Positions 1-64,000 of a stretch of 64,000 nt of DNA are shown in pieces; position 1 is the first letter of the stretch; each line of letters begins with the position of its first letter. This DNA comes from Candidatus Heimdallarchaeota archaeon. Its GTDB lineage: Archaea; Asgardarchaeota; Heimdallarchaeia; JABLTI01. The stretch lies in NCBI GenBank assembly GCA_018238155.1, contig JABCTZ010000017.1, forward strand, positions 62,001 through 126,000. Reading direction: 5' to 3'. The position numbers and the translations under genes were made by a program. The notes under the pieces were generated by a model that worked only from the letters and a program-made list of their open reading frames with translations, searched no databases and was not told the origin of the DNA.

Positions 1-414
1 TGGCTTCTGAGTGAAAAAATTTGACTCTTGTTGTAGAAGTTCATCTTCTTCATCTACAGGTAAATACCAATAATTGAATACATAATGATAACGTTCAAAA
101 TCAGAAAGCAAAATTGCTTGTTCTGGGATATCAAATTGTACAAGCACCATTTTTTGACCTTTTTCAATATCCTGACGAACCTTTCTCTTATGAGGTTTAT
201 TGTTAGGTTGTTCAATCCATACACAAACGGGAAAGTGATTTGGCGAAGGTCATTTAAGACCACGTTCTTCCATGTGATGGATTATATAATCATAACTTCT
301 TTCCAATAAAGAGTAACTTGGATGTTTCTCAACCATTTCTTTCAATGAATGATAACTACCTGTTCTTTGGAGAGATTCCCACATATCTGGAGCTTGAATG
401 GTCCAACATTTCAT
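1..414 (-). pseudogene. DUF3841 family protein, interrupted by an in-frame TGA and cut by the window edge
   Basis: Reading leftwards from ATG at 414, the protein begins MKCWTIQAPDMWESLQ, and after the stop it continues with VQFDIPEQAILLSDFERYHY and FNYWYLP. This opening plus the later LLSDFE and WYLP blocks match what I recall of DUF3841, a small family of unknown function. Codon 55 is TGA (bases 252-250), between GLK and PSPNHFPV. The frame is open again from there to the left edge, so a single CGA-to-TGA change or a base-calling error is the simplest explanation. The C-terminal end lies outside the window. It sits beside a DNA methyltransferase gene, which fits an accessory region. No function can be assigned. 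Confidence 0.6.
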
Positions 415-597
415 AGCAAATTAACTACATCATACTAATTGATATTATTTTGTGTTCTCAATTTCAAGCACTCGATTTCATTAATCTCTCTCAGAAGACA
501 AACACCTGAAAAATAGACTAATTGAATATACACTAAAGTTAGATTCCGTTTTTTCAGCAAAAACTTAAGTATCACTATTTACTTAATGGAAGTTTAA

Positions 598-807
598 ACA
601 ATAATCATTTGGAGGAGACAGATAATAACTTTAGATAAGGACTATTCGATACAGAATGTTGCATCTCGTTTCTACAAGCAATTTACTGTATTTCGGAGAA
701 CACTGGCAAACTCTATCAAAAATAATTTTGAAGATACTGAGAAACTCCTTATTGCTCAAAGGATATTCAATAGAATTTTTTTATTATATTTCATAGTAAA
801 CAAGCAT
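598..807 (+). other. Probable N-terminal coding extension of the downstream DNA methyltransferase
   Basis: The frame of the methyltransferase stays open from the stop at 595-597 to its first usual start codon, GTG 808. The translated stretch includes ASRFYKQFTVFRRTLA and LLIAQRIFNRI, which resembles the conserved N-terminal helical block of Eco57I-like methyltransferases. A strong Shine-Dalgarno site, GGAGGAG at 611-617, is followed 7 nt later by ATA at 625. No ATG, GTG or TTG lies in frame between it and 808. I infer that translation begins near 622-625 on a non-standard codon, or that the original start codon has been mutated. Confidence 0.55.
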
Positions 808-3153
808 GTGATTAAATGGAAAAACAATCAAATAATTGAGACTAAAGCATTTTTTGAAGTTTTACTCTCAGATGGGGATTTCGTTAATCATCTCTATCTA
901 ATTTTTGATTTCATACAAACTCCAGGAAAGGAGAAGTTCCATCAAATTGGTGAACAAACGATAAAAATTCCTTTTTTACAAAAAAAGTTGTACCTAAAGA
1001 TCGAAGAAGAAAAAAGAATACTGACAGATTTGAAAACTGAAGATTGGCAAGAAATTCTCTCTTTTCTAAATTCCTTTGAATGGGATTCTGAGGATGGAAC
1101 CAATTATAACTCGATTACACCAGAGATATTGGGTTATATTTATGAAAGAAGTGTTGTTGAATGGGAAGAACAAAAGACGAAAACTTCCAAATCAGTTTCT
1201 TCTCGGAAAAAAAGAGGTGTATTTTACACTCGAGATGAAGTTATCCAATATATCATAAAACATACCTTCTATCCATTGCTTTCTGAAAGATTAGATAATC
1301 GTTACAAGAATCTCATCGATTTTCTGGAGAATGGAAAAAGTGATTATAAAGCAGCTTTTGAAATAATTGATTCTCTAACGATCTTGGATCCTGCTTGTGG
1401 TTCAGGTGCATTTCTCATCAAAGCTGCAGAGGAGCTGTATAAATTTAAATGCACTCTAATGAAGAAAATGGGAGAATCATTTGAAAAAGTGGACTTGAAA
1501 AAAGGAATTATTCTGCACAATCTCTATGGTGTAGATTTGCTTAAAGGTGCAATTGAAATTACAAAATTGAGGTTACACCTCTGGGGCATTACAAGTTATA
1601 CTCAATCTGACGAAATTAATTCTCTGCCAGATATTGAGCATATACTCGAGGGGAATAGTCTCATTGGGAAAATTAAAGACGAGCTTTCCGATATAGAAAA
1701 GAAACCAAATAAAAAACAAGCTACTTTCAAAGAAATTGAAAAACCATTCCATTGGAATACAAATTTCAAGGAAATACTATCAACTAGTGGTTTTGATATA
1801 ATAATTGGTAATCCACCATATGGTGCTTTAATTACTAAAAAAGAACATCAAATTATCTCTGAAGAATATAGTTGCACATCCAGCAATAATACCGCAGAGT
1901 ATTTCCTAGAACGCTCATATCGTTTGCTTAAGGAAAATGGATTCATGGGTTTTGTAGTTCCAAAACAAATAGCGTTTACTTCCAAATGGTGCGATATACG
2001 AGAATTTCTTTTAGAAAAAAGCATTGTGAAAAATCTATTTGATATTGGTTTAGCATTTGAGGGAGTAGACTATGAAGCACTAGTAATAGTAGCAAGTAAA
2101 AGTCTAGATAAGAATGCAATTGAGAATAGCAAAGTACAAATTGATACTGTTAGCAACATAAAAAGTCCAGCCAGTTTAAAAACCCCTCAATTTATTGGAT
2201 ATAATGCACAATGGATGATGCAGTTACATAAGATACTCATATTCAAGTATATCACAGCTTTTGAAGGAAAAATACTTCAAACGGTAAAAGATAGCTCGGA
2301 ATCGTTTGATCAATTCTTTAAGGGGAAATCTTTCAGAGGTGTCTACTTTAATCAAAGTGAAGAGAAACAATTACAAAAAGGAAAACATCTCTACATTCGC
2401 GGTGGCCCATCTATACAAAAACATTATCTAAAAAACATCAAGTATATTCGCTATCCTGAGAAAAGAATCGGTGAACTAGAGAAATTAATGAAACCAAAGA
2501 TAATATTCAAAGCTTTAAGGGGAACACAGTTAGTTGCTTATGTCGATACATTGGGAAGGATTATTTCAGATAGTAACATGAACAATGTCATTTTGAAAGA
2601 TGAATACTCAAGTAGCTTAAAAGCAATGCAATTAATACTCAATCATAAATTAGTTTCATTCTATCTGTCTAAGTTAGTTTTTAGTGAAACAACTGAGACC
2701 GCAAGGCATCTAGATACCCCCTATGTTGTTCCAATACCTATACCAAAGAGAATAGATTTCGATGTTTGTAACAAAATAACAGAGATTCTTCTGTTTTTAA
2801 ATCAGTACTATTTCACGAATTTTCTAAGCAAAAACAGTTCGAATGTTGCAATTGAGACAACAATCAAATATTTTGATAAACTTGCTAAAGTTATCATCTA
2901 CGAGTCGTATTTCAGAGAATTGCTCACAACTAATTTACAAAAATTGCTCAAAACAATAATCTCCATAGATTTTGAGAAATGGTCACAGCTCGAACGATCA
3001 AATAATCTAGCTTCTTCTACCAGTAAAGAAAAGGATGGCATTCTGAAGATTGAAAAACATTACAAAGAACTTTGTGATAACGAAGATATTGAGAGTAATA
3101 TTGACACCACTCTATCACATGAATATGTAAAGTGGATAGAGGATAAAAAGTAA
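808..3153 (+). CDS. Eco57I-like type II DNA N6-adenine methyltransferase / restriction-modification protein
   Basis: This protein would transfer a methyl group from S-adenosylmethionine to adenine in a DNA target. The SAM-binding motif I is LDPACGSGAFLIKA (residues about 193-206), and the catalytic motif IV is NPPY within IIGNPPYGALITKK. LYGVDLLKGAIEITKLRLHL between them is the usual motif II/III region. The C-terminal third has the look of a target-recognition domain (IYIRGGPSIQKHYL; TPYVVPIPIP). I see no clear PD-(D/E)XK nuclease motif, so it may be methyltransferase only. The length from GTG 808 is 781 aa, or about 842 aa if the upstream in-frame extension is included. No separate endonuclease gene follows. 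It is an orphan next to a broken DUF3841 gene, which suggests an accessory or defence patch. Confidence 0.85.
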   Translation: MIKWKNNQIIETKAFFEVLLSDGDFVNHLYLIFDFIQTPGKEKFHQIGEQTIKIPFLQKKLYLKIEEEKRILTDLKTEDWQEILSFLNSFEWDSEDGTNYNSITPEILGYIYERSVVEWEEQKTKTSKSVSSRKKRGVFYTRDEVIQYIIKHTFYPLLSERLDNRYKNLIDFLENGKSDYKAAFEIIDSLTILDPACGSGAFLIKAAEELYKFKCTLMKKMGESFEKVDLKKGIILHNLYGVDLLKGAIEITKLRLHLWGITSYTQSDEINSLPDIEHILEGNSLIGKIKDELSDIEKKPNKKQATFKEIEKPFHWNTNFKEILSTSGFDIIIGNPPYGALITKKEHQIISEEYSCTSSNNTAEYFLERSYRLLKENGFMGFVVPKQIAFTSKWCDIREFLLEKSIVKNLFDIGLAFEGVDYEALVIVASKSLDKNAIENSKVQIDTVSNIKSPASLKTPQFIGYNAQWMMQLHKILIFKYITAFEGKILQTVKDSSESFDQFFKGKSFRGVYFNQSEEKQLQKGKHLYIRGGPSIQKHYLKNIKYIRYPEKRIGELEKLMKPKIIFKALRGTQLVAYVDTLGRIISDSNMNNVILKDEYSSSLKAMQLILNHKLVSFYLSKLVFSETTETARHLDTPYVVPIPIPKRIDFDVCNKITEILLFLNQYYFTNFLSKNSSNVAIETTIKYFDKLAKVIIYESYFRELLTTNLQKLLKTIISIDFEKWSQLERSNNLASSTSKEKDGILKIEKHYKELCDNEDIESNIDTTLSHEYVKWIEDKK

Positions 3154-3173
3154 AGTTGAGATTTTTTCTTTAA

Positions 3174-3662
3174 CTATTTTATCTTTTTCCCTGTGAAATT
3201 GATAACAATTATAGTTCCAAGTAAACCTGTTCCAAGACTGAGATTTATGATCAAGTCAGTATTAAAATCTTGATCACTTTCAAGAGTAAAAGAGAGAGCT
3301 GCAGAATTTACTGTATCGGAGTTGTAAAACAAAACATAAAACGTATCAGTCCATAAAGCACTAAATTCAATATTAGATGTTGAAGAAATGCCTGAGTAAT
3401 ATCTTTCATAATAGGACATACTAGGATAGTTTTCTGAGTCAAGGATGTATAGTTCAATTTCACCACTTGATACAGTAACAGAAATAGACAATGTGTCTCC
3501 ATCATGTAATTGGAAAGCAACTGCATGTTCTCCTAGAGGGGAAAGAACAATTGAATCTGAAACAGTCTTGCCACAAGTGAATAGTGCTGTTGTTAGCAAA
3601 AGCAAGTTGAGTAGTAGAAAGCCTATCATTGCAATTTTTACTTTTATTGTCTTAGTTTTCAT
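3174..3662 (-). CDS. Small membrane-anchored protein with extracytoplasmic beta domain
   Basis: Not recognised as a named family. From the chosen start (MKTKTIKVK, ATG at 3662) it has a hydrophobic N-terminal segment (IAMIGFLLLNLLLLTTALF), a polar beta-rich middle of about 110 residues (GDTLSISVTVSSGEIELYIL; TFYVLFYNSD) and a C-terminal hydrophobic helix (LGTGLLGTIIVI) ending in GKKIK. An upstream ATG at 3704 would overlap the preceding gene, so the later start is preferred. The same 'suppress, display and anchor' layout, with a statement like YVLFYNSD in the beta domain, recurs in the 36291-37031 protein. It follows the zinc-finger membrane protein by 23 nt on the same strand and is probably co-transcribed with it. 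Confidence 0.6.
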   Translation of the reverse strand: MKTKTIKVKIAMIGFLLLNLLLLTTALFTCGKTVSDSIVLSPLGEHAVAFQLHDGDTLSISVTVSSGEIELYILDSENYPSMSYYERYYSGISSTSNIEFSALWTDTFYVLFYNSDTVNSAALSFTLESDQDFNTDLIINLSLGTGLLGTIIVINFTGKKIK

Positions 3663-3685
3663 TTCTATCACATATAAATTGTTAA

Positions 3686-4240
3686 TTATAAAATGCTCCC
3701 GCATTCATTACAATACTTACTACCATAGGGATTGTCAACACCACAATTCGAACAGAGATTTTTATCTTTTCTTTTGGTTTTAGTAGCTGGAATATCACTA
3801 ACAATTTTACCGGAAAGCTGCATTGCCCGAAGATATTTATGATAATTTTTACTGGCAGTAATCTTGAGTGCAATCATAGCTATAATTGTTCCAATCCAAA
3901 GAATATATCCAATTGGAAAGAAGATATTGATAATCAATCCTCCAATAAAGAACGACCAAAGAACTATTATGCCTATTAAACTGGGCGAATTTTTGAATCG
4001 GAAGTAAACACCTTGAGAGCTCTTATCGTACCCAACAGACTCGCTATAAGTGATGAAACAATCAGGGCAATAGAAATTGTAATCAAGCTCAACAACACGA
4101 TCATAATTAGAATGTCTGGTAACTCGAGAGGAAATAACTTCTTGAAATGTACATTCATGACAAATTGCCTTAGAACATTCGTTACAATTACGTGTTGATG
4201 CTTTTTCTGAATGAATGTAGCACTTCGTCACGAAAACCAT
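3686..4240 (-). CDS. Membrane protein with N-terminal B-box-like zinc finger and C-terminal zinc ribbon
   Basis: The N-terminus carries ordered Cys/His pairs: C-x2-H (KCYIH), C-x2-C (NCNEC), C-x2-C (ICHEC), then a later C-x2-C (FYCPDC). This pattern resembles a B-box zinc finger. Two hydrophobic segments follow (about residues 88-105 and 108-127: IGIIVLWSFFIGGLIINIF and GYILWIGTIIAMIAL). The tail ends in a CxxC...CxxC ribbon (LCSNCG...YCNECG). Both zinc-binding ends should therefore face the same side, the cytoplasm. Archaeal and bacterial membrane proteins of this design are common but poorly characterised, so no function is assigned. The secreted-domain gene at 3174-3662 follows on the same strand. 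Confidence 0.7.
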   Translation of the reverse strand: MVFVTKCYIHSEKASTRNCNECSKAICHECTFQEVISSRVTRHSNYDRVVELDYNFYCPDCFITYSESVGYDKSSQGVYFRFKNSPSLIGIIVLWSFFIGGLIINIFFPIGYILWIGTIIAMIALKITASKNYHKYLRAMQLSGKIVSDIPATKTKRKDKNLCSNCGVDNPYGSKYCNECGSIL

Positions 4241-4399
4241 TCCACCAAATTGATAATAAACATCGCATGAACGAACTTTTAAAGATTATTAAGAACGTTT
4301 TTCCTTGGGGAAAACCACTTCAATTTACTCGAAACACTTTAATTACAAAAAAAAACTTTAAATGATTTAATGAGCATACAAAAACATTGAGGAAAAAAC

Positions 4400-5089
4400 A
4401 TGGTAAATGAAAAGATTGCTTTGGAAGACCTAATAACTTTACGACCGCAGCTCAAAGCTTTTCTCTTTGATTTAGATGGAACATTAGTTAATTCACAAGA
4501 AGGGATAATAGCTACAATTCATGGATTCTTGCAAACAAAAGGGCATACGTTTGATCGAGAATTGATCACTAAACTGCTTGGAAAACCATTAGAAGTTGTT
4601 TTAAAGCTTTTAATCCCCAATATAACAGAAGAGGATATTGCCGTTTATCTAAAAGGAATACGTGAAAGATACTCAAAGAATCATACAGAAATCACCCCCC
4701 TATTTTCTAAAACCAAAGAAATACTTGAAAGTATAAAAACGAGAGGTTTCAAAATGGGCGTTGCTTCTACAAAACTCAAAAGATTTATCATAGAAATACT
4801 TGAGCACTACAATATAACTGGATTATTTGATACCATAGTGTCCGGATATGAAGTTAACAACCATAAACCCGCACCAGATATTCTTATAGAAGCGGCTAAA
4901 CAACTTCAAGTATTACCTTCAGAATGTGTCTATGTTGGTGATAGCCCTTCTGATATAGAAGCAGGAAGAAGAGCGGGTTGTGTGTCAATAGCCGTGCTGA
5001 CAGGACCTCACAATCAAGAAATGTTTGTAAATGAAAAACCAGATTTTGTGATTGAAAATTTACTAGCTTTATTATTTGACAAGAGCTAA
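4400..5089 (+). CDS. HAD-superfamily hydrolase, phosphoglycolate phosphatase-like
   Basis: All four HAD motifs are visible. Motif I is FLFDLDGTLVNSQEG, with the two catalytic aspartates at about residues 22 and 24. Motif II is GVASTK. The motif III lysine is in NHKPAPD. Motif IV is VYVGDSPSDIEAGRRAG. The alpha-helical insert after motif I is a C1 cap, as in Gph/PpaX. The family dephosphorylates small phosphate esters such as phosphoglycolate, pyrophosphate or sugar phosphates; the exact substrate cannot be read from the sequence. The length of 229 aa is normal. It is a single gene convergent with the TetR gene, with an 11-bp gap. Confidence 0.88.
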   Translation: MVNEKIALEDLITLRPQLKAFLFDLDGTLVNSQEGIIATIHGFLQTKGHTFDRELITKLLGKPLEVVLKLLIPNITEEDIAVYLKGIRERYSKNHTEITPLFSKTKEILESIKTRGFKMGVASTKLKRFIIEILEHYNITGLFDTIVSGYEVNNHKPAPDILIEAAKQLQVLPSECVYVGDSPSDIEAGRRAGCVSIAVLTGPHNQEMFVNEKPDFVIENLLALLFDKS

Positions 5090-5100
5090 TAACTTTTCAT

Positions 5101-5757
5101 TCAGTTCATATTTTCTGATTTCGTTGAATAATAATTTAGTATTCCTTTTATTTGTTTTATGAAAAAACTTTGATAATCTTTCTGGTAATTCAGTTTCTGA
5201 GCGTATTGTTGAGGAAAGATATATTCTGGTTGTAGAATAGAAACATTGCCATGAACAATTCCCCAAAGAAATAAAGTAAAATTGAGTGGTTCTATATCAA
5301 CTAATTCTTTCCGTTCAACTGCTGTTTGCACTACCTTAAATATAATCTCAAAAGACTCAGGTTGATAATGTGATTCTATGGGACCGATTGATGAAGATGG
5401 TGGGGCGGGAGTCAAAAACATCATTTTGTATCTTTCAGTATCTTCTACAGCAAAGTCAAAATAATATTCAGCAATTTTCCCTAATAACTTGATTGAGGTA
5501 CCTTGATGACTTTCAGTAACTTGTTTCATTCTCTCAGTAAATTGTTGAAAATCTTCTTGAATAACAGCAAACCATAATTCCCGCTTGCTTTGAACATAAT
5601 TGTAGAGATTCCCCTGTTGCATACCAGTTTTTTTAGCAATAGCTCTCATACTAAACCCTTCAGAGCCTAATTTTAGAAAGAGCTTTCTTCCTTCTTCAAT
5701 GATTTCTTGGAATTTTTCTGCTTTCTTTTCTGGCGATCTTGCTCTAGTTTTTGGCAT
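5101..5757 (-). CDS. TetR-family transcriptional regulator
   Basis: The N-terminal helix-turn-helix is typical of TetR: EIIEEGRKLFLKLGSEGFSM, then RAIAKKTGMQQGNLYNYVQS (about residues 38-57), then KRELWFAVI. The remaining 150 residues are the helical ligand-binding and dimerisation domain. It is divergent from an SDR-type oxidoreductase gene. The 110-bp gap contains two copies of the inverted repeat TGAAC-N3-GTTCA, which are the likely binding sites. I infer that it represses itself and the neighbouring oxidoreductase until a small hydrophobic ligand binds. Confidence 0.92.
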   Translation of the reverse strand: MPKTRARSPEKKAEKFQEIIEEGRKLFLKLGSEGFSMRAIAKKTGMQQGNLYNYVQSKRELWFAVIQEDFQQFTERMKQVTESHQGTSIKLLGKIAEYYFDFAVEDTERYKMMFLTPAPPSSSIGPIESHYQPESFEIIFKVVQTAVERKELVDIEPLNFTLFLWGIVHGNVSILQPEYIFPQQYAQKLNYQKDYQSFFIKQIKGILNYYSTKSENMN

Positions 5758-5795
5758 AACTTATTCTATTCTCTCCCTCTTTTAAAAGTTTTTAG

Positions 5796-5862
5796 ATGAA
5801 CGGCGTTCATTTAAAAGGATTTATATATTCACTAAACCTCTTATTTAACTGAACAACGTTCA
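5796..5862. promoter_or_regulatory. Twin TetR operators in the divergent promoter region
   Basis: A perfect 15-bp palindrome, ATGAACGGCGTTCAT, lies at 5796-5810. A second copy, TGAACAACGTTCA, lies at 5850-5862. Both fit TGAAC-N3-GTTCA, and their centres are 53 bp apart. A TATA-like ttatatat (5821-5828) for the rightward gene lies between them, which puts the second site over its likely transcription start. The TetR gene reads leftwards from 5757. Confidence 0.75.
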
Positions 5863-5867
5863 CTTAC

Positions 5868-6854
5868 ATGTGGTTGAAAAATATGATTAACACACAAGAA
5901 AAATCACAACAAAAATTAGCTGTTGTATTGGGTGCAACAGGCGCCGTGGGTTCTGCAGTTGTAAGAAAATTAATTGAAAATAAAGAACTAGTACGTGCGG
6001 TATCACGAAATATAAAGAAGGCAAAAAAGATGTTTGATGGTTTGAATGTTGAGTGCATAAAAGCAGACTTACAATCAAAAGAGGAAACAAAGAAAGCAAT
6101 TGTTGGTGGAACGGTGGTTTATCATTGTGCAGGTATTCCTTATACAAAATGGTTGAAAACATTGCCCCTGATTCAGAAGAATATTATCGAAGCTTTAACG
6201 GAAACAAAAGCAACACTAGTTTACGCTGATAATTTATACATGTACGGAAGAATGCAGGAAGAAAAAATCTCTGAAAAACATCCTGAAAATCCTACTTCAA
6301 AAAAAGGATTATTGAGAAAGAAGCTTGCGGAAGAACTATTAGAAGCTCACAAAGAAGGGAGAATAAAAGTAGTCATAGTTAGAACTGGAGATTATTACGG
6401 ACCAAATGTAGTGAATGGTTTTACAAAACCTCTCTTTCAGAACCCTCTTGCCAGAAAACCCGCCACTTGGATTGGATCTTTGGATCAGAAGCATTCACTT
6501 ATTTATATTGATGATGTTGCAAAAGGGCTTGTATTGATTGCAGAGCATCCTGAACTGTTTGGGCAAATTTGGCATGTGGAAGGAGGAGAGGCATTAACAG
6601 GACAAGAGTTCATCGAAATGATATACTCTCAAGTAGGCATTCAACAAAAAATAAAGGTCCTAAAAAGAAGTACATTGAATTTTCTGAGTCCGTTCGTACC
6701 CATAGTCAAAGAACTGAAGGAACTTTTAGATGAATGGGAATATCCGTTTATAATTGATGGTTCCAAATTCAAAGAAACAATGGGTGTCTTTCATCACACT
6801 CCACATAAGATTGCAATTGAAAAGACTTGTAACTGGTTCAAAGAGAATTGTTGA
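5868..6854 (+). CDS. NAD(P)-dependent epimerase/dehydratase, extended SDR family
   Basis: The Rossmann dinucleotide motif is VVLGATGAVGSAVVRKL (G-x-x-G-x-x-G) near the N-terminus. The acidic end of the NADP/NAD-binding region is ECIKADLQSKEE. The active-site Tyr is in ADNLYMYGRM and the related Lys follows in KGLLRKKLAEELL. A conserved RTGDYYGP block and the SLIYIDDVAKGLVLIAEHPE segment are typical of extended SDRs such as sugar epimerases and 3-beta-hydroxysteroid dehydrogenase-like enzymes. The substrate is unknown. The first ATG (5868) sits 6 bp after a TetR operator; an alternative start is ATG 5883. Its promoter carries both TetR sites, so TetR control is likely. Confidence 0.85.
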   Translation: MWLKNMINTQEKSQQKLAVVLGATGAVGSAVVRKLIENKELVRAVSRNIKKAKKMFDGLNVECIKADLQSKEETKKAIVGGTVVYHCAGIPYTKWLKTLPLIQKNIIEALTETKATLVYADNLYMYGRMQEEKISEKHPENPTSKKGLLRKKLAEELLEAHKEGRIKVVIVRTGDYYGPNVVNGFTKPLFQNPLARKPATWIGSLDQKHSLIYIDDVAKGLVLIAEHPELFGQIWHVEGGEALTGQEFIEMIYSQVGIQQKIKVLKRSTLNFLSPFVPIVKELKELLDEWEYPFIIDGSKFKETMGVFHHTPHKIAIEKTCNWFKENC

Positions 6855-7108
6855 GAGCCAATAAACGGCAGAGAAAACCGTAAATGAAATCATTCCTAAT
6901 TAAATTGCAAGTTTATAAATTTAGAAATATGTAATAAGCATTATACAAAAGGATGACTAAATATGAGTGATGATAATAAATAGAAAAGTGACTATCTGTC
7001 GTTACAATTCTATTCAATAGGTAGAAAGTAGAGTTTCAACCGTTATGTAATAATGCGATTGATAGATTCGAGTAGCAAGAAAAAGTTCGGTTGACAAGCT
7101 GTAAAAAG

Positions 7109-7321
7109 ATGGATGAATTTCCCTCAACAAAGAAATACGAGTGGACCGATGTGTTGGCAGTTCATGTGAAAGATTTGAGCCAAGCACAAAAGATTAACTT
7201 TAAACCAACAGACAATTTTGCTAATCTAGCAAAGAAAATTGAGGAAGAATTGTCAATCATAGCAGAGAATATTGACAAGAAAGACTCTACAGAGGAAAAA
7301 ACGAAGAAAGAAAGTACCTGA
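7109..7321 (+). CDS. Small charged hypothetical protein
   Basis: About 70 aa from ATG 7109 (an in-frame TTG lies 18 bp earlier). It has a YEWTDVLAVHVKDLSQAQKI segment followed by a lysine/glutamate-rich helical tail. It has no signal peptide, membrane helix or recognised motif, and no clear ribosome binding site. It may be a real small cytosolic protein or a chance frame. The surrounding 236 bp upstream, after the oxidoreductase, holds no other gene that I can support. Confidence 0.35.
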   Translation: MDEFPSTKKYEWTDVLAVHVKDLSQAQKINFKPTDNFANLAKKIEEELSIIAENIDKKDSTEEKTKKEST

Positions 7322-7406
7322 GAGAATACCGTTCCTTTTTTTCTGTTTACCAATAAAACTTTTATTAGTAAATACAAATAGTATTGCTTATAGGAGAGAC
7401 TTTAAG

Positions 7407-8288
7407 ATTATTGATAATAAATTTCTCAACCTTTCATTTTTTTTAATCTTGATAATATTTTCACAGAATATCTGCTATTCGTATGGTTTTAGTGTTAGTA
7501 GAGAATTAGAACCTCAATCATTATTAAGGGGAAAACTAGTTCTTTCAGATTTTTCGCAATTCGATTTGGTAATAAATAATTCTCATCTTGGGACTTCTAA
7601 ATCAAGCTCGAAGATTGATTTTTTCCGTGTTGATGACGAAATCGGTCCAACCAATTATGGCTTAAAGTATATCTACACTTTCCCTCAAAATTTCGATTGT
7701 TTTGACTTTGATTTTTCAATTCAATTTGACATCCAATTTTTTGACATTGATCATATCGGATATATCATAATTCACTTCGTAAGTTATTATGATCAATATA
7801 ATATCGGATATCTCAATACTGGATCAATTGCTCGTACTATGATCTTTGGTATGCCAAATAATGCTGATTCAGGTTATGACGTTAGTTTATGGTCTGCATC
7901 TGGAGAAACGGAGAACAAGTGTAGATATTATTCCTCGAATACTCCTGATTCTGTACTCTGTTGGGGAAATCGCACAAGTACCGCTACAGAGCTTTGCATG
8001 AAGAATCTTGATTTTGGCAGCACTATCATTTCCGGATTTTTCATGAAACAAAGCGATAATAATCTAAAGTATATCTCACTAGAATATATGACAAATGTAA
8101 ATAATGATAATTTCAATGCAACTGCTTCAAATATTAGTGTTGTTTTTTACTCTGACGAAACGACAACTATTATTGATACAAATCTAAATACTTCATATAT
8201 TCTGGGTTTGACACTACCAGTAATTGTAGGAACAACACTTTTTCTTGGTGTATTTATAATTGTTTTCCGAAAGAGGAGAGAATATTAA
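7407..8288 (+). CDS. Secreted, C-terminally membrane-anchored surface protein
   Basis: Not a recognised family. The protein has an N-terminal hydrophobic signal segment (FLNLSFFLILIIFSQNICYS), about 230 residues of beta-rich, aromatic and Asn-rich ectodomain, and a C-terminal helix (PVIVGTTLFLGVFIIVF) ended by RKRREY. The frame is open back to a TTG at 7272, but that start would overlap the previous gene and displace the signal segment. A good Shine-Dalgarno site, GGAGAG (7393-7398), is followed by ATT at 7407, with no ATG, GTG or TTG in between, so I place the start there tentatively. The cell-surface location is inferred from topology. Confidence 0.6.
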   Translation: MIDNKFLNLSFFLILIIFSQNICYSYGFSVSRELEPQSLLRGKLVLSDFSQFDLVINNSHLGTSKSSSKIDFFRVDDEIGPTNYGLKYIYTFPQNFDCFDFDFSIQFDIQFFDIDHIGYIIIHFVSYYDQYNIGYLNTGSIARTMIFGMPNNADSGYDVSLWSASGETENKCRYYSSNTPDSVLCWGNRTSTATELCMKNLDFGSTIISGFFMKQSDNNLKYISLEYMTNVNNDNFNATASNISVVFYSDETTTIIDTNLNTSYILGLTLPVIVGTTLFLGVFIIVFRKRREY

Positions 8289-8375
8289 ATTTTCTTGCTC
8301 TTTCAATAGGTTTACAATTTTTGTATTCCTTTTAGACTCTGATATTTCAAGAAGCGGTTTTTTTCCTCAAGGGCT

Positions 8376-8395
8376 ACTCTCTTAGAGAGTTTTTT
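8376..8395 (+). terminator. Hairpin plus T-run after the surface protein gene
   Basis: ACTCTC-tta-GAGAGT forms a 6-bp stem with a 3-nt loop and is followed directly by TTTTT. It lies 88 bp downstream of the surface protein stop codon. Confidence 0.55.
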
Positions 8396-8520
8396 ACTAA
8401 CAAATAAACTTTTTTTTACTAATTTACATTATATTGTTCCAAAGACTTTTCTATTTTTTTGTCTTATATGCCTTGAAACATTATTTCGTGAATGGAAACA
8501 ATGACTAGAAGTGAATTTAT

Positions 8521-8691
8521 ATGATTTCAAAGATAATTTTAATCAAAGCTAAATTAGAGATGAAAGATTATAAACGAAAGCTAGATGATCCAATGTTTCA
8601 TCAGAAGAAAATTCTTTTTCAAATATTGAATCGCAACAAAAATTGTGAATATGGTTCTGATTATAAATTTGCATCTATTAATATGTCCTAA
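8521..8691 (+). pseudogene. GH3-like (acyl-acid amido synthetase family) N-terminal remnant
   Basis: A 56-codon frame from ATG 8521 contains DDPMFHQKKILFQILNRNKN followed by CEYGSDYKFASIN. This resembles the N-terminus of GH3-family adenylating enzymes (a P...Q...L..LL..N..TEYG..Y.F..I pattern). The frame stops at TAA 8689-8691, where the real family continues for about 500 residues. The next frame keeps a few plausible residues and then also stops. I read it as a decayed or truncated gene. The rest of the 630-bp gap (8289-8918) holds only the terminator above and AT-rich sequence. Confidence 0.4.
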
Positions 8692-8918
8692 AGAGAATTA
8701 TCATGCTTATAACATATGCAATGAATTCCACAACAATCAAAACTATTGAGTAACCACTTATCATAATGCTATTACAAGCATTGTCATTATTTTTAATCTA
8801 ACAAAGGAGGATAGTTTTATTCGACAAAATTTTTGATGTGGATTTTGAAGTTAGAAAGTCAATGTTTATTTATAGGTGTAAAGAGATAATCTAGTAGAAG
8901 AATCTAAAGGTGAAACAA

Positions 8919-9389
8919 ATGAAAATTTGGATAGTGCATGATTCACATTTTGGTAATGGTGAAAAATTAGCTAAAACATTGGGCACAGCTTTAAAAAAGA
9001 AAAGAGAAGTTTTTATTGATAACATCAAAAATGTTTCTCCAGAAAAAGTAGTTAGTGATTCTCCAGATGCAATTATTATTGGAACTGCAGCACGAATATT
9101 CATGATTAGTAGCGCATCCAAGAAATGGTTGCGAAAGCTCAAAAATGAACTGAAAAAAGAAAACAAAACAATAAAATATGGTGCAACTTTTCTAACTCAT
9201 GTTCTAGATAAAAAAGTAGCTAAGACCTGGGGGAAAAGGTTTCATAAGAAACTTAATGGTTTAGCTATAACTAATATCTATTCTGAATGGATATCAGGTC
9301 AAGTAAAAGACAAAGAAGGTCCATTTATAGATGGTGAACAAGAACGATTTGAGAAAATCGGTAAAGATCTTAATGACTGGATGAAATAA
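8919..9389 (+). CDS. Flavodoxin-family protein
   Basis: A short flavodoxin-like fold. The N-terminal strand and phosphate-binding loop read KIWIVHDSHFGNGEKLAKTL, in place of the usual T-x-T-G-N-T loop. The second flavin-contact region is DAIIIGTAARIFMISSASKK, and GATFLTHVLD follows as the next core strand. It would bind FMN and carry electrons in the cytoplasm, although its loop is atypical and FMN binding is inferred. The length of about 157 aa is normal. I chose ATG 8919 because AAAGGTGA lies 5 nt upstream; the GTG at 8910 is inside that ribosome-binding site. Confidence 0.75.
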   Translation: MKIWIVHDSHFGNGEKLAKTLGTALKKKREVFIDNIKNVSPEKVVSDSPDAIIIGTAARIFMISSASKKWLRKLKNELKKENKTIKYGATFLTHVLDKKVAKTWGKRFHKKLNGLAITNIYSEWISGQVKDKEGPFIDGEQERFEKIGKDLNDWMK

Positions 9390-9508
9390 GCTAGTTAGTA
9401 CTTTATCATGTCTCTTTTTTTCTTGCAACAGGTTCTTTGTAAATTTTCATTTTAAACAATTCATTTAAGATTATTTGACTTACATATTGTAGAGAGGATT
9501 ATGTTTCA

Positions 9509-10474
9509 ATGATAAATGACAAACAGAGAACCATTATCAAATTTGTCAATGTTTCCAAGAATTTCAGGGAAGTAAAAGCTCTAACTGATGTTTCCTTTGA
9601 AATCAATAGAGGAGATATTTTTGGTTATATTGGTCATAATGGTGCAGGTAAAACAACGACACTGAAGATTTTAGTTGGTCTTATTCGTGATTATTCCGGG
9701 GAAGTATTGATTGTTGGTGAATCACTTCAGAACCATTCTGATTTTAGTAATCTTATTGGATATCTCCCACAAGATGTCGGTTTTCAAGAATGGCGAACAG
9801 TTGACCATGCATTGATAACATTTGGTTTATTATCTGGTATGGGGAAATCTGAATTAACGCAACGCATTCCGGAAATTTTGGAAATGGTTGGTTTAACAGA
9901 AGCTCGTCATCGTAAAATTAAATATCTATCTGGTGGTATGCAGCAGAAATTGAAACTTGCTCAAGCACTCCTCCATGATCCACAAGTGCTAATTCTTGAT
10001 GAACCCTTGAGTGGTTTGGATCCCACTAGTAGGTATCAAATGAAGAATATAATCCGAAAATTGGCTGTAAATAAAAAAACAATTCTCTTTTCGTCTCACA
10101 TTCTGGGCGATGTAGCAGATATTGCTACAACAATTGGTATAATTAAAGAGGGAGTTATCCAGCGCATAGGTACCCCTCTTGAACTCCAAAATGAACTTAC
10201 AGAAGGTGACGCTATTGAGCTTGTTGGTCATAATCTTACAACATCCATTGCAAAAATTCAAGCCCTTCCAAATGTCGAACGAGTAGAGCTAGTTTCAAAC
10301 AATCAAGATCGATTGGTGGTGACCTATTCTACTGGTACAAACGTCCAAGAAGTAACAATTCAATTAATGGCTTTTTTGAGTGAAAATAAAATAGCAATAC
10401 AAAATTTCAATTATCTTAAACCATCTCTAGAACAAGTATATTTGAAATATATGGAAGGAGGTACTTCACATTGA
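9509..10474 (+). CDS. ABC transporter ATP-binding protein (ABC-2 export type)
   Basis: This is the nucleotide-binding subunit of an ABC-2 type exporter. Walker A is GHNGAGKTT (about residues 45-53). The Q-loop is in YLPQDVGFQ. The ABC signature is YLSGGMQQKLKLAQALL. Walker B is VLILDEPLSGLDP and the switch His is in FSSHILGDV. The C-terminal 80 residues after RIGTPLELQ form the extra domain common in this class. The next gene, a membrane permease, overlaps its stop codon by 4 bp, which indicates translational coupling. The substrate cannot be told; relatives export drugs, lipids, or peptides. Confidence 0.95.
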   Translation: MINDKQRTIIKFVNVSKNFREVKALTDVSFEINRGDIFGYIGHNGAGKTTTLKILVGLIRDYSGEVLIVGESLQNHSDFSNLIGYLPQDVGFQEWRTVDHALITFGLLSGMGKSELTQRIPEILEMVGLTEARHRKIKYLSGGMQQKLKLAQALLHDPQVLILDEPLSGLDPTSRYQMKNIIRKLAVNKKTILFSSHILGDVADIATTIGIIKEGVIQRIGTPLELQNELTEGDAIELVGHNLTTSIAKIQALPNVERVELVSNNQDRLVVTYSTGTNVQEVTIQLMAFLSENKIAIQNFNYLKPSLEQVYLKYMEGGTSH

Positions 10475-11133
10475 GTTTTGTGATATTATTCTGGGATGAA
10501 CTTCAAGGGTTTGTTAAATCAAAAATTATGTTTGCGTTATGGATTGGCATGCCATTAATGGTTGTCTTAATGCATTTCATTCAACCAGATACAGAAGGAC
10601 TGCCTCTTTCTATTTTAACTGGTATGTTGATTTCTTCAATAGGTGGAGCACTCGCTGCAGTTCTCCTTAGTACTTCAATAGTAAATGAATGCAATGCCAA
10701 AGTATACGATTTATATCTAATTCGACCCGTTAAGCGTCACAATATACTGCTTGCAAAATATTTTGCTGTAATTCTCAATCTATTTATTGCAACCATATTG
10801 AGTTTAGCAATTGGTCTATTAATTGATAAATTTACTATTGGTTTACCTACAGAAGAAGTTCTCATGCCTACTTTAGACTCCCTTGTAATGTCCATCGCAG
10901 CAATGTCAATTGCAAGTGCAATTGGTATTCTCATTGGCATCTTATTGAAATCTGTTGGCTTAGCCGCAATCTTATCTCTCTATTTGGGACAACAACTGTC
11001 TCTTATTGTAATGCTGCCTGGAGTTTACTTTGAAAGCATTAATCTTATGCTCTTTTCAGCTGCAGTAGGAATACCACTAACAATAATAATTATTATAATA
11101 GAAATAATCATTTTTAGTAAGAAGCAATTTTAG
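10471..11133 (+). CDS. ABC-2 type transporter permease
   Basis: A 220-aa polytopic membrane protein with about six hydrophobic helices, for example IMFALWIGMPLMVVLMHFI, YFAVILNLFIATILSLAIGL and IPLTIIIIIIEIIIF. It starts with TTG inside the stop region of the ATPase gene (AGGAGG lies just upstream), so the two are one operon. The segment VNECNAKVYDLYLIRPVKRHNILLAKY is the cytosolic coupling region typical of ABC-2 permeases. It pairs with the ATPase as a half-transporter and probably works as a dimer. Confidence 0.88.
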   Translation: MSFVILFWDELQGFVKSKIMFALWIGMPLMVVLMHFIQPDTEGLPLSILTGMLISSIGGALAAVLLSTSIVNECNAKVYDLYLIRPVKRHNILLAKYFAVILNLFIATILSLAIGLLIDKFTIGLPTEEVLMPTLDSLVMSIAAMSIASAIGILIGILLKSVGLAAILSLYLGQQLSLIVMLPGVYFESINLMLFSAAVGIPLTIIIIIIEIIIFSKKQF

Positions 11134-11366
11134 CTTCTTACCTTATTTTTCATTTTTTACCCCATCAAAAAAAAATTTGAGTGCAAGTATTGCTAATTGA
11201 TAGTTTTTTATTACCAGATTAATAATTGGATTACGATTACTCATTTATTGATTATGATAAAAAAGCTTAATCAAGTAAACAAATGTTTCTTCATTTGTAA
11301 TCGAGATATTTGATTATTTCTCGAGACAATTTCCATCTATTGTATCTATAAGGAGCTATTACAGCA

Positions 11367-12260
11367 ATGGCAAAAACAGCTATAATTACAGATGGGGTTA
11401 ACGACCTCTCAGAAGAAATGATAAATGAATATGATATTATTTCTGTGCCAATGAGAATTTTTTTTGGCGATGAAGAATTTAATATCTGGCATAATGAAAA
11501 ATGCGATATAAGCATTGAAGATTTTACTGCGCGAATAACAAAGAGTACAAAAGATACTCTGCCAAGAACTTCCCTTCCCAAACTAAGTGAATTTTCTAAA
11601 GCATTTGATGAAGCACTTGAGAAAGCAGATTCAATTATTGTTGTGCTCATATCTTCAGGCTTATCTGGAACTGTTCAGGCAGTTCAAACATTAATTGATA
11701 ATTATTATCAAGGAAAAGATATCACCATTTTTGATTCAAAACAAACCATGATTGGAACAGGAATCCAAGCACTTGAAGCAGCTAAAATGGCTAAACAAGG
11801 GAATACAAAGGAAGAAATCCTTGGAAGGCTTGAAGCTATCAATCCACGAGTAAGAACAATTATGGTTATTAATGATCTAAATTTCCTTCACAAAGGAGGA
11901 CGGATAGGTCGAGCAAAGAAGTTAATGGCCTCTGCTCTTAATGTTATTCCTGTAGTTCAAATAAAGGGTGGGATAGTTCATCCCATTGGTTCTTTCAAAG
12001 GAGAAAAGAACTTAACGGAACAACTGAGAAGTTTTTGTCTCAGAATTATGGAGAAGAACGAAACTAATGATATTTTCCTTTATCAGCTCAATCAAGAAAA
12101 TATTACTGGTCAAATATACAACGCAATGCTTGAAGCTAATGGGAATAATGTAAGTGTTCATCATAGTACTGCCGGAGCAATTCTAGGGGTCTATGCTGGT
12201 CCTAAAACCATTTGCTTGAGTTATATTGGTGATTTCAATGAGAAGTGGTTAGTGAAATAA
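11367..12260 (+). CDS. DegV family fatty-acid-binding protein
   Basis: The sequence opens AIITDGVNDLSEEMINEYDI, with the DegV N-terminal strand and Ser/Asp region, and continues with PRTSLPKLSEFSKAF and ISSGLSGTVQAVQT. The fatty-acid carboxylate-binding Ser/Thr positions usually lie in the TSLP and SSGLSGT blocks, both present. RTIMVINDLNFLHKGGRIGRA and PVVQIKGGIVHPIG are also typical DegV segments. Bacterial members bind a single fatty acid and present it to fatty acid kinase; no kinase gene is seen here. The gene ends 2 bp before the convergent plsY gene. A link to lipid metabolism by that neighbour is suggestive only. Confidence 0.9.
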   Translation: MAKTAIITDGVNDLSEEMINEYDIISVPMRIFFGDEEFNIWHNEKCDISIEDFTARITKSTKDTLPRTSLPKLSEFSKAFDEALEKADSIIVVLISSGLSGTVQAVQTLIDNYYQGKDITIFDSKQTMIGTGIQALEAAKMAKQGNTKEEILGRLEAINPRVRTIMVINDLNFLHKGGRIGRAKKLMASALNVIPVVQIKGGIVHPIGSFKGEKNLTEQLRSFCLRIMEKNETNDIFLYQLNQENITGQIYNAMLEANGNNVSVHHSTAGAILGVYAGPKTICLSYIGDFNEKWLVK

Positions 12261-12262
12261 TC

Positions 12263-12970
12263 CTAACCAATCTCTGTTCCTCTTTTTTTACCCATTGATG
12301 TTTTCTTAATGAGGTTTTCAAAAAGCCTTGTTAGTAATGCAGTAAGCATTGAGAATGTTAAGAGACCTTGTGTTAGATGAAGGAAACCATTTGGACCTAC
12401 AACTAAATCATTCATTAAATTGTTCCAAGGTGGACCGATTGGTATTAGAAGAGCAACAAATACACAAAGTAATACTATGATAGAACCTGCTGTTCTAACA
12501 TCCAATTTGAATACAACTGTTATAAAGATGAACCCAAAGAGGTAGAACATCAATGCTAAAGGTTGAGTGTACGTTAATACTCCCATAAAAACGGCTAATC
12601 CCTGTCCTCCCTTGAATTTTAGGAAAATGGAATAAGTGTGTCCTAAAACACAGAATCCAGGACCGATTATGCATGCCAAAGTATGAAAAATATTGAACCC
12701 CTTTATTACAATATAGTGATCAAGGGAAAAAAGATGATCCATTAATGCAATAACAAGTGCTCCTTTGAAAATATCAAGAAAGAGGATAATTAGTCCAATT
12801 CCCAAACCAAATGTTCTGATTGCATTCATTCCACCAGGATTTCGTGTATGATGTTCTCGTACATCCTGACCTTTAACCAATTTACCTATCCAAACTGAAA
12901 ACGGTATCGCTCCAATAAGATAAGCTCCAAAAAAGGCTAGAATTAGCCATAGTATATCAATAGCTGCCAT
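12263..12970 (-). CDS. plsY: PlsY-like glycerol-3-phosphate acyltransferase
   Basis: PlsY transfers an acyl group from acyl-phosphate to glycerol-3-phosphate to start bacterial-type phospholipid synthesis in the membrane. Here the first conserved block is IGAIPFSVWIGKLVKGQDVR followed by EHHTRNPGGMNAIR, matching the family motif D-(I/V)-R-x-x-G-S-G-N-x-G-x-x-N in outline but with HTRNPGG in place of GSGNxG. The GH..FLKFKGGQG block (LGHTYSIFLKFKGGQGLAVF) is well kept. About six membrane helices are visible. ATG 12970 is chosen over an upstream TTG. In an archaeon this is unexpected, since archaeal lipids use ether-linked isoprenoids on glycerol-1-phosphate. Confidence 0.85.
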   Translation of the reverse strand: MAAIDILWLILAFFGAYLIGAIPFSVWIGKLVKGQDVREHHTRNPGGMNAIRTFGLGIGLIILFLDIFKGALVIALMDHLFSLDHYIVIKGFNIFHTLACIIGPGFCVLGHTYSIFLKFKGGQGLAVFMGVLTYTQPLALMFYLFGFIFITVVFKLDVRTAGSIIVLLCVFVALLIPIGPPWNNLMNDLVVGPNGFLHLTQGLLTFSMLTALLTRLFENLIKKTSMGKKRGTEIG

Positions 12971-13105
12971 TTTATTCAAATCGTTAGAAATTATTGGATA
13001 TTGTCAAGTATTAATTTACACATCTTTAATAATAGCGATTCTACGGGTTATGTAAAAAAAATCTACATTTGGTTTTCTCTGATAAAAAGTAGAATGAGGA
13101 ATTTG

Positions 13106-13125
13106 AAAAATGCGCAAGCGCTTTT
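13106..13125 (-). terminator. Hairpin plus T-run terminator (leftward)
   Basis: On the minus strand GCGC-TT-GCGC forms the core of a hairpin with flanking A/T pairs, followed by a run of T. It lies 9 bp beyond the stop codon of the leftward gene that ends at 13134. Confidence 0.6.
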
Positions 13126-13133
13126 CCTCACAC

Positions 13134-14072
13134 TTATATTTCAACATATTCTAATATTTTAGTGTTGAACTCAAGCACCTTAATCTGGTCGTAGGTGACA
13201 TTAGAGAAAATATTAGCAAAAGCCCAGAAAGCACTATTTGTTGAAATAATAGCATTAAAGTTGCTGAGATTATAATTAATATGAACACGATAATTGGTGT
13301 TAGTTTCTAGGAATGAAATAAATTCCCTAATTTTATTCCCATCATCTTTGTTAGAGAAAACGATAAGATTCTTAGCTCCTTGGCTAATGAAATCCAAAAT
13401 AGCTAATTTGGTTGGATCGAGATTGCGATCTAAATTCTTGAACTGATAATTGAGCATATCAATAGAATTTGTAACATATTTGCCAAGGGGAGTTAGATAA
13501 TAGGGGCCAAAGCGTTTCTCTTTATAGGTTAAACCCAGATAACCACCAATCTTACAGAGAACATTTTCAACATTCATTTCATTGAAAGGACGACGACCAC
13601 CACGGAATGAAACACCTTTGAACATTTGAGCTGTTTCTTTGGTATGGTAGAGGAGTTGCTCTCCTAAAGTGGAACGAAGACGATTGAGATCTGCTCCTGG
13701 GTTTTCTAGAAGATATTTAAGGAAAATCTTAAGCGGCAACCAAGTAAGAAAGAATGGTATGAGAGGTTGAACGAGATTTTGGCTCTTATCGCGAGTTTCA
13801 AGTAAATATTTACTAAAATTAGTTAAAGAGAAATAATCAGTAGTAGTATCAGGATCAAAACGAGCTTTGATAATACCAATATGTTGGAAGAGATTATAGA
13901 TAGTCTTTGAAACATCTGATTTGTGTCCAAGAATTTCTTTACCCATTGCAGCTGAAAGCTCATCCACTTCAAGCATTTTTTCAAGTAAAGGTTCAACATA
14001 GCGTAATTCTGCAAAGGCTGTTCCGGAAGATTCAAGATATGCCTGAACAGCAACATATTTCGGTAAAATCAT
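13134..14072 (-). CDS. Hypothetical cytosolic protein with possible winged-helix segment
   Basis: Not recognised. The protein has about 312 aa from MILPKYVAVQ (ATG 14072, preceded by GAAGGG at 6 nt); an ATG 18 bp upstream is the alternative. It is soluble, with no signal or membrane helix. The stretch VLCKIGGYLGLTYKEKRFGP followed by YYLTPLGKYVTNSID looks like a winged-helix wing (YxLTxxGK), and an earlier VDELSAAMGKEILGHKSD stretch may be a second helical DNA-binding unit. This suggests a DNA-binding or regulatory role. It is divergent from the tandem binding-protein cluster and may regulate it, but nothing in the sequence proves this. Confidence 0.6.
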   Translation of the reverse strand: MILPKYVAVQAYLESSGTAFAELRYVEPLLEKMLEVDELSAAMGKEILGHKSDVSKTIYNLFQHIGIIKARFDPDTTTDYFSLTNFSKYLLETRDKSQNLVQPLIPFFLTWLPLKIFLKYLLENPGADLNRLRSTLGEQLLYHTKETAQMFKGVSFRGGRRPFNEMNVENVLCKIGGYLGLTYKEKRFGPYYLTPLGKYVTNSIDMLNYQFKNLDRNLDPTKLAILDFISQGAKNLIVFSNKDDGNKIREFISFLETNTNYRVHINYNLSNFNAIISTNSAFWAFANIFSNVTYDQIKVLEFNTKILEYVEI

Positions 14073-14195
14073 TTTTTTCCCTTCAAACATACACGCTATG
14101 TGTGCTATGAGCTTATGCGTTATATTTTTATTGTGAAAATCGCTGTTATTGTAGGGAATAACATTCTATTCTTTAGACATGAGAAGGGCAAAACA

Positions 14196-16000
14196 ATGAC
14201 AAGAATAATTATTAAAAAAAACATCTTAGCTATACTTGTTATAGTGTGTATAATGGCTGCTCCGTTTTATGGAGAAAAAAAAAAACGGTCGGAAAAAATC
14301 CCGAACCATACTTTTCAATAAGTATTCTCTGTCCTAATACCAACCCATCGAGAAACCAATGGGCATCATTGATGGTTGAACAATTACCAAAGATAGGTAT
14401 TGCCGTGGATATCTTTGATCATACCGGATGGGCGCAAATCTCCCCCCGCGTTTGGGGGCATCCTGGTCCATATCCAATACCAACATACGCCGAGGGAGGA
14501 TACGATATTTTCTTTATAAGTTGGTCCTGGGGTCTCGATTGGGATCCAACAGGTCTTTATGACAGTCCAGCAATTACACCAGATGGCAATAACTTTTATC
14601 AATACGATAATCCAGCAATGGACAACGCAATTGGTAATTACATTTCTTCATTCGTTCTAGCAGATAGAATTGAATGGGCTGAAGAAATCCAAGCAATTCT
14701 CTATGAAGACTTGCCAGAAATTTCCCTTATTTACCCATTATCAGTCTATCCTCACGTTGAAGGTGTTGCAGACTTTAGTGGATTGTTATGGGCTTCAACT
14801 CAATATCCATTCTTCGAAATGACTATTACAGGTGAAACTGATTTTCATTACGCCATTCCTGCAGACTTTGTAGATTTCCATCCTCATACTTATGCCTCCA
14901 ATTATGATGCTCAATGGTTGCGACAAATTTACAATGGTCTAATTCAAAGAGACCCATCAATAAACAATGGGTATGCTCCTTGGTTAGCTGAATCCTTCAG
15001 TAGTCCAGATGGTATAATTTATACTGTTGTCATCAAAGACGATGCTTGCTGGGCTGATGGCACTGATTTAACCTCTGTAGATGTTGAATACAACTATCAA
15101 TTAGCTGTTACTCAATCTTTAGGCGGAAATAGATACTCAACCAACATCAAGTACTGGGACAATAACTCCATTGAAATCATAAATAACAAAGAATTCACCA
15201 TTACATTCAAACAAGCATATGTTTTCCAAGATGGAAATTTAGCTCTGGACTTGATTCCAGAACATATTTGGGGTGCAATTGCTCCCGCGAATCACGAAGC
15301 AACATCAATTAACTGGACAAAAAATCACCCCGAAAAAATGTTCGGTGCTGGTCCTTACATGTTAGCTGATTATGATGCTACAAATCGTGTCATTCAATTA
15401 GAAGCAAATTCACATTTTACCGATTGGTATGGTGCAGAACCAAGCTTTGATAATATCTACTTCGAGTTCTATGGTAGTAAAGAAGGTGCATTGGCAGCTC
15501 TTGCTGCTGGTACTATAGACATGGTTGATGCTCAATACAGTCCTCAATTAGATGAGCTTGACATTGCAGGCGCTACTTATACATTAGTTGAAAATCCTGG
15601 TGTGCATGAAATCGCAGTTAATATGAAACATCCTTATCTTGGCACAGGTGAACTATGCCCAATTGCTGGTACAGAATCAGCAAAATTCATTAGAAAAGCT
15701 ATCTCTCATATGGTTCCAAGAGAAATCATCGTAGAAGAAATTCTCAATGGTCTTGGCACACCTGGAACAACTGGTTGTCCAAATGTTGCCATTGGTTACG
15801 ACATCACTCTAGTACCTTATGAATATAGTATTAACCTTGCTTTGCAATATATGGCTCAAGCTGGTTTTGGCGTCACTCTTCCATCAACTACTGCACTAAC
15901 AAGCCCGTCATCTATTGTAGGGATTGCTATACCAATAATTCTAAGTATCTTTGCGCTAATTGGTGGTACAATATTTGTCATAAATAAAAGAAAGAGATAA
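14196..16000 (+). CDS. Peptide-type solute-binding protein, copy 1: halves in swapped order, frameshifted after the signal peptide
   Basis: A family 5 (OppA/DppA-like) extracytoplasmic binding protein. The signal peptide (KNILAILVIVCIMAAPFYG) is read from ATG 14196. The frame then meets an A11 run (14275-14285) and is wrong by one base; one extra A would restore it to the rest of the gene, which is open to 16000. The mature part starts with what is normally the C-terminal lobe: PYFSISILCPNTNPSRNQWA, IGIAVDIFDHTGW, DWDPTGLYDS and NFYQYDNPAMDNAI. The usual N-terminal part follows later (YNGLIQRDPS, PWLAESFSSPDG, CWADGTDLTSVDVEYNYQLA), and then FIRKAISHMVPREIIVEEIL and ALQYMAQAGFG. It ends in a membrane helix plus NKRKR. 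No permease genes lie beside it. Confidence 0.85.
14357..14475 (+). repeat. 119-bp tract identical to one in the next binding-protein gene
   Basis: By eye this segment of copy 1 is identical, base for base, to 16459-16577 in copy 2, whereas the flanks differ at many synonymous sites. It is locally GC-richer than its surroundings and contains CCCCCGCGTTTGGGGG. This looks like recent gene conversion. Confidence 0.8.
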
Positions 16001-16302
16001 TCTTCTTTTATTTCTTCCATTTTTTATCACTCTTTCAATTTGTACAAAGAACTGTTTTTTATTGAATTAATATTAGAATTACAATAATTGCTTTTCTCGA
16101 AGAGATGTATTCAATTCTTGCACTTTAAACCAAAAGATATGAGTGTATTTCATATAAATTAAGAGAAAAAAATGATTATATTCTTTTACATCAATACATG
16201 CTTTTTTTGTCTAGGGGTAAATAGGTTATCTTTTTATTATCAAAAGTACTACCATAATTTAGGAAAAAATCATTTCTTTAATTTTTGAGAGAGATTAAAA
16301 AT
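16001..16302. other. Intergenic region between binding-protein copies 1 and 2
   Basis: About 300 bp of AT-rich sequence. I see no gene, RNA or convincing hairpin, only T-rich stretches after the copy 1 stop codon that may end its transcript. Confidence 0.5.
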
Positions 16303-18120
16303 ATGAGAAAAATTACACAAAAAAACATTCTTGTTATGCTTGTTTTAGCAAGTTTTATAATTGCTCCATTATATGGCGAAAAAAAAATAACTGGAGAAAA
16401 TCCTGGACCATATTTTTCAATAAGTCTTCTCTGTCCAAATACAAGCCCAGCGAGAAATCAATGGGCATCATTGATGGTTGAACAATTACCAAAGATAGGT
16501 ATTGCCGTGGATATCTTTGATCATACCGGATGGGCGCAAATCTCCCCCCGCGTTTGGGGGCATCCTGGTCCATATCCCATTCCAACGTACGCCGAGGGAG
16601 GTTATGATATTCTTTTCGTAGGTTGGAGTGGTGGTCTTGATTGGGATCCAACAGGACTTTATGACAGTCCATCCATTACTCCAAATGGTGATAACTTCTA
16701 TCAATACAACAATCCAGTAATGGATAACGCAATTGGCAATTACACCTCTTCATTCGTTCTAGCAGATAGAATCGAATGGCTTGAAGAAATCCAAGCAATT
16801 CTCTATGAAGATAACCCAAGTATACCAATAATTTATCCTTTGGAAGTTTATCCGCACAATGAAAACGTCACTAATTTCTCAGGATTATTGTGGTCTGAAG
16901 AATATCATCCATTTTATAAAATGTTTATCCCAGGTGAGACCGAATTTCATTACGCTACACCTGCACACTTTGAAGATTTCCATCCCTATATTTTTGAGTC
17001 TGTTTATGATGCTCAATGGTTGCGACAAATCTATAATGGTTTACTTCAAAGAGACTCATCAATCAACAATGGATATTCTCCATGGCTTTGTGAATCTTTC
17101 AGTAGTTCTGACGGTTTAACCTACAATGTTGTCATCAAAACTGATGCTTGTTGGGCTGATGGCACAGATTTAACCACAGATGACATTATTTACAACTATC
17201 AATTAGCTGTTACTCAATCTTTAGCCGGAACCAGCTACTCATCCAACATAAAGTATTGGGATAACAGTTCCATTACTAAAACAAACGACAAGGAATTCTC
17301 CATTACATTCAAACAAGCATATGTTTTCCAAGACGGCAATTTAGCGCTCGATTTGATTCCAGAACACATTTGGGGTGCAATTGCTCCCGCAGATCATGAA
17401 GCAGCTTCTATTAACTGGACCAACAATCACCCTGAAAAAATGTTCGGTGCTGGTCCATATATGCTTGATGACTATAATGCTACAAATGGTGTTATCCAAT
17501 TAGAAGCTAATCCACACTTTACTGATTGGCATGGAGCTGCTCCAAGTTTTGATGACATCTACTTCGAATATAAAAGCTCTAAAGAAGCTGCATTAGCAGC
17601 ACTTGCTGCTGGTACTATAGACATGGTTGATGCTCAATTCAGCCCTCAATTAAATGAACTTAATCTCCCAGGTGTATCATACACTCTTGTCGATGACCCT
17701 GGTGTACAAGAGATGGTTATTAATATGGAACATCCCTATCTTGGCACAGGAGATCTCTGTCCAAACGCAGGCAAACAATCTGCAAGGTATATTAGAAAAG
17801 CGATAAGCCATATCCTTCCGAGGGAAATGATCTGTAATGAAATCCTTAACGGTTTAGGTCGTCCAGGTGTTACGGCATGTCCCAGTGTAGCAATAGGTTT
17901 TGATGATTCATTAGACTATTATGAATATTCTATTGAAACAGCACTTCAATACATGGCTCTAGCTGGTTTTGATGCACCTGTTCCAACTCCTACTCCAACC
18001 CCTACTCCTACCACATCAACAAATTCCTCTTTCAATATTGGAATTGCTGTGCCAGTAATCATAGGTATCTTTGCACTAATTGGAAGTTCAATATTGATAG
18101 TAAATAAAAGAAGAAAATAA
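16303..18120 (+). CDS. Peptide-type solute-binding protein, copy 2: halves in swapped order, membrane-anchored
   Basis: An intact relative of copy 1. The signal peptide is KNILVMLVLASFIIAPLYG, read from ATG 16303 (an in-frame TTG at 16285 is less likely). The order is again C-terminal lobe first (PYFSISLLCPNTSPARNQWA; DWDPTGLYDS; FYQYNNPVMDNAIGNYTSSF; RIEWLEEIQAILYED), then the N-terminal lobe (YNGLLQRDSSINNGYSPWLC; CWADGTDLTTDDIIYNYQLA; GAGPYMLDDYN), then YIRKAISHILPREMICNEIL and ALQYMALAGF. A Thr/Pro stalk (TPTPTPTPTTST) leads to the C-terminal membrane helix and KRRK tail. It would capture peptides or similar solutes at the cell surface. About 606 aa. Confidence 0.9.
   Translation: MRKITQKNILVMLVLASFIIAPLYGEKKITGENPGPYFSISLLCPNTSPARNQWASLMVEQLPKIGIAVDIFDHTGWAQISPRVWGHPGPYPIPTYAEGGYDILFVGWSGGLDWDPTGLYDSPSITPNGDNFYQYNNPVMDNAIGNYTSSFVLADRIEWLEEIQAILYEDNPSIPIIYPLEVYPHNENVTNFSGLLWSEEYHPFYKMFIPGETEFHYATPAHFEDFHPYIFESVYDAQWLRQIYNGLLQRDSSINNGYSPWLCESFSSSDGLTYNVVIKTDACWADGTDLTTDDIIYNYQLAVTQSLAGTSYSSNIKYWDNSSITKTNDKEFSITFKQAYVFQDGNLALDLIPEHIWGAIAPADHEAASINWTNNHPEKMFGAGPYMLDDYNATNGVIQLEANPHFTDWHGAAPSFDDIYFEYKSSKEAALAALAAGTIDMVDAQFSPQLNELNLPGVSYTLVDDPGVQEMVINMEHPYLGTGDLCPNAGKQSARYIRKAISHILPREMICNEILNGLGRPGVTACPSVAIGFDDSLDYYEYSIETALQYMALAGFDAPVPTPTPTPTPTTSTNSSFNIGIAVPVIIGIFALIGSSILIVNKRRK
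16459..16577 (+). repeat. 119-bp tract identical to one in the preceding binding-protein gene
   Basis: Partner of 14357-14475. Copy 3 (18250-20052) is clearly diverged in the same region, apart from a short acgCCGAGGGAGG core shared by all three. Confidence 0.8.
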
Positions 18121-18249
18121 TCTTCTTTTCTCATTCTTTTTTTCACTGATCTTTTAGCTTGAAAGATGCTCTATCTTCAATTTATTGAAGAAAAACAAAT
18201 AAACAAAGTGATTAATACACTATATCAGAAATCACAGGTATCGGAAAAA

Positions 18250-20052
18250 ATGAATGCAAAATACTTCGGGAGAAAAACAATTCATTTATTTCTAATAGTT
18301 GGTCTTTTGTTTGTTCCATATCAACAACTTCTCAATATTGCTGAAGGTAATCCTGAACCATTTTTCAGTATTAGCATTTTGGCTCCGAATTCTGGAACTG
18401 CAAGACTTCAATGGCATACACTTATGTTTGAACAATTACCAAAGATAGGTATTGCAGTAGATACATTCGACCACACTGGTTGGGCACAAATTAGTCCAAG
18501 AACTTGGGGCTATCCTGGACCATATCCAATACCGACGTACGCCGAGGGAGGTTACGATATTCTATTCTTAGGTTGGGGCGGGGGTTTCGATTGGGATCCA
18601 GCCGGTTTATATGACAGTCCATCCATTATTCCAAACGGTGATAACTTCTATCAATATAACAATCCAGCAATGGATGCTGCCATTACCAGTTACACATCTT
18701 CCTTTACTCTAACTGATAGGAATAAATATGCCGGTGAAATTCAATCCTTGCTCTATGAAGATTTACCACAAATAAGCATTATTTATTCATTAGGCTGCTA
18801 TTCTCATGATCCCAATATTACTAATTTTGAAGCATTACTTTGGGCAGGTGCCTATTATCCGTTTCACAATCTATCAATACCTGGTCAAACAAGCTTCACA
18901 TATGCCACTCCCGCTGACTTTGAAGATTTCCACCCTTTTATATACGAATCCGTTTATGATGCTCAATGGTTGTTGCAAATCTACAATGGATTACTTCAAA
19001 GAGATCCAATATTGGATAATAGCTATGGACCTTGGCTTGCTGAATCGGTTAGTAGCACTGACGGTGTAACCTACGATGTAGTCATCAAAGATGACGCTTG
19101 TTGGGCAGATGGAGTAGATCTAACCACTGATGATATTATTTACAACTATCAATTAGCTGTTAATCCATCATTAAATGGAATCAGCTACTCAACCAACATA
19201 AAGTACTGGGATAATGATTCTATCACTAAGATAAATGACAAAGAATTTTCAATTACTTTCAAACAATCGTATGTTTTTCAAGATAACAATTTAGCGCTCA
19301 ATTTACTTCCAGAACACATTTGGAGTGCAATTGCCCCTGCAGATCACAAAGCAACATCTATTAACTGGACCAATAATTACCCCGAAAAGATGTTTGGTGC
19401 TGGTCCTTACATGTTAGCTGATTATGATGCTACAAATCGTGTCATTCACTTGACAGCCAACCCCCAATTTGCTGACTGGTTTGGTGCTGCCCCGAGTTTC
19501 GATGATATCTACTTTGAGTTCTTTAATACTAAAGTTGGTGCATTAGCTGCCCTTTCTGCAGAAACCATAGATATGGTTGATTCTCAATTTTCTCCGCAAA
19601 TAGCTGAATTAGCTATTCCAAATGTTAGTTACACTTTGGTTGATGATCCTGGAATACAAGAGATAGCTATCAACATGGAACATCCCTATCTTGGCACCGG
19701 AATGCTCTGTCCAATAGCTGGGACAGAGTCAGCTAAACACATTCGAAAAGCTATTAGTTATATGGTGCCCAGACAAATAATCGTCAACGAAATTCTCAAT
19801 GGTCTTGGCGTTCCTGCAACAACAGGTTGTCCCCGAGTTGCCGTTGGGTATAATCATTCTTTGATTCCATACGAATATGATATTGAGCTTGCCAAGTATC
19901 ATATGAACCAAGCTGGTTTCGAAATCTCCTATACACTTCCTGCAAGCCCCAATAGCTATGTTATTTCTTTATCCTTCAGTTTTATGGTTATTATGTTTGG
20001 GCTGCTTGGTGTGGGTCTTTGGATTACTCGAAAAAATTCATTTAAGAAATAG
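18250..20052 (+). CDS. Peptide-type solute-binding protein, copy 3: halves in swapped order, membrane-anchored
   Basis: Same design as copies 1 and 2, but more diverged. The start is taken as ATG 18250 (MNAKYFGRKTIHLFLIVGLL), which gives a normal signal peptide; a frame to 18166 exists without one. The C-terminal-lobe part comes first (PFFSISILAPNSGTARLQWH; GFDWDPAGLYDS; NFYQYNNPAMDAAI; LPQISIIYSLG), followed by the N-terminal-lobe part (YNGLLQRDPI; GPWLAESVSSTDGVTYDVVI; CWADGVDLTTDDIIYNYQLA; GAGPYMLADYDATN), then HIRKAISYMVPRQIIVNEIL. It ends in a membrane helix and TRKNSFKK. The three genes form a rightward array with no transporter permease or ATPase in reach, so they may serve a transporter encoded elsewhere. 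Confidence 0.9.
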   Translation: MNAKYFGRKTIHLFLIVGLLFVPYQQLLNIAEGNPEPFFSISILAPNSGTARLQWHTLMFEQLPKIGIAVDTFDHTGWAQISPRTWGYPGPYPIPTYAEGGYDILFLGWGGGFDWDPAGLYDSPSIIPNGDNFYQYNNPAMDAAITSYTSSFTLTDRNKYAGEIQSLLYEDLPQISIIYSLGCYSHDPNITNFEALLWAGAYYPFHNLSIPGQTSFTYATPADFEDFHPFIYESVYDAQWLLQIYNGLLQRDPILDNSYGPWLAESVSSTDGVTYDVVIKDDACWADGVDLTTDDIIYNYQLAVNPSLNGISYSTNIKYWDNDSITKINDKEFSITFKQSYVFQDNNLALNLLPEHIWSAIAPADHKATSINWTNNYPEKMFGAGPYMLADYDATNRVIHLTANPQFADWFGAAPSFDDIYFEFFNTKVGALAALSAETIDMVDSQFSPQIAELAIPNVSYTLVDDPGIQEIAINMEHPYLGTGMLCPIAGTESAKHIRKAISYMVPRQIIVNEILNGLGVPATTGCPRVAVGYNHSLIPYEYDIELAKYHMNQAGFEISYTLPASPNSYVISLSFSFMVIMFGLLGVGLWITRKNSFKK

Positions 20053-20103
20053 AGAACATCTAAAATACTTTTTATTGTTAATACATAATTAAATGCTGTC
20101 AGA

Positions 20104-20724
20104 TCATTTCGCCATTTCTTGTATTATTTTCTCTATTTCTTCAATACTATAATCATCCATTTTTTTGACTTTAGTGGAAATTTCAGTTATAATCTTCAAA
20201 CTGGAATTTAGGTTTATCATTCTTTGTTGTAATTGTTCTTTTCTTTTTTCATAATGTTTCTCTAAAGCTTGAAGGAATTTCTTTGCCTCTTCTTTTGTTT
20301 TGAATTTCTTCAATTGCTCTATCAAACTCGGTCTCCTGCTATGCCGAATACGTATTAATGGTCTTCGTGTTGGAGGAATAATATCACTTAGGAACGCAAT
20401 TTGATTGGTCCAATCATCTCTTAATTCTCGTAATTTTTCCTTCCCTTGTTCAGTTATTTTGTATAGTTTTTGCGCACGACCCTTGACAATTGCCTCTTCA
20501 GAAGTAATATATCCTTTTTCTTCCATTCCCTTCAATGTTCTATAGACATTCGTTTGTTTTACTTTGTAGTTCTTTTGAAGATCATATCCGGTAATCCCTT
20601 CAGTCTCTTCTGAAATAGTCCATAAGAACACTAATTGACTCATTTCTTTTACCATGCCAGGACCAAAAGGCATAGGTGGTCGAAAATGGTGTTGTTCGTA
20701 AGAACTGTGCCTTTGCTTATTCAT
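20104..20724 (-). CDS. PadR-family transcriptional regulator
   Basis: A winged-helix DNA-binding domain of the PadR type: ITGYDLQKNYKVKQTNVYRT followed by LKGMEEKGYITSEE, with RAQKLYKITEQGKEKLREL as the wing and following helix (about residues 35-100). The C-terminal 70 residues form a coiled-coil dimerisation region (KTKEEAKKFLQALEKHYEKR; EQLQQRMINL) ending in YSIEEIEKIIQEM. The next protein upstream on the same strand shares only this C-terminal region. A 23-bp imperfect palindrome lies 40 bp before the start codon, so autoregulation is likely. It is convergent with the binding-protein cluster. Confidence 0.9.
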   Translation of the reverse strand: MNKQRHSSYEQHHFRPPMPFGPGMVKEMSQLVFLWTISEETEGITGYDLQKNYKVKQTNVYRTLKGMEEKGYITSEEAIVKGRAQKLYKITEQGKEKLRELRDDWTNQIAFLSDIIPPTRRPLIRIRHSRRPSLIEQLKKFKTKEEAKKFLQALEKHYEKRKEQLQQRMINLNSSLKIITEISTKVKKMDDYSIEEIEKIIQEMAK

Positions 20725-20763
20725 TATACTTCACCTATACTTTCACAGCTATGCTTTAAAAAA

Positions 20764-20786
20764 AATATCGTCAAATTGGTGATATT
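20764..20786. promoter_or_regulatory. Putative PadR operator upstream of the padR gene
   Basis: A 23-bp imperfect palindrome of the form AATATC-RYCAAWTTGRY-GATATT. The 6-bp outer arms are perfect inverted repeats. Almost the same sequence precedes the 20893-21315 gene at a nearly identical distance from its start codon. Confidence 0.65.
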
Positions 20787-20892
20787 ACCGTTCCTTTTTA
20801 GAAATAGTAAAGAACTCATGCTTGGGCTTACACGAGTTCTTTAGTTTTGACGTGATGTTTTCTTTTGGAGATACTTAACTACTGAAGCGTTA

Positions 20893-21315
20893 TTACTCAT
20901 CCATGTCGATTATTTTCTTATCGTATTCTCGGTGAGTTTTTCTGAGGATTTTTCTCATTTCCCCGGGTGAGTATTCTTCTAGTTTAGTTAGATCCTTTAT
21001 ACTTTGATCAAAAAGTTCATTTAGAATTTCTAAATGTTCCATTCTTGTGTTCAATCGTCTTTTTTGTTTGACCAACATTTTCTTCCGATATTCCAAGTGT
21101 TCTATTGCCTCATCTTTGCTTCCAAGTTCTTCTAGTAGGTCCATTCTCCTACCATGGAACCTTCTGTGTCCAGCCATTGGATGTCTTCCCATTATTGGGT
21201 GTGTTCTCATTCTTGGCGCTTTTCTCATCATATGATGCATTACATGTCTTGGCATATCTTCTGTGCAATCTTGACTGTTTCTTTCTGTGTTTCTTTCTTT
21301 ATGTCTTCTCAACAT
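20893..21315 (-). CDS. PadR C-terminal-domain-like protein with His/Met/Arg-rich N-terminus and no winged helix
   Basis: The 140-aa protein starts with a His/Met/Arg-rich stretch of about 55 residues (PRHVMHHMMRKAPRMRTHPI; MGRHPMAGHRRFHGRRMDLL). The rest is helical coiled coil, and it aligns with the C-terminal region of the adjacent PadR protein: SKDEAIEHLEYRKK with TKEEAKKFLQALEK, then LNTRMEHLEILNEL with LQQRMINLNSSLKI, then YSPGEMRKIL with YSIEEIEKII. The DNA-binding domain is missing. I infer a partner that could form heterodimers with PadR, possibly in a metal-dependent way because of the His/Met-rich arm. It has its own promoter with the same operator. Confidence 0.6.
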   Translation of the reverse strand: MLRRHKERNTERNSQDCTEDMPRHVMHHMMRKAPRMRTHPIMGRHPMAGHRRFHGRRMDLLEELGSKDEAIEHLEYRKKMLVKQKRRLNTRMEHLEILNELFDQSIKDLTKLEEYSPGEMRKILRKTHREYDKKIIDMDE

Positions 21316-21351
21316 TTTTCACCATGCTCCTTATAGACACGGTAGTATATA

Positions 21352-21374
21352 AATATATCCAATTTGGTGATATT
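21352..21374. promoter_or_regulatory. Putative PadR operator upstream of the His/Met-rich partner gene
   Basis: This 23-bp site matches the consensus AATATC-RYCAAWTTGRY-GATATT at all but two positions, in the left half. It ends 37 bp before the start codon, just upstream of a TATA-like tttatata (minus strand). A further half-site, catattgccaaatt, lies at 21386-21399. Confidence 0.65.
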
Positions 21375-21469
21375 GCTACAATAAGCATATTGCCAAATTA
21401 TTCACTACTGACCAAAACAGCTGGTGGAACTAGCTTCAATAAAAAAAGAAAAATTAAAATAAACCTTTA

Positions 21470-21898
21470 TTATTGACTTTTATAAAGCTCATCCACTTTT
21501 TTTGCTACTTCTTGAGCAATTATTTCAGCTAATTTCATACCATCATCTCCAATATCCTGTGGAGTGTTAGGAATAAGTTCTGGATGTTGTTTCATAATTT
21601 CCTTAACGTAGATTGTTGCTGTTGCAGGAGCGCTATATCGTTCAACAGCTACTTTTCCACATTCTTCATCACATCCTTCTATTGTGATGGTTTTGTGTTT
21701 CTTAGCAAATTCTCTCTCGGATCCACCACCCTTATGATTAATATCACCCGCCATAAATAATGGTTGACAAATAATTGTGGTAGTGAATGGTCGCAATTTT
21801 TCTACTACAATTCTTGTTGCTACTCGAGTTAATGTTCCTTCTACTAATTTTTCACCACTACAAGCGATTATACCTATTTTTGGTTTTACTGAAATCAT
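21470..21898 (-). CDS. DGC-domain putative zinc-binding protein (third DGC copy in the operon)
   Basis: The DGC domain is a family of small proteins with four conserved cysteines thought to bind zinc. All four are visible here: IACSG near the N-terminus, IICQPL in the middle, and EGCDEEC (EGC in place of the signature DGC, with C-x3-C). The tail (DDGMKLAEIIAQEVAKKVDE) is helical. The 142 aa are soluble. It is the last gene of the operon, 12 bp after the second DGC gene, with GAAGGTG before its ATG. The function is unknown; see the operon description at the HdrA-like gene. Confidence 0.8.
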   Translation of the reverse strand: MISVKPKIGIIACSGEKLVEGTLTRVATRIVVEKLRPFTTTIICQPLFMAGDINHKGGGSEREFAKKHKTITIEGCDEECGKVAVERYSAPATATIYVKEIMKQHPELIPNTPQDIGDDGMKLAEIIAQEVAKKVDELYKSQ

Positions 21899-21909
21899 CT
21901 TTTCACCTT

Positions 21910-22314
21910 CTATTCTATATATAAATCATCAACTTTTTCTGCAATATTCTCTGCTAGTTTTCTTGAGAGTACTTTTGCATTTTCACCTAAAATCAAAATA
22001 TCTTTTTCAGGTTTCAAGTCTCGATGTTTTTTGACTATGTCTGTAGACATAAAAACCGCATCAGGTTCTCTAACTGCTACTCGAACATCGGTATATGCGC
22101 ATTTTGCAGTACAACCATCGATGGTGATAATCTTATTTGCTTTCAGAGCATCAATGACTTCCTTCTTTCCTTTAACAATAAGTGGTAGACATTCTATAGC
22201 AGCTTTTTCTGGAGCTAACTCATTAACAACAATATAGGCTGCTTCTCTACACATACCACCAAATGCTTTTCCTATTCCACTACAAGGGATGATGTATACT
22301 TTTTCTTCTGACAT
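21910..22314 (-). CDS. DGC-domain putative zinc-binding protein (second DGC copy)
   Basis: The four DGC cysteines are present: IPCSGIGKAFGG, IECLPLIV, and IDGCTAKCA with the signature DGC and a C-x3-C spacing. The start is taken as ATG 22314 (MSEEKVYIIPC), after AGGTAGG and just beyond the stop codon of the preceding gene; an upstream frame start at 22344 would overlap it. About 134 aa, soluble, with a helical end (VLSRKLAENIAEKVDDLY). It lies between two other DGC genes, so the three may form a complex or pass on the same ligand. Confidence 0.82.
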   Translation of the reverse strand: MSEEKVYIIPCSGIGKAFGGMCREAAYIVVNELAPEKAAIECLPLIVKGKKEVIDALKANKIITIDGCTAKCAYTDVRVAVREPDAVFMSTDIVKKHRDLKPEKDILILGENAKVLSRKLAENIAEKVDDLYIE

Positions 22315-22327
22315 TTTACTACCTACC

Positions 22328-23191
22328 TTAATTTTCTTCAACAATTTTACGTTTCATATATTCGAAGTATGTTGGACCATCCATTAGGAGTTCCTTATCT
22401 TCTTCAAGAGCTGCTAACTCAATTTCAGCAACCCATCCTTGCTCGTAAGCATCGCCATTCAAAAATTCTGGACTGTTTTCTAGTTCATTATTAACATCGA
22501 TAATATTTCCACTAACTGGTGATATTAATTGGAGTAATGCCTTAACTGATTCAAAATCTGCAACTTCATCAAATTGCTCGATTTTTGTTTCAATCGTTGG
22601 CAAATCAACAAAAATAACATCTCCCGCTTTGTTTTGAAAATAGTCTGTAATACCAACTAATGCTGTTTTTCCTTCTATTTTTGCCCAACAATCATTCTCG
22701 TTAAAATAGTATCCTTCTTTTGGCACACGGAAATGATATTTATCTACGGTAGTTTCTAAATATTCTACACCTACGAATTTTCTCTCTTCCTTTTTCTCAG
22801 TAATTGTGCTTAATTCAGTAATGAATTTTGTAATAATTTCTGCTGCAATTTTCTCTACAAGTTTCTCTCCATCGGTATTGAGTACTAGGTTTTTACCAGG
22901 GCGCAGTTGAAATTTTTTGGTCATATCCGGGATAAAAACTCGTTTGCTGATTTTCTGTCCTTTCGTCTCAGCTAATTTTGCTGCACAACGTGTTGAGCAC
23001 CCATCTATTACAATGATTTTAGCATTCTTTAGAATCTCGTCATATTTTTTTTCATTAGTATTATATAGAACCGGGCAGATTAAATCAATAGAAGAATCCA
23101 TCTCGATTACTTTGATAGATACTTCTCGAGTAATAACTCCAAGTGCTTTATCTAGTCCATTACAAGGTAGTAAACAGATTTTTTTAGCCAT
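22328..23191 (-). CDS. Fusion of a DGC-domain protein with a lipoyl (GcvH-like) domain
   Basis: Residues 1-130 form a DGC domain: LPCNGLDKALG, ICPVLYN, VIDGCSTRCA. Residues about 150-258 are a glycine-cleavage H-protein-like lipoyl domain: FRVPKEGYYFNENDCWAKIE, ALVGITDYFQNKAGDVIFVD, and FESVKALLQLISPVSGNI, followed by NDAYEQGW-like DAYEQGWVAEIE. The lipoyl-attachment lysine is K217 in ESVKA. The gene is the middle member of the operon, and no glycine cleavage P or T protein is present in the window, so a role other than glycine cleavage is likely. I infer that the swinging lipoyl arm carries electrons or a thiol-bound ligand between the DGC site and the iron-sulfur partners. Confidence 0.85.
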   Translation of the reverse strand: MAKKICLLPCNGLDKALGVITREVSIKVIEMDSSIDLICPVLYNTNEKKYDEILKNAKIIVIDGCSTRCAAKLAETKGQKISKRVFIPDMTKKFQLRPGKNLVLNTDGEKLVEKIAAEIITKFITELSTITEKKEERKFVGVEYLETTVDKYHFRVPKEGYYFNENDCWAKIEGKTALVGITDYFQNKAGDVIFVDLPTIETKIEQFDEVADFESVKALLQLISPVSGNIIDVNNELENSPEFLNGDAYEQGWVAEIELAALEEDKELLMDGPTYFEYMKRKIVEEN

Positions 23192-23194
23192 TTT

Positions 23195-23500
23195 TTAACC
23201 CTCACCTTTTTTTCTAATTTCTTTAATCAGCGTAACAATTTCCTTTTTGTTGGGGAAGATCAATGCATCTGGTTCACACATTTTCACGCAAGCTCTACAA
23301 AAAACAACGCAATTATATACATTCTTTACAATAAGTTTCTTCTCTTCTTCGTTCCTTTTTTCAAAGACTTTATGGGGGCAGAACTTATCACAATCCATAC
23401 AATAGTTACATTTTTCATAATCTATTGTTGGCCACCAAGGAATCTCTTTTCTTGGTACTCCCATGAAAGTAGCAGTAGTTGCATCATATTTTTTAGCCAT
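23195..23500 (-). CDS. Ferredoxin-like protein with two [4Fe-4S] motifs
   Basis: Two cysteine clusters are visible. The first is YEKCNYCMDCDKFCPHKVF (C-x2-C-x2-C-x3-CP). The second is NCVVFCRACVKMCEPDALIF, with C-x3-C-x2-C-x3-CEP. It would carry electrons to or from neighbouring proteins. About 101 aa from ATG 23500, just beyond the stop of the HdrA-like gene and after GAGAAGG; an upstream in-frame ATG at 23518 is the alternative. The short N-terminal stretch (YDATTATFMGVPRKEIPWWP) is not part of the iron-sulfur fold. Confidence 0.88.
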   Translation of the reverse strand: MAKKYDATTATFMGVPRKEIPWWPTIDYEKCNYCMDCDKFCPHKVFEKRNEEEKKLIVKNVYNCVVFCRACVKMCEPDALIFPNKKEIVTLIKEIRKKGEG

Positions 23501-23501
23501 T

Positions 23502-23876
23502 TTATTCATCCTTCTCATGATTTTCTAAGGTTTGCTCAACTAGATTAAATGCTTGTTCTGTAGACAAATCTCTAATATCTAGCGGAATAAGATCTTTCTT
23601 TACATCTAATCCTACCTTTTGAAATGCATCTCGAAAGAGCTTGTATTGCATTGTTGGTGCACAACCTGCTACCATGTATTTTCGTCCTTCCTGTAAGAAA
23701 TCATCAAAAAATCTATCACCATCTTCTTCACAAAGCTGCGGATGAATAAATCCATATTCAACTGGAAGCTCGATACGTACTCTGTTGACAAAGTCCCACA
23801 TATCCATTTTTTCAAATCCAGGGCATTTGCCTGTACAAACACACATTATGAATCCAATCTCTTTTTTATTTGCCAT
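23502..23876 (-). CDS. Stand-alone HdrA N-terminal-like domain protein
   Basis: The sequence resembles the first about 120 residues of heterodisulfide reductase subunit A: IMCVCTGKCPGF with cysteine spacing like HdrA's CHCGGN, then PEYG-type strands, HPQLCEEDGDRFFDDFLQEG, YMVAGCAPTMQYKLFRDAFQ and IPLDIRDLS. The FAD-binding and ferredoxin domains of HdrA are missing, so it is a single domain of about 124 aa. It is the first gene of a leftward five-gene operon (HdrA-N-like, ferredoxin, DGC-GcvH fusion, DGC, DGC) that diverges from an ArsR-type regulator. The set suggests a thiol/lipoyl redox unit. The ATG at 23876 is preferred over the GTG at 23885. Confidence 0.75.
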   Translation of the reverse strand: MANKKEIGFIMCVCTGKCPGFEKMDMWDFVNRVRIELPVEYGFIHPQLCEEDGDRFFDDFLQEGRKYMVAGCAPTMQYKLFRDAFQKVGLDVKKDLIPLDIRDLSTEQAFNLVEQTLENHEKDE

Positions 23877-23916
23877 GCGTATCACTTGGTTCTAGGTAAT
23901 TAAAACACGAGGGTTC

Positions 23917-23940
23917 ATAACAATATTTAAATATTGTTAT
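23917..23940. promoter_or_regulatory. Perfect 24-bp palindrome in the divergent arsR / DGC-operon promoter
   Basis: The half-site ATAACAATATTT is followed directly by its exact inverse, AAATATTGTTAT. It lies between the divergent genes, 16 bp before the ArsR-type start and about 40 bp before the first gene of the leftward operon, and it overlaps TATA-like sequence on both strands. It is the likely operator of the ArsR-type protein for both directions. Confidence 0.75.
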
Positions 23941-23956
23941 ACACTTATTTCGTTTT

Positions 23957-24277
23957 ATGAATGAAAAAAATGAACTACTTCAGTTTAGAGCGAAGATATT
24001 CAAAGCGTTTGCGGACCCTCTAAGACTACATATATTGCAATTCATAGGTACTGAAGAAAAATGCGTTTGTGAAATAATCCCCGAATTAGATGTAGTACAA
24101 CCATTAGTATCTCGACATCTCGGAATCCTTAAGAGAAGTGGTCTCATCTTTGATCGAAAAGATGGAAATAAGCGTTTTTATTCCCTAACAGATATTAGAA
24201 TTCTCAAGATAATAAAAGATGTCACTCCAGAAATGTGTGAAAATTTTTCTTCGTTAATTATTCAGTTATTAACTTGA
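23957..24277 (+). CDS. ArsR/SmtB-family transcriptional regulator
   Basis: A compact winged-helix protein of 106 aa. Conserved parts are KAFADPLRLHILQFI, the helix-turn-helix VVQPLVSRHLGILKRSGLIF and the wing RKDGNKRFYSLTD. The alpha-3 metal-binding box reads EKCVCEI (C36 and C38), close to the ELCVCDL box used by ArsR-type sensors for As(III)/Sb(III) and related thiophilic metals. I infer that a thiophilic ion or thiol stress releases it from the palindrome just upstream and switches on the divergent HdrA-like/DGC/lipoyl operon. Confidence 0.92.
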   Translation: MNEKNELLQFRAKIFKAFADPLRLHILQFIGTEEKCVCEIIPELDVVQPLVSRHLGILKRSGLIFDRKDGNKRFYSLTDIRILKIIKDVTPEMCENFSSLIIQLLT

Positions 24278-24297
24278 AGAAAAAGGAACCAATGAAA

Positions 24298-24837
24298 TTA
24301 TGCTTCTTGCTCTAAAAGATGGAATAAATACGTGAATGCATCTACTAATCCTTTACCAGATTTTGCAGATGTTTTGTAAACAGCCCAATTGATAACAGAG
24401 CTGAGTTGCAATAGACCAAATTTTTGAATAAACTCTGCTCGAGGCATGCACTCGGATAAATCTGCCTTATTTAACAGAACTAGAACTGGTATTCCAATAT
24501 TAATCTGTGTTTCAATTACTTTGTGGAAGACTTCTCGAGATTCTTCGAAATTGCTTTGATCACTACCATCCACGATATATACTACAGCATCCGATTTTTC
24601 ATTTATCTGCGTCCAAAAATTACGGAAACCTGTTTGCCCACCAAGGTCAAATATTTTTAAATGTAAATTTGGAAAATCAATATTATTTATATTAACACCC
24701 ATTGTAGGTATTGTTGTTTTTGAGTCACCGTACATTAGATAATTAATAGTTGAAGTCTTTCCTGCATTGGCTAACCCACAAACTGTCATGTTTGCTTCTT
24801 TTGTTTTTTTACCAAATAATCTTCTAAATATTGACAC
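24298..24837 (-). CDS. Arf-like small GTPase
   Basis: All nucleotide-binding motifs are present: G1 VCGLANAGKTST, the switch I threonine in IPTMGVNI (an Arf-type PTxGxN), G3 LKIFDLGGQTGFRNFW (Arf-type D-x-G-G-Q), G4 LLNKADL and G5 KTSAKSGKG. The Asgard Arf-like clade is a hallmark of eukaryote-like membrane-trafficking genes. About 180 aa from GTG 24837 (MSIFRRLFGKKTKEA), chosen because it follows AAGGTG; a TTG at 24855 lacks a ribosome-binding site. The basic N-terminal helix could dock on membrane. It is convergent with the arsR gene. Confidence 0.88.
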   Translation of the reverse strand: MSIFRRLFGKKTKEANMTVCGLANAGKTSTINYLMYGDSKTTIPTMGVNINNIDFPNLHLKIFDLGGQTGFRNFWTQINEKSDAVVYIVDGSDQSNFEESREVFHKVIETQINIGIPVLVLLNKADLSECMPRAEFIQKFGLLQLSSVINWAVYKTSAKSGKGLVDAFTYLFHLLEQEA

Positions 24838-24855
24838 AGTCACCTTTTCTCCCAA

Positions 24856-25211
24856 GTACTAGTTGATAGTAGCAGACTTATTTACTAAGAAAGATTTCTT
24901 TACTTTAAATTTTTTCTGTTAATTGTTGTTCATTAATGTTTTTATCTTCTCTTTTAGACATTTTTTTAGTTTTTTTTTGAATGAAAATTTAATAATATTA
25001 TCTACCGCACAGCACAAGATTTTCGATTGAAGAACAAAATTAAAATAGAGATAGCTTTTGTCTAGCATGATAGGAGAAAAAAACATTCAATCAACCAAAT
25101 AGGAAGAAAAAACATATAAGACACTTCCTAAAAAAGGTTGATGTGATATATTCTCAATCTTATCATGCGCAATGATAAAGAAAAAAAAAACACTCTGAGT
25201 GTGACCTAAAA
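24856..25211. promoter_or_regulatory. Upstream region of the por operon with two palindromes
   Basis: The 356-bp gap is AT-rich and holds no gene. Two inverted repeats sit near its right end: TTATCAT-gcgca-ATGATAA at 25160-25178, and a perfect 13-mer ACACTCTGAGTGT at 25190-25202, which ends 9 bp before the porG start codon. Either could be an operator or a 5' UTR hairpin. Confidence 0.5.
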
Positions 25212-25781
25212 TTGGTTGATGACAAATTAACTGATATTCGATTTCATGGTCGTGGCGGCCAAGGTGTAGTGACCGCTTCTCGTATTGCCGCAGAAGCAGC
25301 CCTTGCCGAAGATAAATATGTCCACGCCTTTCCAGCTTTTGGTCCAGAAAGAGCCGGTGCACCTATAGAAGGGTTTACTCGCATTTCCTCTGAAGAGTTC
25401 ACTTTAAAAACAGAGATTCACTATCCCGATATAATTGTGATTTTAGATCCAACACTAATCGGTACAGTTAATCTTGGTAAAGGACTCAAAGAAGGGGGAA
25501 TTGTCATAGCAAACTTTGCCGGTTCGATGGACGAGTTAAAGAAAAAAATCGGTATAAAAACCAAAGCCGAATACCATAAAGTAGACGCTACTAAAATTGC
25601 TAACGAAGAATTAGGTAGACCGATTACCAATACTGTTATGCTTGGTGCAATGATCAAAATAACAGATATTGTTGATTTAGATCATGTCTGCAATATAACT
25701 GCTGCGCGATTCCCAGGAGTTGTTGGTGAGAAAAACGTTAAAGCAATTAAAAGAGCATACAAGGAGACAGAAAGCGAATGA
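25212..25781 (+). CDS. porG: 2-oxoacid:ferredoxin oxidoreductase, gamma subunit
   Basis: The gamma subunit of an archaeal pyruvate (or other 2-oxoacid):ferredoxin oxidoreductase, which oxidises the 2-oxoacid to acyl-CoA with reduction of ferredoxin. Recognised from the N-terminal IRFHGRGGQGVVTASRIAAE and the following KYVHAFPAFGPERAGAPIEG (substrate/CoA-binding face of the subunit). The length, about 189 aa, is normal. It starts with TTG 25212 (no ATG fits the frame). Its stop overlaps the porD start (ATGA), so the four genes porG-D-A-B make one operon. Pyruvate is the likely substrate but is not proven from sequence. Confidence 0.93.
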   Translation: MVDDKLTDIRFHGRGGQGVVTASRIAAEAALAEDKYVHAFPAFGPERAGAPIEGFTRISSEEFTLKTEIHYPDIIVILDPTLIGTVNLGKGLKEGGIVIANFAGSMDELKKKIGIKTKAEYHKVDATKIANEELGRPITNTVMLGAMIKITDIVDLDHVCNITAARFPGVVGEKNVKAIKRAYKETESE

Positions 25782-26104
25782 GTAAAAATACACTCTCCGA
25801 AAAAGAAATGAAAGAATGGATAGAGCAAAAATGGGGTTATGAAAAATTACCCATGGGCGGATCTGTTCCTTTTGGTGGTTCCTCCATTTACTTCAAAACA
25901 GGTGATTGGAGTCCGTTCAAAGCAGTTGTTGATCGCGAAAAATGTACCAAATGTACTCGATGTTTCTTCCTCTGTCCTGATTCAGCAATAACCATGGATG
26001 ATGGTGGAATTCCGGTAATGGATTTCGATTATTGTAAAGGCTGTGGTATCTGTGCTGAAGAGTGTCCGTCTGACGCTATCGCAATGAAGGACTTGTCTAA
26101 ATAG
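25778..26104 (+). CDS. porD: 2-oxoacid:ferredoxin oxidoreductase, delta (ferredoxin) subunit
   Basis: The small subunit that carries two [4Fe-4S] clusters and passes electrons to ferredoxin. The two cysteine clusters are REKCTKCTRCFFLCPDSAI and YCKGCGICAEECPSDAI, both C-x2-C-x2-C-x3-CP. The N-terminal part includes WGYEKLPMGGSVPFGGSSIY, a conserved delta-subunit lead-in. It overlaps porG by 4 bp and precedes porA by 10 bp. Confidence 0.95.
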   Translation: MSKNTLSEKEMKEWIEQKWGYEKLPMGGSVPFGGSSIYFKTGDWSPFKAVVDREKCTKCTRCFFLCPDSAITMDDGGIPVMDFDYCKGCGICAEECPSDAIAMKDLSK

Positions 26105-26114
26105 GTGATTACTC

Positions 26115-27311
26115 ATGACTAAAGCATCAATTACCCCTGGTAAAAGAGTAGGTATGACTGGCGACGAAGCTGTTGCTAATTCTATGGCAGTTATTAACCC
26201 TGATGTGGTTGCCGCTTATCCTATTACCCCTCAAACAATTATTGTCGAACATTTCAGTGACTTTGTCAATGATGGTGAAGTAGACACCGAATACATTACT
26301 GTAGAATCTGAACACAGTGCCATGAGCGCTTGTGTTGGTGCAAGTGCAACCGGTGCACGAGTCTTTACAGCCTCTGCCAGTCAAGGTATCGCTTTAATGT
26401 ATGAAATTCTCTTCATTGCTTCTGCCTCAAGATTACCTATCGTTATGGCTGTTGCAAACAGAGCATTAAGTGGTCCAATTAACATTCACGGTGAATTAAC
26501 AGATCAAACCGTCTGTCGAGATACTGGTTGGATTTCCATGTTCTCTGAATCTGCTCAAGAAGCATATGATGCAGGATTCATTGCTTTCAAAATTGGTGAG
26601 CATCCTGATGTATCTTTACCAGTTATGTACGGTCTTGATGGGTTTATTATAACCCATGCTCTCGAGGGTGTTTATCCTCTTGACCGAGATTTCGTTAAAA
26701 AATATTTACCAGAACGTGAGATGGTTCATCCAACAGTTCCTGGCAACCCAGTTTCATCTGGTCTACTTGCTCTCCAAGATTATTATATGGAAGTAAAGTT
26801 CCAGCAAGAAATTGCTATGGATGCTGCCCGTAAAGTAATTCCAAAAGCCTTTGAGGAATTTGGAGATTTAACTGGTCGCTATTATAAGAGTGTTGAAGAG
26901 TACCAAATGGAGGACGCTGAAGTCGCTTTTGTAACCATGGGTGCGTTAGCTGGTACAGCAAAATATGTTGTTGATAAGCTTCGCAAAGATGGCGAGAAAG
27001 TTGGTATGTTGAAAGTGAAAACCTTCAGACCATTCCCAGAAGAAGATTTGGCTAAAGCTTTGAAAGGTATTGAAACAATCGGTGTTATTGATCGTGATCT
27101 TACTTTTGGAGCACCAGGACCAGCTCTATATACTGACATTAAAACAACACTTTATGACCACAAAGAACGTCCACAAGTGCTTGGTTATATTGCAGGCCTT
27201 GGTGGAAGAGATGTTGCACAAGATGAATTCAACTACATCTACAAGCAGATGCTTAAGAATAAAGGCGCTGAAAAATCCGTTCCAGTAGAATGGGTCGGTC
27301 TTAGAAAGTAG
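26115..27311 (+). CDS. porA: 2-oxoacid:ferredoxin oxidoreductase, alpha subunit
   Basis: The alpha subunit helps form the TPP-dependent active site. It shows AVANSMAVINPDVVAAYPIT and PQTIIVEHFSDFVNDGEVDT near the start, and VESEHSAMSACVGASATGAR with the catalytic glutamate region. Further blocks are FTASASQGIALMYEILFIAS, LPIVMAVANRALSGPINIHG and, near the C-terminus, PFPEEDLAKALKGIETIGVI. The length of 398 aa matches family members. It is the third gene of the por operon, followed after 15 bp by porB with GGAGG between. Confidence 0.96.
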   Translation: MTKASITPGKRVGMTGDEAVANSMAVINPDVVAAYPITPQTIIVEHFSDFVNDGEVDTEYITVESEHSAMSACVGASATGARVFTASASQGIALMYEILFIASASRLPIVMAVANRALSGPINIHGELTDQTVCRDTGWISMFSESAQEAYDAGFIAFKIGEHPDVSLPVMYGLDGFIITHALEGVYPLDRDFVKKYLPEREMVHPTVPGNPVSSGLLALQDYYMEVKFQQEIAMDAARKVIPKAFEEFGDLTGRYYKSVEEYQMEDAEVAFVTMGALAGTAKYVVDKLRKDGEKVGMLKVKTFRPFPEEDLAKALKGIETIGVIDRDLTFGAPGPALYTDIKTTLYDHKERPQVLGYIAGLGGRDVAQDEFNYIYKQMLKNKGAEKSVPVEWVGLRK

Positions 27312-27326
27312 GAGGCATGAAAGAAA

Positions 27327-28313
27327 ATGACTTCATCCGAAGAATTAAAGAAAGTAAGAATTCCACCCGCAAAGGAATTAATGAAATTAAAAGATCGCTT
27401 GGCTCCTGGTCACCGATTGTGTGCAGGTTGTACCGCTGGTACAATTGCTAGATGCGCTACATTGGTTACAGATCCAGAAGATGTAGTAATATTCCATGCA
27501 ACAGGTTGTTTGGAAGTCGCTACAACTGTCTATCCATTTACTGCTTGGCGAGTTCCTTGGTTCCATAATGCTTTTGAAAATGTTGCTGCAACCGCAAGTG
27601 GTGCAGAAGCCGCTTATCGCTCAATGGTTAAGAAAGGCAAACTAAAGAAAGTACCAGACATCATTGCTTTTGCCGGTGATGGTGGAACATACGATATTGG
27701 TTTACAATCTCTTAGCGGAGCACTTGAACGTGGACATGATTTTGTATACATTTGTTACACAAATGGAGCATACATGAATACTGGTATTCAACGTTCTGGT
27801 GGTACACCTATGTATGCTGCTACAACAACTTCTCCAGCTGGCAAAGTTATTCCAGGTAAAATGGAATGGCGTAAAGATCTAGTAGCAATCGCTGCTGCTC
27901 ATAAAATTCCTTATGTTGCAACTGCTTCTCCCGCAGATCATAGAGATATGATGACCAAAGTTCGAAGAGCATTGGATGTGGATGGTCCGGCATTTCTTTT
28001 AATAGATATGCCATGTCCAAGAGGTTGGCGATTCCCTGAAGAAAAATCAGTTGCAATAGCAAAACAAGCGATTGACAATTGTTACTTCCCATTATACGAA
28101 ATCTACGATGGACGTGATTACGTTCTAAGTAGAATGAGTAAAATGATTGCTAAAAAACCCGAAAAGAAAGTTCCTGTTGAAGGCTACTTGAAAGGGCAAG
28201 GACGATTCAAACATCTCTTCAAACCCAAAAAGAGAGATGATTTGATTGCATTGTTCCAACAAGCAGTTGACCAAGAATGGGCTCATCTTCAGAAACTAGT
28301 TGAAATGTATTAA
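27327..28313 (+). CDS. porB: 2-oxoacid:ferredoxin oxidoreductase, beta (TPP-binding) subunit
   Basis: The beta subunit binds thiamine pyrophosphate and a [4Fe-4S] cluster. The TPP site is AFAGDGGTYDIGLQSLSGAL, the usual G-D-G ... N region ending with ICYTNGAYMNTGIQRSGGTP. The N-terminal GHRLCAGCTAGTIARCATL has the cluster Cys pair (C-x2-C), with more cysteines in FHATGCLEV. Family-typical MPCPRGWRFPEEKSVAIAKQ follows. About 328 aa. This is the last por gene and is followed by a terminator-like hairpin. Confidence 0.96.
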   Translation: MTSSEELKKVRIPPAKELMKLKDRLAPGHRLCAGCTAGTIARCATLVTDPEDVVIFHATGCLEVATTVYPFTAWRVPWFHNAFENVAATASGAEAAYRSMVKKGKLKKVPDIIAFAGDGGTYDIGLQSLSGALERGHDFVYICYTNGAYMNTGIQRSGGTPMYAATTTSPAGKVIPGKMEWRKDLVAIAAAHKIPYVATASPADHRDMMTKVRRALDVDGPAFLLIDMPCPRGWRFPEEKSVAIAKQAIDNCYFPLYEIYDGRDYVLSRMSKMIAKKPEKKVPVEGYLKGQGRFKHLFKPKKRDDLIALFQQAVDQEWAHLQKLVEMY

Positions 28314-28325
28314 CTATAAATACAA

Positions 28326-28349
28326 GAGAAAAGGTTAACCCTTTTTCTC
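28326..28349 (+). terminator. Hairpin terminator of the por operon
   Basis: GAGAAAAGG-ttaa-CCcTTTTTCTC forms a hairpin with one bulged C, 13 bp after the porB stop. The sequence after it is T-rich. Confidence 0.6.
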
Positions 28350-28484
28350 CTCTTATTTTTCTATTCAAAAGTTCTCTTAGAGGAGGAGCAGTTGAAACTA
28401 AGATTTGGGTTATTTAGACCTTTTTAAACAAAAAATACAGTGGGTTTTATTGAGAATATGTCTCCTTATGGAGGAAAATTCAAA

Positions 28485-28619
28485 ATGATGAAACTGATGA
28501 AAAATAAGCGATTAACATTGATCTTGCTTTTTGGAGTTATAGTATTACTCTGGGTAACAATGACCTTAACAATTGGTCCACCTGATGAAGCGCCACCTTT
28601 CATAACACCTGGTCCTTAA
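28485..28619 (+). CDS. 44-aa single-pass membrane peptide
   Basis: A small gene in the gap between porB and the Rab-like GTPase. The basic start MMKLMKNKRLTL precedes a hydrophobic helix (ILLFGVIVLLWVTMTLTI), and the C-terminus is proline-rich (GPPDEAPPFITPGP). A good Shine-Dalgarno site, GGAGG (28470-28474), lies 10 nt before the ATG. The function is unknown; membrane insertion is inferred from the hydrophobic segment. Confidence 0.55.
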   Translation: MMKLMKNKRLTLILLFGVIVLLWVTMTLTIGPPDEAPPFITPGP

Positions 28620-28704
28620 TTTTTTTTAATTAATAGGAAACAATAATAAAAAAATTCGAGGAAAACATGGTTAAGCTGCCCTCTAAATTAGAAAGGCGCT
28701 TTTT

Positions 28705-29301
28705 TTACTTCTTTTTTTTCTTTCCAACTTTTTCCTTCGCAGCAATCGCTTCTTCTGCATTAGTAACCATAGATTTTATCAACTTACCGAAAACCTTCTT
28801 GATAGTTTCACCCGTTTTTGCAGATGTTTCAAGATAGGGGATTTTATACCCAAATTCTTTTGACTTTTTTGAAGCTAATGCTTTTCCTTCTGTGACTGAT
28901 ACCTGTCGGTTCTCCAAATCAATTTTATTACCAATGAGGATAATTGGTATAGCTATACAGTTGTCTTTGACTTCCTTAAACCACATATCAAGGTTCTCAA
29001 AGGAAACCTTGTTCGTCACATCAAAAACTACTAGACAACCTAACGCTCCACGATAATAGAGTGGACGAATCTTAGAAAAACGCTCCTGACCACCTGTGTC
29101 CCAAATTTGACATTTAACTTTCTTGCCACCAATTATCATCCGTTTTATTGAGAAATCGACTCCAATGGTCATTTTATAGCTATCTTGAAATTTATCTTCT
29201 GTAAATCTGAGAGAAAGAGCAGTTTTCCCTACGGCACCATCACCTACAATAATTGTTTTGAACAAGTAGTCGAATTGTGAAAGTAGTGCATCTTTGGACA
29301 A
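28705..29301 (-). CDS. Rab/Ras-like small GTPase
   Basis: A complete eukaryote-like G domain: G1 GDGAVGKTALS (residues 20-30), switch I threonine T45 in YKMTIGVDF, G3 DTGGQERF (68-75) with the catalytic glutamine, G4 GNKIDLE (124-130), G5 ETSAKTGE (158-165). Within the Ras superfamily the GVDFSIK and RPLYYRGALGCLVVFDVT parts point to the Rab/Ras side. The C-terminus is KVGKKKKK and has no cysteine, so it cannot be prenylated like eukaryotic Rabs; a basic patch could hold it to acidic lipid. It probably acts in the cytoplasm or on the inner membrane face. It is a single gene near an Arf-like gene. Confidence 0.95.
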   Translation of the reverse strand: MSKDALLSQFDYLFKTIIVGDGAVGKTALSLRFTEDKFQDSYKMTIGVDFSIKRMIIGGKKVKCQIWDTGGQERFSKIRPLYYRGALGCLVVFDVTNKVSFENLDMWFKEVKDNCIAIPIILIGNKIDLENRQVSVTEGKALASKKSKEFGYKIPYLETSAKTGETIKKVFGKLIKSMVTNAEEAIAAKEKVGKKKKK

Positions 29302-29572
29302 TTTTTTCCATCCTTTATCTATAGTTATTCTTATCTATTTTTGAAATCGATTATTTATGAATGTCATAAAGTATAATGAAAACGTAAAAAACCTTTGCTT
29401 CTGGTACTTTTTCATTTTTTTGGTATATTTTCATCCGTTTCTCTATTGTTTAGTTCCTAAAAAGCTACTTGTCAATATTATTTGTCAATTAAGTTTATTT
29501 GTGATGAAATCTCTTTATTTACAGTTGTAAATATAATTTCAAGTTACAATCATAGGAGATTTCAATTGGTCA

Positions 29573-30481
29573 ATGTCAAACATGGACGAGATTTTTGATG
29601 CCGCATTTGTCGGTGCACCTGGTGATAAAATCCTTTTACCTTTGATGGGATATCCTTCAGAGCGCGATGCGATTTTCATTGCTTTGGTTGCTGCTGAATA
29701 TTTTGGAAGTGATTTGCACATTCTTCATATTGTAAGCAAAAACAGTAATGCTGAGCGCTATTTCAAAGAGCAAATAAACTGGTTACAAGAGAAAGCTGAA
29801 AGATTGAAAGTCAAAGTAAATATTAATATCAAAGATTCACTCTTTAATATCCACCTTCATCAAGTTATTCTAAACGAAATTAAAACCATTAATCCTAATT
29901 TGACTTTTATGATGAGTCGCCGAAAAGGTCTTTTTCAAAGATTTAGGGGAAGCATTGCTGAGCGTGTTGCTCGTGCGAGCCCAACTTCAGTAGTTATTAT
30001 ACGTTCTCCCATAAAAGATTGGACTACCTATGGTGATCATCTTGAACCAAGACGAATAATCGTTCCTATTGGCACTGATTCTCCATGTGAATTACTTGCC
30101 ACCCAGTTAGCTATTGCTCTTGCTAATGCTGGAAAAACACAAGATGCAGAAATAATTCTCTTACATGTCATTGTTATTCCTGAAACCGTACCAATAGATA
30201 CCACTAATGATGAGATGCTTGTTGAACAAGAGCTGAAATTCATTAAACAAGCTGGAAAATTCAGTACACTTCTTCTCTTTCCTATGAAATCAAAAGTGAT
30301 TGTTGGAAGAGATATCGGTCGTTCTGTTAGCCAATATGTCAATAAAGTGCATGCTGATATGGTAGTGATGGGTGTCCCTTATTTGCCAAGAAAATTCTCA
30401 GGTTTGTACGGAACTGATACAAATGAAATCTATCATAAGAGTAAATGCCCTGTAGCAATGGTTTTCAGAAAAAAAAGCTAA
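29573..30481 (+). CDS. Tandem universal stress protein (UspA) domain protein
   Basis: Two UspA-like domains. The first starts with DKILLPLMGYPSERDAIFIA and ends with SIAERVARASPTSVVIIRSP. The second starts with RRIIVPIGTDSPCELLATQL and ends in DMVVMGVPYLPRKFSGLYGT followed by EIYHKSKCPVAMV, with the G-x-x...GS/T-like ATP-binding tail. The domain ends resemble nucleotide-binding Usp proteins but key glycines are partly changed, so ATP binding is uncertain. It is 136 bp before an APC-family permease gene on the same strand; Usp proteins often accompany or regulate transporters. About 302 aa. Confidence 0.85.
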   Translation: MSNMDEIFDAAFVGAPGDKILLPLMGYPSERDAIFIALVAAEYFGSDLHILHIVSKNSNAERYFKEQINWLQEKAERLKVKVNINIKDSLFNIHLHQVILNEIKTINPNLTFMMSRRKGLFQRFRGSIAERVARASPTSVVIIRSPIKDWTTYGDHLEPRRIIVPIGTDSPCELLATQLAIALANAGKTQDAEIILLHVIVIPETVPIDTTNDEMLVEQELKFIKQAGKFSTLLLFPMKSKVIVGRDIGRSVSQYVNKVHADMVVMGVPYLPRKFSGLYGTDTNEIYHKSKCPVAMVFRKKS

Positions 30482-30617
30482 CTTTAGTAATTTCTGATAT
30501 TGATACTAAACAAAAGCATTAAAAGCTTCTCAAATTTGCTTCTCATTAGATAGTTAGTTAATTAGAGTTGTTTACATCTCTCTTATATTATAATAAATTA
30601 CTACGAAGGAACTTATA

Positions 30618-32108
30618 ATGAATTCTCATGATGAAACAAATACACCATTGGACTCGAAAGATCAACCAATTCAAACAAGTTCTAAACTAATCGAAGTTAT
30701 TGATACCGGTATTGTTTCTCAAAGAGAATTATCCAAAGAATTGGGTTTTAAAGAAGCGTTGAGTATTGGTCTAGGAGGTACAATTGGTGGAGGAGTATTT
30801 AGTGTTCTAGGAATAGCAGTAGGTTTTGCAGGTCCTGCAGCAATTCTTTCCTTTGCTTTTGGTGGAGTCTTGGGATTACTCGTTGGTTATTCCTATGTAA
30901 AATTAGCTTTAAAATACCAATCAGCAGGTGGAAGTTATACCTATGCCCGGGAAGCCTTTGGAGAATATTTTGGCGGTGCTTTTGGTTGGCTTTTATGGAC
31001 AGGTTATTTAGCTTCATGCTCATTATATGCCTATACTTTTGGTTCCTTCTTTGCACACATGATTCTCAATGAACATACATCATCGTTAGTCGTTGATATA
31101 GTCTCAGGTGTTTTTGCTGCAACTTTAATTACTCTAGCAACGGTCATTAACTTGGTTGGTGTAAAAGAAACTGGAAAATCTCAGAACATTATTGTATTAA
31201 TTAAAGTAATAATCTTGTTTGGTTTTGTAGCAATAACTATTCCTGCAGCAATAAAAAATGCCCCAGAACATTTAACTCCTTTTTTTGCTGACGGGGAAAG
31301 AAATCAGCTTGATGTTATAACTGGATTAGCAATGGCTGTAGTTGGCACATCAATATTATTTGTTGCTTTTGAAGGGATGGAATTAATTCCTAATGCTTCT
31401 GAAGAGATTCAAAACCCGGAAAAAAACATTCCTCGCTCAATTTATGGTACTGTAATAATTGCTACTATTATCTATCTCTTAGTTGCTTTTACGGCGCTGG
31501 GTGGTACAGATTATACGATTTTTGCCGGTGACCCTGAAAAAGCAGAATATGCTTTAGCTATCGCAGCAACTCCTGTGTTAGGTAAAACGGGATTCATAAT
31601 TATTACTCTTGGTGCTCTATTTTCAACTGCAAGTGCCTTTAATGCTTCTCTTTATGGTTCTTCTCGTATGACTTATGTTATGGCTCGAGATGGCATTTTT
31701 CCCCGATTCTTCAAAACTGTTTCAAAGAAAGGCCGAGTGCCTTACATTAGCATTTTATCTATCAGTGGATTAACCTTGGTATTTACTCTTGTATTAGATC
31801 TTAGGCAAATTGCTAATCTTGCAAGCTCGATATTTTTGTTATTGTTTGCAATAATATCATTATCAAGTTTAATTCTCCGTAAGAAAACAAAAGCAAACTT
31901 CATAATACCTCTTGTAGGATTCTTACTTACTACTGCCCTTTTTGGAATTTTTCTTTGGAACTTGATTGGTCAAGTTATTGTTGATGTTTCAGAGAATAAT
32001 TTTGGCGATTCATTTGTAACTATAATTCTACTACCATTACTAATTATTGTTATGACAATTGGTAGTGTTATTACAATTAAAACTCAAAAGAAGAAATTAC
32101 AAAATTAA
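30618..32108 (+). CDS. APC-superfamily amino-acid permease
   Basis: A 496-aa membrane transporter with about 12 hydrophobic helices. The start of TM1 is GLGGTIGGGVFSVLGIAVGF, the hallmark G-x-G-I/V-G glycine motif that binds the substrate amino group. TM6 region: FVAFEGMELIPNASEEIQNP, the family's conserved E and N positions. Further matches include FGWLLWTGYLASCSLYAYTF and YGSSRMTYVMARDGIFPRFF. The N-terminus is a polar 45-residue tail, unusual but not rare in archaea. It is expected to import amino acids by cation coupling; the exact substrate is unknown. It follows a tandem Usp gene. Confidence 0.93.
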   Translation: MNSHDETNTPLDSKDQPIQTSSKLIEVIDTGIVSQRELSKELGFKEALSIGLGGTIGGGVFSVLGIAVGFAGPAAILSFAFGGVLGLLVGYSYVKLALKYQSAGGSYTYAREAFGEYFGGAFGWLLWTGYLASCSLYAYTFGSFFAHMILNEHTSSLVVDIVSGVFAATLITLATVINLVGVKETGKSQNIIVLIKVIILFGFVAITIPAAIKNAPEHLTPFFADGERNQLDVITGLAMAVVGTSILFVAFEGMELIPNASEEIQNPEKNIPRSIYGTVIIATIIYLLVAFTALGGTDYTIFAGDPEKAEYALAIAATPVLGKTGFIIITLGALFSTASAFNASLYGSSRMTYVMARDGIFPRFFKTVSKKGRVPYISILSISGLTLVFTLVLDLRQIANLASSIFLLLFAIISLSSLILRKKTKANFIIPLVGFLLTTALFGIFLWNLIGQVIVDVSENNFGDSFVTIILLPLLIIVMTIGSVITIKTQKKKLQN

Positions 32109-32127
32109 TCTCCTTTGGTGAATTTGG

Positions 32128-33201
32128 TTGTCTCCCTCCAAAAATAAAAAGAAAAATCCTTTGCCAAGGAATTATCATATCTTGCGTGTTATTCTAACAA
32201 ATACCAATGCACGAACCCTTGGATTTGAAAGGAATCCAGATTTTATACCAACAGTTCTTAATTCTGTTTTAACAGAGGCTTTGATTCTGTTTTTGCAAGA
32301 TGAATCAAAGAGACTTTCTCTCCTAACGAAATATGCAAAAGAATTAGCTACAACAGACTTGAGAACTAGGCAATTACATGAAACAAAAGAAGTAGTATTC
32401 AGTTTGCGTGAAACAGATTCAACATCTGATGATGCATTAGATTTCTTACAAGAAAAATTAACGCTCCTACAAACAGAGCGTGAGAATCACGACAAGTGTA
32501 TCTTAGTAAGAATAGAGGCTTTAGAACAAATACAATCTCAAGAAACATTACTTGAAGTTATTTCTTCTTTCGTTAGTGTTTTCTCATTTATTGAAACTAA
32601 CCACTGGGAAGCCGACTTAGATTATTTCCGAACTCGATTCCTCTTACAACGAGCGCAAGAGGAAGAAGATCAACGCTTGAAAGATGAATTCTTACCTGAA
32701 GAAACTGCTGTTCAACAATCAAAAGAGGGTTCTTCTCAGAATGTTCAACAAGTGACTAAAACGGAATATTTCTTCATTGCAATACATAAGAAATATTATC
32801 TGAAATTAAAGCACTTAACTCAAGAATACAATCAGATAAAATTATTACAGCATCCTGATTCCAGTGTCTCTCTTGAGGAAAAATCAGATGACGAACTTGA
32901 GGAATTGATTGCTCAACAAGAAAAGATTAGTTTTGTAGTTGGAAAGGAGATGTATACCTTGAAACGAGAACAAGGCATTTTAACTTTGAAAACATTTGAA
33001 CTTGTTCAAACACTGAAATCAAGATTACTCAATATCACAGGTTCAATTGCATCTAGACGTTTCATGAAAGCTGCTCTAGACGATTTGCTTGTCATTGTTA
33101 ATGATTCTGGAACTACTTTCGAAACTAAAATGGAAAAAACCACTAGAGATTTGAAAAGACTTCTTCGAATAGTAAGAAAAGAACCTTCAGAAGGGAAATA
33201 A
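32128..33201 (+). CDS. Hypothetical coiled-coil protein
   Basis: Not recognised. It starts with TTG 32128 and is about 357 aa, soluble, and very rich in Glu/Gln/Lys helices, for example LDFLQEKLTLLQTERENHDK and LEELIAQQEKISFVVGKEM. No signal peptide or membrane helix is present. It lies 19 bp after the APC permease stop and 122 bp before a vWA protein gene, so it may be transcribed with them. A role as a cytoskeletal, scaffolding or regulatory protein is possible but not supported by any motif. Confidence 0.7.
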   Translation: MSPSKNKKKNPLPRNYHILRVILTNTNARTLGFERNPDFIPTVLNSVLTEALILFLQDESKRLSLLTKYAKELATTDLRTRQLHETKEVVFSLRETDSTSDDALDFLQEKLTLLQTERENHDKCILVRIEALEQIQSQETLLEVISSFVSVFSFIETNHWEADLDYFRTRFLLQRAQEEEDQRLKDEFLPEETAVQQSKEGSSQNVQQVTKTEYFFIAIHKKYYLKLKHLTQEYNQIKLLQHPDSSVSLEEKSDDELEELIAQQEKISFVVGKEMYTLKREQGILTLKTFELVQTLKSRLLNITGSIASRRFMKAALDDLLVIVNDSGTTFETKMEKTTRDLKRLLRIVRKEPSEGK

Positions 33202-33323
33202 TATGGCTTACGGTTATTGATTTGTGTTCTTTTTTTCCCTCAAAAAAAGAGTCTTTTTACAAAAATTTTTGATAACATAGTTTTAAAAGAGTAAATAACG
33301 TGTTGTTGAATCAGTGAAAAATC

Positions 33324-34895
33324 ATGACTAAATTTATGAAATTCTCTACTGGAAATAAAATTCCTGCTTCTGAGAATATTTTAGAAGATATCCCACTCGT
33401 TGGAGAGATGTCATTCAATGAATTTGATACTTCCCAAGAAGGAATTAAAGGCAAACCAATAAGCTGCTCTAACTGTGGTGCAGTCCTTACTAATATCAAA
33501 AACATCGAAACAAGTGATAAAGTTGGCACCTTTTTCAAATGCCTATTTTGTTCAACAGTAAATGTAATTGATCCAAAGGATTTACCTACAAATATTGATA
33601 TCAATATAGATTGGTATATACCTCCTGATACAACCAAAGGTGATTTTGGTATTGGAATACAAAAAGGTAATTCCCTAATCGCCGCTCTAGATGTATCGGG
33701 TTCAATGAGAGGAGCAAAACTCGAAGGTGTAAAACAGAGTTTAATTTCAACACTAAAAGCTTATTCAACATCAAAACCCGACTCAATATTTGGAATGATA
33801 ACTTTTGAGAATGCATTAAGAATTTACTCTGCAGATGGTGAAATCGTAGAGCGATTATCTGGTGATATACTCTATAATGTGAAAGAAATTGAGAAAAAAG
33901 TTGCTGGAAATAGTTGGGTAAAGAAACAATTGCCTAAAATGACTATGAAAACTGTTGCTAAAGATTGGCAAAGAACAATACAAAAAATGGTTCCCCTTGG
34001 ATATACCGCACTTGGTGCTGCAGTTGTTGCAGCAAGAATAATGTCTTTAGCTGCAGGAACAGGGCGCATTCTTCTCTTAACAGATGGAATGGCAAATAAA
34101 GGAATTGGCAGCCTTTCTGGCGCAAGTCCAGAAGGAAAGGAGTTCTACAAATCAATAGCACAAGAACTGAAAACTAATGGTGTTATTTTAGATATTGTGG
34201 GTATTGCTGGGCAAGGATCTTTAGAGCTAAAAACGTTAGCACAAATGCCAGAAATAACAGGTGGAGATTTGTTTTATGCTGACCTTTCTGAACTTTCAGA
34301 AAGCTTTTCAATGATTACGGGAGACACTCTTATTGGACGAAATGCTCGAATCAAAGTTATCGTTCCAGAAGAACTTGAACTCACTAATTTGAGTGGTGCA
34401 GGAGCACATAGATCACATCTCAAGAGTGGGGAAGATATTTCCCTTGGTGGCTTGACTAAATCTCGTTCTTTAGCTTTTGAGTTTAAAACCAAGAAAAAAG
34501 TGAAGGATCGCAAAAAAGTTCCTGTGCAAGTACAAATTCGCTATAAAGACGAAGATGACAATGAACGTCTCAAAATCGTTGAGCACGAACTCGAAGTTTC
34601 AGAAATCAAAGAGGAGCTCGAGAAAAGCCTTGATGCTGATTTAATTGCTGGTTATACTGTGCAACGAGCGGCGCAAATTATGCAAAAGGATCGGAAGAAA
34701 AGTAAGGAAATGATGAAGGGAATGCGTTCAATACTTTCTCGTGTTGCCCCACAAGCTGCTAAAGCACAAGCTTATCTTCATGAAGAGATGGAAGATCTCG
34801 ATAAAATAATCGAAATGGAAGAAAAAGGCGAAGCAAGAGCAGAAGATCAAGTGCAAGCAAGCTCTTATCGTATGGCCAAAAAGAGAAAGAAATAA
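33324..34895 (+). CDS. Von Willebrand factor A domain protein with N-terminal zinc ribbon
   Basis: A zinc ribbon lies near the start (ISCSNCGAVL ... FFKCLFCSTVNV; two CxxC pairs, about residues 48-75). A vWA domain follows: IAALDVSGSMRGAKLEGVKQ carries the MIDAS D123-x-S-x-S, with ALGAAVVAARIM and GRILLLTDGMANKGIG as later metal-site elements. A beta-rich segment (ARIKVIVPEELELTNLSGAG; LGGLTKSRSLAFEFK) and a helical, charged C-terminus complete the 523 aa. No signal peptide is seen, so it acts in the cytoplasm. MIDAS vWA proteins usually build large complexes, often with an AAA ATPase or protease; no partner is evident. Confidence 0.88.
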   Translation: MTKFMKFSTGNKIPASENILEDIPLVGEMSFNEFDTSQEGIKGKPISCSNCGAVLTNIKNIETSDKVGTFFKCLFCSTVNVIDPKDLPTNIDINIDWYIPPDTTKGDFGIGIQKGNSLIAALDVSGSMRGAKLEGVKQSLISTLKAYSTSKPDSIFGMITFENALRIYSADGEIVERLSGDILYNVKEIEKKVAGNSWVKKQLPKMTMKTVAKDWQRTIQKMVPLGYTALGAAVVAARIMSLAAGTGRILLLTDGMANKGIGSLSGASPEGKEFYKSIAQELKTNGVILDIVGIAGQGSLELKTLAQMPEITGGDLFYADLSELSESFSMITGDTLIGRNARIKVIVPEELELTNLSGAGAHRSHLKSGEDISLGGLTKSRSLAFEFKTKKKVKDRKKVPVQVQIRYKDEDDNERLKIVEHELEVSEIKEELEKSLDADLIAGYTVQRAAQIMQKDRKKSKEMMKGMRSILSRVAPQAAKAQAYLHEEMEDLDKIIEMEEKGEARAEDQVQASSYRMAKKRKK

Positions 34896-34908
34896 GCAAA
34901 ATCAAAAT

Positions 34909-34931
34909 GAGGATATGTATCAACAATCCTC
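34909..34931 (+). terminator. Hairpin after the vWA gene
   Basis: GAGGAT-(11 nt)-ATCCTC forms a 6-bp stem, followed by T-rich sequence (cttttcattttttg). Confidence 0.5.
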
Positions 34932-34996
34932 TTCTTTTCATTTTTTGTTCCATTTATTATAATTAATCAATAATTTGATTTTTATTTGAAATCTAA

Positions 34997-36265
34997 TTAT
35001 CCTTGTATATCCTTAGGGAAGTAATTTTCAAGAGTTTTTTGAGTTCTGTATATTTTGTAGGTTTTGCTTACATTTAACCATCGATCTAAAGGTAATACAA
35101 GTCGTTTCTTCAATTCTACGAATGCATTGTCCATTGAATCGAATTTCTTTGGTGGGTGTTTCAAAGCTTCTTTAGCAATTTCTCTAAATCGCCAAACACC
35201 CATTGGAACCCATTCGGGGTCAACTTCCATAAATACAAAAGCACCTGATTGTCTATTTATTTTTGTCAAGTATTCTAAAACAGGTAAGCGAGTGCAATAG
35301 TAAGCTCCACAAATTACATCAGCATATTTCTTTCGTCCTTTCCAAGTTTCCCAATCTGTTTCAGGATTACCTAAAGGAGAGATACTCCAATATTCCAATG
35401 CCTCAAACATCCAGCCGCTTGGATACAATAGGATTTGAACATTATTTCCTAGTGCTTTATGGCCAAAAAGTTGAAAATCATTTATCCAATTTTTGTTTAG
35501 TATTTGCTTCCAAAACCTTTTCCCCAATATATCATCAATTGCAGTTATTGACCATGTTGTTGGAACTAATTTTCTCCTCTTTTTCAAACCAAATAAACCG
35601 GCAGATAACAACTTAGTAATATGTCTTTGTGGGATTTTGTCATCATAGAGATTCAAAATTCCTCCTGATGCTTTTAGATCTGTATCTCCAACAATTTTAT
35701 CCACTGGTTTTGGTACCTTCGGATTTTCAGTTATTCTAGCATTTTTTAGGATTCCTGATGGACCTGAAGGTGTTGTCCTGGGAGAAAAAACGATATCTAA
35801 TTTCGGGCGTTTAATGAACGACATTTCAGTATCAATGGGTTTACCTGACATTACTAACTCTTGTGTGAGGGAAAGAATTTTTCCCGGGTCGCGTGCAGAT
35901 TTTACACTTGTTGCTGCTTTTCCACGAACAAGAGATGTCCTATAAGCAATGATTTCCTCCATTGATTTTCCTATCCAAAGATCCTCTGCATCATAAATAG
36001 ATGTATCTTGTGATGCTAAAGGTGGTACCAATGGTCCTATAGCTACTTTTGGATAACCAAATACTCCAACAAAAAAACCCGGTGGGGAAGCACCAAAGAA
36101 TTCTGTCTTTGAAAAAGTCTTTTGAATTTCAGCTATAGATTTAGCTTTTGCTAAAATTGGGCATAAGCTTTTGCCACAGAGTTTTCTAAACCCCTTACAT
36201 CTTTGACACAAATTACGATTAATCTCGGAAGGAGAGGGTTTAAAGGTGAGATTACCGGAAGGCAC
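34997..36265 (-). CDS. NreA-type archaeal DNA repair protein with C-terminal PIP box
   Basis: Nre family proteins are archaeal factors linked to repair of DNA damage and bind PCNA. The N-terminus has a Cys4 cluster: C20, C23, C30 and C35 in NLCQRCKGFRKLCGKSLC. Conserved Nre blocks follow: FFGASPPGFFVGVFGYPKVA, IGPLVPP, DAEDLWIGKSMEEIIAYRTS, SFIKRPKLDIVFSPRTTPSG, DTDLKASGGILNLYDDKIPQ and LVPTTWSITAIDDILGK. The last residues end in QKTLENYF (409-416), a textbook PCNA-interacting motif (Q-x-x-L-x-x-aromatic-aromatic). The length, 422 aa, is normal. It is convergent with the vWA gene and follows the membrane protein gene on the same strand. Confidence 0.93.
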   Translation of the reverse strand: MPSGNLTFKPSPSEINRNLCQRCKGFRKLCGKSLCPILAKAKSIAEIQKTFSKTEFFGASPPGFFVGVFGYPKVAIGPLVPPLASQDTSIYDAEDLWIGKSMEEIIAYRTSLVRGKAATSVKSARDPGKILSLTQELVMSGKPIDTEMSFIKRPKLDIVFSPRTTPSGPSGILKNARITENPKVPKPVDKIVGDTDLKASGGILNLYDDKIPQRHITKLLSAGLFGLKKRRKLVPTTWSITAIDDILGKRFWKQILNKNWINDFQLFGHKALGNNVQILLYPSGWMFEALEYWSISPLGNPETDWETWKGRKKYADVICGAYYCTRLPVLEYLTKINRQSGAFVFMEVDPEWVPMGVWRFREIAKEALKHPPKKFDSMDNAFVELKKRLVLPLDRWLNVSKTYKIYRTQKTLENYFPKDIQG

Positions 36266-36290
36266 TATCTATCACAAATTTATTACTTAA

Positions 36291-37031
36291 TTAAGTATCA
36301 AGTTCTTCTTGATGTTCTTCTTCCCCCAAAACCTCGAGTGAGCCAAGAGCACGTTCTGGTAGCTCCTCTCGTTTCATTTGTTCTTGTTCTTTTAGAAGAC
36401 GCTCTACTTCATCTTCTTCTGGTGCACTTTTCCTTTTAACATATAGTACTATGATTATTATTAAAACCATTAACCCAATGATACCAATTAACCCGTAAAT
36501 TACAACATCAAGCCAAATTCCGGCAAAAACATCAAAATGCCAAGTAAATGTTAAAGGTATCAAAGAAGCTCCGGCATACATGATTAAACTCCAATTATCC
36601 GTAGAAGGTGCCTTTACTTGAAACGTACCACTTCTCTTATTGTCAAATGGAATATCATCTGTTCTAAATAGAGGATCATATAAATAAAGCAAATCCTCAC
36701 TTGGAATTCTATCTACTGCCTGAGTTAAATTATCGCTTTCAAGCCACTTTTCAAAATTTTCAGAATCAATAATGAAAACTAGGAAAGGTGAAGATAAAAC
36801 ATCTGCTGGCATTGCTTCCCAATCTCCACTGATTGCTTGTCCTTCCTCTACATACTTTGTCACATTATGATACTCATATGAGGATAGAGTGATTTGTTCT
36901 TCAATTCTTATTGCTGTTCTTTCTATTTTCATACCGAAGGTTTGTTGTATGTTCAATTGAGATAATAAGCTCACAACGATTATTAAAGAAGCTAGTATTT
37001 TGATTCGAGACTTTTGGAAATGCATTTGCAC
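36291..37031 (-). CDS. Signal-peptide protein with C-terminal membrane anchor and acidic cytosolic tail
   Basis: Not recognised. An N-terminal signal segment (IKILASLIIVVSLLSQLNIQ) is followed by an ectodomain of about 140 residues (SPFLVFIIDSENFEKWL; SGTFQVKAPSTDNWSLIMYA) and a strong helix (VVIYGLIGIIGLMVLIIIIV) after it. The tail of about 50 residues is acidic and Glu-rich (EEDEVERLLKEQEQMKREEL). The ectodomain resembles the small domain of the 3174-3662 protein, for instance DSEN in strand context and a W/Y-x-LI/VLF-Y-A/N beta strand. Location at the cell surface with a cytosolic tail is inferred. It lies 25 bp before the nreA gene on the same strand. Confidence 0.65.
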   Translation of the reverse strand: MQMHFQKSRIKILASLIIVVSLLSQLNIQQTFGMKIERTAIRIEEQITLSSYEYHNVTKYVEEGQAISGDWEAMPADVLSSPFLVFIIDSENFEKWLESDNLTQAVDRIPSEDLLYLYDPLFRTDDIPFDNKRSGTFQVKAPSTDNWSLIMYAGASLIPLTFTWHFDVFAGIWLDVVIYGLIGIIGLMVLIIIIVLYVKRKSAPEEDEVERLLKEQEQMKREELPERALGSLEVLGEEEHQEELDT

Positions 37032-37653
37032 AACAATCCTTGATGTTGATTTAGTAATCTGAGAATTAATTCAAGAATTTTTCTAATAGTTTCTAAAAGA
37101 AGAGAAAGAAGCGAGGGTAAGTTTCCCTCGCAAAAAGCATGTTGTTTTCTCTTTCTTCAATAAACAATTGAGGAGTTACAATATCTGAAATTATTGCAAG
37201 CATTACGTTACTCAAATATCAGGTGTTTTGTAGTTCTTGTCATGCTTGAATTTTTCCATGTTCTCTTCTTTTGTTTTTTTAGATGGGTGCTTTATTAATT
37301 TTTGAGTAGCATTATTTTCTCTTCTGAATTTCTTTTCCCTTGCTGAAGATGATTCTATATCTATTAGTTTAGATATATCAACTATAAAGGTTTACATTGT
37401 TTCTCTTTTCAGAAAGAAAAAAGCTTCTCAAGGAACTAAAAAAGAGATAAAATTATCATCTTCTTAGTCATCTTTTTTAATAATATATCGCTCAGTGAAC
37501 GTATATGTATTCAGATAGAAATTTATTATCGAAAGAATTGTTAGTCTTTAAAAGAACGGCTGTGTATATTCAATAAGACGATTGGAAGAATCGAAGAGGC
37601 TGATATTTTTCGATTGTATTATAATTATATTTAATTATTATCGAGAGATTACT
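37032..37653. other. 622-bp intergenic region with a GC-rich hairpin
   Basis: No protein-coding gene is supported here. A perfect 7-bp hairpin, GCGAGGG-taagttt-CCCTCGC (37111-37131), stands out from AT-rich surroundings, with purine/pyrimidine-complementary flanks that could lengthen the stem. It lies 80 bp before the leftward surface-protein gene, so it may belong to that 5' UTR. A second leading region for the rightward lonB gene carries no clear motif. A small non-coding RNA is possible. Confidence 0.35.
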
Positions 37654-39606
37654 ATGAGCAAAAAAACCGCTAAGAAGTCAGGTAAAGCAGCAAAAGATGA
37701 ACCACTAATAGATGTAGATATCAAAACAACAGCTGAAATTCCTGTCCCAACTAGGTTAATTGATCAAGTTCTCGGTCAAGGGCGATCTGTTAATTTAGTA
37801 AAGAAAGCTTCAATTCAGAGAAGAAATGTTCTATTAATTGGTGAACCTGGTACTGGAAAGAGTATGTTAGGTTCTGCAATGGCTGAACTCCTCCCACGGG
37901 AGGATTTAGAAGATATTTTATGTGTACCAAATAGAAAGGATAGCAATACTCCAAAAATTGTCACTGTTGGTTCTGGTGAAGGAAGACGTATAGTTGATCG
38001 GTATAATGAAAAAGCTTCAAAAGGTTCAAACTTAAGGATGATTTTCAGTTTAGTCATACCAATAGCAATAATGCTCTATGTTATCTTTGTTCCAGTATCA
38101 CACCCTGATCAAAGACCACAACTTATCTTAATGGGTCTTTTTGTTTCATTCTTTGCATTTATCGCAATGAGTCAATTAAGAAGTAAATCGGAAAATCTTG
38201 TCCCTAAACTTCTTGTTGATACCAGTCAGCAAACTCATGCTCCATATAATGATGCAACAGGTGCACATGCAGGTGCATTATTGGGTGATGTTCGTCATGA
38301 TCCCTTCCAAAGTGGTGGTCTGGGAACACCTGCACATGAACGTGTTGAGGCTGGGTTAATACATAAATCCCACAAAGGAGTACTTTATTGTGATGAAATT
38401 GCTACACTTGGGATGCGAACTCAACAACAACTTCTAACTGCTATGCAAGAAAAAGAATTCCAAATTACCGGTCAGAGTGAATTGAGCAGTGGAGCAATGG
38501 TTCGTACTGAACCTGTGCCTTGTGATTTTATTCTTATTGCTGCGGGAAATCTTCCTACGATGGAACAGATGCATCCTGCATTGCGCTCAAGAATTCGTGG
38601 GTATGGGTATGAAATTTATATGGATGAAGTGATGCCTGATACACTTGAAAATCGAAATAAAATCGTACGTTTCGTTGCTCAAGAAGTTTCTAAAGATGGA
38701 CGCATTCCTCATTTCTCAGTAGATGCTGTAGAAGAAGTTATCCGAGAATTTCGTAGAAGAGCCAATAAGAAAAATAGTCTTACTTTAATGTTTAGAGAGC
38801 TTGGTGGTCTCGTTCGTGCTTCTGGAGACATTGCACGAGAAGATAACGATTCAGTAACTACTATGAAACATGTTCACCGAGCAAAATCACTAGCTAGTTC
38901 TTTAGAACAACAAATAGCTGAAAAATACATTGCAAGAAGACGTGATTACCAAATTATACTTAATGAAGGTGCTCTTATTGGACGAGTGAATGGTTTAGCT
39001 GTTCTTGGATCAAGAAGTGGTATTGTAACAAATGTTGAAGCTGAAGTGACTCCTGCGTTAAGCAATCAAGAAGGAAAGATTATTGCTACTGGTAAACTAG
39101 GTGAAATTGCTCAAGAATCTGTATTGAATGTGAGTGCAATAATCAAAAAATATATTGGAATAGATATTTCTCAACACGATGTTCACGTCCAATTCTTACA
39201 AACCTACTCAGGTGTAGAAGGTGATAGTGCAAGTGTTTCTGTCGCTACTGCTGTTGTTTCTGCACTTACTGATACTCCTGTTCGTCAAGATGTTGCTATG
39301 ACTGGTTCACTATCCGTTCGTGGTGAAGTTTTACCCATTGGTGGTGCAACCTTCAAAATAGAAGCAGCTATGGAAGCAGGTATCAAAACTGTTATCATAC
39401 CCATAGGTAACTTAAGTGATGTTGTTCTTGATGCTTCACAAAGAAAACAGATAAACATCATTCCTGTTTCTCGATTCTGGGAAGTGCTTGATATAGCGTT
39501 AGCTGTTGATGATCAAGGTATTGTTGATAAATTCAAAGCAAGTGTTAGTGAATACGAATTCAAGCTTGAAGCGAAACTAAAAGAAGCAGCGAAAGGAAAG
39601 AAATAA
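37654..39606 (+). CDS. lonB: Archaeal LonB, membrane-bound ATP-dependent protease
   Basis: LonB is an ATP-driven protease anchored to the inner membrane face. Walker A is LLIGEPGTGKSMLGSAMAEL. Two membrane helices interrupt the AAA domain (IFSLVIPIAIMLYVIFVPVS and LILMGLFVSFFAFIAMSQL), as in archaeal LonB. Walker B is GVLYCDEIATLGM, and the sensor region includes CDFILIAAGNLPTMEQMHPA. The Ser/Lys protease dyad is S525 in VEGDSASVSVAT and K568 in GGATFKIEAAMEAG. The start is ATG 37654 (MSKKTAKKSGKA), with GAGAGAT upstream; an ATG 72 bp earlier adds a hydrophobic stretch that does not look native. About 650 aa. Confidence 0.95.
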   Translation: MSKKTAKKSGKAAKDEPLIDVDIKTTAEIPVPTRLIDQVLGQGRSVNLVKKASIQRRNVLLIGEPGTGKSMLGSAMAELLPREDLEDILCVPNRKDSNTPKIVTVGSGEGRRIVDRYNEKASKGSNLRMIFSLVIPIAIMLYVIFVPVSHPDQRPQLILMGLFVSFFAFIAMSQLRSKSENLVPKLLVDTSQQTHAPYNDATGAHAGALLGDVRHDPFQSGGLGTPAHERVEAGLIHKSHKGVLYCDEIATLGMRTQQQLLTAMQEKEFQITGQSELSSGAMVRTEPVPCDFILIAAGNLPTMEQMHPALRSRIRGYGYEIYMDEVMPDTLENRNKIVRFVAQEVSKDGRIPHFSVDAVEEVIREFRRRANKKNSLTLMFRELGGLVRASGDIAREDNDSVTTMKHVHRAKSLASSLEQQIAEKYIARRRDYQIILNEGALIGRVNGLAVLGSRSGIVTNVEAEVTPALSNQEGKIIATGKLGEIAQESVLNVSAIIKKYIGIDISQHDVHVQFLQTYSGVEGDSASVSVATAVVSALTDTPVRQDVAMTGSLSVRGEVLPIGGATFKIEAAMEAGIKTVIIPIGNLSDVVLDASQRKQINIIPVSRFWEVLDIALAVDDQGIVDKFKASVSEYEFKLEAKLKEAAKGKK

Positions 39607-39643
39607 CTTTCCAAACTCCTGTTTCTAATCTAAAAATAACAAT

Positions 39644-39664
39644 ATGCGGGTTTCCGCATTTTCT
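39644..39664 (+). terminator. Hairpin terminator after lonB
   Basis: ATGCGG-gttt-CCGCAT forms a 6-bp stem with a 4-nt loop, followed by ttttctttttcc. Confidence 0.7.
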
Positions 39665-39743
39665 TTTTCCTTATGTTTTCTAAAATTTTTAACCGTTTAA
39701 CTAATTAACTTGAAAGCAATTATTTACTATAGGTTTGAGTTAG

Positions 39744-40769
39744 ATGAGCAAATATCATGAAGCGTTGTATTATACTCAACAAAATGATTCCAAAATAAAA
39801 TGTAACCTTTGTCCACACAATTGCATTATTTCTCCTAATAATAAAGGAAAGTGTAATGTACGATTAAATGTGGATGGAAAGTTATATTCACTGAATTATG
39901 GTTTGTCTACTTCTGGAAGTCAAGATCCGATTGAGAAAAAACCTCTCTATCATTTTCAACCTGGAACTTGTTCCTATAGTTTTGGAACTGTTGGTTGTAA
40001 TCTATTCTGTCAATTCTGTCAAAATTGGCATATCGCTCGTGCTGACCCTGAAAATACCAAGCATAGCCTTGATTATCTTTCACCAGATGAGGCGGTTAAA
40101 TCTGCTAAGAAATCTGGTTGTCCATCCGTTGCTTATACTTACAATGAACCAATTGTTTGGTATGAATGGGTGCTAGATACCGCGAAGAAAATGAAATTAA
40201 ATGGCTTGAAGAATGTGTTAGTAACAAATGGTTATATTCAACAAGAACCATTAGAAGAGCTTTTACCATATATTGATGCTGCTAATGTAGATTTGAAAGG
40301 AGACGCTAAATTCTACAAAGAATTATGCAAAGTCTCTCATCATGAAGCTGTATTGCGAACATGCAAGTTGATGGTACAAAACAACATTCATCTCGAGATA
40401 ACTAATTTAATTGTTACTTCAAGTAATGATTCTAAAGAGCAGATTCAAGATTTGATCGATTTTATAAAAAATGAGCTGGGTGCTGAAGTTCCTTTACACT
40501 TCTCCCGTTATTATCCACAGTATAAACTTGATTTACCATCTACTCCTGTTGAGACACTTTTAATGGCTCGAGATATGGCAATTAATTCTGGATTGAAATA
40601 TGTTTATTTGGGGAATGTGCGAGATGCAGAACATAGTAATACATATTGTAAAAATTGTGGTGAACTTTTGATTAGTAGAACTGGATATTCTGTCCGTTTT
40701 CCAAACATCACCAAAGATAAAAAATGCAAAAAATGTTCTGATTTCAATTCAATTATTTGGTATGACTAG
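39744..40769 (+). CDS. amrS: AmmeMemoRadiSam-system radical SAM enzyme (AmrS-like)
   Basis: A radical SAM protein with the cluster motif C85-x3-C89-x2-C92 in GTVGCNLFCQFCQNW. An N-terminal Cys block (KIKCNLCPHNCIIS; GKCNVR) and a C-terminal Cys block (YCKNCGEL; CKKCSD) are typical of this family. The opening SLNYGLSTSGSQDPIEKKPL and PLHFSRYYPQYKL also fit. The AmmeMemoRadiSam trio of proteins pairs such enzymes with a Memo-like and an AMMECR1-like protein; neither partner is present here. Substrate is unknown; relatives activate enzymes by forming glycyl radicals. About 341 aa. Confidence 0.85.
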   Translation: MSKYHEALYYTQQNDSKIKCNLCPHNCIISPNNKGKCNVRLNVDGKLYSLNYGLSTSGSQDPIEKKPLYHFQPGTCSYSFGTVGCNLFCQFCQNWHIARADPENTKHSLDYLSPDEAVKSAKKSGCPSVAYTYNEPIVWYEWVLDTAKKMKLNGLKNVLVTNGYIQQEPLEELLPYIDAANVDLKGDAKFYKELCKVSHHEAVLRTCKLMVQNNIHLEITNLIVTSSNDSKEQIQDLIDFIKNELGAEVPLHFSRYYPQYKLDLPSTPVETLLMARDMAINSGLKYVYLGNVRDAEHSNTYCKNCGELLISRTGYSVRFPNITKDKKCKKCSDFNSIIWYD

Positions 40770-40903
40770 TATTTTTCTACTATCATTATATCTAGTTTTT
40801 TTTCCCCCTCAATTCTATTTTGTATGGTTTATATAGGTGAATGAGACATGTCTATTTACCACGATGGTGGTAACTAAATAATCGTTAACGGTGGAAAAGA
40901 AAA

Positions 40904-42145
40904 ATGTCAAGCAATTTCTGTGTTTATTGCGGTCAACATTTAGAAGGAAATGATAAATTCTGTTATAAATGTGGCGCAACTGTTCAAGATCAGAAGGTTG
41001 TACCTTCTATTAAAAATCCCGATAATAGACTACATAGTAATAGTTTAACAACTCCAATAATAGATGAAAATAAACGGTCCTCTAGCAAAAATTTGAAACT
41101 ATTAATTCTAATTCCAATAATACTATTTTCAATTGCTTTACCTTTTATAATCCTGTCATCATTAGGGGCGGTTAGATCTCCGCTTGGAACGTTGGACTAT
41201 GAAATAAATTCAATGGACTATTTGGACGTAGAATTAGTAATAGACAATAGTGTTGGCTTAATCGAGATAACTTTTGATGATTCAATGGATGCCCTCTTTG
41301 AAGCAACAATAGAGGTTCGAGGTGGAATTAAAGCTTCTCTGGAGGATGCAAAAAACTTCCAGCATAACGTGATAAACAACAAAACAATAATCACTTTTAA
41401 TTCCGAAGATGAATTCTTAACAATTTGGAATTTTAAAACTCTTACTCATAATCTTTACATTTCATTACATCCAGATACAGTAACTGATTTTAGTGTTTGC
41501 TCTTCTGTAGGCAGTGTTAGTTTAGATTTAGATAGTGTTGATAATCTTGTAATGAAAGATGTGGATTTATCCTCATCCACAGGTTCTGTGAATTTCTGCT
41601 CTGGAAATACAATTAATACTACTATGGAAGATATTATTTTGTCAACTAATAATGGTCGAATCTTATTCAACTTTGATGATGCATTTGGAACGACTGTGAA
41701 CGAAATTGTTTTCGAAGATTCCACTGGTAATATAATTGCACTATTAGGAGAGGCATTGAACATTGAATCTACTGATATAGTCATGTTGACTTCTACAGGT
41801 TCAATAGAATTAACTTTTGAGGATATCCTCTTTAATGAGGATACGAATTGGCTTATTGAAACTTCCACTGGATATATATCAATAGAATTCATTCAAAACA
41901 TCAACCTTCCGGCAAATTTCACAGCAGTATTTAATGTAGAAACATCTACAGGAAGTATTACTATAGATGGAGATGTTGCAAGTGATGTAGGTATAGAAGC
42001 TGCTGCCACAACTAATACAGGTAGTATCAGTTTTCCAAGTGAATCCAGTCAGTACACTTCTGAGAATTTTTACTTGAAAAACAATCGCTTCTCTTTTACG
42101 TTAGTGACCTCTACTGGCAGTATTACAGCAAATTTTGAAAACTAA
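40904..42145 (+). CDS. Membrane protein with zinc ribbon and repeated DUF4097-like beta domain
   Basis: An N-terminal zinc ribbon (CVYCGQHLEGNDKFCYKCGA) sits in the cytoplasm. One membrane helix follows (LLILIPIILFSIALPFIILS). The large outer part is repetitive: strands with the repeat S/N-T-G-x-I/V occur many times (SSTGSVNF, DSTGNIIA, TSTGSIELTF, TSTGYISIEF, TSTGSITIDG, TNTGSISFP, TSTGSITANF), about every 25-35 residues. This is the layout of DUF4097-type beta-helix adhesin-like domains. About 413 aa. The function is unknown; exposure on the cell surface is inferred from the topology. Confidence 0.8.
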   Translation: MSSNFCVYCGQHLEGNDKFCYKCGATVQDQKVVPSIKNPDNRLHSNSLTTPIIDENKRSSSKNLKLLILIPIILFSIALPFIILSSLGAVRSPLGTLDYEINSMDYLDVELVIDNSVGLIEITFDDSMDALFEATIEVRGGIKASLEDAKNFQHNVINNKTIITFNSEDEFLTIWNFKTLTHNLYISLHPDTVTDFSVCSSVGSVSLDLDSVDNLVMKDVDLSSSTGSVNFCSGNTINTTMEDIILSTNNGRILFNFDDAFGTTVNEIVFEDSTGNIIALLGEALNIESTDIVMLTSTGSIELTFEDILFNEDTNWLIETSTGYISIEFIQNINLPANFTAVFNVETSTGSITIDGDVASDVGIEAAATTNTGSISFPSESSQYTSENFYLKNNRFSFTLVTSTGSITANFEN

Positions 42146-42161
42146 CAAATGAAGTTATTTC

Positions 42162-42196
42162 TTACTCCTTCCATTTTTGAAGATATGAGGGAGTAA
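42162..42196 (+). terminator. Hairpin after the zinc-ribbon beta-repeat gene
   Basis: TTACTCC ... GGAGTAA forms a 7-bp stem with a 21-nt loop that contains a T-rich stretch. Confidence 0.4.
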
Positions 42197-42329
42197 CAAA
42201 ACCTCTCCCAAATGACGAATATTCCTTCCTATAGTCATCAAAACCATGTAAAAACATCTTTCATTTTCAATTTTTTAGAAATGAATATATTTGTAGACTC
42301 AAAGTAAATCACTAGTTTGAGGTTATATA

Positions 42330-43367
42330 ATGAAAAACACAAGAAGAAATAAACATGTGCTCATTTCTACGTTTGCACTATTAACAATCGTTCTCATTGT
42401 TTTATCATCAGCTAATCAAATGGTGAATGCAAAAAAAATTACTGCCATCATTCACTCAAACAATTCTGGATTAGCAATGATTGATACAGATTTCTTCGAA
42501 ATTACTGCTGTTGGAGACCACAAACTAACATTAATCGAATATTCACACTACAACAGACCAATTTATCCTAATTATACTCAAGTAAATTTTGCTGTAGTAT
42601 TAGATGGGGAAGAGCATGCTATATCTAAGATAGAGCTTCACTATTCTCAAAATAAAATCAATTGGACAACAATTCTTTTCACTGAAACAAAAAACCTCTC
42701 AGCAAATTCAACTTTATTTGACGTATCAATTGGTCCATTCATTGAGTCTGGTATGTATTCCGTAAAAATCAATGCTACACGAGGTTCGCTTGAGCATGCT
42801 ACTATCTTCTTTTTTATGCATGTAGAAGAAATTAATGGTCTTGTATTCCTTGATTTTGATCATCAAATAGTTGAATTAGAAAATAAGACCAAACTGGTAA
42901 ATCTTCAAGTAAGTGTTCTAGGTAATAATTTGATTAATGACTCTGTAAGAGTAATAGTAAATCAGATCGATTATAATTCAACCACAATGGAACTTATTGA
43001 CGGGTCAACAAATCGATACAATGCTACTATGGGTTCAATTATGCACTGGAACGAGTACGTTCATGTTACTTTTATTGGTAATACCGTTTTAGGAACGGAG
43101 TACAATAATACTAACTTTCTATTTCATAAAGGACCTCCTAGATTTGAAGAACCATTTCTCACTTCAGTTCTTCCAGCAATTCTTGTTAGCTTACTAGTTC
43201 TCGGTTCAATATCCACAATTTTCATCATGGCTAAACGACGTGTGCCTAAGAAATTCGATATCGAAACCTCTGATAATAAGGAATTGAAAGCACAACTAAG
43301 AAAACAAATGAAAAAAGAAAGAAGAAATAAAAAAGAAAAAGTAGAAAAGAAAGATGACTTACTCTGA
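42330..43367 (+). CDS. Secreted, C-terminally anchored surface protein with basic cytosolic tail
   Basis: Not recognised. The signal segment is KHVLISTFALLTIVLIVLSS. The ectodomain of about 260 residues contains many N-x-S/T sites (for example NNSGL, NLSANST, NATRG, YNST, NNTNF) and resembles a beta-sandwich of the type with strands such as VNFAVVLDGEEHAISKIELH. The C-terminal helix (VLPAILVSLLVLGSISTIFI) is followed by a long Lys/Arg/Glu tail (KRRVPKKFDIETSDNKEL; KEKVEKKDDLL). Surface display is inferred. It is convergent with purA, with a 4-bp gap. Confidence 0.65.
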   Translation: MKNTRRNKHVLISTFALLTIVLIVLSSANQMVNAKKITAIIHSNNSGLAMIDTDFFEITAVGDHKLTLIEYSHYNRPIYPNYTQVNFAVVLDGEEHAISKIELHYSQNKINWTTILFTETKNLSANSTLFDVSIGPFIESGMYSVKINATRGSLEHATIFFFMHVEEINGLVFLDFDHQIVELENKTKLVNLQVSVLGNNLINDSVRVIVNQIDYNSTTMELIDGSTNRYNATMGSIMHWNEYVHVTFIGNTVLGTEYNNTNFLFHKGPPRFEEPFLTSVLPAILVSLLVLGSISTIFIMAKRRVPKKFDIETSDNKELKAQLRKQMKKERRNKKEKVEKKDDLL

Positions 43368-43371
43368 ATCA

Positions 43372-44388
43372 TCATTTCATTTTTTCAAGTCGAAGATCAA
43401 TTAGAGCTTCTGCTTCTGGACCTGTTCCAACAAAAGTAACGGGGATATTTGTCTCCTTTTCGATTTCTGCAATGAATTGGAGTGCTTCTTTTGTCAATTT
43501 ATCATCAGAATTGGCTCCGGCAATTTCGGGGAAAATAATATCCAATTTGGTTAAAGCTATTTGTGTTGCTCCATTAAGTCGAATTGCTTTTCTAGCAACA
43601 TCGAAATCGATTGGTGCGGATCTTCTTGCTCTACCCGTAACAGTGCCATGTTCTACCCAACCCCGCTTCTCTATTTCTTCTTCAGAGAGTGTACCAGGCA
43701 TTGGTCCTTCACCAACTCGAGTCATAAAAGCTTTGAATACAATAATGACTTCATCTACTTTTGTTGGACCAATACCAACATCCGAACAAATTTGAGGAGC
43801 GGATACGTCTTTGCTTGTAACAAAAGGGTATGTTCCATGCCAGAGTGAGAGCATTGTTCCTTGAGTTCCTTCAAGAACGACATTCTTTCCAGCTTCAATT
43901 GCTTCATTGATCTCCTTAGAAACATCAGTTAAGTATGGTTTTAACTCAGGAACTTCTTGAGCTAACCTCAATGTTCTTCTTGCTCGATCTTCGTTTGCTG
44001 GACCACATCCTGTTCCCGTGCTACCAATTTTATCTTTGAGATGCTTATCTGTTTGGTCCTTTTCTTTGTGTTCTTTATCAATTACTCCTGTCTGAAAATC
44101 AATACCAATTCGATCTTTGCAACCTGTTTCATTTATCTCTTTGAGAAAGATCTCGGGGTCGACAAGTACACCTGCACCTACTAATAAACGAGATTTTTTA
44201 CTCGTAAAACCACTTGGTATCATTCGCAGTCCAAACTTTTTCCCTTCAAAGACAACAGTATGTCCTGCATTTGTTCCTACACCACCTCGAGCGATGATTG
44301 CCGGATGTTCAGCATATGCAATATAGCTGATGATTTTTCCTTTACCTTCATCGCCCCAAAAGCCACCTACAATAATTGTCGTTGTCAT
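43372..44388 (-). CDS. purA: Adenylosuccinate synthetase
   Basis: PurA joins IMP and aspartate with GTP to make adenylosuccinate, the first step from IMP to AMP. The GTP-binding start is IIVGGFWGDEGKGKIISYIA, with the catalytic Asp of the GDEGKGK block and a His following in NAGHTVVF. Further matches are GSTGTGCGPANEDRARR, VVLEGTQGTMLSLWHGTYPF and VTGRARRSAPIDFDVARKAI. At about 339 aa it is of the short archaeal type. The ATG at 44388 (MTTTIIVGG) is preferred over an upstream in-frame ATG at 44415. Confidence 0.95.
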   Translation of the reverse strand: MTTTIIVGGFWGDEGKGKIISYIAYAEHPAIIARGGVGTNAGHTVVFEGKKFGLRMIPSGFTSKKSRLLVGAGVLVDPEIFLKEINETGCKDRIGIDFQTGVIDKEHKEKDQTDKHLKDKIGSTGTGCGPANEDRARRTLRLAQEVPELKPYLTDVSKEINEAIEAGKNVVLEGTQGTMLSLWHGTYPFVTSKDVSAPQICSDVGIGPTKVDEVIIVFKAFMTRVGEGPMPGTLSEEEIEKRGWVEHGTVTGRARRSAPIDFDVARKAIRLNGATQIALTKLDIIFPEIAGANSDDKLTKEALQFIAEIEKETNIPVTFVGTGPEAEALIDLRLEKMK

Positions 44389-44510
44389 GGTTCGTTCGTG
44401 TGAAAAACTCACCATAATAATTAAAGTCCTTTTGTTAACTTAAAGGTGATAATTTTACATAGCACTGCGAAAACTTAATATGCAAAAGCTTTTGGATAAT
44501 CGTAAGCGCA

Positions 44511-44569
44511 ATTGATGAGTCCGATACAGGTCTTTCCTCAAGAAGTTTCTCAGTCGTTTCCTCATCAAT
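44511..44569. promoter_or_regulatory. 9-bp inverted repeat upstream of rtcB
   Basis: ATTGATGAG (44511-44519) and CTCATCAAT (44561-44569) are exact inverse copies with a 41-nt spacer, 49 bp before the rtcB start codon. It may be a 5' UTR stem or an operator. Confidence 0.4.
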
Positions 44570-44617
44570 AATTGTGAACTAATTGAAATTTGTACAAGAT
44601 GCAGAGGTCAGAAGAAA

Positions 44618-46075
44618 ATGTCAGAAAAGAAAAATATTGTTCCAAAAAAGATTAGTGAAGGAATATATGAAATTCCTAAAGACGCAAAAAACTATATGAA
44701 AGTTCCTGCAAGGATTTTTGCTGATGAAAAGATAATTCGAGCAATGGAACAAAGGATGTTTTTACAAGCAACTCACATAGCTTGGTTACCTGGAATTTAT
44801 AAGAATGCTCTAGTTCTACCTGACGGACACATGGGGTACGGATTCCCTATTGGTGGAGTAGCTGCAACTGATTATGAGGAAGGAGTAATTAGTCCTGGTG
44901 GTGTAGGATACGATATCAATTGTGGAGTACGTGCTGTAAGAACAAATCTAAAAAAGAAAGACATTATGCCAAACAGTCAGAAATTGGTTGAAGCATTATT
45001 CAATAATATTCCAGCAGGACTCGGTTCTAAAGCAAAAATTCGTCTCTCAAAAACTGAATTGGATGAGCTCTTAATTGAAGGCGCAAGCTATTGCGTGAAG
45101 AAAGGCTTAGGTTGGGACGAAGACCTTGATCATTGTGAAGAAAACGGTCAAATGAAGAATGCCGATATTTCCAAGGTATCGGAAAGAGCGTTATCTCGAG
45201 GTATTCCACAAGCAGGTAGCTTGGGAAGTGGCAACCATTTTCTGGAAATTCAATATGTTGATAAAATCTATGATGAAGATTTAGCAAAGAACATGGGCAT
45301 CATAGAAAAAGAACAAGTAATTGTAATGATTCATACTGGGAGTCGTGGTTTAGGACACCAAATTTGTGGTGACTATCTGCGAAAAGTAGAACAAGCGATG
45401 CCAAAATATAACATTCAACCACCCGATAGAGAATTGTCTTCTGTACCAATACAGAGCGATGATGGACAAGATTATTTCGGCGCAATGGCTTGTGGAGCAA
45501 ATTTTGCTTGGGGAAATCGTCAAATGATTCTTCACTGGGTGCGTGAAACATTTGAGAAACAATTCAAAACTTCCGCGGAAGATCTTGATATGCATCTCAT
45601 TTATGATGTTGCACACAATATTGCAAAGAAAGAAGAACATACAATTGATAAGAAGAAACGAACCGTAATTACTCATAGAAAAGGTGCAACTCGAGCATTT
45701 CCGGCAAATCATCCAGAGGTACCACAAGCATACCGTTCAATGGGTCAGCCGGTTCTATTACCTGGTAGTATGGGTACTGCGTCTTACATTCTTGTCGGAC
45801 AACCGAAATCAATGGAAGTAAGCTTTGGCAGTACTGCACATGGTGCAGGTCGTGTTTTAAGCAGACGTGCTGCATTAAAACGATTCTGGGGTTCCACTAT
45901 TAAAGATGAATTGAAAGGCAAAGGAATTACTGTAAAAGTAGCAAATCCAAAAATGATTGCTGAAGAAGCACCTGGTGTTTACAAAGATATCGATGCTGTT
46001 GCAGCTGTAAGTGATTCTCTTGGTATTGGTAAAAGAGTCGTTCGATTGAAACCTATTGCCGTTGTAAAAGGTTAG
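44618..46075 (+). CDS. rtcB: tRNA-splicing ligase RtcB
   Basis: RtcB joins tRNA halves after intron removal, using GTP and Mn2+. The Mn-binding and catalytic elements are visible: GYDINCGVRAV with the metal-binding Cys, PDGHMGYGFPIGG, GSLGSGNHFLEIQ, IHTGSRGLGHQ, the MACGANFAWGNRQ block, YDVAHNIAKKEEH, PGSMGTASYILVG, and the GMP-accepting His in GSTAHGAGRVLSR. The length of 485 aa is normal with no intein. The same window has a tRNA-Arg gene with an intron, a likely substrate type for this ligase. Confidence 0.97.
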   Translation: MSEKKNIVPKKISEGIYEIPKDAKNYMKVPARIFADEKIIRAMEQRMFLQATHIAWLPGIYKNALVLPDGHMGYGFPIGGVAATDYEEGVISPGGVGYDINCGVRAVRTNLKKKDIMPNSQKLVEALFNNIPAGLGSKAKIRLSKTELDELLIEGASYCVKKGLGWDEDLDHCEENGQMKNADISKVSERALSRGIPQAGSLGSGNHFLEIQYVDKIYDEDLAKNMGIIEKEQVIVMIHTGSRGLGHQICGDYLRKVEQAMPKYNIQPPDRELSSVPIQSDDGQDYFGAMACGANFAWGNRQMILHWVRETFEKQFKTSAEDLDMHLIYDVAHNIAKKEEHTIDKKKRTVITHRKGATRAFPANHPEVPQAYRSMGQPVLLPGSMGTASYILVGQPKSMEVSFGSTAHGAGRVLSRRAALKRFWGSTIKDELKGKGITVKVANPKMIAEEAPGVYKDIDAVAAVSDSLGIGKRVVRLKPIAVVKG

Positions 46076-46079
46076 TCTC

Positions 46080-46104
46080 GAGGAGTTTTCTCCTCACATT
46101 TTTT
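46080..46104 (+). terminator. Hairpin terminator after rtcB
   Basis: GAGGAG-tttt-CTCCTC forms a perfect 6-bp stem, followed by acattttttt. It starts 5 bp after the rtcB stop codon. Confidence 0.75.
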
Positions 46105-46298
46105 TCTTTATCCTGTTTATCGAATCTTATGGTTTTATGAAAAAAGTGAGCTAGAAAAAACGGTTCTTGATTCTAGTATTGGAGTGACTATACAGCAAAT
46201 TTCTTTCATTACATCTTAAATAAGAAATAATTGAATCTATTGTTTTCGAATATAATGGTTTATTATCTTGGAATACAAAACATTCTTTGGAGATAAAA

Positions 46299-47036
46299 TT
46301 GTCACAAGAAGAATTGAGATTTTGCAAATTTTGTGGAGAACATGTAGAATATCTTACAGATTTTAACGACTATTTTTGTAAGTTCTGTAATTCATATCAA
46401 ACTAAAAGTGTCCCAATTCAATCTAAGGGAAAGAAAACTGATAAAATAAAATCAAACTTAGATTCTTCACCTCCACCTTTACATAAACCGGTCTTGCCCC
46501 CTGAGTGGCAGGATAATATTCCAATCTTTCGACATAGTGAATATTTAGTTGTTCAAGCAATTCTTAGCTTTGGTCCAAAGTATACGATCTATAATGTAAG
46601 TGGATTAAAGATGGGTGAATGCCAAGGAAGAATACTTTCTTGGGGTGGAGAATTCGACTTTTATGATAATAATGGACAACATGTAGCTAAAGTGAAAGGG
46701 AGTCCAACTCTGTTATCAATTCAAACAAAGACATGGAAAATAACTGATTTTCGTGGAACCTTTAAAGGAGCAATAAAATCACATTATGGTTTTCTCAAAA
46801 GAAACTGGGAATTGTATGATGAACATGGAACTTTAATCGCTCGACCAAATGAGCAAGTATGGTTTAAGTATAACTGGCAAGCAGTCAGCCCTCAAGGACA
46901 AATATTGGTCTCAGTGGATAAACAATTGTTCACTATCCGAGATAAATTCAGTGTAAAAGTCAGCCCAAATATTGATCCTTTAATAGCACTTGCTTACTCA
47001 ATTGCAATTGATTATATGTATTTCAAAGGCGATTGA
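46299..47036 (+). CDS. Zinc-ribbon protein with LURP-one/scramblase-like domain
   Basis: The N-terminus has two CxxC pairs (LRFCKFCGEHVE; YFCKFCNSYQ), a zinc ribbon. After a flexible linker, residues about 85-245 show the repeated 12-stranded beta-barrel pattern of the LURP-one/Tubby-like/scramblase fold: KYTIYNVSGLKMGECQGRIL, FDFYDNNGQHVAKVKG, WELYDEHGTLIARPNEQVW and, at the end, DPLIALAYSIAIDYMYF, the buried C-terminal helix. Members bind phospholipid headgroups or move lipids; the function here is unknown. TTG 46299 is preferred (GGAG upstream) over a TTG at 46287. About 245 aa. Confidence 0.75.
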   Translation: MSQEELRFCKFCGEHVEYLTDFNDYFCKFCNSYQTKSVPIQSKGKKTDKIKSNLDSSPPPLHKPVLPPEWQDNIPIFRHSEYLVVQAILSFGPKYTIYNVSGLKMGECQGRILSWGGEFDFYDNNGQHVAKVKGSPTLLSIQTKTWKITDFRGTFKGAIKSHYGFLKRNWELYDEHGTLIARPNEQVWFKYNWQAVSPQGQILVSVDKQLFTIRDKFSVKVSPNIDPLIALAYSIAIDYMYFKGD

Positions 47037-47144
47037 ATTATTCTTCTCCTCTCGCCTCACTCTTTTTTATTATTGAACATTCAAATATTTTTAATCAATC
47101 AATAGCTTTTTAATGAAGATTTTTTAGCTTTATGCTGAATCCAA

Positions 47145-48464
47145 ATGATACGCAAAGATCGCTTTAAATTGCTCATTCCTATTAGCCTTTTTCACACAAT
47201 GGCGCACATTTATCCATATTTGTTACCTGTTCTCTGTTTAGTTATACGTGAAGATATTGTAATGGATTACACTCAAGTTGCTCTTCTTTCAATGATAGGA
47301 ATGTTAGTAACTATTCCTTTAACCATTGCTTTCGGTTTTGTTGGTGATCGAATTAGTAAATGGCGATTAGAACTTGTCATTGCAGGTTTTCTGTTAATTT
47401 TTGCACATTCTTTCATAATTTTTGCCGCTCAAACATATGCTGTTTTAATCATTGCTGCAGTTGTTGCTGGTATCGGCGCATCTGTATTTCATCCAATAGT
47501 TTTACCAATGCTTTCTCAAGAATTTGGTGCTGAACGCAATGTAGCTTTAAGTATCAATCTGATCTTTGGAGCTTTAGGTTCAATTATTACTCCAATTGTT
47601 TCAATCTCTCTTAGTGATTGGTTGGGTTGGAGAACTACAGCGCTAATCTTTGGCATTGCCGGACTAATCTTCTTGCCAATTTTATCCATCAGTATTTTAT
47701 TAGGAAAGAAATACATAGAATATAATCCGGAAGAAGCACTGGTGAAAAATGAAATAGTGGTTAAAATAGATACTTCCAACAATAAAAATGTCCGAACAAT
47801 AAAGAAACTCACATTCATCACAGGTCCATTTATAGCTCTGGTATTAGCCCAAATAATACGAGCCGGCACATTTAGAATTTTGAATACATTCACAGCTTTT
47901 ATCTTTGAAGACCATTTTGGTGCTTCAAAATTAACGAGTGCACTAATTATGTCAATCATTCTTGGATGCGGAGGTATTGCCGCACTAATAAGTGGTTTCG
48001 TGTCAATTAGAAAAGGTAGTTTACGAGTGTTTCTTTTTGCTAAATCAACAACTGTAATTGCTTCTCTATTCGTAATTGGATTTGTTATCTATATAGCTCT
48101 TGCGAAGGTTGTAGTAGGAGTCGCACTTCTTGTCTTAGCAATATTTCTTTTCATATTCTTAGTTATGTCATTCTATTTTGGAAGTCCATCATCAAATGCA
48201 CTCTTTGCAGAAATGGTCCCTCAGAGAGTTTTAGGATCGACTTTTGGTGTTGTGAACGCTTTAATGACTGGATTCTCAGCATTAACACCACTGATTTTTG
48301 GTACAATAGTTGACAAAAACTATAATTTCCCATACGAGTATTTCTTACTCTTTCTCTTCTCTGTTATTCCCCTTGGATTACTCATTTATGTTAAATCGAA
48401 AATTGGATTCAAAACACCAGAAGAAGTAGAAGAAGCTCGAAAGAAAGGTGTGCACTTTCATTAG
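47145..48464 (+). CDS. Major facilitator superfamily (MFS) transporter
   Basis: A 439-aa polytopic protein with about 12 hydrophobic helices. The MFS loop motif A is FGFVGDRISKWRLELVI (G-x-x-x-D-R-x-x-x), and TM4-5 shows VVAGIGASVFHPIVLPMLSQ, which resembles the fosmidomycin-resistance (Fsr)-type MFS subgroup. The middle loop is short and basic. It is expected to export a small molecule or drug using a proton gradient; the substrate is not known. It is convergent with a ZIP metal transporter gene, with a 7-bp gap. Confidence 0.9.
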   Translation: MIRKDRFKLLIPISLFHTMAHIYPYLLPVLCLVIREDIVMDYTQVALLSMIGMLVTIPLTIAFGFVGDRISKWRLELVIAGFLLIFAHSFIIFAAQTYAVLIIAAVVAGIGASVFHPIVLPMLSQEFGAERNVALSINLIFGALGSIITPIVSISLSDWLGWRTTALIFGIAGLIFLPILSISILLGKKYIEYNPEEALVKNEIVVKIDTSNNKNVRTIKKLTFITGPFIALVLAQIIRAGTFRILNTFTAFIFEDHFGASKLTSALIMSIILGCGGIAALISGFVSIRKGSLRVFLFAKSTTVIASLFVIGFVIYIALAKVVVGVALLVLAIFLFIFLVMSFYFGSPSSNALFAEMVPQRVLGSTFGVVNALMTGFSALTPLIFGTIVDKNYNFPYEYFLLFLFSVIPLGLLIYVKSKIGFKTPEEVEEARKKGVHFH

Positions 48465-48471
48465 GATCGCT

Positions 48472-49383
48472 TCACAAAAATTCAAAGAGTACTAAACTAC
48501 CAGCCATAATTAGCATACCTAGTACTACTCCACCCATTACTAAATGTCCACTGCCATATTCATGAGCAACAGGAATTAATTCGTCAATTGAAATGTAAAC
48601 CATTATTCCTGCAACTGATGCCAAGCTAATCGCTAAAACAGCTGGAGTTAGAAATGGTCGAAGAATTAAGTAAGCAATTGCTGCTCCAATAGGTTCAGCC
48701 ATTCCCGAAGCAAGAGATAAACCAAAACTTTTCCATTTACTTTTAGTAGCAAAATAAATAGGGATAGAAACACTGATTCCTTCTGGAATATTATGAATGG
48801 CAATCGCAACTGCAATAGTAATGCCAAGAGAAACATCATCAAGAGCAGTGGCAAAAGTAGCTATTCCTTCTGGGAAATTATGAATAGCAATAGCTACTGC
48901 TGTTAGAACACCTGTTCTTGTTAATGATTTTGCCTTTGCTTTTTCAGTTGTTTCTTCATTTATAACTCTTAGATCAACTTTTTCTTCTTCATCGGATTTC
49001 TTGTCTTCCTCACAATCTCTGCATTCCCCTTGAATTTTACTTATTGAATCGCAATCTTTAGTCATATGATGAAGATTCTTTTCATGGGGAATAAGAAAGT
49101 CTATTAGAGCAACAATACCCATGCCAACAAAGAAAGCAAGATAGACCCAGTAGCTTTCAAGAGATTGAAGAGCTTTTACCATTAGCTCCATAAAAGAAAC
49201 AATTATCATTACTCCAGCTGAAAGTCCAAGGAAGAAAGCTAAATATTCTTTTTTAAATTTCTTGAAGAAAAAAGGGATAGCACTACCAATGCCTGTTGCC
49301 AATCCTGCTCCTGCTGTTAATAAAAATGCTGCTAATACTGGATCCAATGAAATCCCATCCAATAGTTCTGATAGACGTATCAT
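48472..49383 (-). CDS. ZIP-family metal transporter
   Basis: A ZIP transporter, probably for zinc or another divalent metal. The TM4 metal-binding motif is IHNFPEGIATFATALDD, and TM5 has AIHNIPEGISVSIPIYF; both H-N-x-P-E-G sites are intact. About eight helices are visible. The cytosolic loop between TM3 and TM4 is acidic and Cys-rich (KDCDSISKIQGECRDCEEDK), which could bind metal for sensing. The ZupT-like arrangement and the 303-aa length agree with the family. It is a single gene. Confidence 0.93.
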   Translation of the reverse strand: MIRLSELLDGISLDPVLAAFLLTAGAGLATGIGSAIPFFFKKFKKEYLAFFLGLSAGVMIIVSFMELMVKALQSLESYWVYLAFFVGMGIVALIDFLIPHEKNLHHMTKDCDSISKIQGECRDCEEDKKSDEEEKVDLRVINEETTEKAKAKSLTRTGVLTAVAIAIHNFPEGIATFATALDDVSLGITIAVAIAIHNIPEGISVSIPIYFATKSKWKSFGLSLASGMAEPIGAAIAYLILRPFLTPAVLAISLASVAGIMVYISIDELIPVAHEYGSGHLVMGGVVLGMLIMAGSLVLFEFL

Positions 49384-49525
49384 TATTACTGCTTTATTGT
49401 TTATAATCTTATTTTTTTATTAAATATAGATAGGTAAAAAAAAGACTATTGATTATTTGCCGAAAAGACTGATAAAAGTCCTTTTTAGGAATAGCTTTTT
49501 TAAACAATTATTGAATAGTAAACAT

Positions 49526-50005
49526 ATGGAAACTCAAAATAAAATGGTAAATTATGTAGCTCTTATAGCTGTTGCGATATTTAGTTTAGTAGCAATGATA
49601 TTAGTACTTTCTACTGATTTTGGTTGGCAAGATTATGGTGAATATCATTCCACCTACTGGTTTTGGCTTGGAAATTCAAATGTTGCTGCTTGGCCTCAGT
49701 TCTTTCTGGTAGTAATAGCACTAGCCTTTCTAATTTCATTATGTTATTCAGTTCTATTATTCTTAATTAATCTTGAAAAAATATCCTTAAACATCTCAAT
49801 AAAATGGCATGCCATTATCGGACTATTTATTGCCAGTGTTGCTTTCATATCTACTCTATTTACAGTAGGAATGTGGGGGATTGCTTCAATTGATTATTAT
49901 TGGGGTGTAGCAACAAGCTTCTATACTTCATTATTTGGATCAATAATTATAGGAACATTCTATCTTGTTTATCTAGTAAACGCAAGAAAAACATTGGTTG
50001 AGTGA
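49526..50005 (+). CDS. Four-helix membrane protein of unknown function
   Basis: Not recognised. About 159 aa from ATG 49526 (METQNKMVNYVAL), which precedes four clear hydrophobic helices (LIAVAIFSLVAMILVLST; FFLVVIALAFLISLCYSVLL; IIGLFIASVAFISTLFTVG; SLFGSIIIGTFYLVYLV). An upstream in-frame TTG (49457) adds only a poor 23-residue lead. The first loop is Trp/Tyr/Gly-rich (DFGWQDYGEYHSTYWFWLGN). No conserved catalytic residues stand out. Confidence 0.6.
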   Translation: METQNKMVNYVALIAVAIFSLVAMILVLSTDFGWQDYGEYHSTYWFWLGNSNVAAWPQFFLVVIALAFLISLCYSVLLFLINLEKISLNISIKWHAIIGLFIASVAFISTLFTVGMWGIASIDYYWGVATSFYTSLFGSIIIGTFYLVYLVNARKTLVE

Positions 50006-50236
50006 CTGACCTACTAACTGAAAAATTATCAAAATACCATTACAAATTATTTATCAATTCTATTACTTTGGAGAAAGGTAAAATAACCGATTCAAACTTA
50101 CATATTTACCTTATTTAAGAATTGATTCTAAGTAGTTGCTAGATACCCATCTTTTTTCTTTCTTTTGTCAAGTTGAGAATCTTTATTAAGAAAAAAAGAT
50201 TACCCTATACAATAATAGTACACTGGAGGGTATAAG

Positions 50237-52765
50237 ATGGTAAAATCTTTGCCGAAAATTATAATTGTTTTAACACTAATTTTTAGTAGTTTTTTGATGT
50301 TTAACACTGTGGATTTTGGAACTTCTAATAACGACTATAATCAAGAAATCAGTTTTAGAAGTCATAATAAAATAGTAGATAATGATTTGCTTATTTCAGA
50401 CTTTAAGGTTACACCATATGAGCCGAATTTTGAACCTCAAGCAGCTAGAACGGGCGCCCAAAGTTTCGTTGTCATTCTTGTTCATTTCTCTGATTATACA
50501 ACTCCTCGATGGACGCCTGCTGAGCATGAGGATATAATGCAAACAATTGATGATTACTGGGTTAATGCAACTAATGGTTTAATGTCCATTGATTGGGCAG
50601 TTGAAGGATGGTATGATTTAGGAAATAATCTAGCACATTATGCACATCTTACTGGCTCTGGTGCTTTAGATCTGGATGTCAATTGGCATACTATCGCAGA
50701 TGATGCAGTAGCTTTGGCAGATGGTGATGTTGACTTTGCTGCTTTTGATAATATTATTATCATGCTAAGTAATGTTTGGTGGCGTGGCGTAAGCACACTC
50801 GGAACAAAGATAGCAATAAATACTGCTGAAGGTAACTTCAATCGAGAAGCTACACTTGTTGCGGAAAGAGATGGCGATACCGAACAAGCAGTTTGGGGTC
50901 GAGTTGCGCATGAAATGGGTCATTGTTTTCTCTTACAACATACACACGGTAATAGTGCAGCAAAGAATTATGCTAGTTATTATAGCTTAATGGCTCGAGC
51001 TTATCCATCTGCATGTAATATTTATACTATGCTCATCGATAATCATGCAGGCTGGTTTGATGCACCAACGAACGAAGAAGTAATCGCAGCTGGTCAATCA
51101 TTAATGTTTCACGTTAGACCACGACATTTGGACACTACTTTAGATGTTCAATCCTTGAAAGTTCCTTTTTCCGCCACGAAATATTACCGTGTTGAAGTTA
51201 TTGAGCAAAAATCAGAGGATGCTTGGCTGCCTGATGAAGGTGTACTTATTTATCTGGTTGATGAAGGTGATCCTACTAATGATCAATGTACTGATGAGGA
51301 TAGCACTCCAGGTTCCGACCCTGATGTAGTTATAGATTTACAAGATTGTTTATATGATGTAGGTCAAACGTTCACAGATGCAACTAACGATATAACAATA
51401 TCAATAGATCAATTTTCCTTTGATGGCTATGACATATCAGTCACTAATGATGCAGGTGGTTCCATTGATTTAATGATCAATGAATGGGGTGATCCTCCTG
51501 GTTCTCCAGGTCCCTGGGAATCAATAGATATCTACGTTGACAATCCTGTGAATGGTTGGGGTTGGTATAGATACAATGATGGAAATGGTCACAATCCAGT
51601 AGGAAATGGTGATGATCCACTTCTAAATCACGAGAATAGATTGTATGCAAAAATCCATAACATTGGTGATACCGATGCCAGCTCTGTTACTGTTAAATTC
51701 TATGAGAATACTCCTATTGGCGCTGGTGCTTCTGGTTCCTGGACTCTTATTGATACATTAACTGGACTTTACGTTAGCAAACTTTCCACTCAAGAAGTTT
51801 TCGTTCCTTGGACTCCAACATATGCTGTTTCTCCAACAGACACAGGAGTATTAGACATGCACTCTTGTGTTAAAGTTGTTATCGATACTCATCCCTTAGA
51901 AGATACTTCAGGAAATAACGATGCACAAGAAAATATTGACTTCTTTGAAGTAGCACCTGGTTCTCCAATACCTGGTATGATGTATGCTGAAGCAATATAT
52001 GGAACTGTTAGTAAAGATTTCACCATTGTTAATCCTTGGAAAGAAACAAAAGAAATCCATATCAATGTCTTAGGTGTAACTGGTGACTGGACAGTAACTG
52101 GAAATGGAATAGGTGAGTTCCACACTTTTGCATCTAATGAAGCTAAAGTTTTCAGTATTCAAATAACCCCTGGTCCAGATGCTCGTGTAACTGAATCAGT
52201 GCAAGCTGATCTCGTTGCATCTACAAATGTTATGTACGAAAATGAGAATGGTACTTTCGATGGAGACATGCATCTCACACCATTTGGAGGTGTATCATTT
52301 TCTGCAACCATTATGTATCGAAGTAGTTTGAATATTGATGCCACCATAAGAGATGAAAATCATTTCTTGATCAAGGGAGAACTTAATTTCTTGGATGACA
52401 TACCACAGCAGTTATTGCCCGATGCTGACGGTGACCGAATGGTATATCTGCTCATTGAGGAGCTTGATACTGGTGTAATAACAGACACTACGGTTGTTGT
52501 AGATCCATACGGAGATTTCCAACTTGAAGTCATTGGTAAATCAGGCATATACGCAATAAATGCTTATTATGCTGGGACAGGCATAATCACATGTGGTGCT
52601 TCTGTAACACTCATGGTTGATTTAAATGCAAGTACAGTATGGACTAGTACAAGTGGCAGCAGTGATTTTATACCTGGATTTACTTTCTACATTGCACTAA
52701 GTGGTATTCTCCCTATATACATAATAGTAATTATAAAACATAAGAGAAAATTAGCTCTCAGATAA
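50237..52765 (+). CDS. Secreted, C-terminally anchored metallopeptidase
   Basis: An 842-aa exported protein. The signal segment is PKIIIVLTLIFSSFLMFNTV. The zinc site is VAHEMGHCFLLQHTHG (HExxHxxxxxH; H225, E226, H229 and H235), giving the gluzincin/metzincin-like motif seen in M6 immune-inhibitor-A-type peptidases. The rest is beta-rich: a NDAGGSIDLMINEWGDPPGS block resembling CARDB/immunoglobulin-like domains, plus two or more further repeats. It ends with IPGFTFYIALSGILPIYIIV and KHKRKLALR, a membrane anchor with a PGF-like motif before it. It probably degrades proteins at the cell surface; the target is unknown. Confidence 0.85.
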   Translation: MVKSLPKIIIVLTLIFSSFLMFNTVDFGTSNNDYNQEISFRSHNKIVDNDLLISDFKVTPYEPNFEPQAARTGAQSFVVILVHFSDYTTPRWTPAEHEDIMQTIDDYWVNATNGLMSIDWAVEGWYDLGNNLAHYAHLTGSGALDLDVNWHTIADDAVALADGDVDFAAFDNIIIMLSNVWWRGVSTLGTKIAINTAEGNFNREATLVAERDGDTEQAVWGRVAHEMGHCFLLQHTHGNSAAKNYASYYSLMARAYPSACNIYTMLIDNHAGWFDAPTNEEVIAAGQSLMFHVRPRHLDTTLDVQSLKVPFSATKYYRVEVIEQKSEDAWLPDEGVLIYLVDEGDPTNDQCTDEDSTPGSDPDVVIDLQDCLYDVGQTFTDATNDITISIDQFSFDGYDISVTNDAGGSIDLMINEWGDPPGSPGPWESIDIYVDNPVNGWGWYRYNDGNGHNPVGNGDDPLLNHENRLYAKIHNIGDTDASSVTVKFYENTPIGAGASGSWTLIDTLTGLYVSKLSTQEVFVPWTPTYAVSPTDTGVLDMHSCVKVVIDTHPLEDTSGNNDAQENIDFFEVAPGSPIPGMMYAEAIYGTVSKDFTIVNPWKETKEIHINVLGVTGDWTVTGNGIGEFHTFASNEAKVFSIQITPGPDARVTESVQADLVASTNVMYENENGTFDGDMHLTPFGGVSFSATIMYRSSLNIDATIRDENHFLIKGELNFLDDIPQQLLPDADGDRMVYLLIEELDTGVITDTTVVVDPYGDFQLEVIGKSGIYAINAYYAGTGIITCGASVTLMVDLNASTVWTSTSGSSDFIPGFTFYIALSGILPIYIIVIIKHKRKLALR

Positions 52766-52790
52766 AAGTAAAGGTTTAATCCTTTCTTTT
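52765..52790 (+). terminator. Hairpin terminator after the metallopeptidase gene
   Basis: AAAGTAAAGG-tttaat-CCTTTCTTTT forms a hairpin with a mismatch inside, followed by ctcttttttttt. Confidence 0.6.
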
Positions 52791-52905
52791 CTCTTTTTTT
52801 TATTTAAATCATATTTCTATTAAATAGATTATAATGAGTTTTTGACACCCTTTAAATATTGTAAGATACAATATTTATTTAAACAATTATTTGGGAGAAG
52901 ATAGA

Positions 52906-53649
52906 ATGAACCTAAAACGAAAAGGTTACGATAAGCCAATACACTATTTACTAGTTTTCCTACTAATTTTATCATCCGGATTTTTACCTCTAGAGTATTC
53001 TCAGAGTAATCCTATTCCAGTTGATCTTTATGAGGTCAATTTTGAGGATATCCATCAATGGGATATGACCCTTTCAACTGAAGGGAGTTCCTTAACTAGA
53101 GATACTACACTAAATCATTCCATGGAAAACACTGGAAAATTAATAGGTAGAACAGTTTGTTATTATGATTTTACTAAAAATAGAGCTAGCGGAGAACCGA
53201 TAAGTTTCAAAAATTCTCGATCTGTTGAATTTGGTTGGTATTTCACAAACATCAGCAGTAATTATGTTGCAGTGATGCTTAACTATTCAGACACTCAAGT
53301 TTATTTTGTAGCCAATTTTTCAGGTGAATATTCGAATAGCAGTTCTGAATATTGGTTTCTGCGCAATAATGATACTACTACCGAAAGTTGGTATGAACAT
53401 CATTTATCCCTAGATTCTTTTGGTGATCTGTTATATGGTGTTGCTATTATCAATAGTGGTTATGATAATGGGGTAAATTTGGAACCTTGTAACCAGACAA
53501 CAAATTTCGCTTACATCAACATAACACATTTCGGTGAGGGGTGGACACCTCCATTAGCAATTCCAATATTTCCAATAATAATCGGACTAGTAATTATTGG
53601 AATCACGAGTTCAAAATTTGTGCTTAAAAAATCGAAAGAAAAGAAATGA
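52906..53649 (+). CDS. Secreted, C-terminally anchored surface protein
   Basis: Not recognised. From ATG 52906 (GGGAGAAG 6 nt upstream): signal segment HYLLVFLLILSSGFLPL, an ectodomain of about 180 residues with many N-x-S/T sites (NHSMEN, NISSN, NYSDT, NFSGEYSNSS, NDTTTES, NQTTN, NITHF), a final helix (IPIFPIIIGLVIIGITS) and a KKSKEKK tail. A concanavalin-like beta-sandwich is possible (VEFGWYFTNISSNYVAVMLN). About 247 aa. The surface location follows from the topology. Confidence 0.65.
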   Translation: MNLKRKGYDKPIHYLLVFLLILSSGFLPLEYSQSNPIPVDLYEVNFEDIHQWDMTLSTEGSSLTRDTTLNHSMENTGKLIGRTVCYYDFTKNRASGEPISFKNSRSVEFGWYFTNISSNYVAVMLNYSDTQVYFVANFSGEYSNSSSEYWFLRNNDTTTESWYEHHLSLDSFGDLLYGVAIINSGYDNGVNLEPCNQTTNFAYINITHFGEGWTPPLAIPIFPIIIGLVIIGITSSKFVLKKSKEKK

Positions 53650-53949
53650 AAACTTCTTTTCTTATATTTTTCCATAATAACAAATCCATTCTTCTATTTG
53701 TTAATATTAGTAACATTGTTCACTATATGAAAGCATGTTGATACGTAGTGACCAACAACTAACCAATAGAATCACTCTTCAGCATATTTTCGTTTAAGAA
53801 CATCGTCAATATTCAATGTATATAGCCTTACAGAGAATATACTTACCAAAATTATCTGGAAATAGTGGACAATAGCCTATTTGCTAAAAAAATATACTCT
53901 CTGAATCCAATAGTTTTAGTTGATAACCAAAAATGATGGTGGTCAATCA
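53650..53949. other. Intergenic region with no supported gene
   Basis: 300 bp of AT-rich sequence after the surface protein gene. I see no hairpin or coding frame that can be supported. Confidence 0.4.
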
Positions 53950-54090
53950 ATGCAAACAAAGGACAGAATAATATCGAAAAAAGAAATTAAGGACGTAATA
54001 CTAATTATAATTATTACTGGTATACTGTTACTATTAGCTCTTGCTTTAGATGTAAGTCATCACTTTCCTAATCTATGGTTTTGGGATTAA
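53950..54090 (+). CDS. 46-aa single-pass membrane peptide
   Basis: A short frame with the expected build of a membrane micropeptide: a basic start MQTKDRIISKKEIKD, a hydrophobic helix VILIIIITGILLLLALAL, and an aromatic end DVSHHFPNLWFWD. It starts at ATG 53950, with ggtggtc just upstream as a weak ribosome-binding site. No family is recognised; only the topology can be suggested. Confidence 0.45.
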   Translation: MQTKDRIISKKEIKDVILIIIITGILLLLALALDVSHHFPNLWFWD

Positions 54091-54400
54091 ACAATAATCA
54101 CTTTTTGTATAAAGTAATTAATTTTGCTACTGAATAAAGTCTTATGCAATTTTTTAGATGAAATAAAAATAGATACAAACTTCGAAAAACTTCTTGACGA
54201 GATTTTGTTCTTTGAGTTTGGCATTTCTATTATTGGGGAGAGGGTTCCTACGGCTTGGGAAATGAAAAATCATTTATCGAGGAATCTCAAACGAAAAATT
54301 TTTTGTGTAACCAATTCTTTTAATAAATTAACAATACTTTCATCAAACAAAAGTTATATATTTGGAAAAAGCTGTTTTTATTTTAAAGGAGGAGGAAACT
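54091..54400. other. Intergenic region with a doubtful reading frame
   Basis: A reading frame from 54124 to 54552 is open here, but it overlaps the strongly supported gene that starts at 54401 in another frame and shows no motif or ribosome-binding site. Apart from the GGAGGAGG site of the next gene (54388-54395), nothing else is supported. Confidence 0.4.
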
Positions 54401-55225
54401 TTGTACAAAATCAATTACAAAAGAAAATTCTCAAAATTACTATTTCTAGGATTAATATTGGTACTAGTACCAAGCACTTTAGTAAAATCAGCCAATCTAA
54501 AAGCAACTATTTATTCTTATCCTGCAGACCCTATACCGACAATCGATGGTAAGATATCTGCTGGTGAATGGACTGTTGCAGGAACACCTGAAGAAACAAA
54601 ATTATATGATTTATCTGATCAATATAATCCACATATTGTCATTTATTTGAGATCTGTTTATTCAGAAGAAAAAGTCTTATATCTTGCTATAGAAATTCCT
54701 GATACACTAGTGGATGGAAGTGATGAATTTATAATTGCCTTTAATTCGAGTGATACACCTTTAGCTCTAAGTGCTCCTACTTCTGGAATTGCCTTTGATG
54801 ACGACCATGATGCTAAAAAGCTCAAGATTGAGAGCAATGATTACATTGATGCTTTCACATCAGGGACTGGTTTTAGTCTCAATGATGATGTATCTGTTAG
54901 CGGAACGAATGATGGTCTGGGAAAGTGTACTAACAATGTTACGCATGTGATTATTGAATTCGAGATACCATTTGATTCAGGCGATTCTCACGGTCGAGAT
55001 ATAGCAGTAAATGTTGGTGATGATGAAGAAATATTTCTCTACTATCGGGATGGAGACAATGAAACAACATACTCTCACTGGTTGGTAGAACTAGTTGAGT
55101 ATGACTATTGTAGAATACATATTGGTTTACCCCCTGCTTTTACAGGGATTCCATTCTGGATATTTGCAACATCTCTTGCGAGTATCTTTATTATTGCTTC
55201 ATTCATTAAGAAGAAGAAAAAGTGA
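54401..55225 (+). CDS. Secreted, C-terminally anchored protein with DOMON/CBM9-like domain
   Basis: It starts with TTG 54401 just after the strong ribosome-binding site GGAGGAGG. The signal segment is FSKLLFLGLILVLVPSTLV. The ectodomain begins PIPTIDGKISAGEWTVAG and continues HIVIYLRSVYSEEKVLYLAI, the strand pattern of carbohydrate-binding CBM9/DOMON-type domains. It ends in the helix IPFWIFATSLASIFIIASFI and KKKKK. About 274 aa. Sugar, heme or other ligand binding is possible but not shown. The next gene is tRNA-Arg. Confidence 0.75.
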   Translation: MYKINYKRKFSKLLFLGLILVLVPSTLVKSANLKATIYSYPADPIPTIDGKISAGEWTVAGTPEETKLYDLSDQYNPHIVIYLRSVYSEEKVLYLAIEIPDTLVDGSDEFIIAFNSSDTPLALSAPTSGIAFDDDHDAKKLKIESNDYIDAFTSGTGFSLNDDVSVSGTNDGLGKCTNNVTHVIIEFEIPFDSGDSHGRDIAVNVGDDEEIFLYYRDGDNETTYSHWLVELVEYDYCRIHIGLPPAFTGIPFWIFATSLASIFIIASFIKKKKK

Positions 55226-55360
55226 GATACATCTGAACAACTGAAAGCTGAAGGAACTTACCCTTTAGCTAGTTATTTTTTTAATAATTCTTTTTTTCTT
55301 CTCACCGTAAGTATTTTAAATGGAAACTGAAAGGAAAAAGATAATCAATAATAATAAGCT

Positions 55361-55466
55361 AGGCCTGTAGCGCAGTTAGGATAGCGCACTTGCCTTCTAA
55401 TCAGTTCACTTGGTGATCTGAGAAGTAAGTAAGGGGTCGAGGGTTCAAATCCCTCCAGGCCTGCCA
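55361..55466 (+). tRNA. tRNA-Arg (anticodon UCU) with a 28-nt intron
   Basis: The acceptor stem AGGCCTG pairs with CAGGCCT before discriminator G73 and an encoded CCA. The D arm is GCGC-AGTTAGGATA-GCGC, and the T arm GAGGG-TTCAAAT-CCCTC is intact. The anticodon loop is CTTCTAA with anticodon TCT (55396-55398), and the anticodon stem is CTTGC/GTAAG with one G-T pair. The intron (55400-55427) sits at the canonical 37/38 site. The precursor forms a textbook bulge-helix-bulge: TAA bulge (55398-55400), CTTC/GAAG 4-bp helix, TAA bulge (55426-55428), flanked by TCAG/CTGA inside the intron. A1-U72 is uncommon for archaeal tRNA-Arg. Confidence 0.95.
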
Positions 55467-55546
55467 TTTTAATTTTAGTTATGAAACAATTTCATTTTAC
55501 CATAAATTCTTTTACTTGCATTATTTTATATTTGAATGGTGTCGTA

Positions 55547-56500
55547 ATGATTAAGCTAAAAGCATTAACTTCTAACCATATTTCAGACATTGTTCATTTA
55601 ATCCTAAACAAGTGTAAACAAGCGAATTTAATTTTTCCTAATCTCTTTGATCAAATACCAATTGAAACGAAACTATCCTCTATGCTCGACGATTTTTTTG
55701 TGAAAAATTCTGGATATGGTGCTTTTCGGAAAAATGAACTGGTGTCATTTCTTCTCGGATTTTCAGGTATACCTCATCTAAAGGGACAAGAACAGGGAAT
55801 TTACATTCCGTTATGGGGGCATTATCAATCTAACATTGACGATCAACAGTTTTTCCTTCTCTACCGCACTCTTGCTCAAGAAATTGTTAATGACGGTGTT
55901 TTTAATCATATCATAACCTATTTGCCAAATAATCCCCTCCTCCAAGAGCAATTATTCACTTTAGGTTTTGGTCTCTTGGTTATTGATGCTATTAGACCTA
56001 TGGAATTAATTTCCACTAAACCTCTCCAATCAAAATTCGTTGTAAGGTCTATGACATCAGATGATCATAATGATGTTAATCAACTCGAAATTGATTTAAG
56101 TTCAAATTTGCAAACAAGTCCTACTTTTCTTCATTCATCCCTATCTGGTCAATCTTCTCCTTTGAGCGATTTTATCAGTGATAAAAACCAGACTTTTGTT
56201 GTCGAATTTGAGGATAAGATTGTAGCTGCTACACGTTGCGTCCTTGGTTCTAGTAATTTAGATCTTCTAGACCACTCCCAAACAATAGCAATAAATTTTG
56301 CAAATACTTATCCAGAATTCAGAGGGATGGGTTTAGGAACGCATTTAGTAAATGAAGTTCTCAAATGGGGTCAAACTCATCAATCTACTAGATGTACCGT
56401 AGATTTTGAATCAGCTAATCTGATTGCAACTCGGTTCTGGTTGTCCCTTTTTACTCCCATTGGTTTTAGTGCTATTCGCAAAATGGATAATCGTCTCTAA
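55547..56500 (+). CDS. GNAT-family N-acetyltransferase
   Basis: From MIKLKALTSNHISDIVHLIL (ATG 55547) to the C-terminus, about 317 aa. The second half has the GNAT acetyl-CoA-binding core: ANTYPEFRGMGLGTHLVNEV with R-G-x-G-x-G-like spacing and the following KWGQTHQSTRCTVDFESANL. The first half resembles a degenerate GNAT domain (VSFLLGFSGIPHLKGQEQGI), so this is a two-domain protein. It transfers acetyl from acetyl-CoA to an amine; the acceptor is unknown. It lies 80 bp after the tRNA. Confidence 0.75.
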   Translation: MIKLKALTSNHISDIVHLILNKCKQANLIFPNLFDQIPIETKLSSMLDDFFVKNSGYGAFRKNELVSFLLGFSGIPHLKGQEQGIYIPLWGHYQSNIDDQQFFLLYRTLAQEIVNDGVFNHIITYLPNNPLLQEQLFTLGFGLLVIDAIRPMELISTKPLQSKFVVRSMTSDDHNDVNQLEIDLSSNLQTSPTFLHSSLSGQSSPLSDFISDKNQTFVVEFEDKIVAATRCVLGSSNLDLLDHSQTIAINFANTYPEFRGMGLGTHLVNEVLKWGQTHQSTRCTVDFESANLIATRFWLSLFTPIGFSAIRKMDNRL

Positions 56501-56611
56501 TTATCTTTTCTAGTCATTTACTATTTTTTTGTGTGGAAATTACTGAATTTGTGCATGTTTTGTAATTATTATTTATATTCTATATTGATTGTTTATTAGC
56601 TTGGGATTATT

Positions 56612-57697
56612 ATGAAAAAAGTATTGCAAATTTGGCCTTTGATTTTGAATAAAATAGAAACAAGTAATGTTAAAGAAACATATTTCTTTGATTTTAGTGA
56701 TAATAAAGACGAAACTTGTGCTCTCCAGATAAGTAAAGGAACATGTCAATTTATTGATGGTGTGCCGGAAAATTATACTATTAAGATTACTGTTGAGACT
56801 AAGGACTGGATATCAATCTTATCGAAGGAACAATTGATTGAAGATGTTATTGCCGACGGAAAATTAACTATCGAAGGCGATGATAAGAAATTAACCAAAT
56901 TTGAACAATATTTTTCTGGTGATCCCGATTGTCTACAATTCAAATCTAGTAACTATGTAATGACTGAGAATGAGAAAGAATTGGAAGAAGGAAAATGGAC
57001 TAAACCACGAAAAATCTTAGCACTAATTGGTTCTCCAAGAAAAGACAGAGGTGCTACAACAATGGTTTATTCATTTCTCAAGCAAGGATTGGATGACTGT
57101 GATTGTGAAATTGATACCATCTATTTAGCTGATTTAGAAAATAAGACCTGTAAGGGATGTTTTACTTGCTGGAATGGAAAAGATAAGAAATGTGTCTATA
57201 GTGATGATGTTAATGATTTAATTCTTAAAATACCGACCTATGATTTACTGATACTTGCAGCACCTGTTTATATTGATGGTCTTCCTGGTGCGCTGAAAAA
57301 TTTTATTGATAGAATGCTTTGTCTACTCGCTCCCGAATTTATTATAAAAGACGATCATTGTCGACATCCCAGTAGATATCCAAGGATGCCTCATCTTCTC
57401 TTAGTATCCACTTGTGGATTCACAGAATTTGATAATTTCTCTCCAATGATAGAACATGTAGAAGAAATTTGTAAAAATATGCATTTCTCTTATATTGGTG
57501 AAGTACTCCCACCAACTGCTTGGTTGATGACAGTTCCAAATCTACAACCTTTATACTTGCCTGTTATTGAAGCTATAAAACAAGCTGGTAAAGATATTTT
57601 TACTTCAGGTAAAATTTCAGAGGATCTCTATAAGCAAATCACTAAACCTATCTTATCCCGTGGACAAATTTTTGCTTTCTATAATCGTGACCTATAG
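56612..57697 (+). CDS. SCP2-like domain fused to an iron-sulfur flavoprotein (FMN reductase-like)
   Basis: Residues 1-105 resemble the SCP2 (sterol carrier) fold: FDFSDNKDETCALQISKG, NYTIKITVETKDWISILSKE and ADGKLTIEGDDKKLTKFEQY. Residues about 130-330 form a flavodoxin-like FMN-binding domain: ILALIGSPRKDRGATTMVYS, then CKGCFTCW (a C-x2-C-x2-C-like cluster) and LLILAAPVYIDGLPGALKNF. The flavoprotein half is of the NADPH-dependent FMN reductase / iron-sulfur flavoprotein type. The fusion suggests redox chemistry on a bound hydrophobic substrate, but that is inference. 361 aa. Confidence 0.8.
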   Translation: MKKVLQIWPLILNKIETSNVKETYFFDFSDNKDETCALQISKGTCQFIDGVPENYTIKITVETKDWISILSKEQLIEDVIADGKLTIEGDDKKLTKFEQYFSGDPDCLQFKSSNYVMTENEKELEEGKWTKPRKILALIGSPRKDRGATTMVYSFLKQGLDDCDCEIDTIYLADLENKTCKGCFTCWNGKDKKCVYSDDVNDLILKIPTYDLLILAAPVYIDGLPGALKNFIDRMLCLLAPEFIIKDDHCRHPSRYPRMPHLLLVSTCGFTEFDNFSPMIEHVEEICKNMHFSYIGEVLPPTAWLMTVPNLQPLYLPVIEAIKQAGKDIFTSGKISEDLYKQITKPILSRGQIFAFYNRDL

Positions 57698-57728
57698 TTA
57701 ATTTACATATAGAAATTGCTTGAAAAAT

Positions 57729-57758
57729 TCTCTCTTATTGGATATATTGTGGGAGAGA
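57729..57758. terminator. Shared hairpin between convergent genes
   Basis: TCTCTC ... GAGAGA forms a 6-bp stem between the ends of two convergent genes, so it could serve both strands. Confidence 0.35.
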
Positions 57759-57775
57759 CAGATTGTATCGAAGAT

Positions 57776-58627
57776 CTAAATCTTCTTTACAAAATACTCT
57801 AGTTTCTTTAACCATAAGTCAGCATTGTTACTATTTCTTTCATTTATCACATACCAGTGTGCAAGCGTTGCAATTGCAAACCCCTTCCAAGTATTCACTT
57901 CTCGTTGCAAATGCAGAGGAGGATGTACCTTTGAATATTCTTTAGCATAAGCTAAATCAAAATAGATTGAACCCTTAGTAGCAAACTCCCAATCAATAAT
58001 AGCATACTTTGCTTCTTGTTCTTTGGCAGTAGGATAGACTTGGAGAATGTTGCCTTCGTGAAAGTCTCCATGAATTAAGTGAGTACCAGCTAATTTTGTC
58101 TTTTTTTGTTGATCTAAGAACTCGGTAATCAATTCCAAATACATTCCCCACTTTTCCTCATTTTCTTGTTCTTTGTTTAGAGGTTGGGTTAATTTCTTTA
58201 CTACATCTTGCTCAAATGAAAATTTAGCTGGAATGTGTTTACTTGCTTTCTTCATAATCTCAATTAATTCAATCACTAACTGAAAATCTAGATAGGGTTT
58301 CATACTTGAAAATGCTTGGCCATGAATCCAAGATAATGCTCGAATAGAACACCCAGCTTCTACAGAGGTCCACTCATCAATTATTTCTGGAATAATAATC
58401 AATTGCTCATCTGTATGCCTTTTTTTTACTACTTTTGCGATTGCTTTTAGAGCCATTCCTTCTCGCTCGAAACGATTTTGATAATAATCATTGTCTGGAT
58501 AAATACGAAAAATCACTTTTTGCTCTTTATATTTGCCAGTAAATTTCTGGATTGATTCTCCTAATATCAGAGGATGTATATCATTAGCATTAGTAATTTC
58601 TGCCAATTGATCAGCTGTCAAATTCAT
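57776..58627 (-). CDS. Aminoglycoside phosphotransferase-like kinase
   Basis: A protein-kinase-like phosphotransferase. The catalytic loop is LIHGDFHEGNILQ (HGD-F-H-x-x-N), and the metal-binding Asp follows in YAIIDWEFATKGSIYFDLAY. An N-terminal lobe has YKEQKVIFRIYP, with a less clear nucleotide lysine. The family includes aminoglycoside, choline and homoserine kinases; the substrate cannot be given. About 283 aa from ATG 58627. It is convergent with the SCP2-flavoprotein gene and divergent from the S9 peptidase gene. Confidence 0.85.
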   Translation of the reverse strand: MNLTADQLAEITNANDIHPLILGESIQKFTGKYKEQKVIFRIYPDNDYYQNRFEREGMALKAIAKVVKKRHTDEQLIIIPEIIDEWTSVEAGCSIRALSWIHGQAFSSMKPYLDFQLVIELIEIMKKASKHIPAKFSFEQDVVKKLTQPLNKEQENEEKWGMYLELITEFLDQQKKTKLAGTHLIHGDFHEGNILQVYPTAKEQEAKYAIIDWEFATKGSIYFDLAYAKEYSKVHPPLHLQREVNTWKGFAIATLAHWYVINERNSNNADLWLKKLEYFVKKI

Positions 58628-58779
58628 ATTCTTACCAAACCTCTCAATACTGCATACTTCATCTTTAGCTTGATTTTGTTAGCGATTAGATGACTAATTA
58701 ATATTTTTGGATGTAAAGAAAAAGACTTTAGTCTATTTTAACTAGATAGTATATGTTAAAATGTTCCGAGAGATGACTA

Positions 58780-60957
58780 ATGGTTCCAAAAACTGATTCT
58801 ATTAAACCAACAATAACTGATATGATTTCATTGGAATTCGTTTCACATGCAAAAATTTCGCCAAAAGGCGATAAAATTGCTTATTGTATTAGAAAAACGA
58901 ACTGGACTAAAGATAGGTATGAGAATGATTGTTTTATATTTGATGTTGAGAAAAATAAAACCTTTCAATTAACTAGATATGGTAAAATAAATCAGATTGC
59001 CTGGATAAATAATGAATCTCTTGCAGTATTAAAAGAAGATCCTGAAATGAAAGAAAATTCTAATCAAGTATTTGTTTTTGAAGATTTAATAGGAGAACCC
59101 ATCCAAGTAACAGATCATTATAACGGCATCCAGACCTTTGAGATATTTGGTAAGGGGTTAATATATCTCGCAAAAGCTCCAGATAGAGCAGAAACAAAGG
59201 AACGTAAGACTAAGTTTGGATCCTTCATTCATTTTGAGCAAGAGCAAAGTGCAAGCGCACTTTATTATGTAGAATATGAGAAAATGAAGAATTATTTTGA
59301 AGGAAAGAAAAAGAAGAATGGAAATAATTCTAAATCGCTGATAAAACCTGTGATAGAAATTACCAAGCTATTGAAAGAACCTCTATCAATTTTGGGTTAT
59401 GTTGTTTCTCCACAAAATGATGCAATTTATCTTACCTGTCAATCTCGAGATGACAAAGTATACGATCAAGAAACGAGCACTTATCAAATCAAGATAAAAC
59501 CCACAGAAGCATTGAATGCTTATCTCAGCAAACAAGACGAAAAACAACCTACTGATAAAAAAGAAACTAAGAATAAAAATGACAAAGAAGTGCTAGATGA
59601 TGATCTATCATATCTTGGTGTTCTAACTAGAATCGCACTGCCAATTGTGAGCTCTATTGTTAATATTTCACCAGATGGAAAGAAACTCCTTGTAGCAAGA
59701 AGAGAACGCGATAATTTCTACTTCACTCAAAGTGATTTATGGACATTGGATGTAGATAAATGGCAACCCCTCCTAGCAAAGGAAGAAATAAACGATAAAT
59801 TAGTGAAAATTACCGGTAGTCTAGATAGAACGCCTATGAATATACATTGGGTGAAAGAAGGAATATTTTGCTCTCATGTTGAAGGAACAAAAACAGCTAT
59901 CATTCACATTTCTAAATCAGGGGAAATTTCTACATTAGATCTAGAAGGTTATTCTGCATCGCTGTTTAATACTTTTGATGTTTCAGAGAGCGGTCGTTTA
60001 TGTTTCTTGGGATTCAACTCTTCTAAAATAGAAGAGCTCTATATTACTCAAAATGCAATTACAGTCAGCAAATTAGAATTCATACAAATAACTAATTTCG
60101 GCAAACAAATTCAAAATTGGAGATTCGGCACTGTCGAAACCATACGATGGGCTAGTAAAGATGGAACTGAGATTGAGGGAGTTCTTAGAAAGCCTGATGG
60201 CTTCGATCCAAAGAAAAAATATCCATTAGTTTTTATCATCCATGGAGGCCCTGCAAGTTTTGACGCTGAAACTCTTCTACCTCGAAATAGCCTTTATTAT
60301 TATCCTGGTATTCAATTTAGCAATCTGGATATACTAGTTTTAAGAGTAAATTATCGTGGGTCCATAGGAAGAGGACAAGCATTTCTTGAGCTAAACAAAG
60401 ATAATCTTGGAATTGGTGATATGTGGGATCTAGAAAGTGCTATAGACTATCTTGAAAAGCAAGGATTTGTTGACACTAACAAAATAGGCTGCATGGGTTG
60501 GAGTCAAGGCGGATATATCTCTGCTTTTGTAGGCATTCATTCAAAACGATTCAAGGCAGTATCTGTTGGTGCAGGTATAGCAGACTGGTATACTTATCAT
60601 ATTAGCAATGATATTCCTCAATTTACAACTCATTACCTTTCTGGCAGTCCATTTAGAAATAGAGAATTATATGAGAAAACAGCTCCTATAAGTAATATCA
60701 AAAATGCCCAAACACCAACGCTAATTCAACATGGAGAAATTGACCAAAGAGTACCTCTATCAAATGCAAAAGAGCTCTATCGCGGTTTAAAGGAGATGAA
60801 TGTACCCGTTGAATTGTTCATTTATCCAGGTATGGGTCATCCAATAATCAAACCAAAAGAAAATCGTACGGTAATGTATCAAAATTTGAATTGGTTCAGT
60901 CACTACTTGTTAGGTGAGGTCTTGAATCTTTTTGATGAGAAGAAAATGGAAAAATGA
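58780..60957 (+). CDS. S9 family serine peptidase (acylaminoacyl/dipeptidyl peptidase type)
   Basis: The C-terminal alpha/beta-hydrolase domain carries the catalytic triad: S575 in GCMGWSQGGYISAF, D655 in HGEIDQRVPLSNA and H687 in YPGMGHPIIK. The oxyanion region is VFIIHGGPASFDAETLLPRN. The N-terminal about 450 residues form the beta-propeller that filters peptide access (SPDGKKLLVARRERDNFYFT). A poorly conserved, Lys/Glu/Asn-rich insertion (KQDEKQPTDKKETKNKNDKE) lies near residues 250-270. The lack of a signal peptide indicates a cytosolic peptidase that trims short peptides. It is 725 aa, somewhat longer than typical. Confidence 0.93.
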   Translation: MVPKTDSIKPTITDMISLEFVSHAKISPKGDKIAYCIRKTNWTKDRYENDCFIFDVEKNKTFQLTRYGKINQIAWINNESLAVLKEDPEMKENSNQVFVFEDLIGEPIQVTDHYNGIQTFEIFGKGLIYLAKAPDRAETKERKTKFGSFIHFEQEQSASALYYVEYEKMKNYFEGKKKKNGNNSKSLIKPVIEITKLLKEPLSILGYVVSPQNDAIYLTCQSRDDKVYDQETSTYQIKIKPTEALNAYLSKQDEKQPTDKKETKNKNDKEVLDDDLSYLGVLTRIALPIVSSIVNISPDGKKLLVARRERDNFYFTQSDLWTLDVDKWQPLLAKEEINDKLVKITGSLDRTPMNIHWVKEGIFCSHVEGTKTAIIHISKSGEISTLDLEGYSASLFNTFDVSESGRLCFLGFNSSKIEELYITQNAITVSKLEFIQITNFGKQIQNWRFGTVETIRWASKDGTEIEGVLRKPDGFDPKKKYPLVFIIHGGPASFDAETLLPRNSLYYYPGIQFSNLDILVLRVNYRGSIGRGQAFLELNKDNLGIGDMWDLESAIDYLEKQGFVDTNKIGCMGWSQGGYISAFVGIHSKRFKAVSVGAGIADWYTYHISNDIPQFTTHYLSGSPFRNRELYEKTAPISNIKNAQTPTLIQHGEIDQRVPLSNAKELYRGLKEMNVPVELFIYPGMGHPIIKPKENRTVMYQNLNWFSHYLLGEVLNLFDEKKMEK

Positions 60958-61093
60958 GTTCCTTTTCTCACATTTTTTTACCATAATCATCTACTACTTT
61001 CTTCTATGTACTCCTATTTTCTCTCTATACCCAACACATAATATTGATTCTAAATGCATATGGAGATAGATTGAAACTGACTGTTGAATTGTT

Positions 61094-61957
61094 ATGGTAG
61101 TAAAAAAAAATAGTGAAGTATCAGAATCAATTTCTATACCGATCAAAATAGCTAATGAACTTGTTTATAACCCAGAAATCATTCAAGATGAATTATTTGA
61201 AGAAAACGAAGTAAAAATGGACATTGTGAATTTATCGCATTGGTTTGGTGATAATCAAGTTTTATCAGGTATATCTATGCCCATCTTCACGAACAAAGTT
61301 ACAGCTATTATTGGTCCTTCTGGTTGTGGAAAATCAACCTTTCTTCGCGATTTGAATCGTATGAATGATTTGGTATCTATCTCTAGAATGTCAGGTGATA
61401 TTCTATTAGGGAATAAAAATATCTATGATAATGATGTAGACGTAGTTCAATTGAGAAAACGAATTGGTATGGTCTTTCAGAAACCAAATCCTTTTCCAAT
61501 GCCAATAGAAAATAACATTGCTTACGGTCCTTATATCCATGGGATAGAACCTGACAGCATTCCTGAAATTGTGAAAAGTTGTTTGCAAAAAGCAGTTCTG
61601 TGGGATGAAGTTAAAGATCGATTAAAAGATAATGCTTTTTCTCTCTCTGGTGGACAGCAACAGAGATTATGTATTGCACGAACCTTATCCGTTCAACCTG
61701 AAGTAATCTTATTTGATGAACCTTGTAGTTCTCTTGATCCTCATGCTACCGCTAAGATTGAGGACTTGATTACAAAATTGAAACAAGATTATACTGTAGT
61801 AATTGTTACACATAATATGCAACAAGCAGCTCGAGTGTCTGATTATACTGCATTCTTCAATTTAGGTGATCTTGTAGAATTTAATAGTACTAAAACAATA
61901 TTCAAATCTCCCGAGCGAAAAATGACAGAGGAGTATATTTCCGGGCGATTTGGTTAA
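61094..61957 (+). CDS. pstB: Phosphate ABC transporter ATP-binding protein PstB, first copy
   Basis: The ATPase subunit for high-affinity phosphate import. Walker A is [20 protein letters not shown]. The PstB-typical [20 protein letters not shown], the signature [16 protein letters not shown], Walker [21 protein letters not shown] and the switch His in [18 protein letters not shown] are intact. The end reads [12 protein letters not shown] 45-residue N-terminal extension precedes the ABC domain, as in the next copy. The pstS, pstC and pstA genes are not in the window. A second, similar PstB gene follows after 168 bp. Confidence 0.95.
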
Positions 61958-62125
61958 CTCATTTTTATTGGTGGTTTGCATATTGAATGAAAATAATAAA
62001 CAGCTTGATGAAACATTATGCACTAAAGAATTAATGAGCAAATTTCTAAATAATACGGGATTGTTTTACTATATTAATCGAATACATTTGAATAAATATT
62101 TTTATAGCTATGAACCATCGAATTA

Positions 62126-63031
62126 GTGGTGACAATATTTTTGCCAGCAAATACTCGCGATTCACTTTCCAAAGCTAAGCCTCTCAAAGACAGGAGCGAA
62201 GAAGCAAAGATTGCTATAAAAATAGCTGCTGATTTAACTGATCCACCCGAAATTGTCCGAGAAGATTTACTAAAAACACATGTATTGAAGATGGAGTCAG
62301 TTGAGCTTTCACACTGGTATGGCGATAACAGAGTTCTTTCTGGTATTTCTATGCCTATTTTCAACAACAGAGTTACAGCTATCATTGGTCCTTCCGGTTG
62401 TGGGAAATCGACTTTCCTTCGGGATTTAAACAGGATGAATGATTTAGTTAAGATTGCACGAATTGCTGGCAAAATTTTGCTTGATGGACAAGATATCTAT
62501 GCAGAACATATTGATGTTGTTCAACTGAGAAAACGAATTGGTATGGTCTTTCAGAAACCAAATCCTTTTCCTATGTCAATAGAAAACAATATTGCATACG
62601 GTCCATATGTTCATGGAGTGAAGCATGAGGGTTTAGATGAAATTGTTGAAAGTAGCTTGAAAAAAGCTGCCTTATGGGAGGAGGTCAATCAACGACTAAA
62701 AGATTCTGCATTATCATTATCAGGAGGACAACAACAGCGGTTGTGTATTGCTCGAGCCTTATCTGTTCAACCTGAGGTTCTCTTAATGGATGAACCGTGT
62801 AGCTCTCTTGACCCTCATGCTACCGCTAAGATTGAGGATTTAATTACAAAATTAAAGCAAGATTATACTGTAGTGATCGTTACCCATAATATGCAGCAAG
62901 CTGCTCGAGTGTCTGATTACACTGCATTTTTCAATATAGGGGAGTTAATTGAATTTGATAGAACAAAGAAAATCTTTGCTAATCCTGAGAGGAAAATGAC
63001 TGAAGAATATATTTCCGGGCGATTTGGATAG
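62126..63031 (+). CDS. pstB: Phosphate ABC transporter ATP-binding protein PstB, second copy
   Basis: A close paralogue of the preceding gene. The Walker A block [20 protein letters not shown] and the end EEYISGRFG are the same, as are [60 protein letters not shown] and [18 protein letters not shown]. The segments coding for the last 60 residues are nearly identical in DNA, which suggests recent duplication or conversion. It starts with GTG 62126 and carries a longer N-terminal extension (about 55 residues before the ABC domain). phoU follows after 48 bp, so the cluster is pstB-pstB-phoU. Confidence 0.95.
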
Positions 63032-63079
63032 ATAGTTAGGATACTAATTAATTAACGAATATGAATATTAAGTAGAAAG

Positions 63080-63766
63080 GTGAAGAAATTGAGTAAATTC
63101 AGGTCGAAATTTGGTGGTACAATACGTTTCAAGGAAATTATGAAAGAATTGAATCAACATCTAGTTGTCTTGTCCAATCTTGTGATTAAAATGATTAAAG
63201 ATGGAAATACTGCCTTAGCTAATGATGATGAATCTATCTTCAAAAGACTTGAAGAAGAACTTAAGGAAGTTCATGAACATTGTAATTCTATTGATGAAAC
63301 TGTTATGGATACTATTGCTTTGCATCAACCATTTGCAAAGGATTTACGATTTATACTTTCCACGCTCAAAGTTTCAAATGAAATTCACCGTTCAGCTCAT
63401 GATGCAGTACACATTGCTAATAGTTCAGCTTTTATCAACCTGAAAAAATATACTGAGATTATTCAAAGAATTGGTGATTTGGCTACAAAAGCTTCTTCCA
63501 TGTTCAAGAAAAGCATAGAAGCATTTTGCAATCAGAAGGAGCTCAATGTGCAAAAATGGACAAAAAAGGATGATGAAGTTGATAGATTACATTCGGAAAT
63601 CATTCAAGATGTCACTAAAATCGTTGAAACCGATCCAACATGGTCAAGAGCAGGTGTTAGTCTTATTCTGACAACAAGGTATATTGAACGAATTGCTGAT
63701 CATGCATGCAATATTGTTGAAGAGAGCAATTATGTTGTTACAGGTAAAAAAGCCAAAATTGAGTAA
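63080..63766 (+). CDS. phoU: Phosphate-signalling protein PhoU
   Basis: PhoU couples the phosphate transporter to regulation of phosphate genes. The two three-helix repeats carry metal-binding acidic motifs: LHQPFAKDLRFILSTLKVSN with the E/D-x-x-x-D pattern nearby (EIHRSAHDAVHI) in the first repeat, and ILTTRYIERIADHACNIVEE in the second. About 228 aa. GTG 63080 is given as the start; a TTG at 63089, with AAAGGTGA upstream, is an equally good candidate. It is the last gene of the pstB-pstB-phoU cluster. Confidence 0.93.
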   Translation: MKKLSKFRSKFGGTIRFKEIMKELNQHLVVLSNLVIKMIKDGNTALANDDESIFKRLEEELKEVHEHCNSIDETVMDTIALHQPFAKDLRFILSTLKVSNEIHRSAHDAVHIANSSAFINLKKYTEIIQRIGDLATKASSMFKKSIEAFCNQKELNVQKWTKKDDEVDRLHSEIIQDVTKIVETDPTWSRAGVSLILTTRYIERIADHACNIVEESNYVVTGKKAKIE

Positions 63767-63990
63767 TGTCTTTTCTATCGAGTATTATCTTCATAGATTT
63801 TGATTCTTTTTCTTTCAGAGAAGACTTTGTATTGTTCGTTATTTTTTTTTATTTTGAAGAATTGAATACTATTCACGAGTATAAATTTGATATTTGGAAT
63901 TACATTTGCCTAATTCTCTCTATATAGATATAATTGAGATATATTCAGCTATTGTTCTGAAAATAAACTATACAGAGAAGGATTATCTTA

Positions 63991-64000
63991 ATGTCTCTCC
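63991..64000 (+). CDS. Possible start of a further gene, cut by the window end
   Basis: ATG 63991 opens a frame (MSL...), with GAGAAGGA about 10 nt upstream as a ribosome-binding site. Only three codons are visible, so nothing can be said about the product. The 224-bp gap after phoU is AT-rich and holds nothing else that I can support. Confidence 0.25.

Follow-up and report, generated by a model that had tools for sequence, protein, structure and literature searches.

A tandem trio of circularly permuted family 5 solute-binding proteins in an Asgard archaeon

By sequence, three tandem genes of a Heimdallarchaeota contig encode circular permutants of the family 5 solute-binding protein (SBP) domain, SBP_bac_5. 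The genes lie in a 64,000-nt stretch of DNA, the window, as co-oriented ORFs on the plus strand (14246-16000, 16285-18120 and 18166-20052; copies 1, 2 and 3), and their products are 66-75% identical to one another. All three share the layout signal peptide – C-terminal part – N-terminal part – membrane helix. We consider it likely (probability about 0.85) that they are secreted, C-terminally anchored, circularly permuted OppA/DppA-type SBPs that serve a Dpp-type importer and arose by duplication, fusion and the creation of new ends. Their parts, with the doubled profile described below, are as follows.

14196..14284, + strand: copy 1 signal-peptide segment (MTRIIIKKNILAILVIVCIMAAPFYGEKK...), in another frame than the body; matches the copy 2 signal peptide
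14300..14833, + strand: copy 1 canonical C-terminal segment, placed first; doubled-profile match from position 349, at protein residue 18; includes a Pfam piece (G000:C13:76297-76560, profile 287-358)
14834..15877, + strand: copy 1 canonical N-terminal segment, placed second, ending ...ALQYMAQAGF; Pfam SBP_bac_5 2-281 at protein 243-544
15929..15997, + strand: copy 1 C-terminal membrane helix, then basic residues; from the sequence and the alignment of the copies
16303..16401, + strand: copy 2 signal peptide and short spacer (from MRKITQKNILVM...); AlphaFold helix 2-30, low-confidence 32-35
16402..16935, + strand: copy 2 canonical C-terminal segment, residues 40-217; matches AppA 356-499 and, with E as low as 3.6e-40, the C-terminal part of normal-order relatives
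16936..17979, + strand: copy 2 canonical N-terminal segment, residues 218-565; Pfam 2-284 at 264-568, AppA 49-344
17980..18117, + strand: copy 2 Pro/Thr linker and C-terminal membrane helix (residues 589-610); from predicted secondary structure and sequence
18250..18348, + strand: copy 3 signal peptide, its start likely an internal Met (MNAKYFGRK...); from sequence and alignment
18352..18885, + strand: copy 3 canonical C-terminal segment, placed first; doubled-profile match 349-874 at residues 62-589
18886..19929, + strand: copy 3 canonical N-terminal segment, placed second; Pfam 3-281 at 288-588
19972..20049, + strand: copy 3 C-terminal membrane helix and basic tail; from sequence and alignment

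As assembled, the signal-peptide ATG of copy 1 (14196) and the body of the protein are in different frames, so that the open frame begins at GTG 14246. Translation of both frames showed that they meet only via an 11-A run near 14275; the break may be a real slip or arise from the assembly.

Segment order and predicted fold

SBP_bac_5 (PF00496) was detected in all three window proteins with 163-166 bits, against a curated cut-off of 32.4, in two stretches each. The best stretch, profile positions 2-284 of 368, comes late in the chain (264-568 in copy 2), while the profile end (287-359) is found upstream of it in the same frame (G000:C13:78399-78665, followed by 79074-79988). The domain pieces are thus out of order, and none of the three proteins contains a single colinear domain running from profile start to profile end. 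The same exchange is seen against the solved structure of AppA (1xoc), in which residues 49-344 match copy 2 residues 246-562 and residues 356-499 match copy 2 residues 40-195. In blastp comparisons, two swapped blocks were also found against the normal-order relatives L095, L096, L097, L098, L117, L136 and L139, with E values of 1e-24 to 1e-55 and ~29-48% identity to ordinary relatives of the same class; for L095, residues 218-563 correspond to 41-391 (E 4e-51) and residues 43-204 to 408-567 (E 2e-38). The swapped order that the preliminary description had read in all three copies therefore reappears in the Pfam, AppA and normal-order comparisons alike. Its wording in terms of lobes needs one adjustment, since the cut does not separate the two lobes. 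It falls between AppA residues 344 and 356, in the loop that follows the '...YMAxAGF' helix; in the OppA nomenclature this point would lie inside domain III.

To read the order of each protein in one step, we rotated the members to the ordinary order and doubled their alignment (N-C-N-C; 525 positions per circle). Any circular order matches such a profile as one stretch, and the start of the match tells the cut. The window proteins give one unbroken match from 349 to 873/874, which is the full circle of 525 positions, and their opening 170 residues correspond to the C-terminal segment of the family, not to unrelated sequence. Both parts are homologous to the parent, their order is exchanged, the old ends are joined and one internal point is opened; junction linker and loop are also visible in a comparison of two operon proteins, L230 and L231, taken up below. 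By these sequence comparisons the window proteins are circular permutants of SBP_bac_5, as had been proposed. A rotation scan against profiles of normal-order proteins only was not decisive, as HMMER splits permuted and some normal proteins and the best single-domain score wanders; we relied instead on the unbroken doubled-profile match and the domain coordinates.

AlphaFold, given one window protein with 72 permuted relatives, returned a confident monomer despite the new order (pLDDT 92.9, pTM 0.85, 521 of 611 residues at or above 90), although the model could be helped by memory of the family. The best PDB matches in Foldseek were AppA, NikZ, MppA and OppA (E 1e-16 to 1e-14), most of them over ~370 columns, roughly the length of the second block and as would be expected of a sequential aligner confined to the larger block. 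The bilobed Cluster C fold is thus predicted to be intact in the window proteins. In such a fold the new ends would lie in a surface loop of domain III, and a short linker would bridge the former C- and N-termini. The model of L197, a protein of another cut type (200-725), was weak (pLDDT 63.4, 11 sequences).

Cut sites, age and end modules

In the 4.08-Mb source genome, a many-contig and incomplete assembly covered by profile search and by reading in stretches, all 12 family 5 binding proteins found are permuted in the same order. Six of them are only ~17-20% identical to the window proteins and yet share it. The order is therefore old by sequence and predates the main paralogues; its placement before the duplication of the trio was correct but understated. 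Named relatives come from MAGs labelled Heimdallarchaeota or 'Asgard group'.

A doubled-profile search of Asgard genomes recovered the order of the window proteins across Asgard families, well beyond the window locus, and identified four cut sites besides the ordinary order, each with a near-full circle:

cut 350-875 (that of the window): families f1 and f4, some f2 and f3, other Asgard families
cut 280-803: L100 and L101
cut 391-930: L102
cut 200-725: 11 proteins of f28 and f11
ordinary order: f5, f6, most of f3, and the f19 proteins examined

Typed frames numbered 102 for the window type, 31 for the ordinary order, 12 for the fourth type (including the fusion L067), and 2 and 1 for the others. 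By sequence, permutation thus recurs at several cut sites. An apparent fifth class ('start 403-420') was discarded: L035, L065, L070 and L073 are frames cut at contig ends, and L188 and L190 are weak matches to the window's cut. L067, once set apart as a separate cut type, is in fact a C-N-C-N fusion. Cuts at 369-375 in f2, f28 and f10 were merged with the window's cut (350), since the first strand is weakly aligned and the ends lie in the same loop.

Trees were built after every protein had been folded back into the ordinary frame. A single clade for all window-order proteins was rejected (lnL 477 lower, p-AU 1.4e-5). In the Heimdall group, an ordinary-order clade (99/97) is nested inside permuted ones (93/88 and 91/92); in an operon clade (100/100), ordinary forms sit among permuted ones and the outgroups are permuted. 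AU tests did not reject one permuted clade in the close Heimdall set (p 0.195) or for the four operon proteins (p 0.345), so that reversals to the ordinary order in two groups, though the simplest reading, are likely rather than proven. The four cut sites require four separate re-cuttings in any case. A wider proposal, which we put forward tentatively and at slightly less than even odds, is that family 5 SBPs of Asgard archaea are topologically labile, having been re-cut at no fewer than four sites and having reverted at least twice, inside conserved operons, to the ordinary order. Repeated duplication, fusion and truncation would be the mechanism, and selection would act on the identity of the lobe that is both membrane-tethered and presented to the importer.

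The end modules did not move with the domain. Among Asgard proteins, a C-terminal membrane helix is present in 79 of 90 complete window-type members, 22 of 29 complete ordinary ones and 12/12 other permutants, and the combination of N-terminal hydrophobic segment and C-terminal helix occurs in the majority of members in all topologies. The suggestion that the anchor replaces the usual free end does not hold, because normal-order relatives end in the same way; the permutation does not account for the anchor. Retention of both ends in every topology indicates that the domain rotated between two fixed end modules. With signal peptide and anchor kept at the physical ends and the domain between them rotated, the tethered part would differ: presumably the ordinary form is tethered via domain I and the window's form via domain III, if the AppA cuts are placed on the published OppA domain limits. 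The moved tether may confer an advantage. C-terminally anchored archaeal binding proteins of ordinary order start with a signal peptide and end with a Thr/Pro-rich linker and membrane helix; the trio has the same end modules and differs in segment order.

Operon context, function and route

The switch can be seen in two operons of family f28 with the same gene order, SBP-DppB-DppC-DppF-DppD, one headed by an ordinary SBP (L230, genome G211) and the other by a permuted one (L231, G196). L230 residues 64-413 align with L231 residues 204-554 at 65.5% identity, and residues 414-616 with 32-229 at 46.3%; the C-terminal membrane segments of the two SBPs align with each other, and the four downstream genes are 51-72% identical. 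By sequence, such syntenic swaps are present; the order of the SBP changed and its gene context did not, which argues strongly that permuted forms do the same job as ordinary ones. Further ordinary operon cases are L243 and L244, and further permuted ones L235, L248 and L249. Permuted relatives are encoded with DppB, DppC, DppD and DppF at L231, L235, L240, L237 and L242. Like the ordinary forms, each window protein probably closes around an extracellular ligand, an oligopeptide or a similar compound, with a peptide suggested by the family, and would pass it on to a Dpp-type importer (DppBCDF).

At the trio's own locus, neither permease nor Dpp-type ATPase genes adjoin the three copies. For its 12 binding proteins the source genome holds a single complete DppB/C pair plus a DppC-like permease that stands alone; its other permeases are, by inspection, of the phosphate and iron/thiamine type. 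These observations would suit a role outside transport, with the fold reused in receptors at the cell surface, sensors or adhesion proteins. Such a role is distinctly unlikely for the trio, however, as a paralogue 70% identical to copy 2 (L021) lies near DppD/F and DppB/C genes, permuted SBPs are the first genes of complete dpp operons in other genomes, and it is common for one importer to serve several binding proteins. About a dozen binding proteins of the source genome probably share one importer, and the trio may act in transport, although with one complete permease pair for 12 proteins some copies could be sensors or scavengers. That the swapped order itself is an artefact, with tandem ordinary genes mis-assembled or out of phase so that the C-terminal part of one gene and the N-terminal part of the next mimic a single gene, is barely conceivable. 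The genes are indeed tandem, the assembly is fragmented and incomplete, and copy 1 is frameshifted, but each frame carries its own signal peptide and its own membrane helix, the same order occurs in single-copy operons of many genomes, including complete plasmids, and permuted operons match normal-order ones exactly, gene by gene. Domain-swapped oligomers, in which the proteins could fold only by exchanging segments between neighbouring copies on the membrane, would fit the tandem, co-oriented copies and the short linker joining the old ends; the confident monomer model and the single-copy permuted genes in operons elsewhere make them very unlikely.

How the permuted order arose is best accounted for by tandem duplication and in-frame fusion, followed by the creation of new ends. 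Permutation by duplication is expected to leave duplicated or fused intermediates (PMC3320104). Fused doubles occur in the same phylum: L226 has two ordinary copies in a 989-aa frame that reaches the contig end, L224 has two in 3619 aa, and L067 is the C-N-C-N fusion described above; tandem arrays also recur. These are what the duplication route predicts. The fused forms prove that intermediates exist, not that they were the route taken, which we infer. Fission and fusion, in which a protein is split and its halves are rejoined in the opposite order, is the usual competing model for such proteins (PMC3320104). In its favour, short frames with only the N or only the C part do occur, and several permuted proteins stand in tandem arrays, where rejoining is possible. 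The half-length frames examined, however, either sit at the end of a contig or locus or belong to a broken frame, fused double copies exist, and rejoined halves would not by themselves ensure that both end modules are kept in every topology. We therefore regard fission and fusion as unlikely and favour duplication with fusion.

Precedents and relatives beyond Asgard archaea

The trio resembles the SBP_bac_5 proteins OppA, DppA and AppA in sequence family, predicted fold, secretion and the DppB/C/D/F operons of its relatives, and differs from them by the circularly permuted segments. Natural circular permutations are usually single, ancient and found between distant proteins. Family 5 offers several permutations, close operon pairs across the switch (66% in the larger block), fused doubles and probable reversals, a natural series that makes the route of circular permutation testable. 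The same series could be used to ask how much an importer that relies on a binding protein is affected by where that protein is tethered to the membrane.

The nearest precedent is Tp0684 (TpMglB-2) of Treponema pallidum, a circularly permuted glucose-binding protein designated 'Type Ic / Cluster Bc' that is also found in other lineages (PMC4990184). Like the trio, it is a natural permutant of an ABC-importer binding protein; its ligand binding was measured, its function is retained, and tethering was noted by the authors as a possible reason (PMC4990184). TpMglB-2 is, however, a Type I / Cluster B sugar binder for which one permuted topology has been described, in contrast to the several cuts, repeated switches and syntenic operon pairs of family 5, and the Pfam and PDB matches of the window proteins are to family 5 only. 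Saposin/swaposin and permuted DNA methyltransferases are further cases with duplicated or fused intermediates (PMC3320104). They are unrelated families; here the domain rotates between a conserved signal peptide and a membrane helix.

A literature search, which was not exhaustive, found no publication on permuted family 5 or Asgard binding proteins, all 60 solved chains listed for the doubled profile were in ordinary order, and none of the solved chains shown for the junction spans it. The view that no family 5 protein of this form had been described is thus in line with the publications searched, while the form itself extends past the locus and past Asgard archaea. We searched plasmid records with a query spanning only the new junction. 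About 44 records match it in one unbroken piece, from alphaproteobacteria (Nitratireductor, Microvirga, Neorhizobium, Roseomonas, Ketogulonicigenium and Maritalea) and many haloarchaea, whereas ordinary relatives, for example in Phaeobacter and Ensifer, match only half of the query. The permuted order was confirmed in the five plasmid frames examined, and complete plasmids that carry it come from Ketogulonicigenium, Nitratireductor, Halarchaeum and Haladaptatus. Four annotated frames belong to SBP-permease-permease-ATPase operons and are labelled just 'ABC transporter substrate-binding protein'. Importer parts in Asgard archaea, haloarchaea and alphaproteobacteria are thus annotated as ordinary despite a different topology, with consequences for domain-based annotation, for alignments and trees, and for functional transfer based on structure. 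For three of the annotated plasmid proteins the full sequence was read, and none shows an obvious C-terminal membrane helix, indicating that anchor and segment order are separate features.

Binding-protein array and its relatives

The signal peptide of copy 1, the first gene of the array, is out of frame with the remainder of the gene owing to an 11-A run (14273-14286), which reflects either slippage or a sequencing error. A gene for a PadR-like regulator lies immediately 3' of the array and is convergent with it.

20107-20724, -, PadR-like regulator, adjoining the array

Elsewhere in the same genome, three more permuted binding proteins are encoded in tandem; they share only ~18–19% identity with the window proteins.

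L022:9743-15533, second trio

Some very long Asgard proteins (1076–3619 aa) carry a single or a double binding-protein domain at the N-terminus, beyond which extend long, unexplained C-terminal regions.

L224:1571-12430, -, very long protein(s), N-terminal binding-protein domain(s)
L225:926-8704, -, likewise
L227:5238-11778, -, likewise

Phosphate uptake cluster

Two PstB-like ATPase genes are followed by PstS-, PstC-, PstA-, PhoU-, and Pit-like genes, assigned partly by reading. Judged from sequence, these genes form a cluster for phosphate uptake in which the ATPase is duplicated.

61094-63031, +, two PstB-like ATPases; cluster runs on into L261 (G000:C13:121001-135000), same genome

DGC-domain genes and tRNA

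A fusion of DGC and glycine-cleavage H-protein domains forms an unusual cluster (21473-23191, -) with two more, stand-alone DGC-domain genes adjoining it.

22331-23191, -, DGC/H-protein fusion (Pfam PF08859 + PF01597)
21473-21898, -, stand-alone DGC-domain gene
21913-22344, -, stand-alone DGC-domain gene

A tRNA found by Rfam, for which ARAGORN in bacterial mode made no call, probably carries an intron.

55361-55463, +, tRNA (103 bases)
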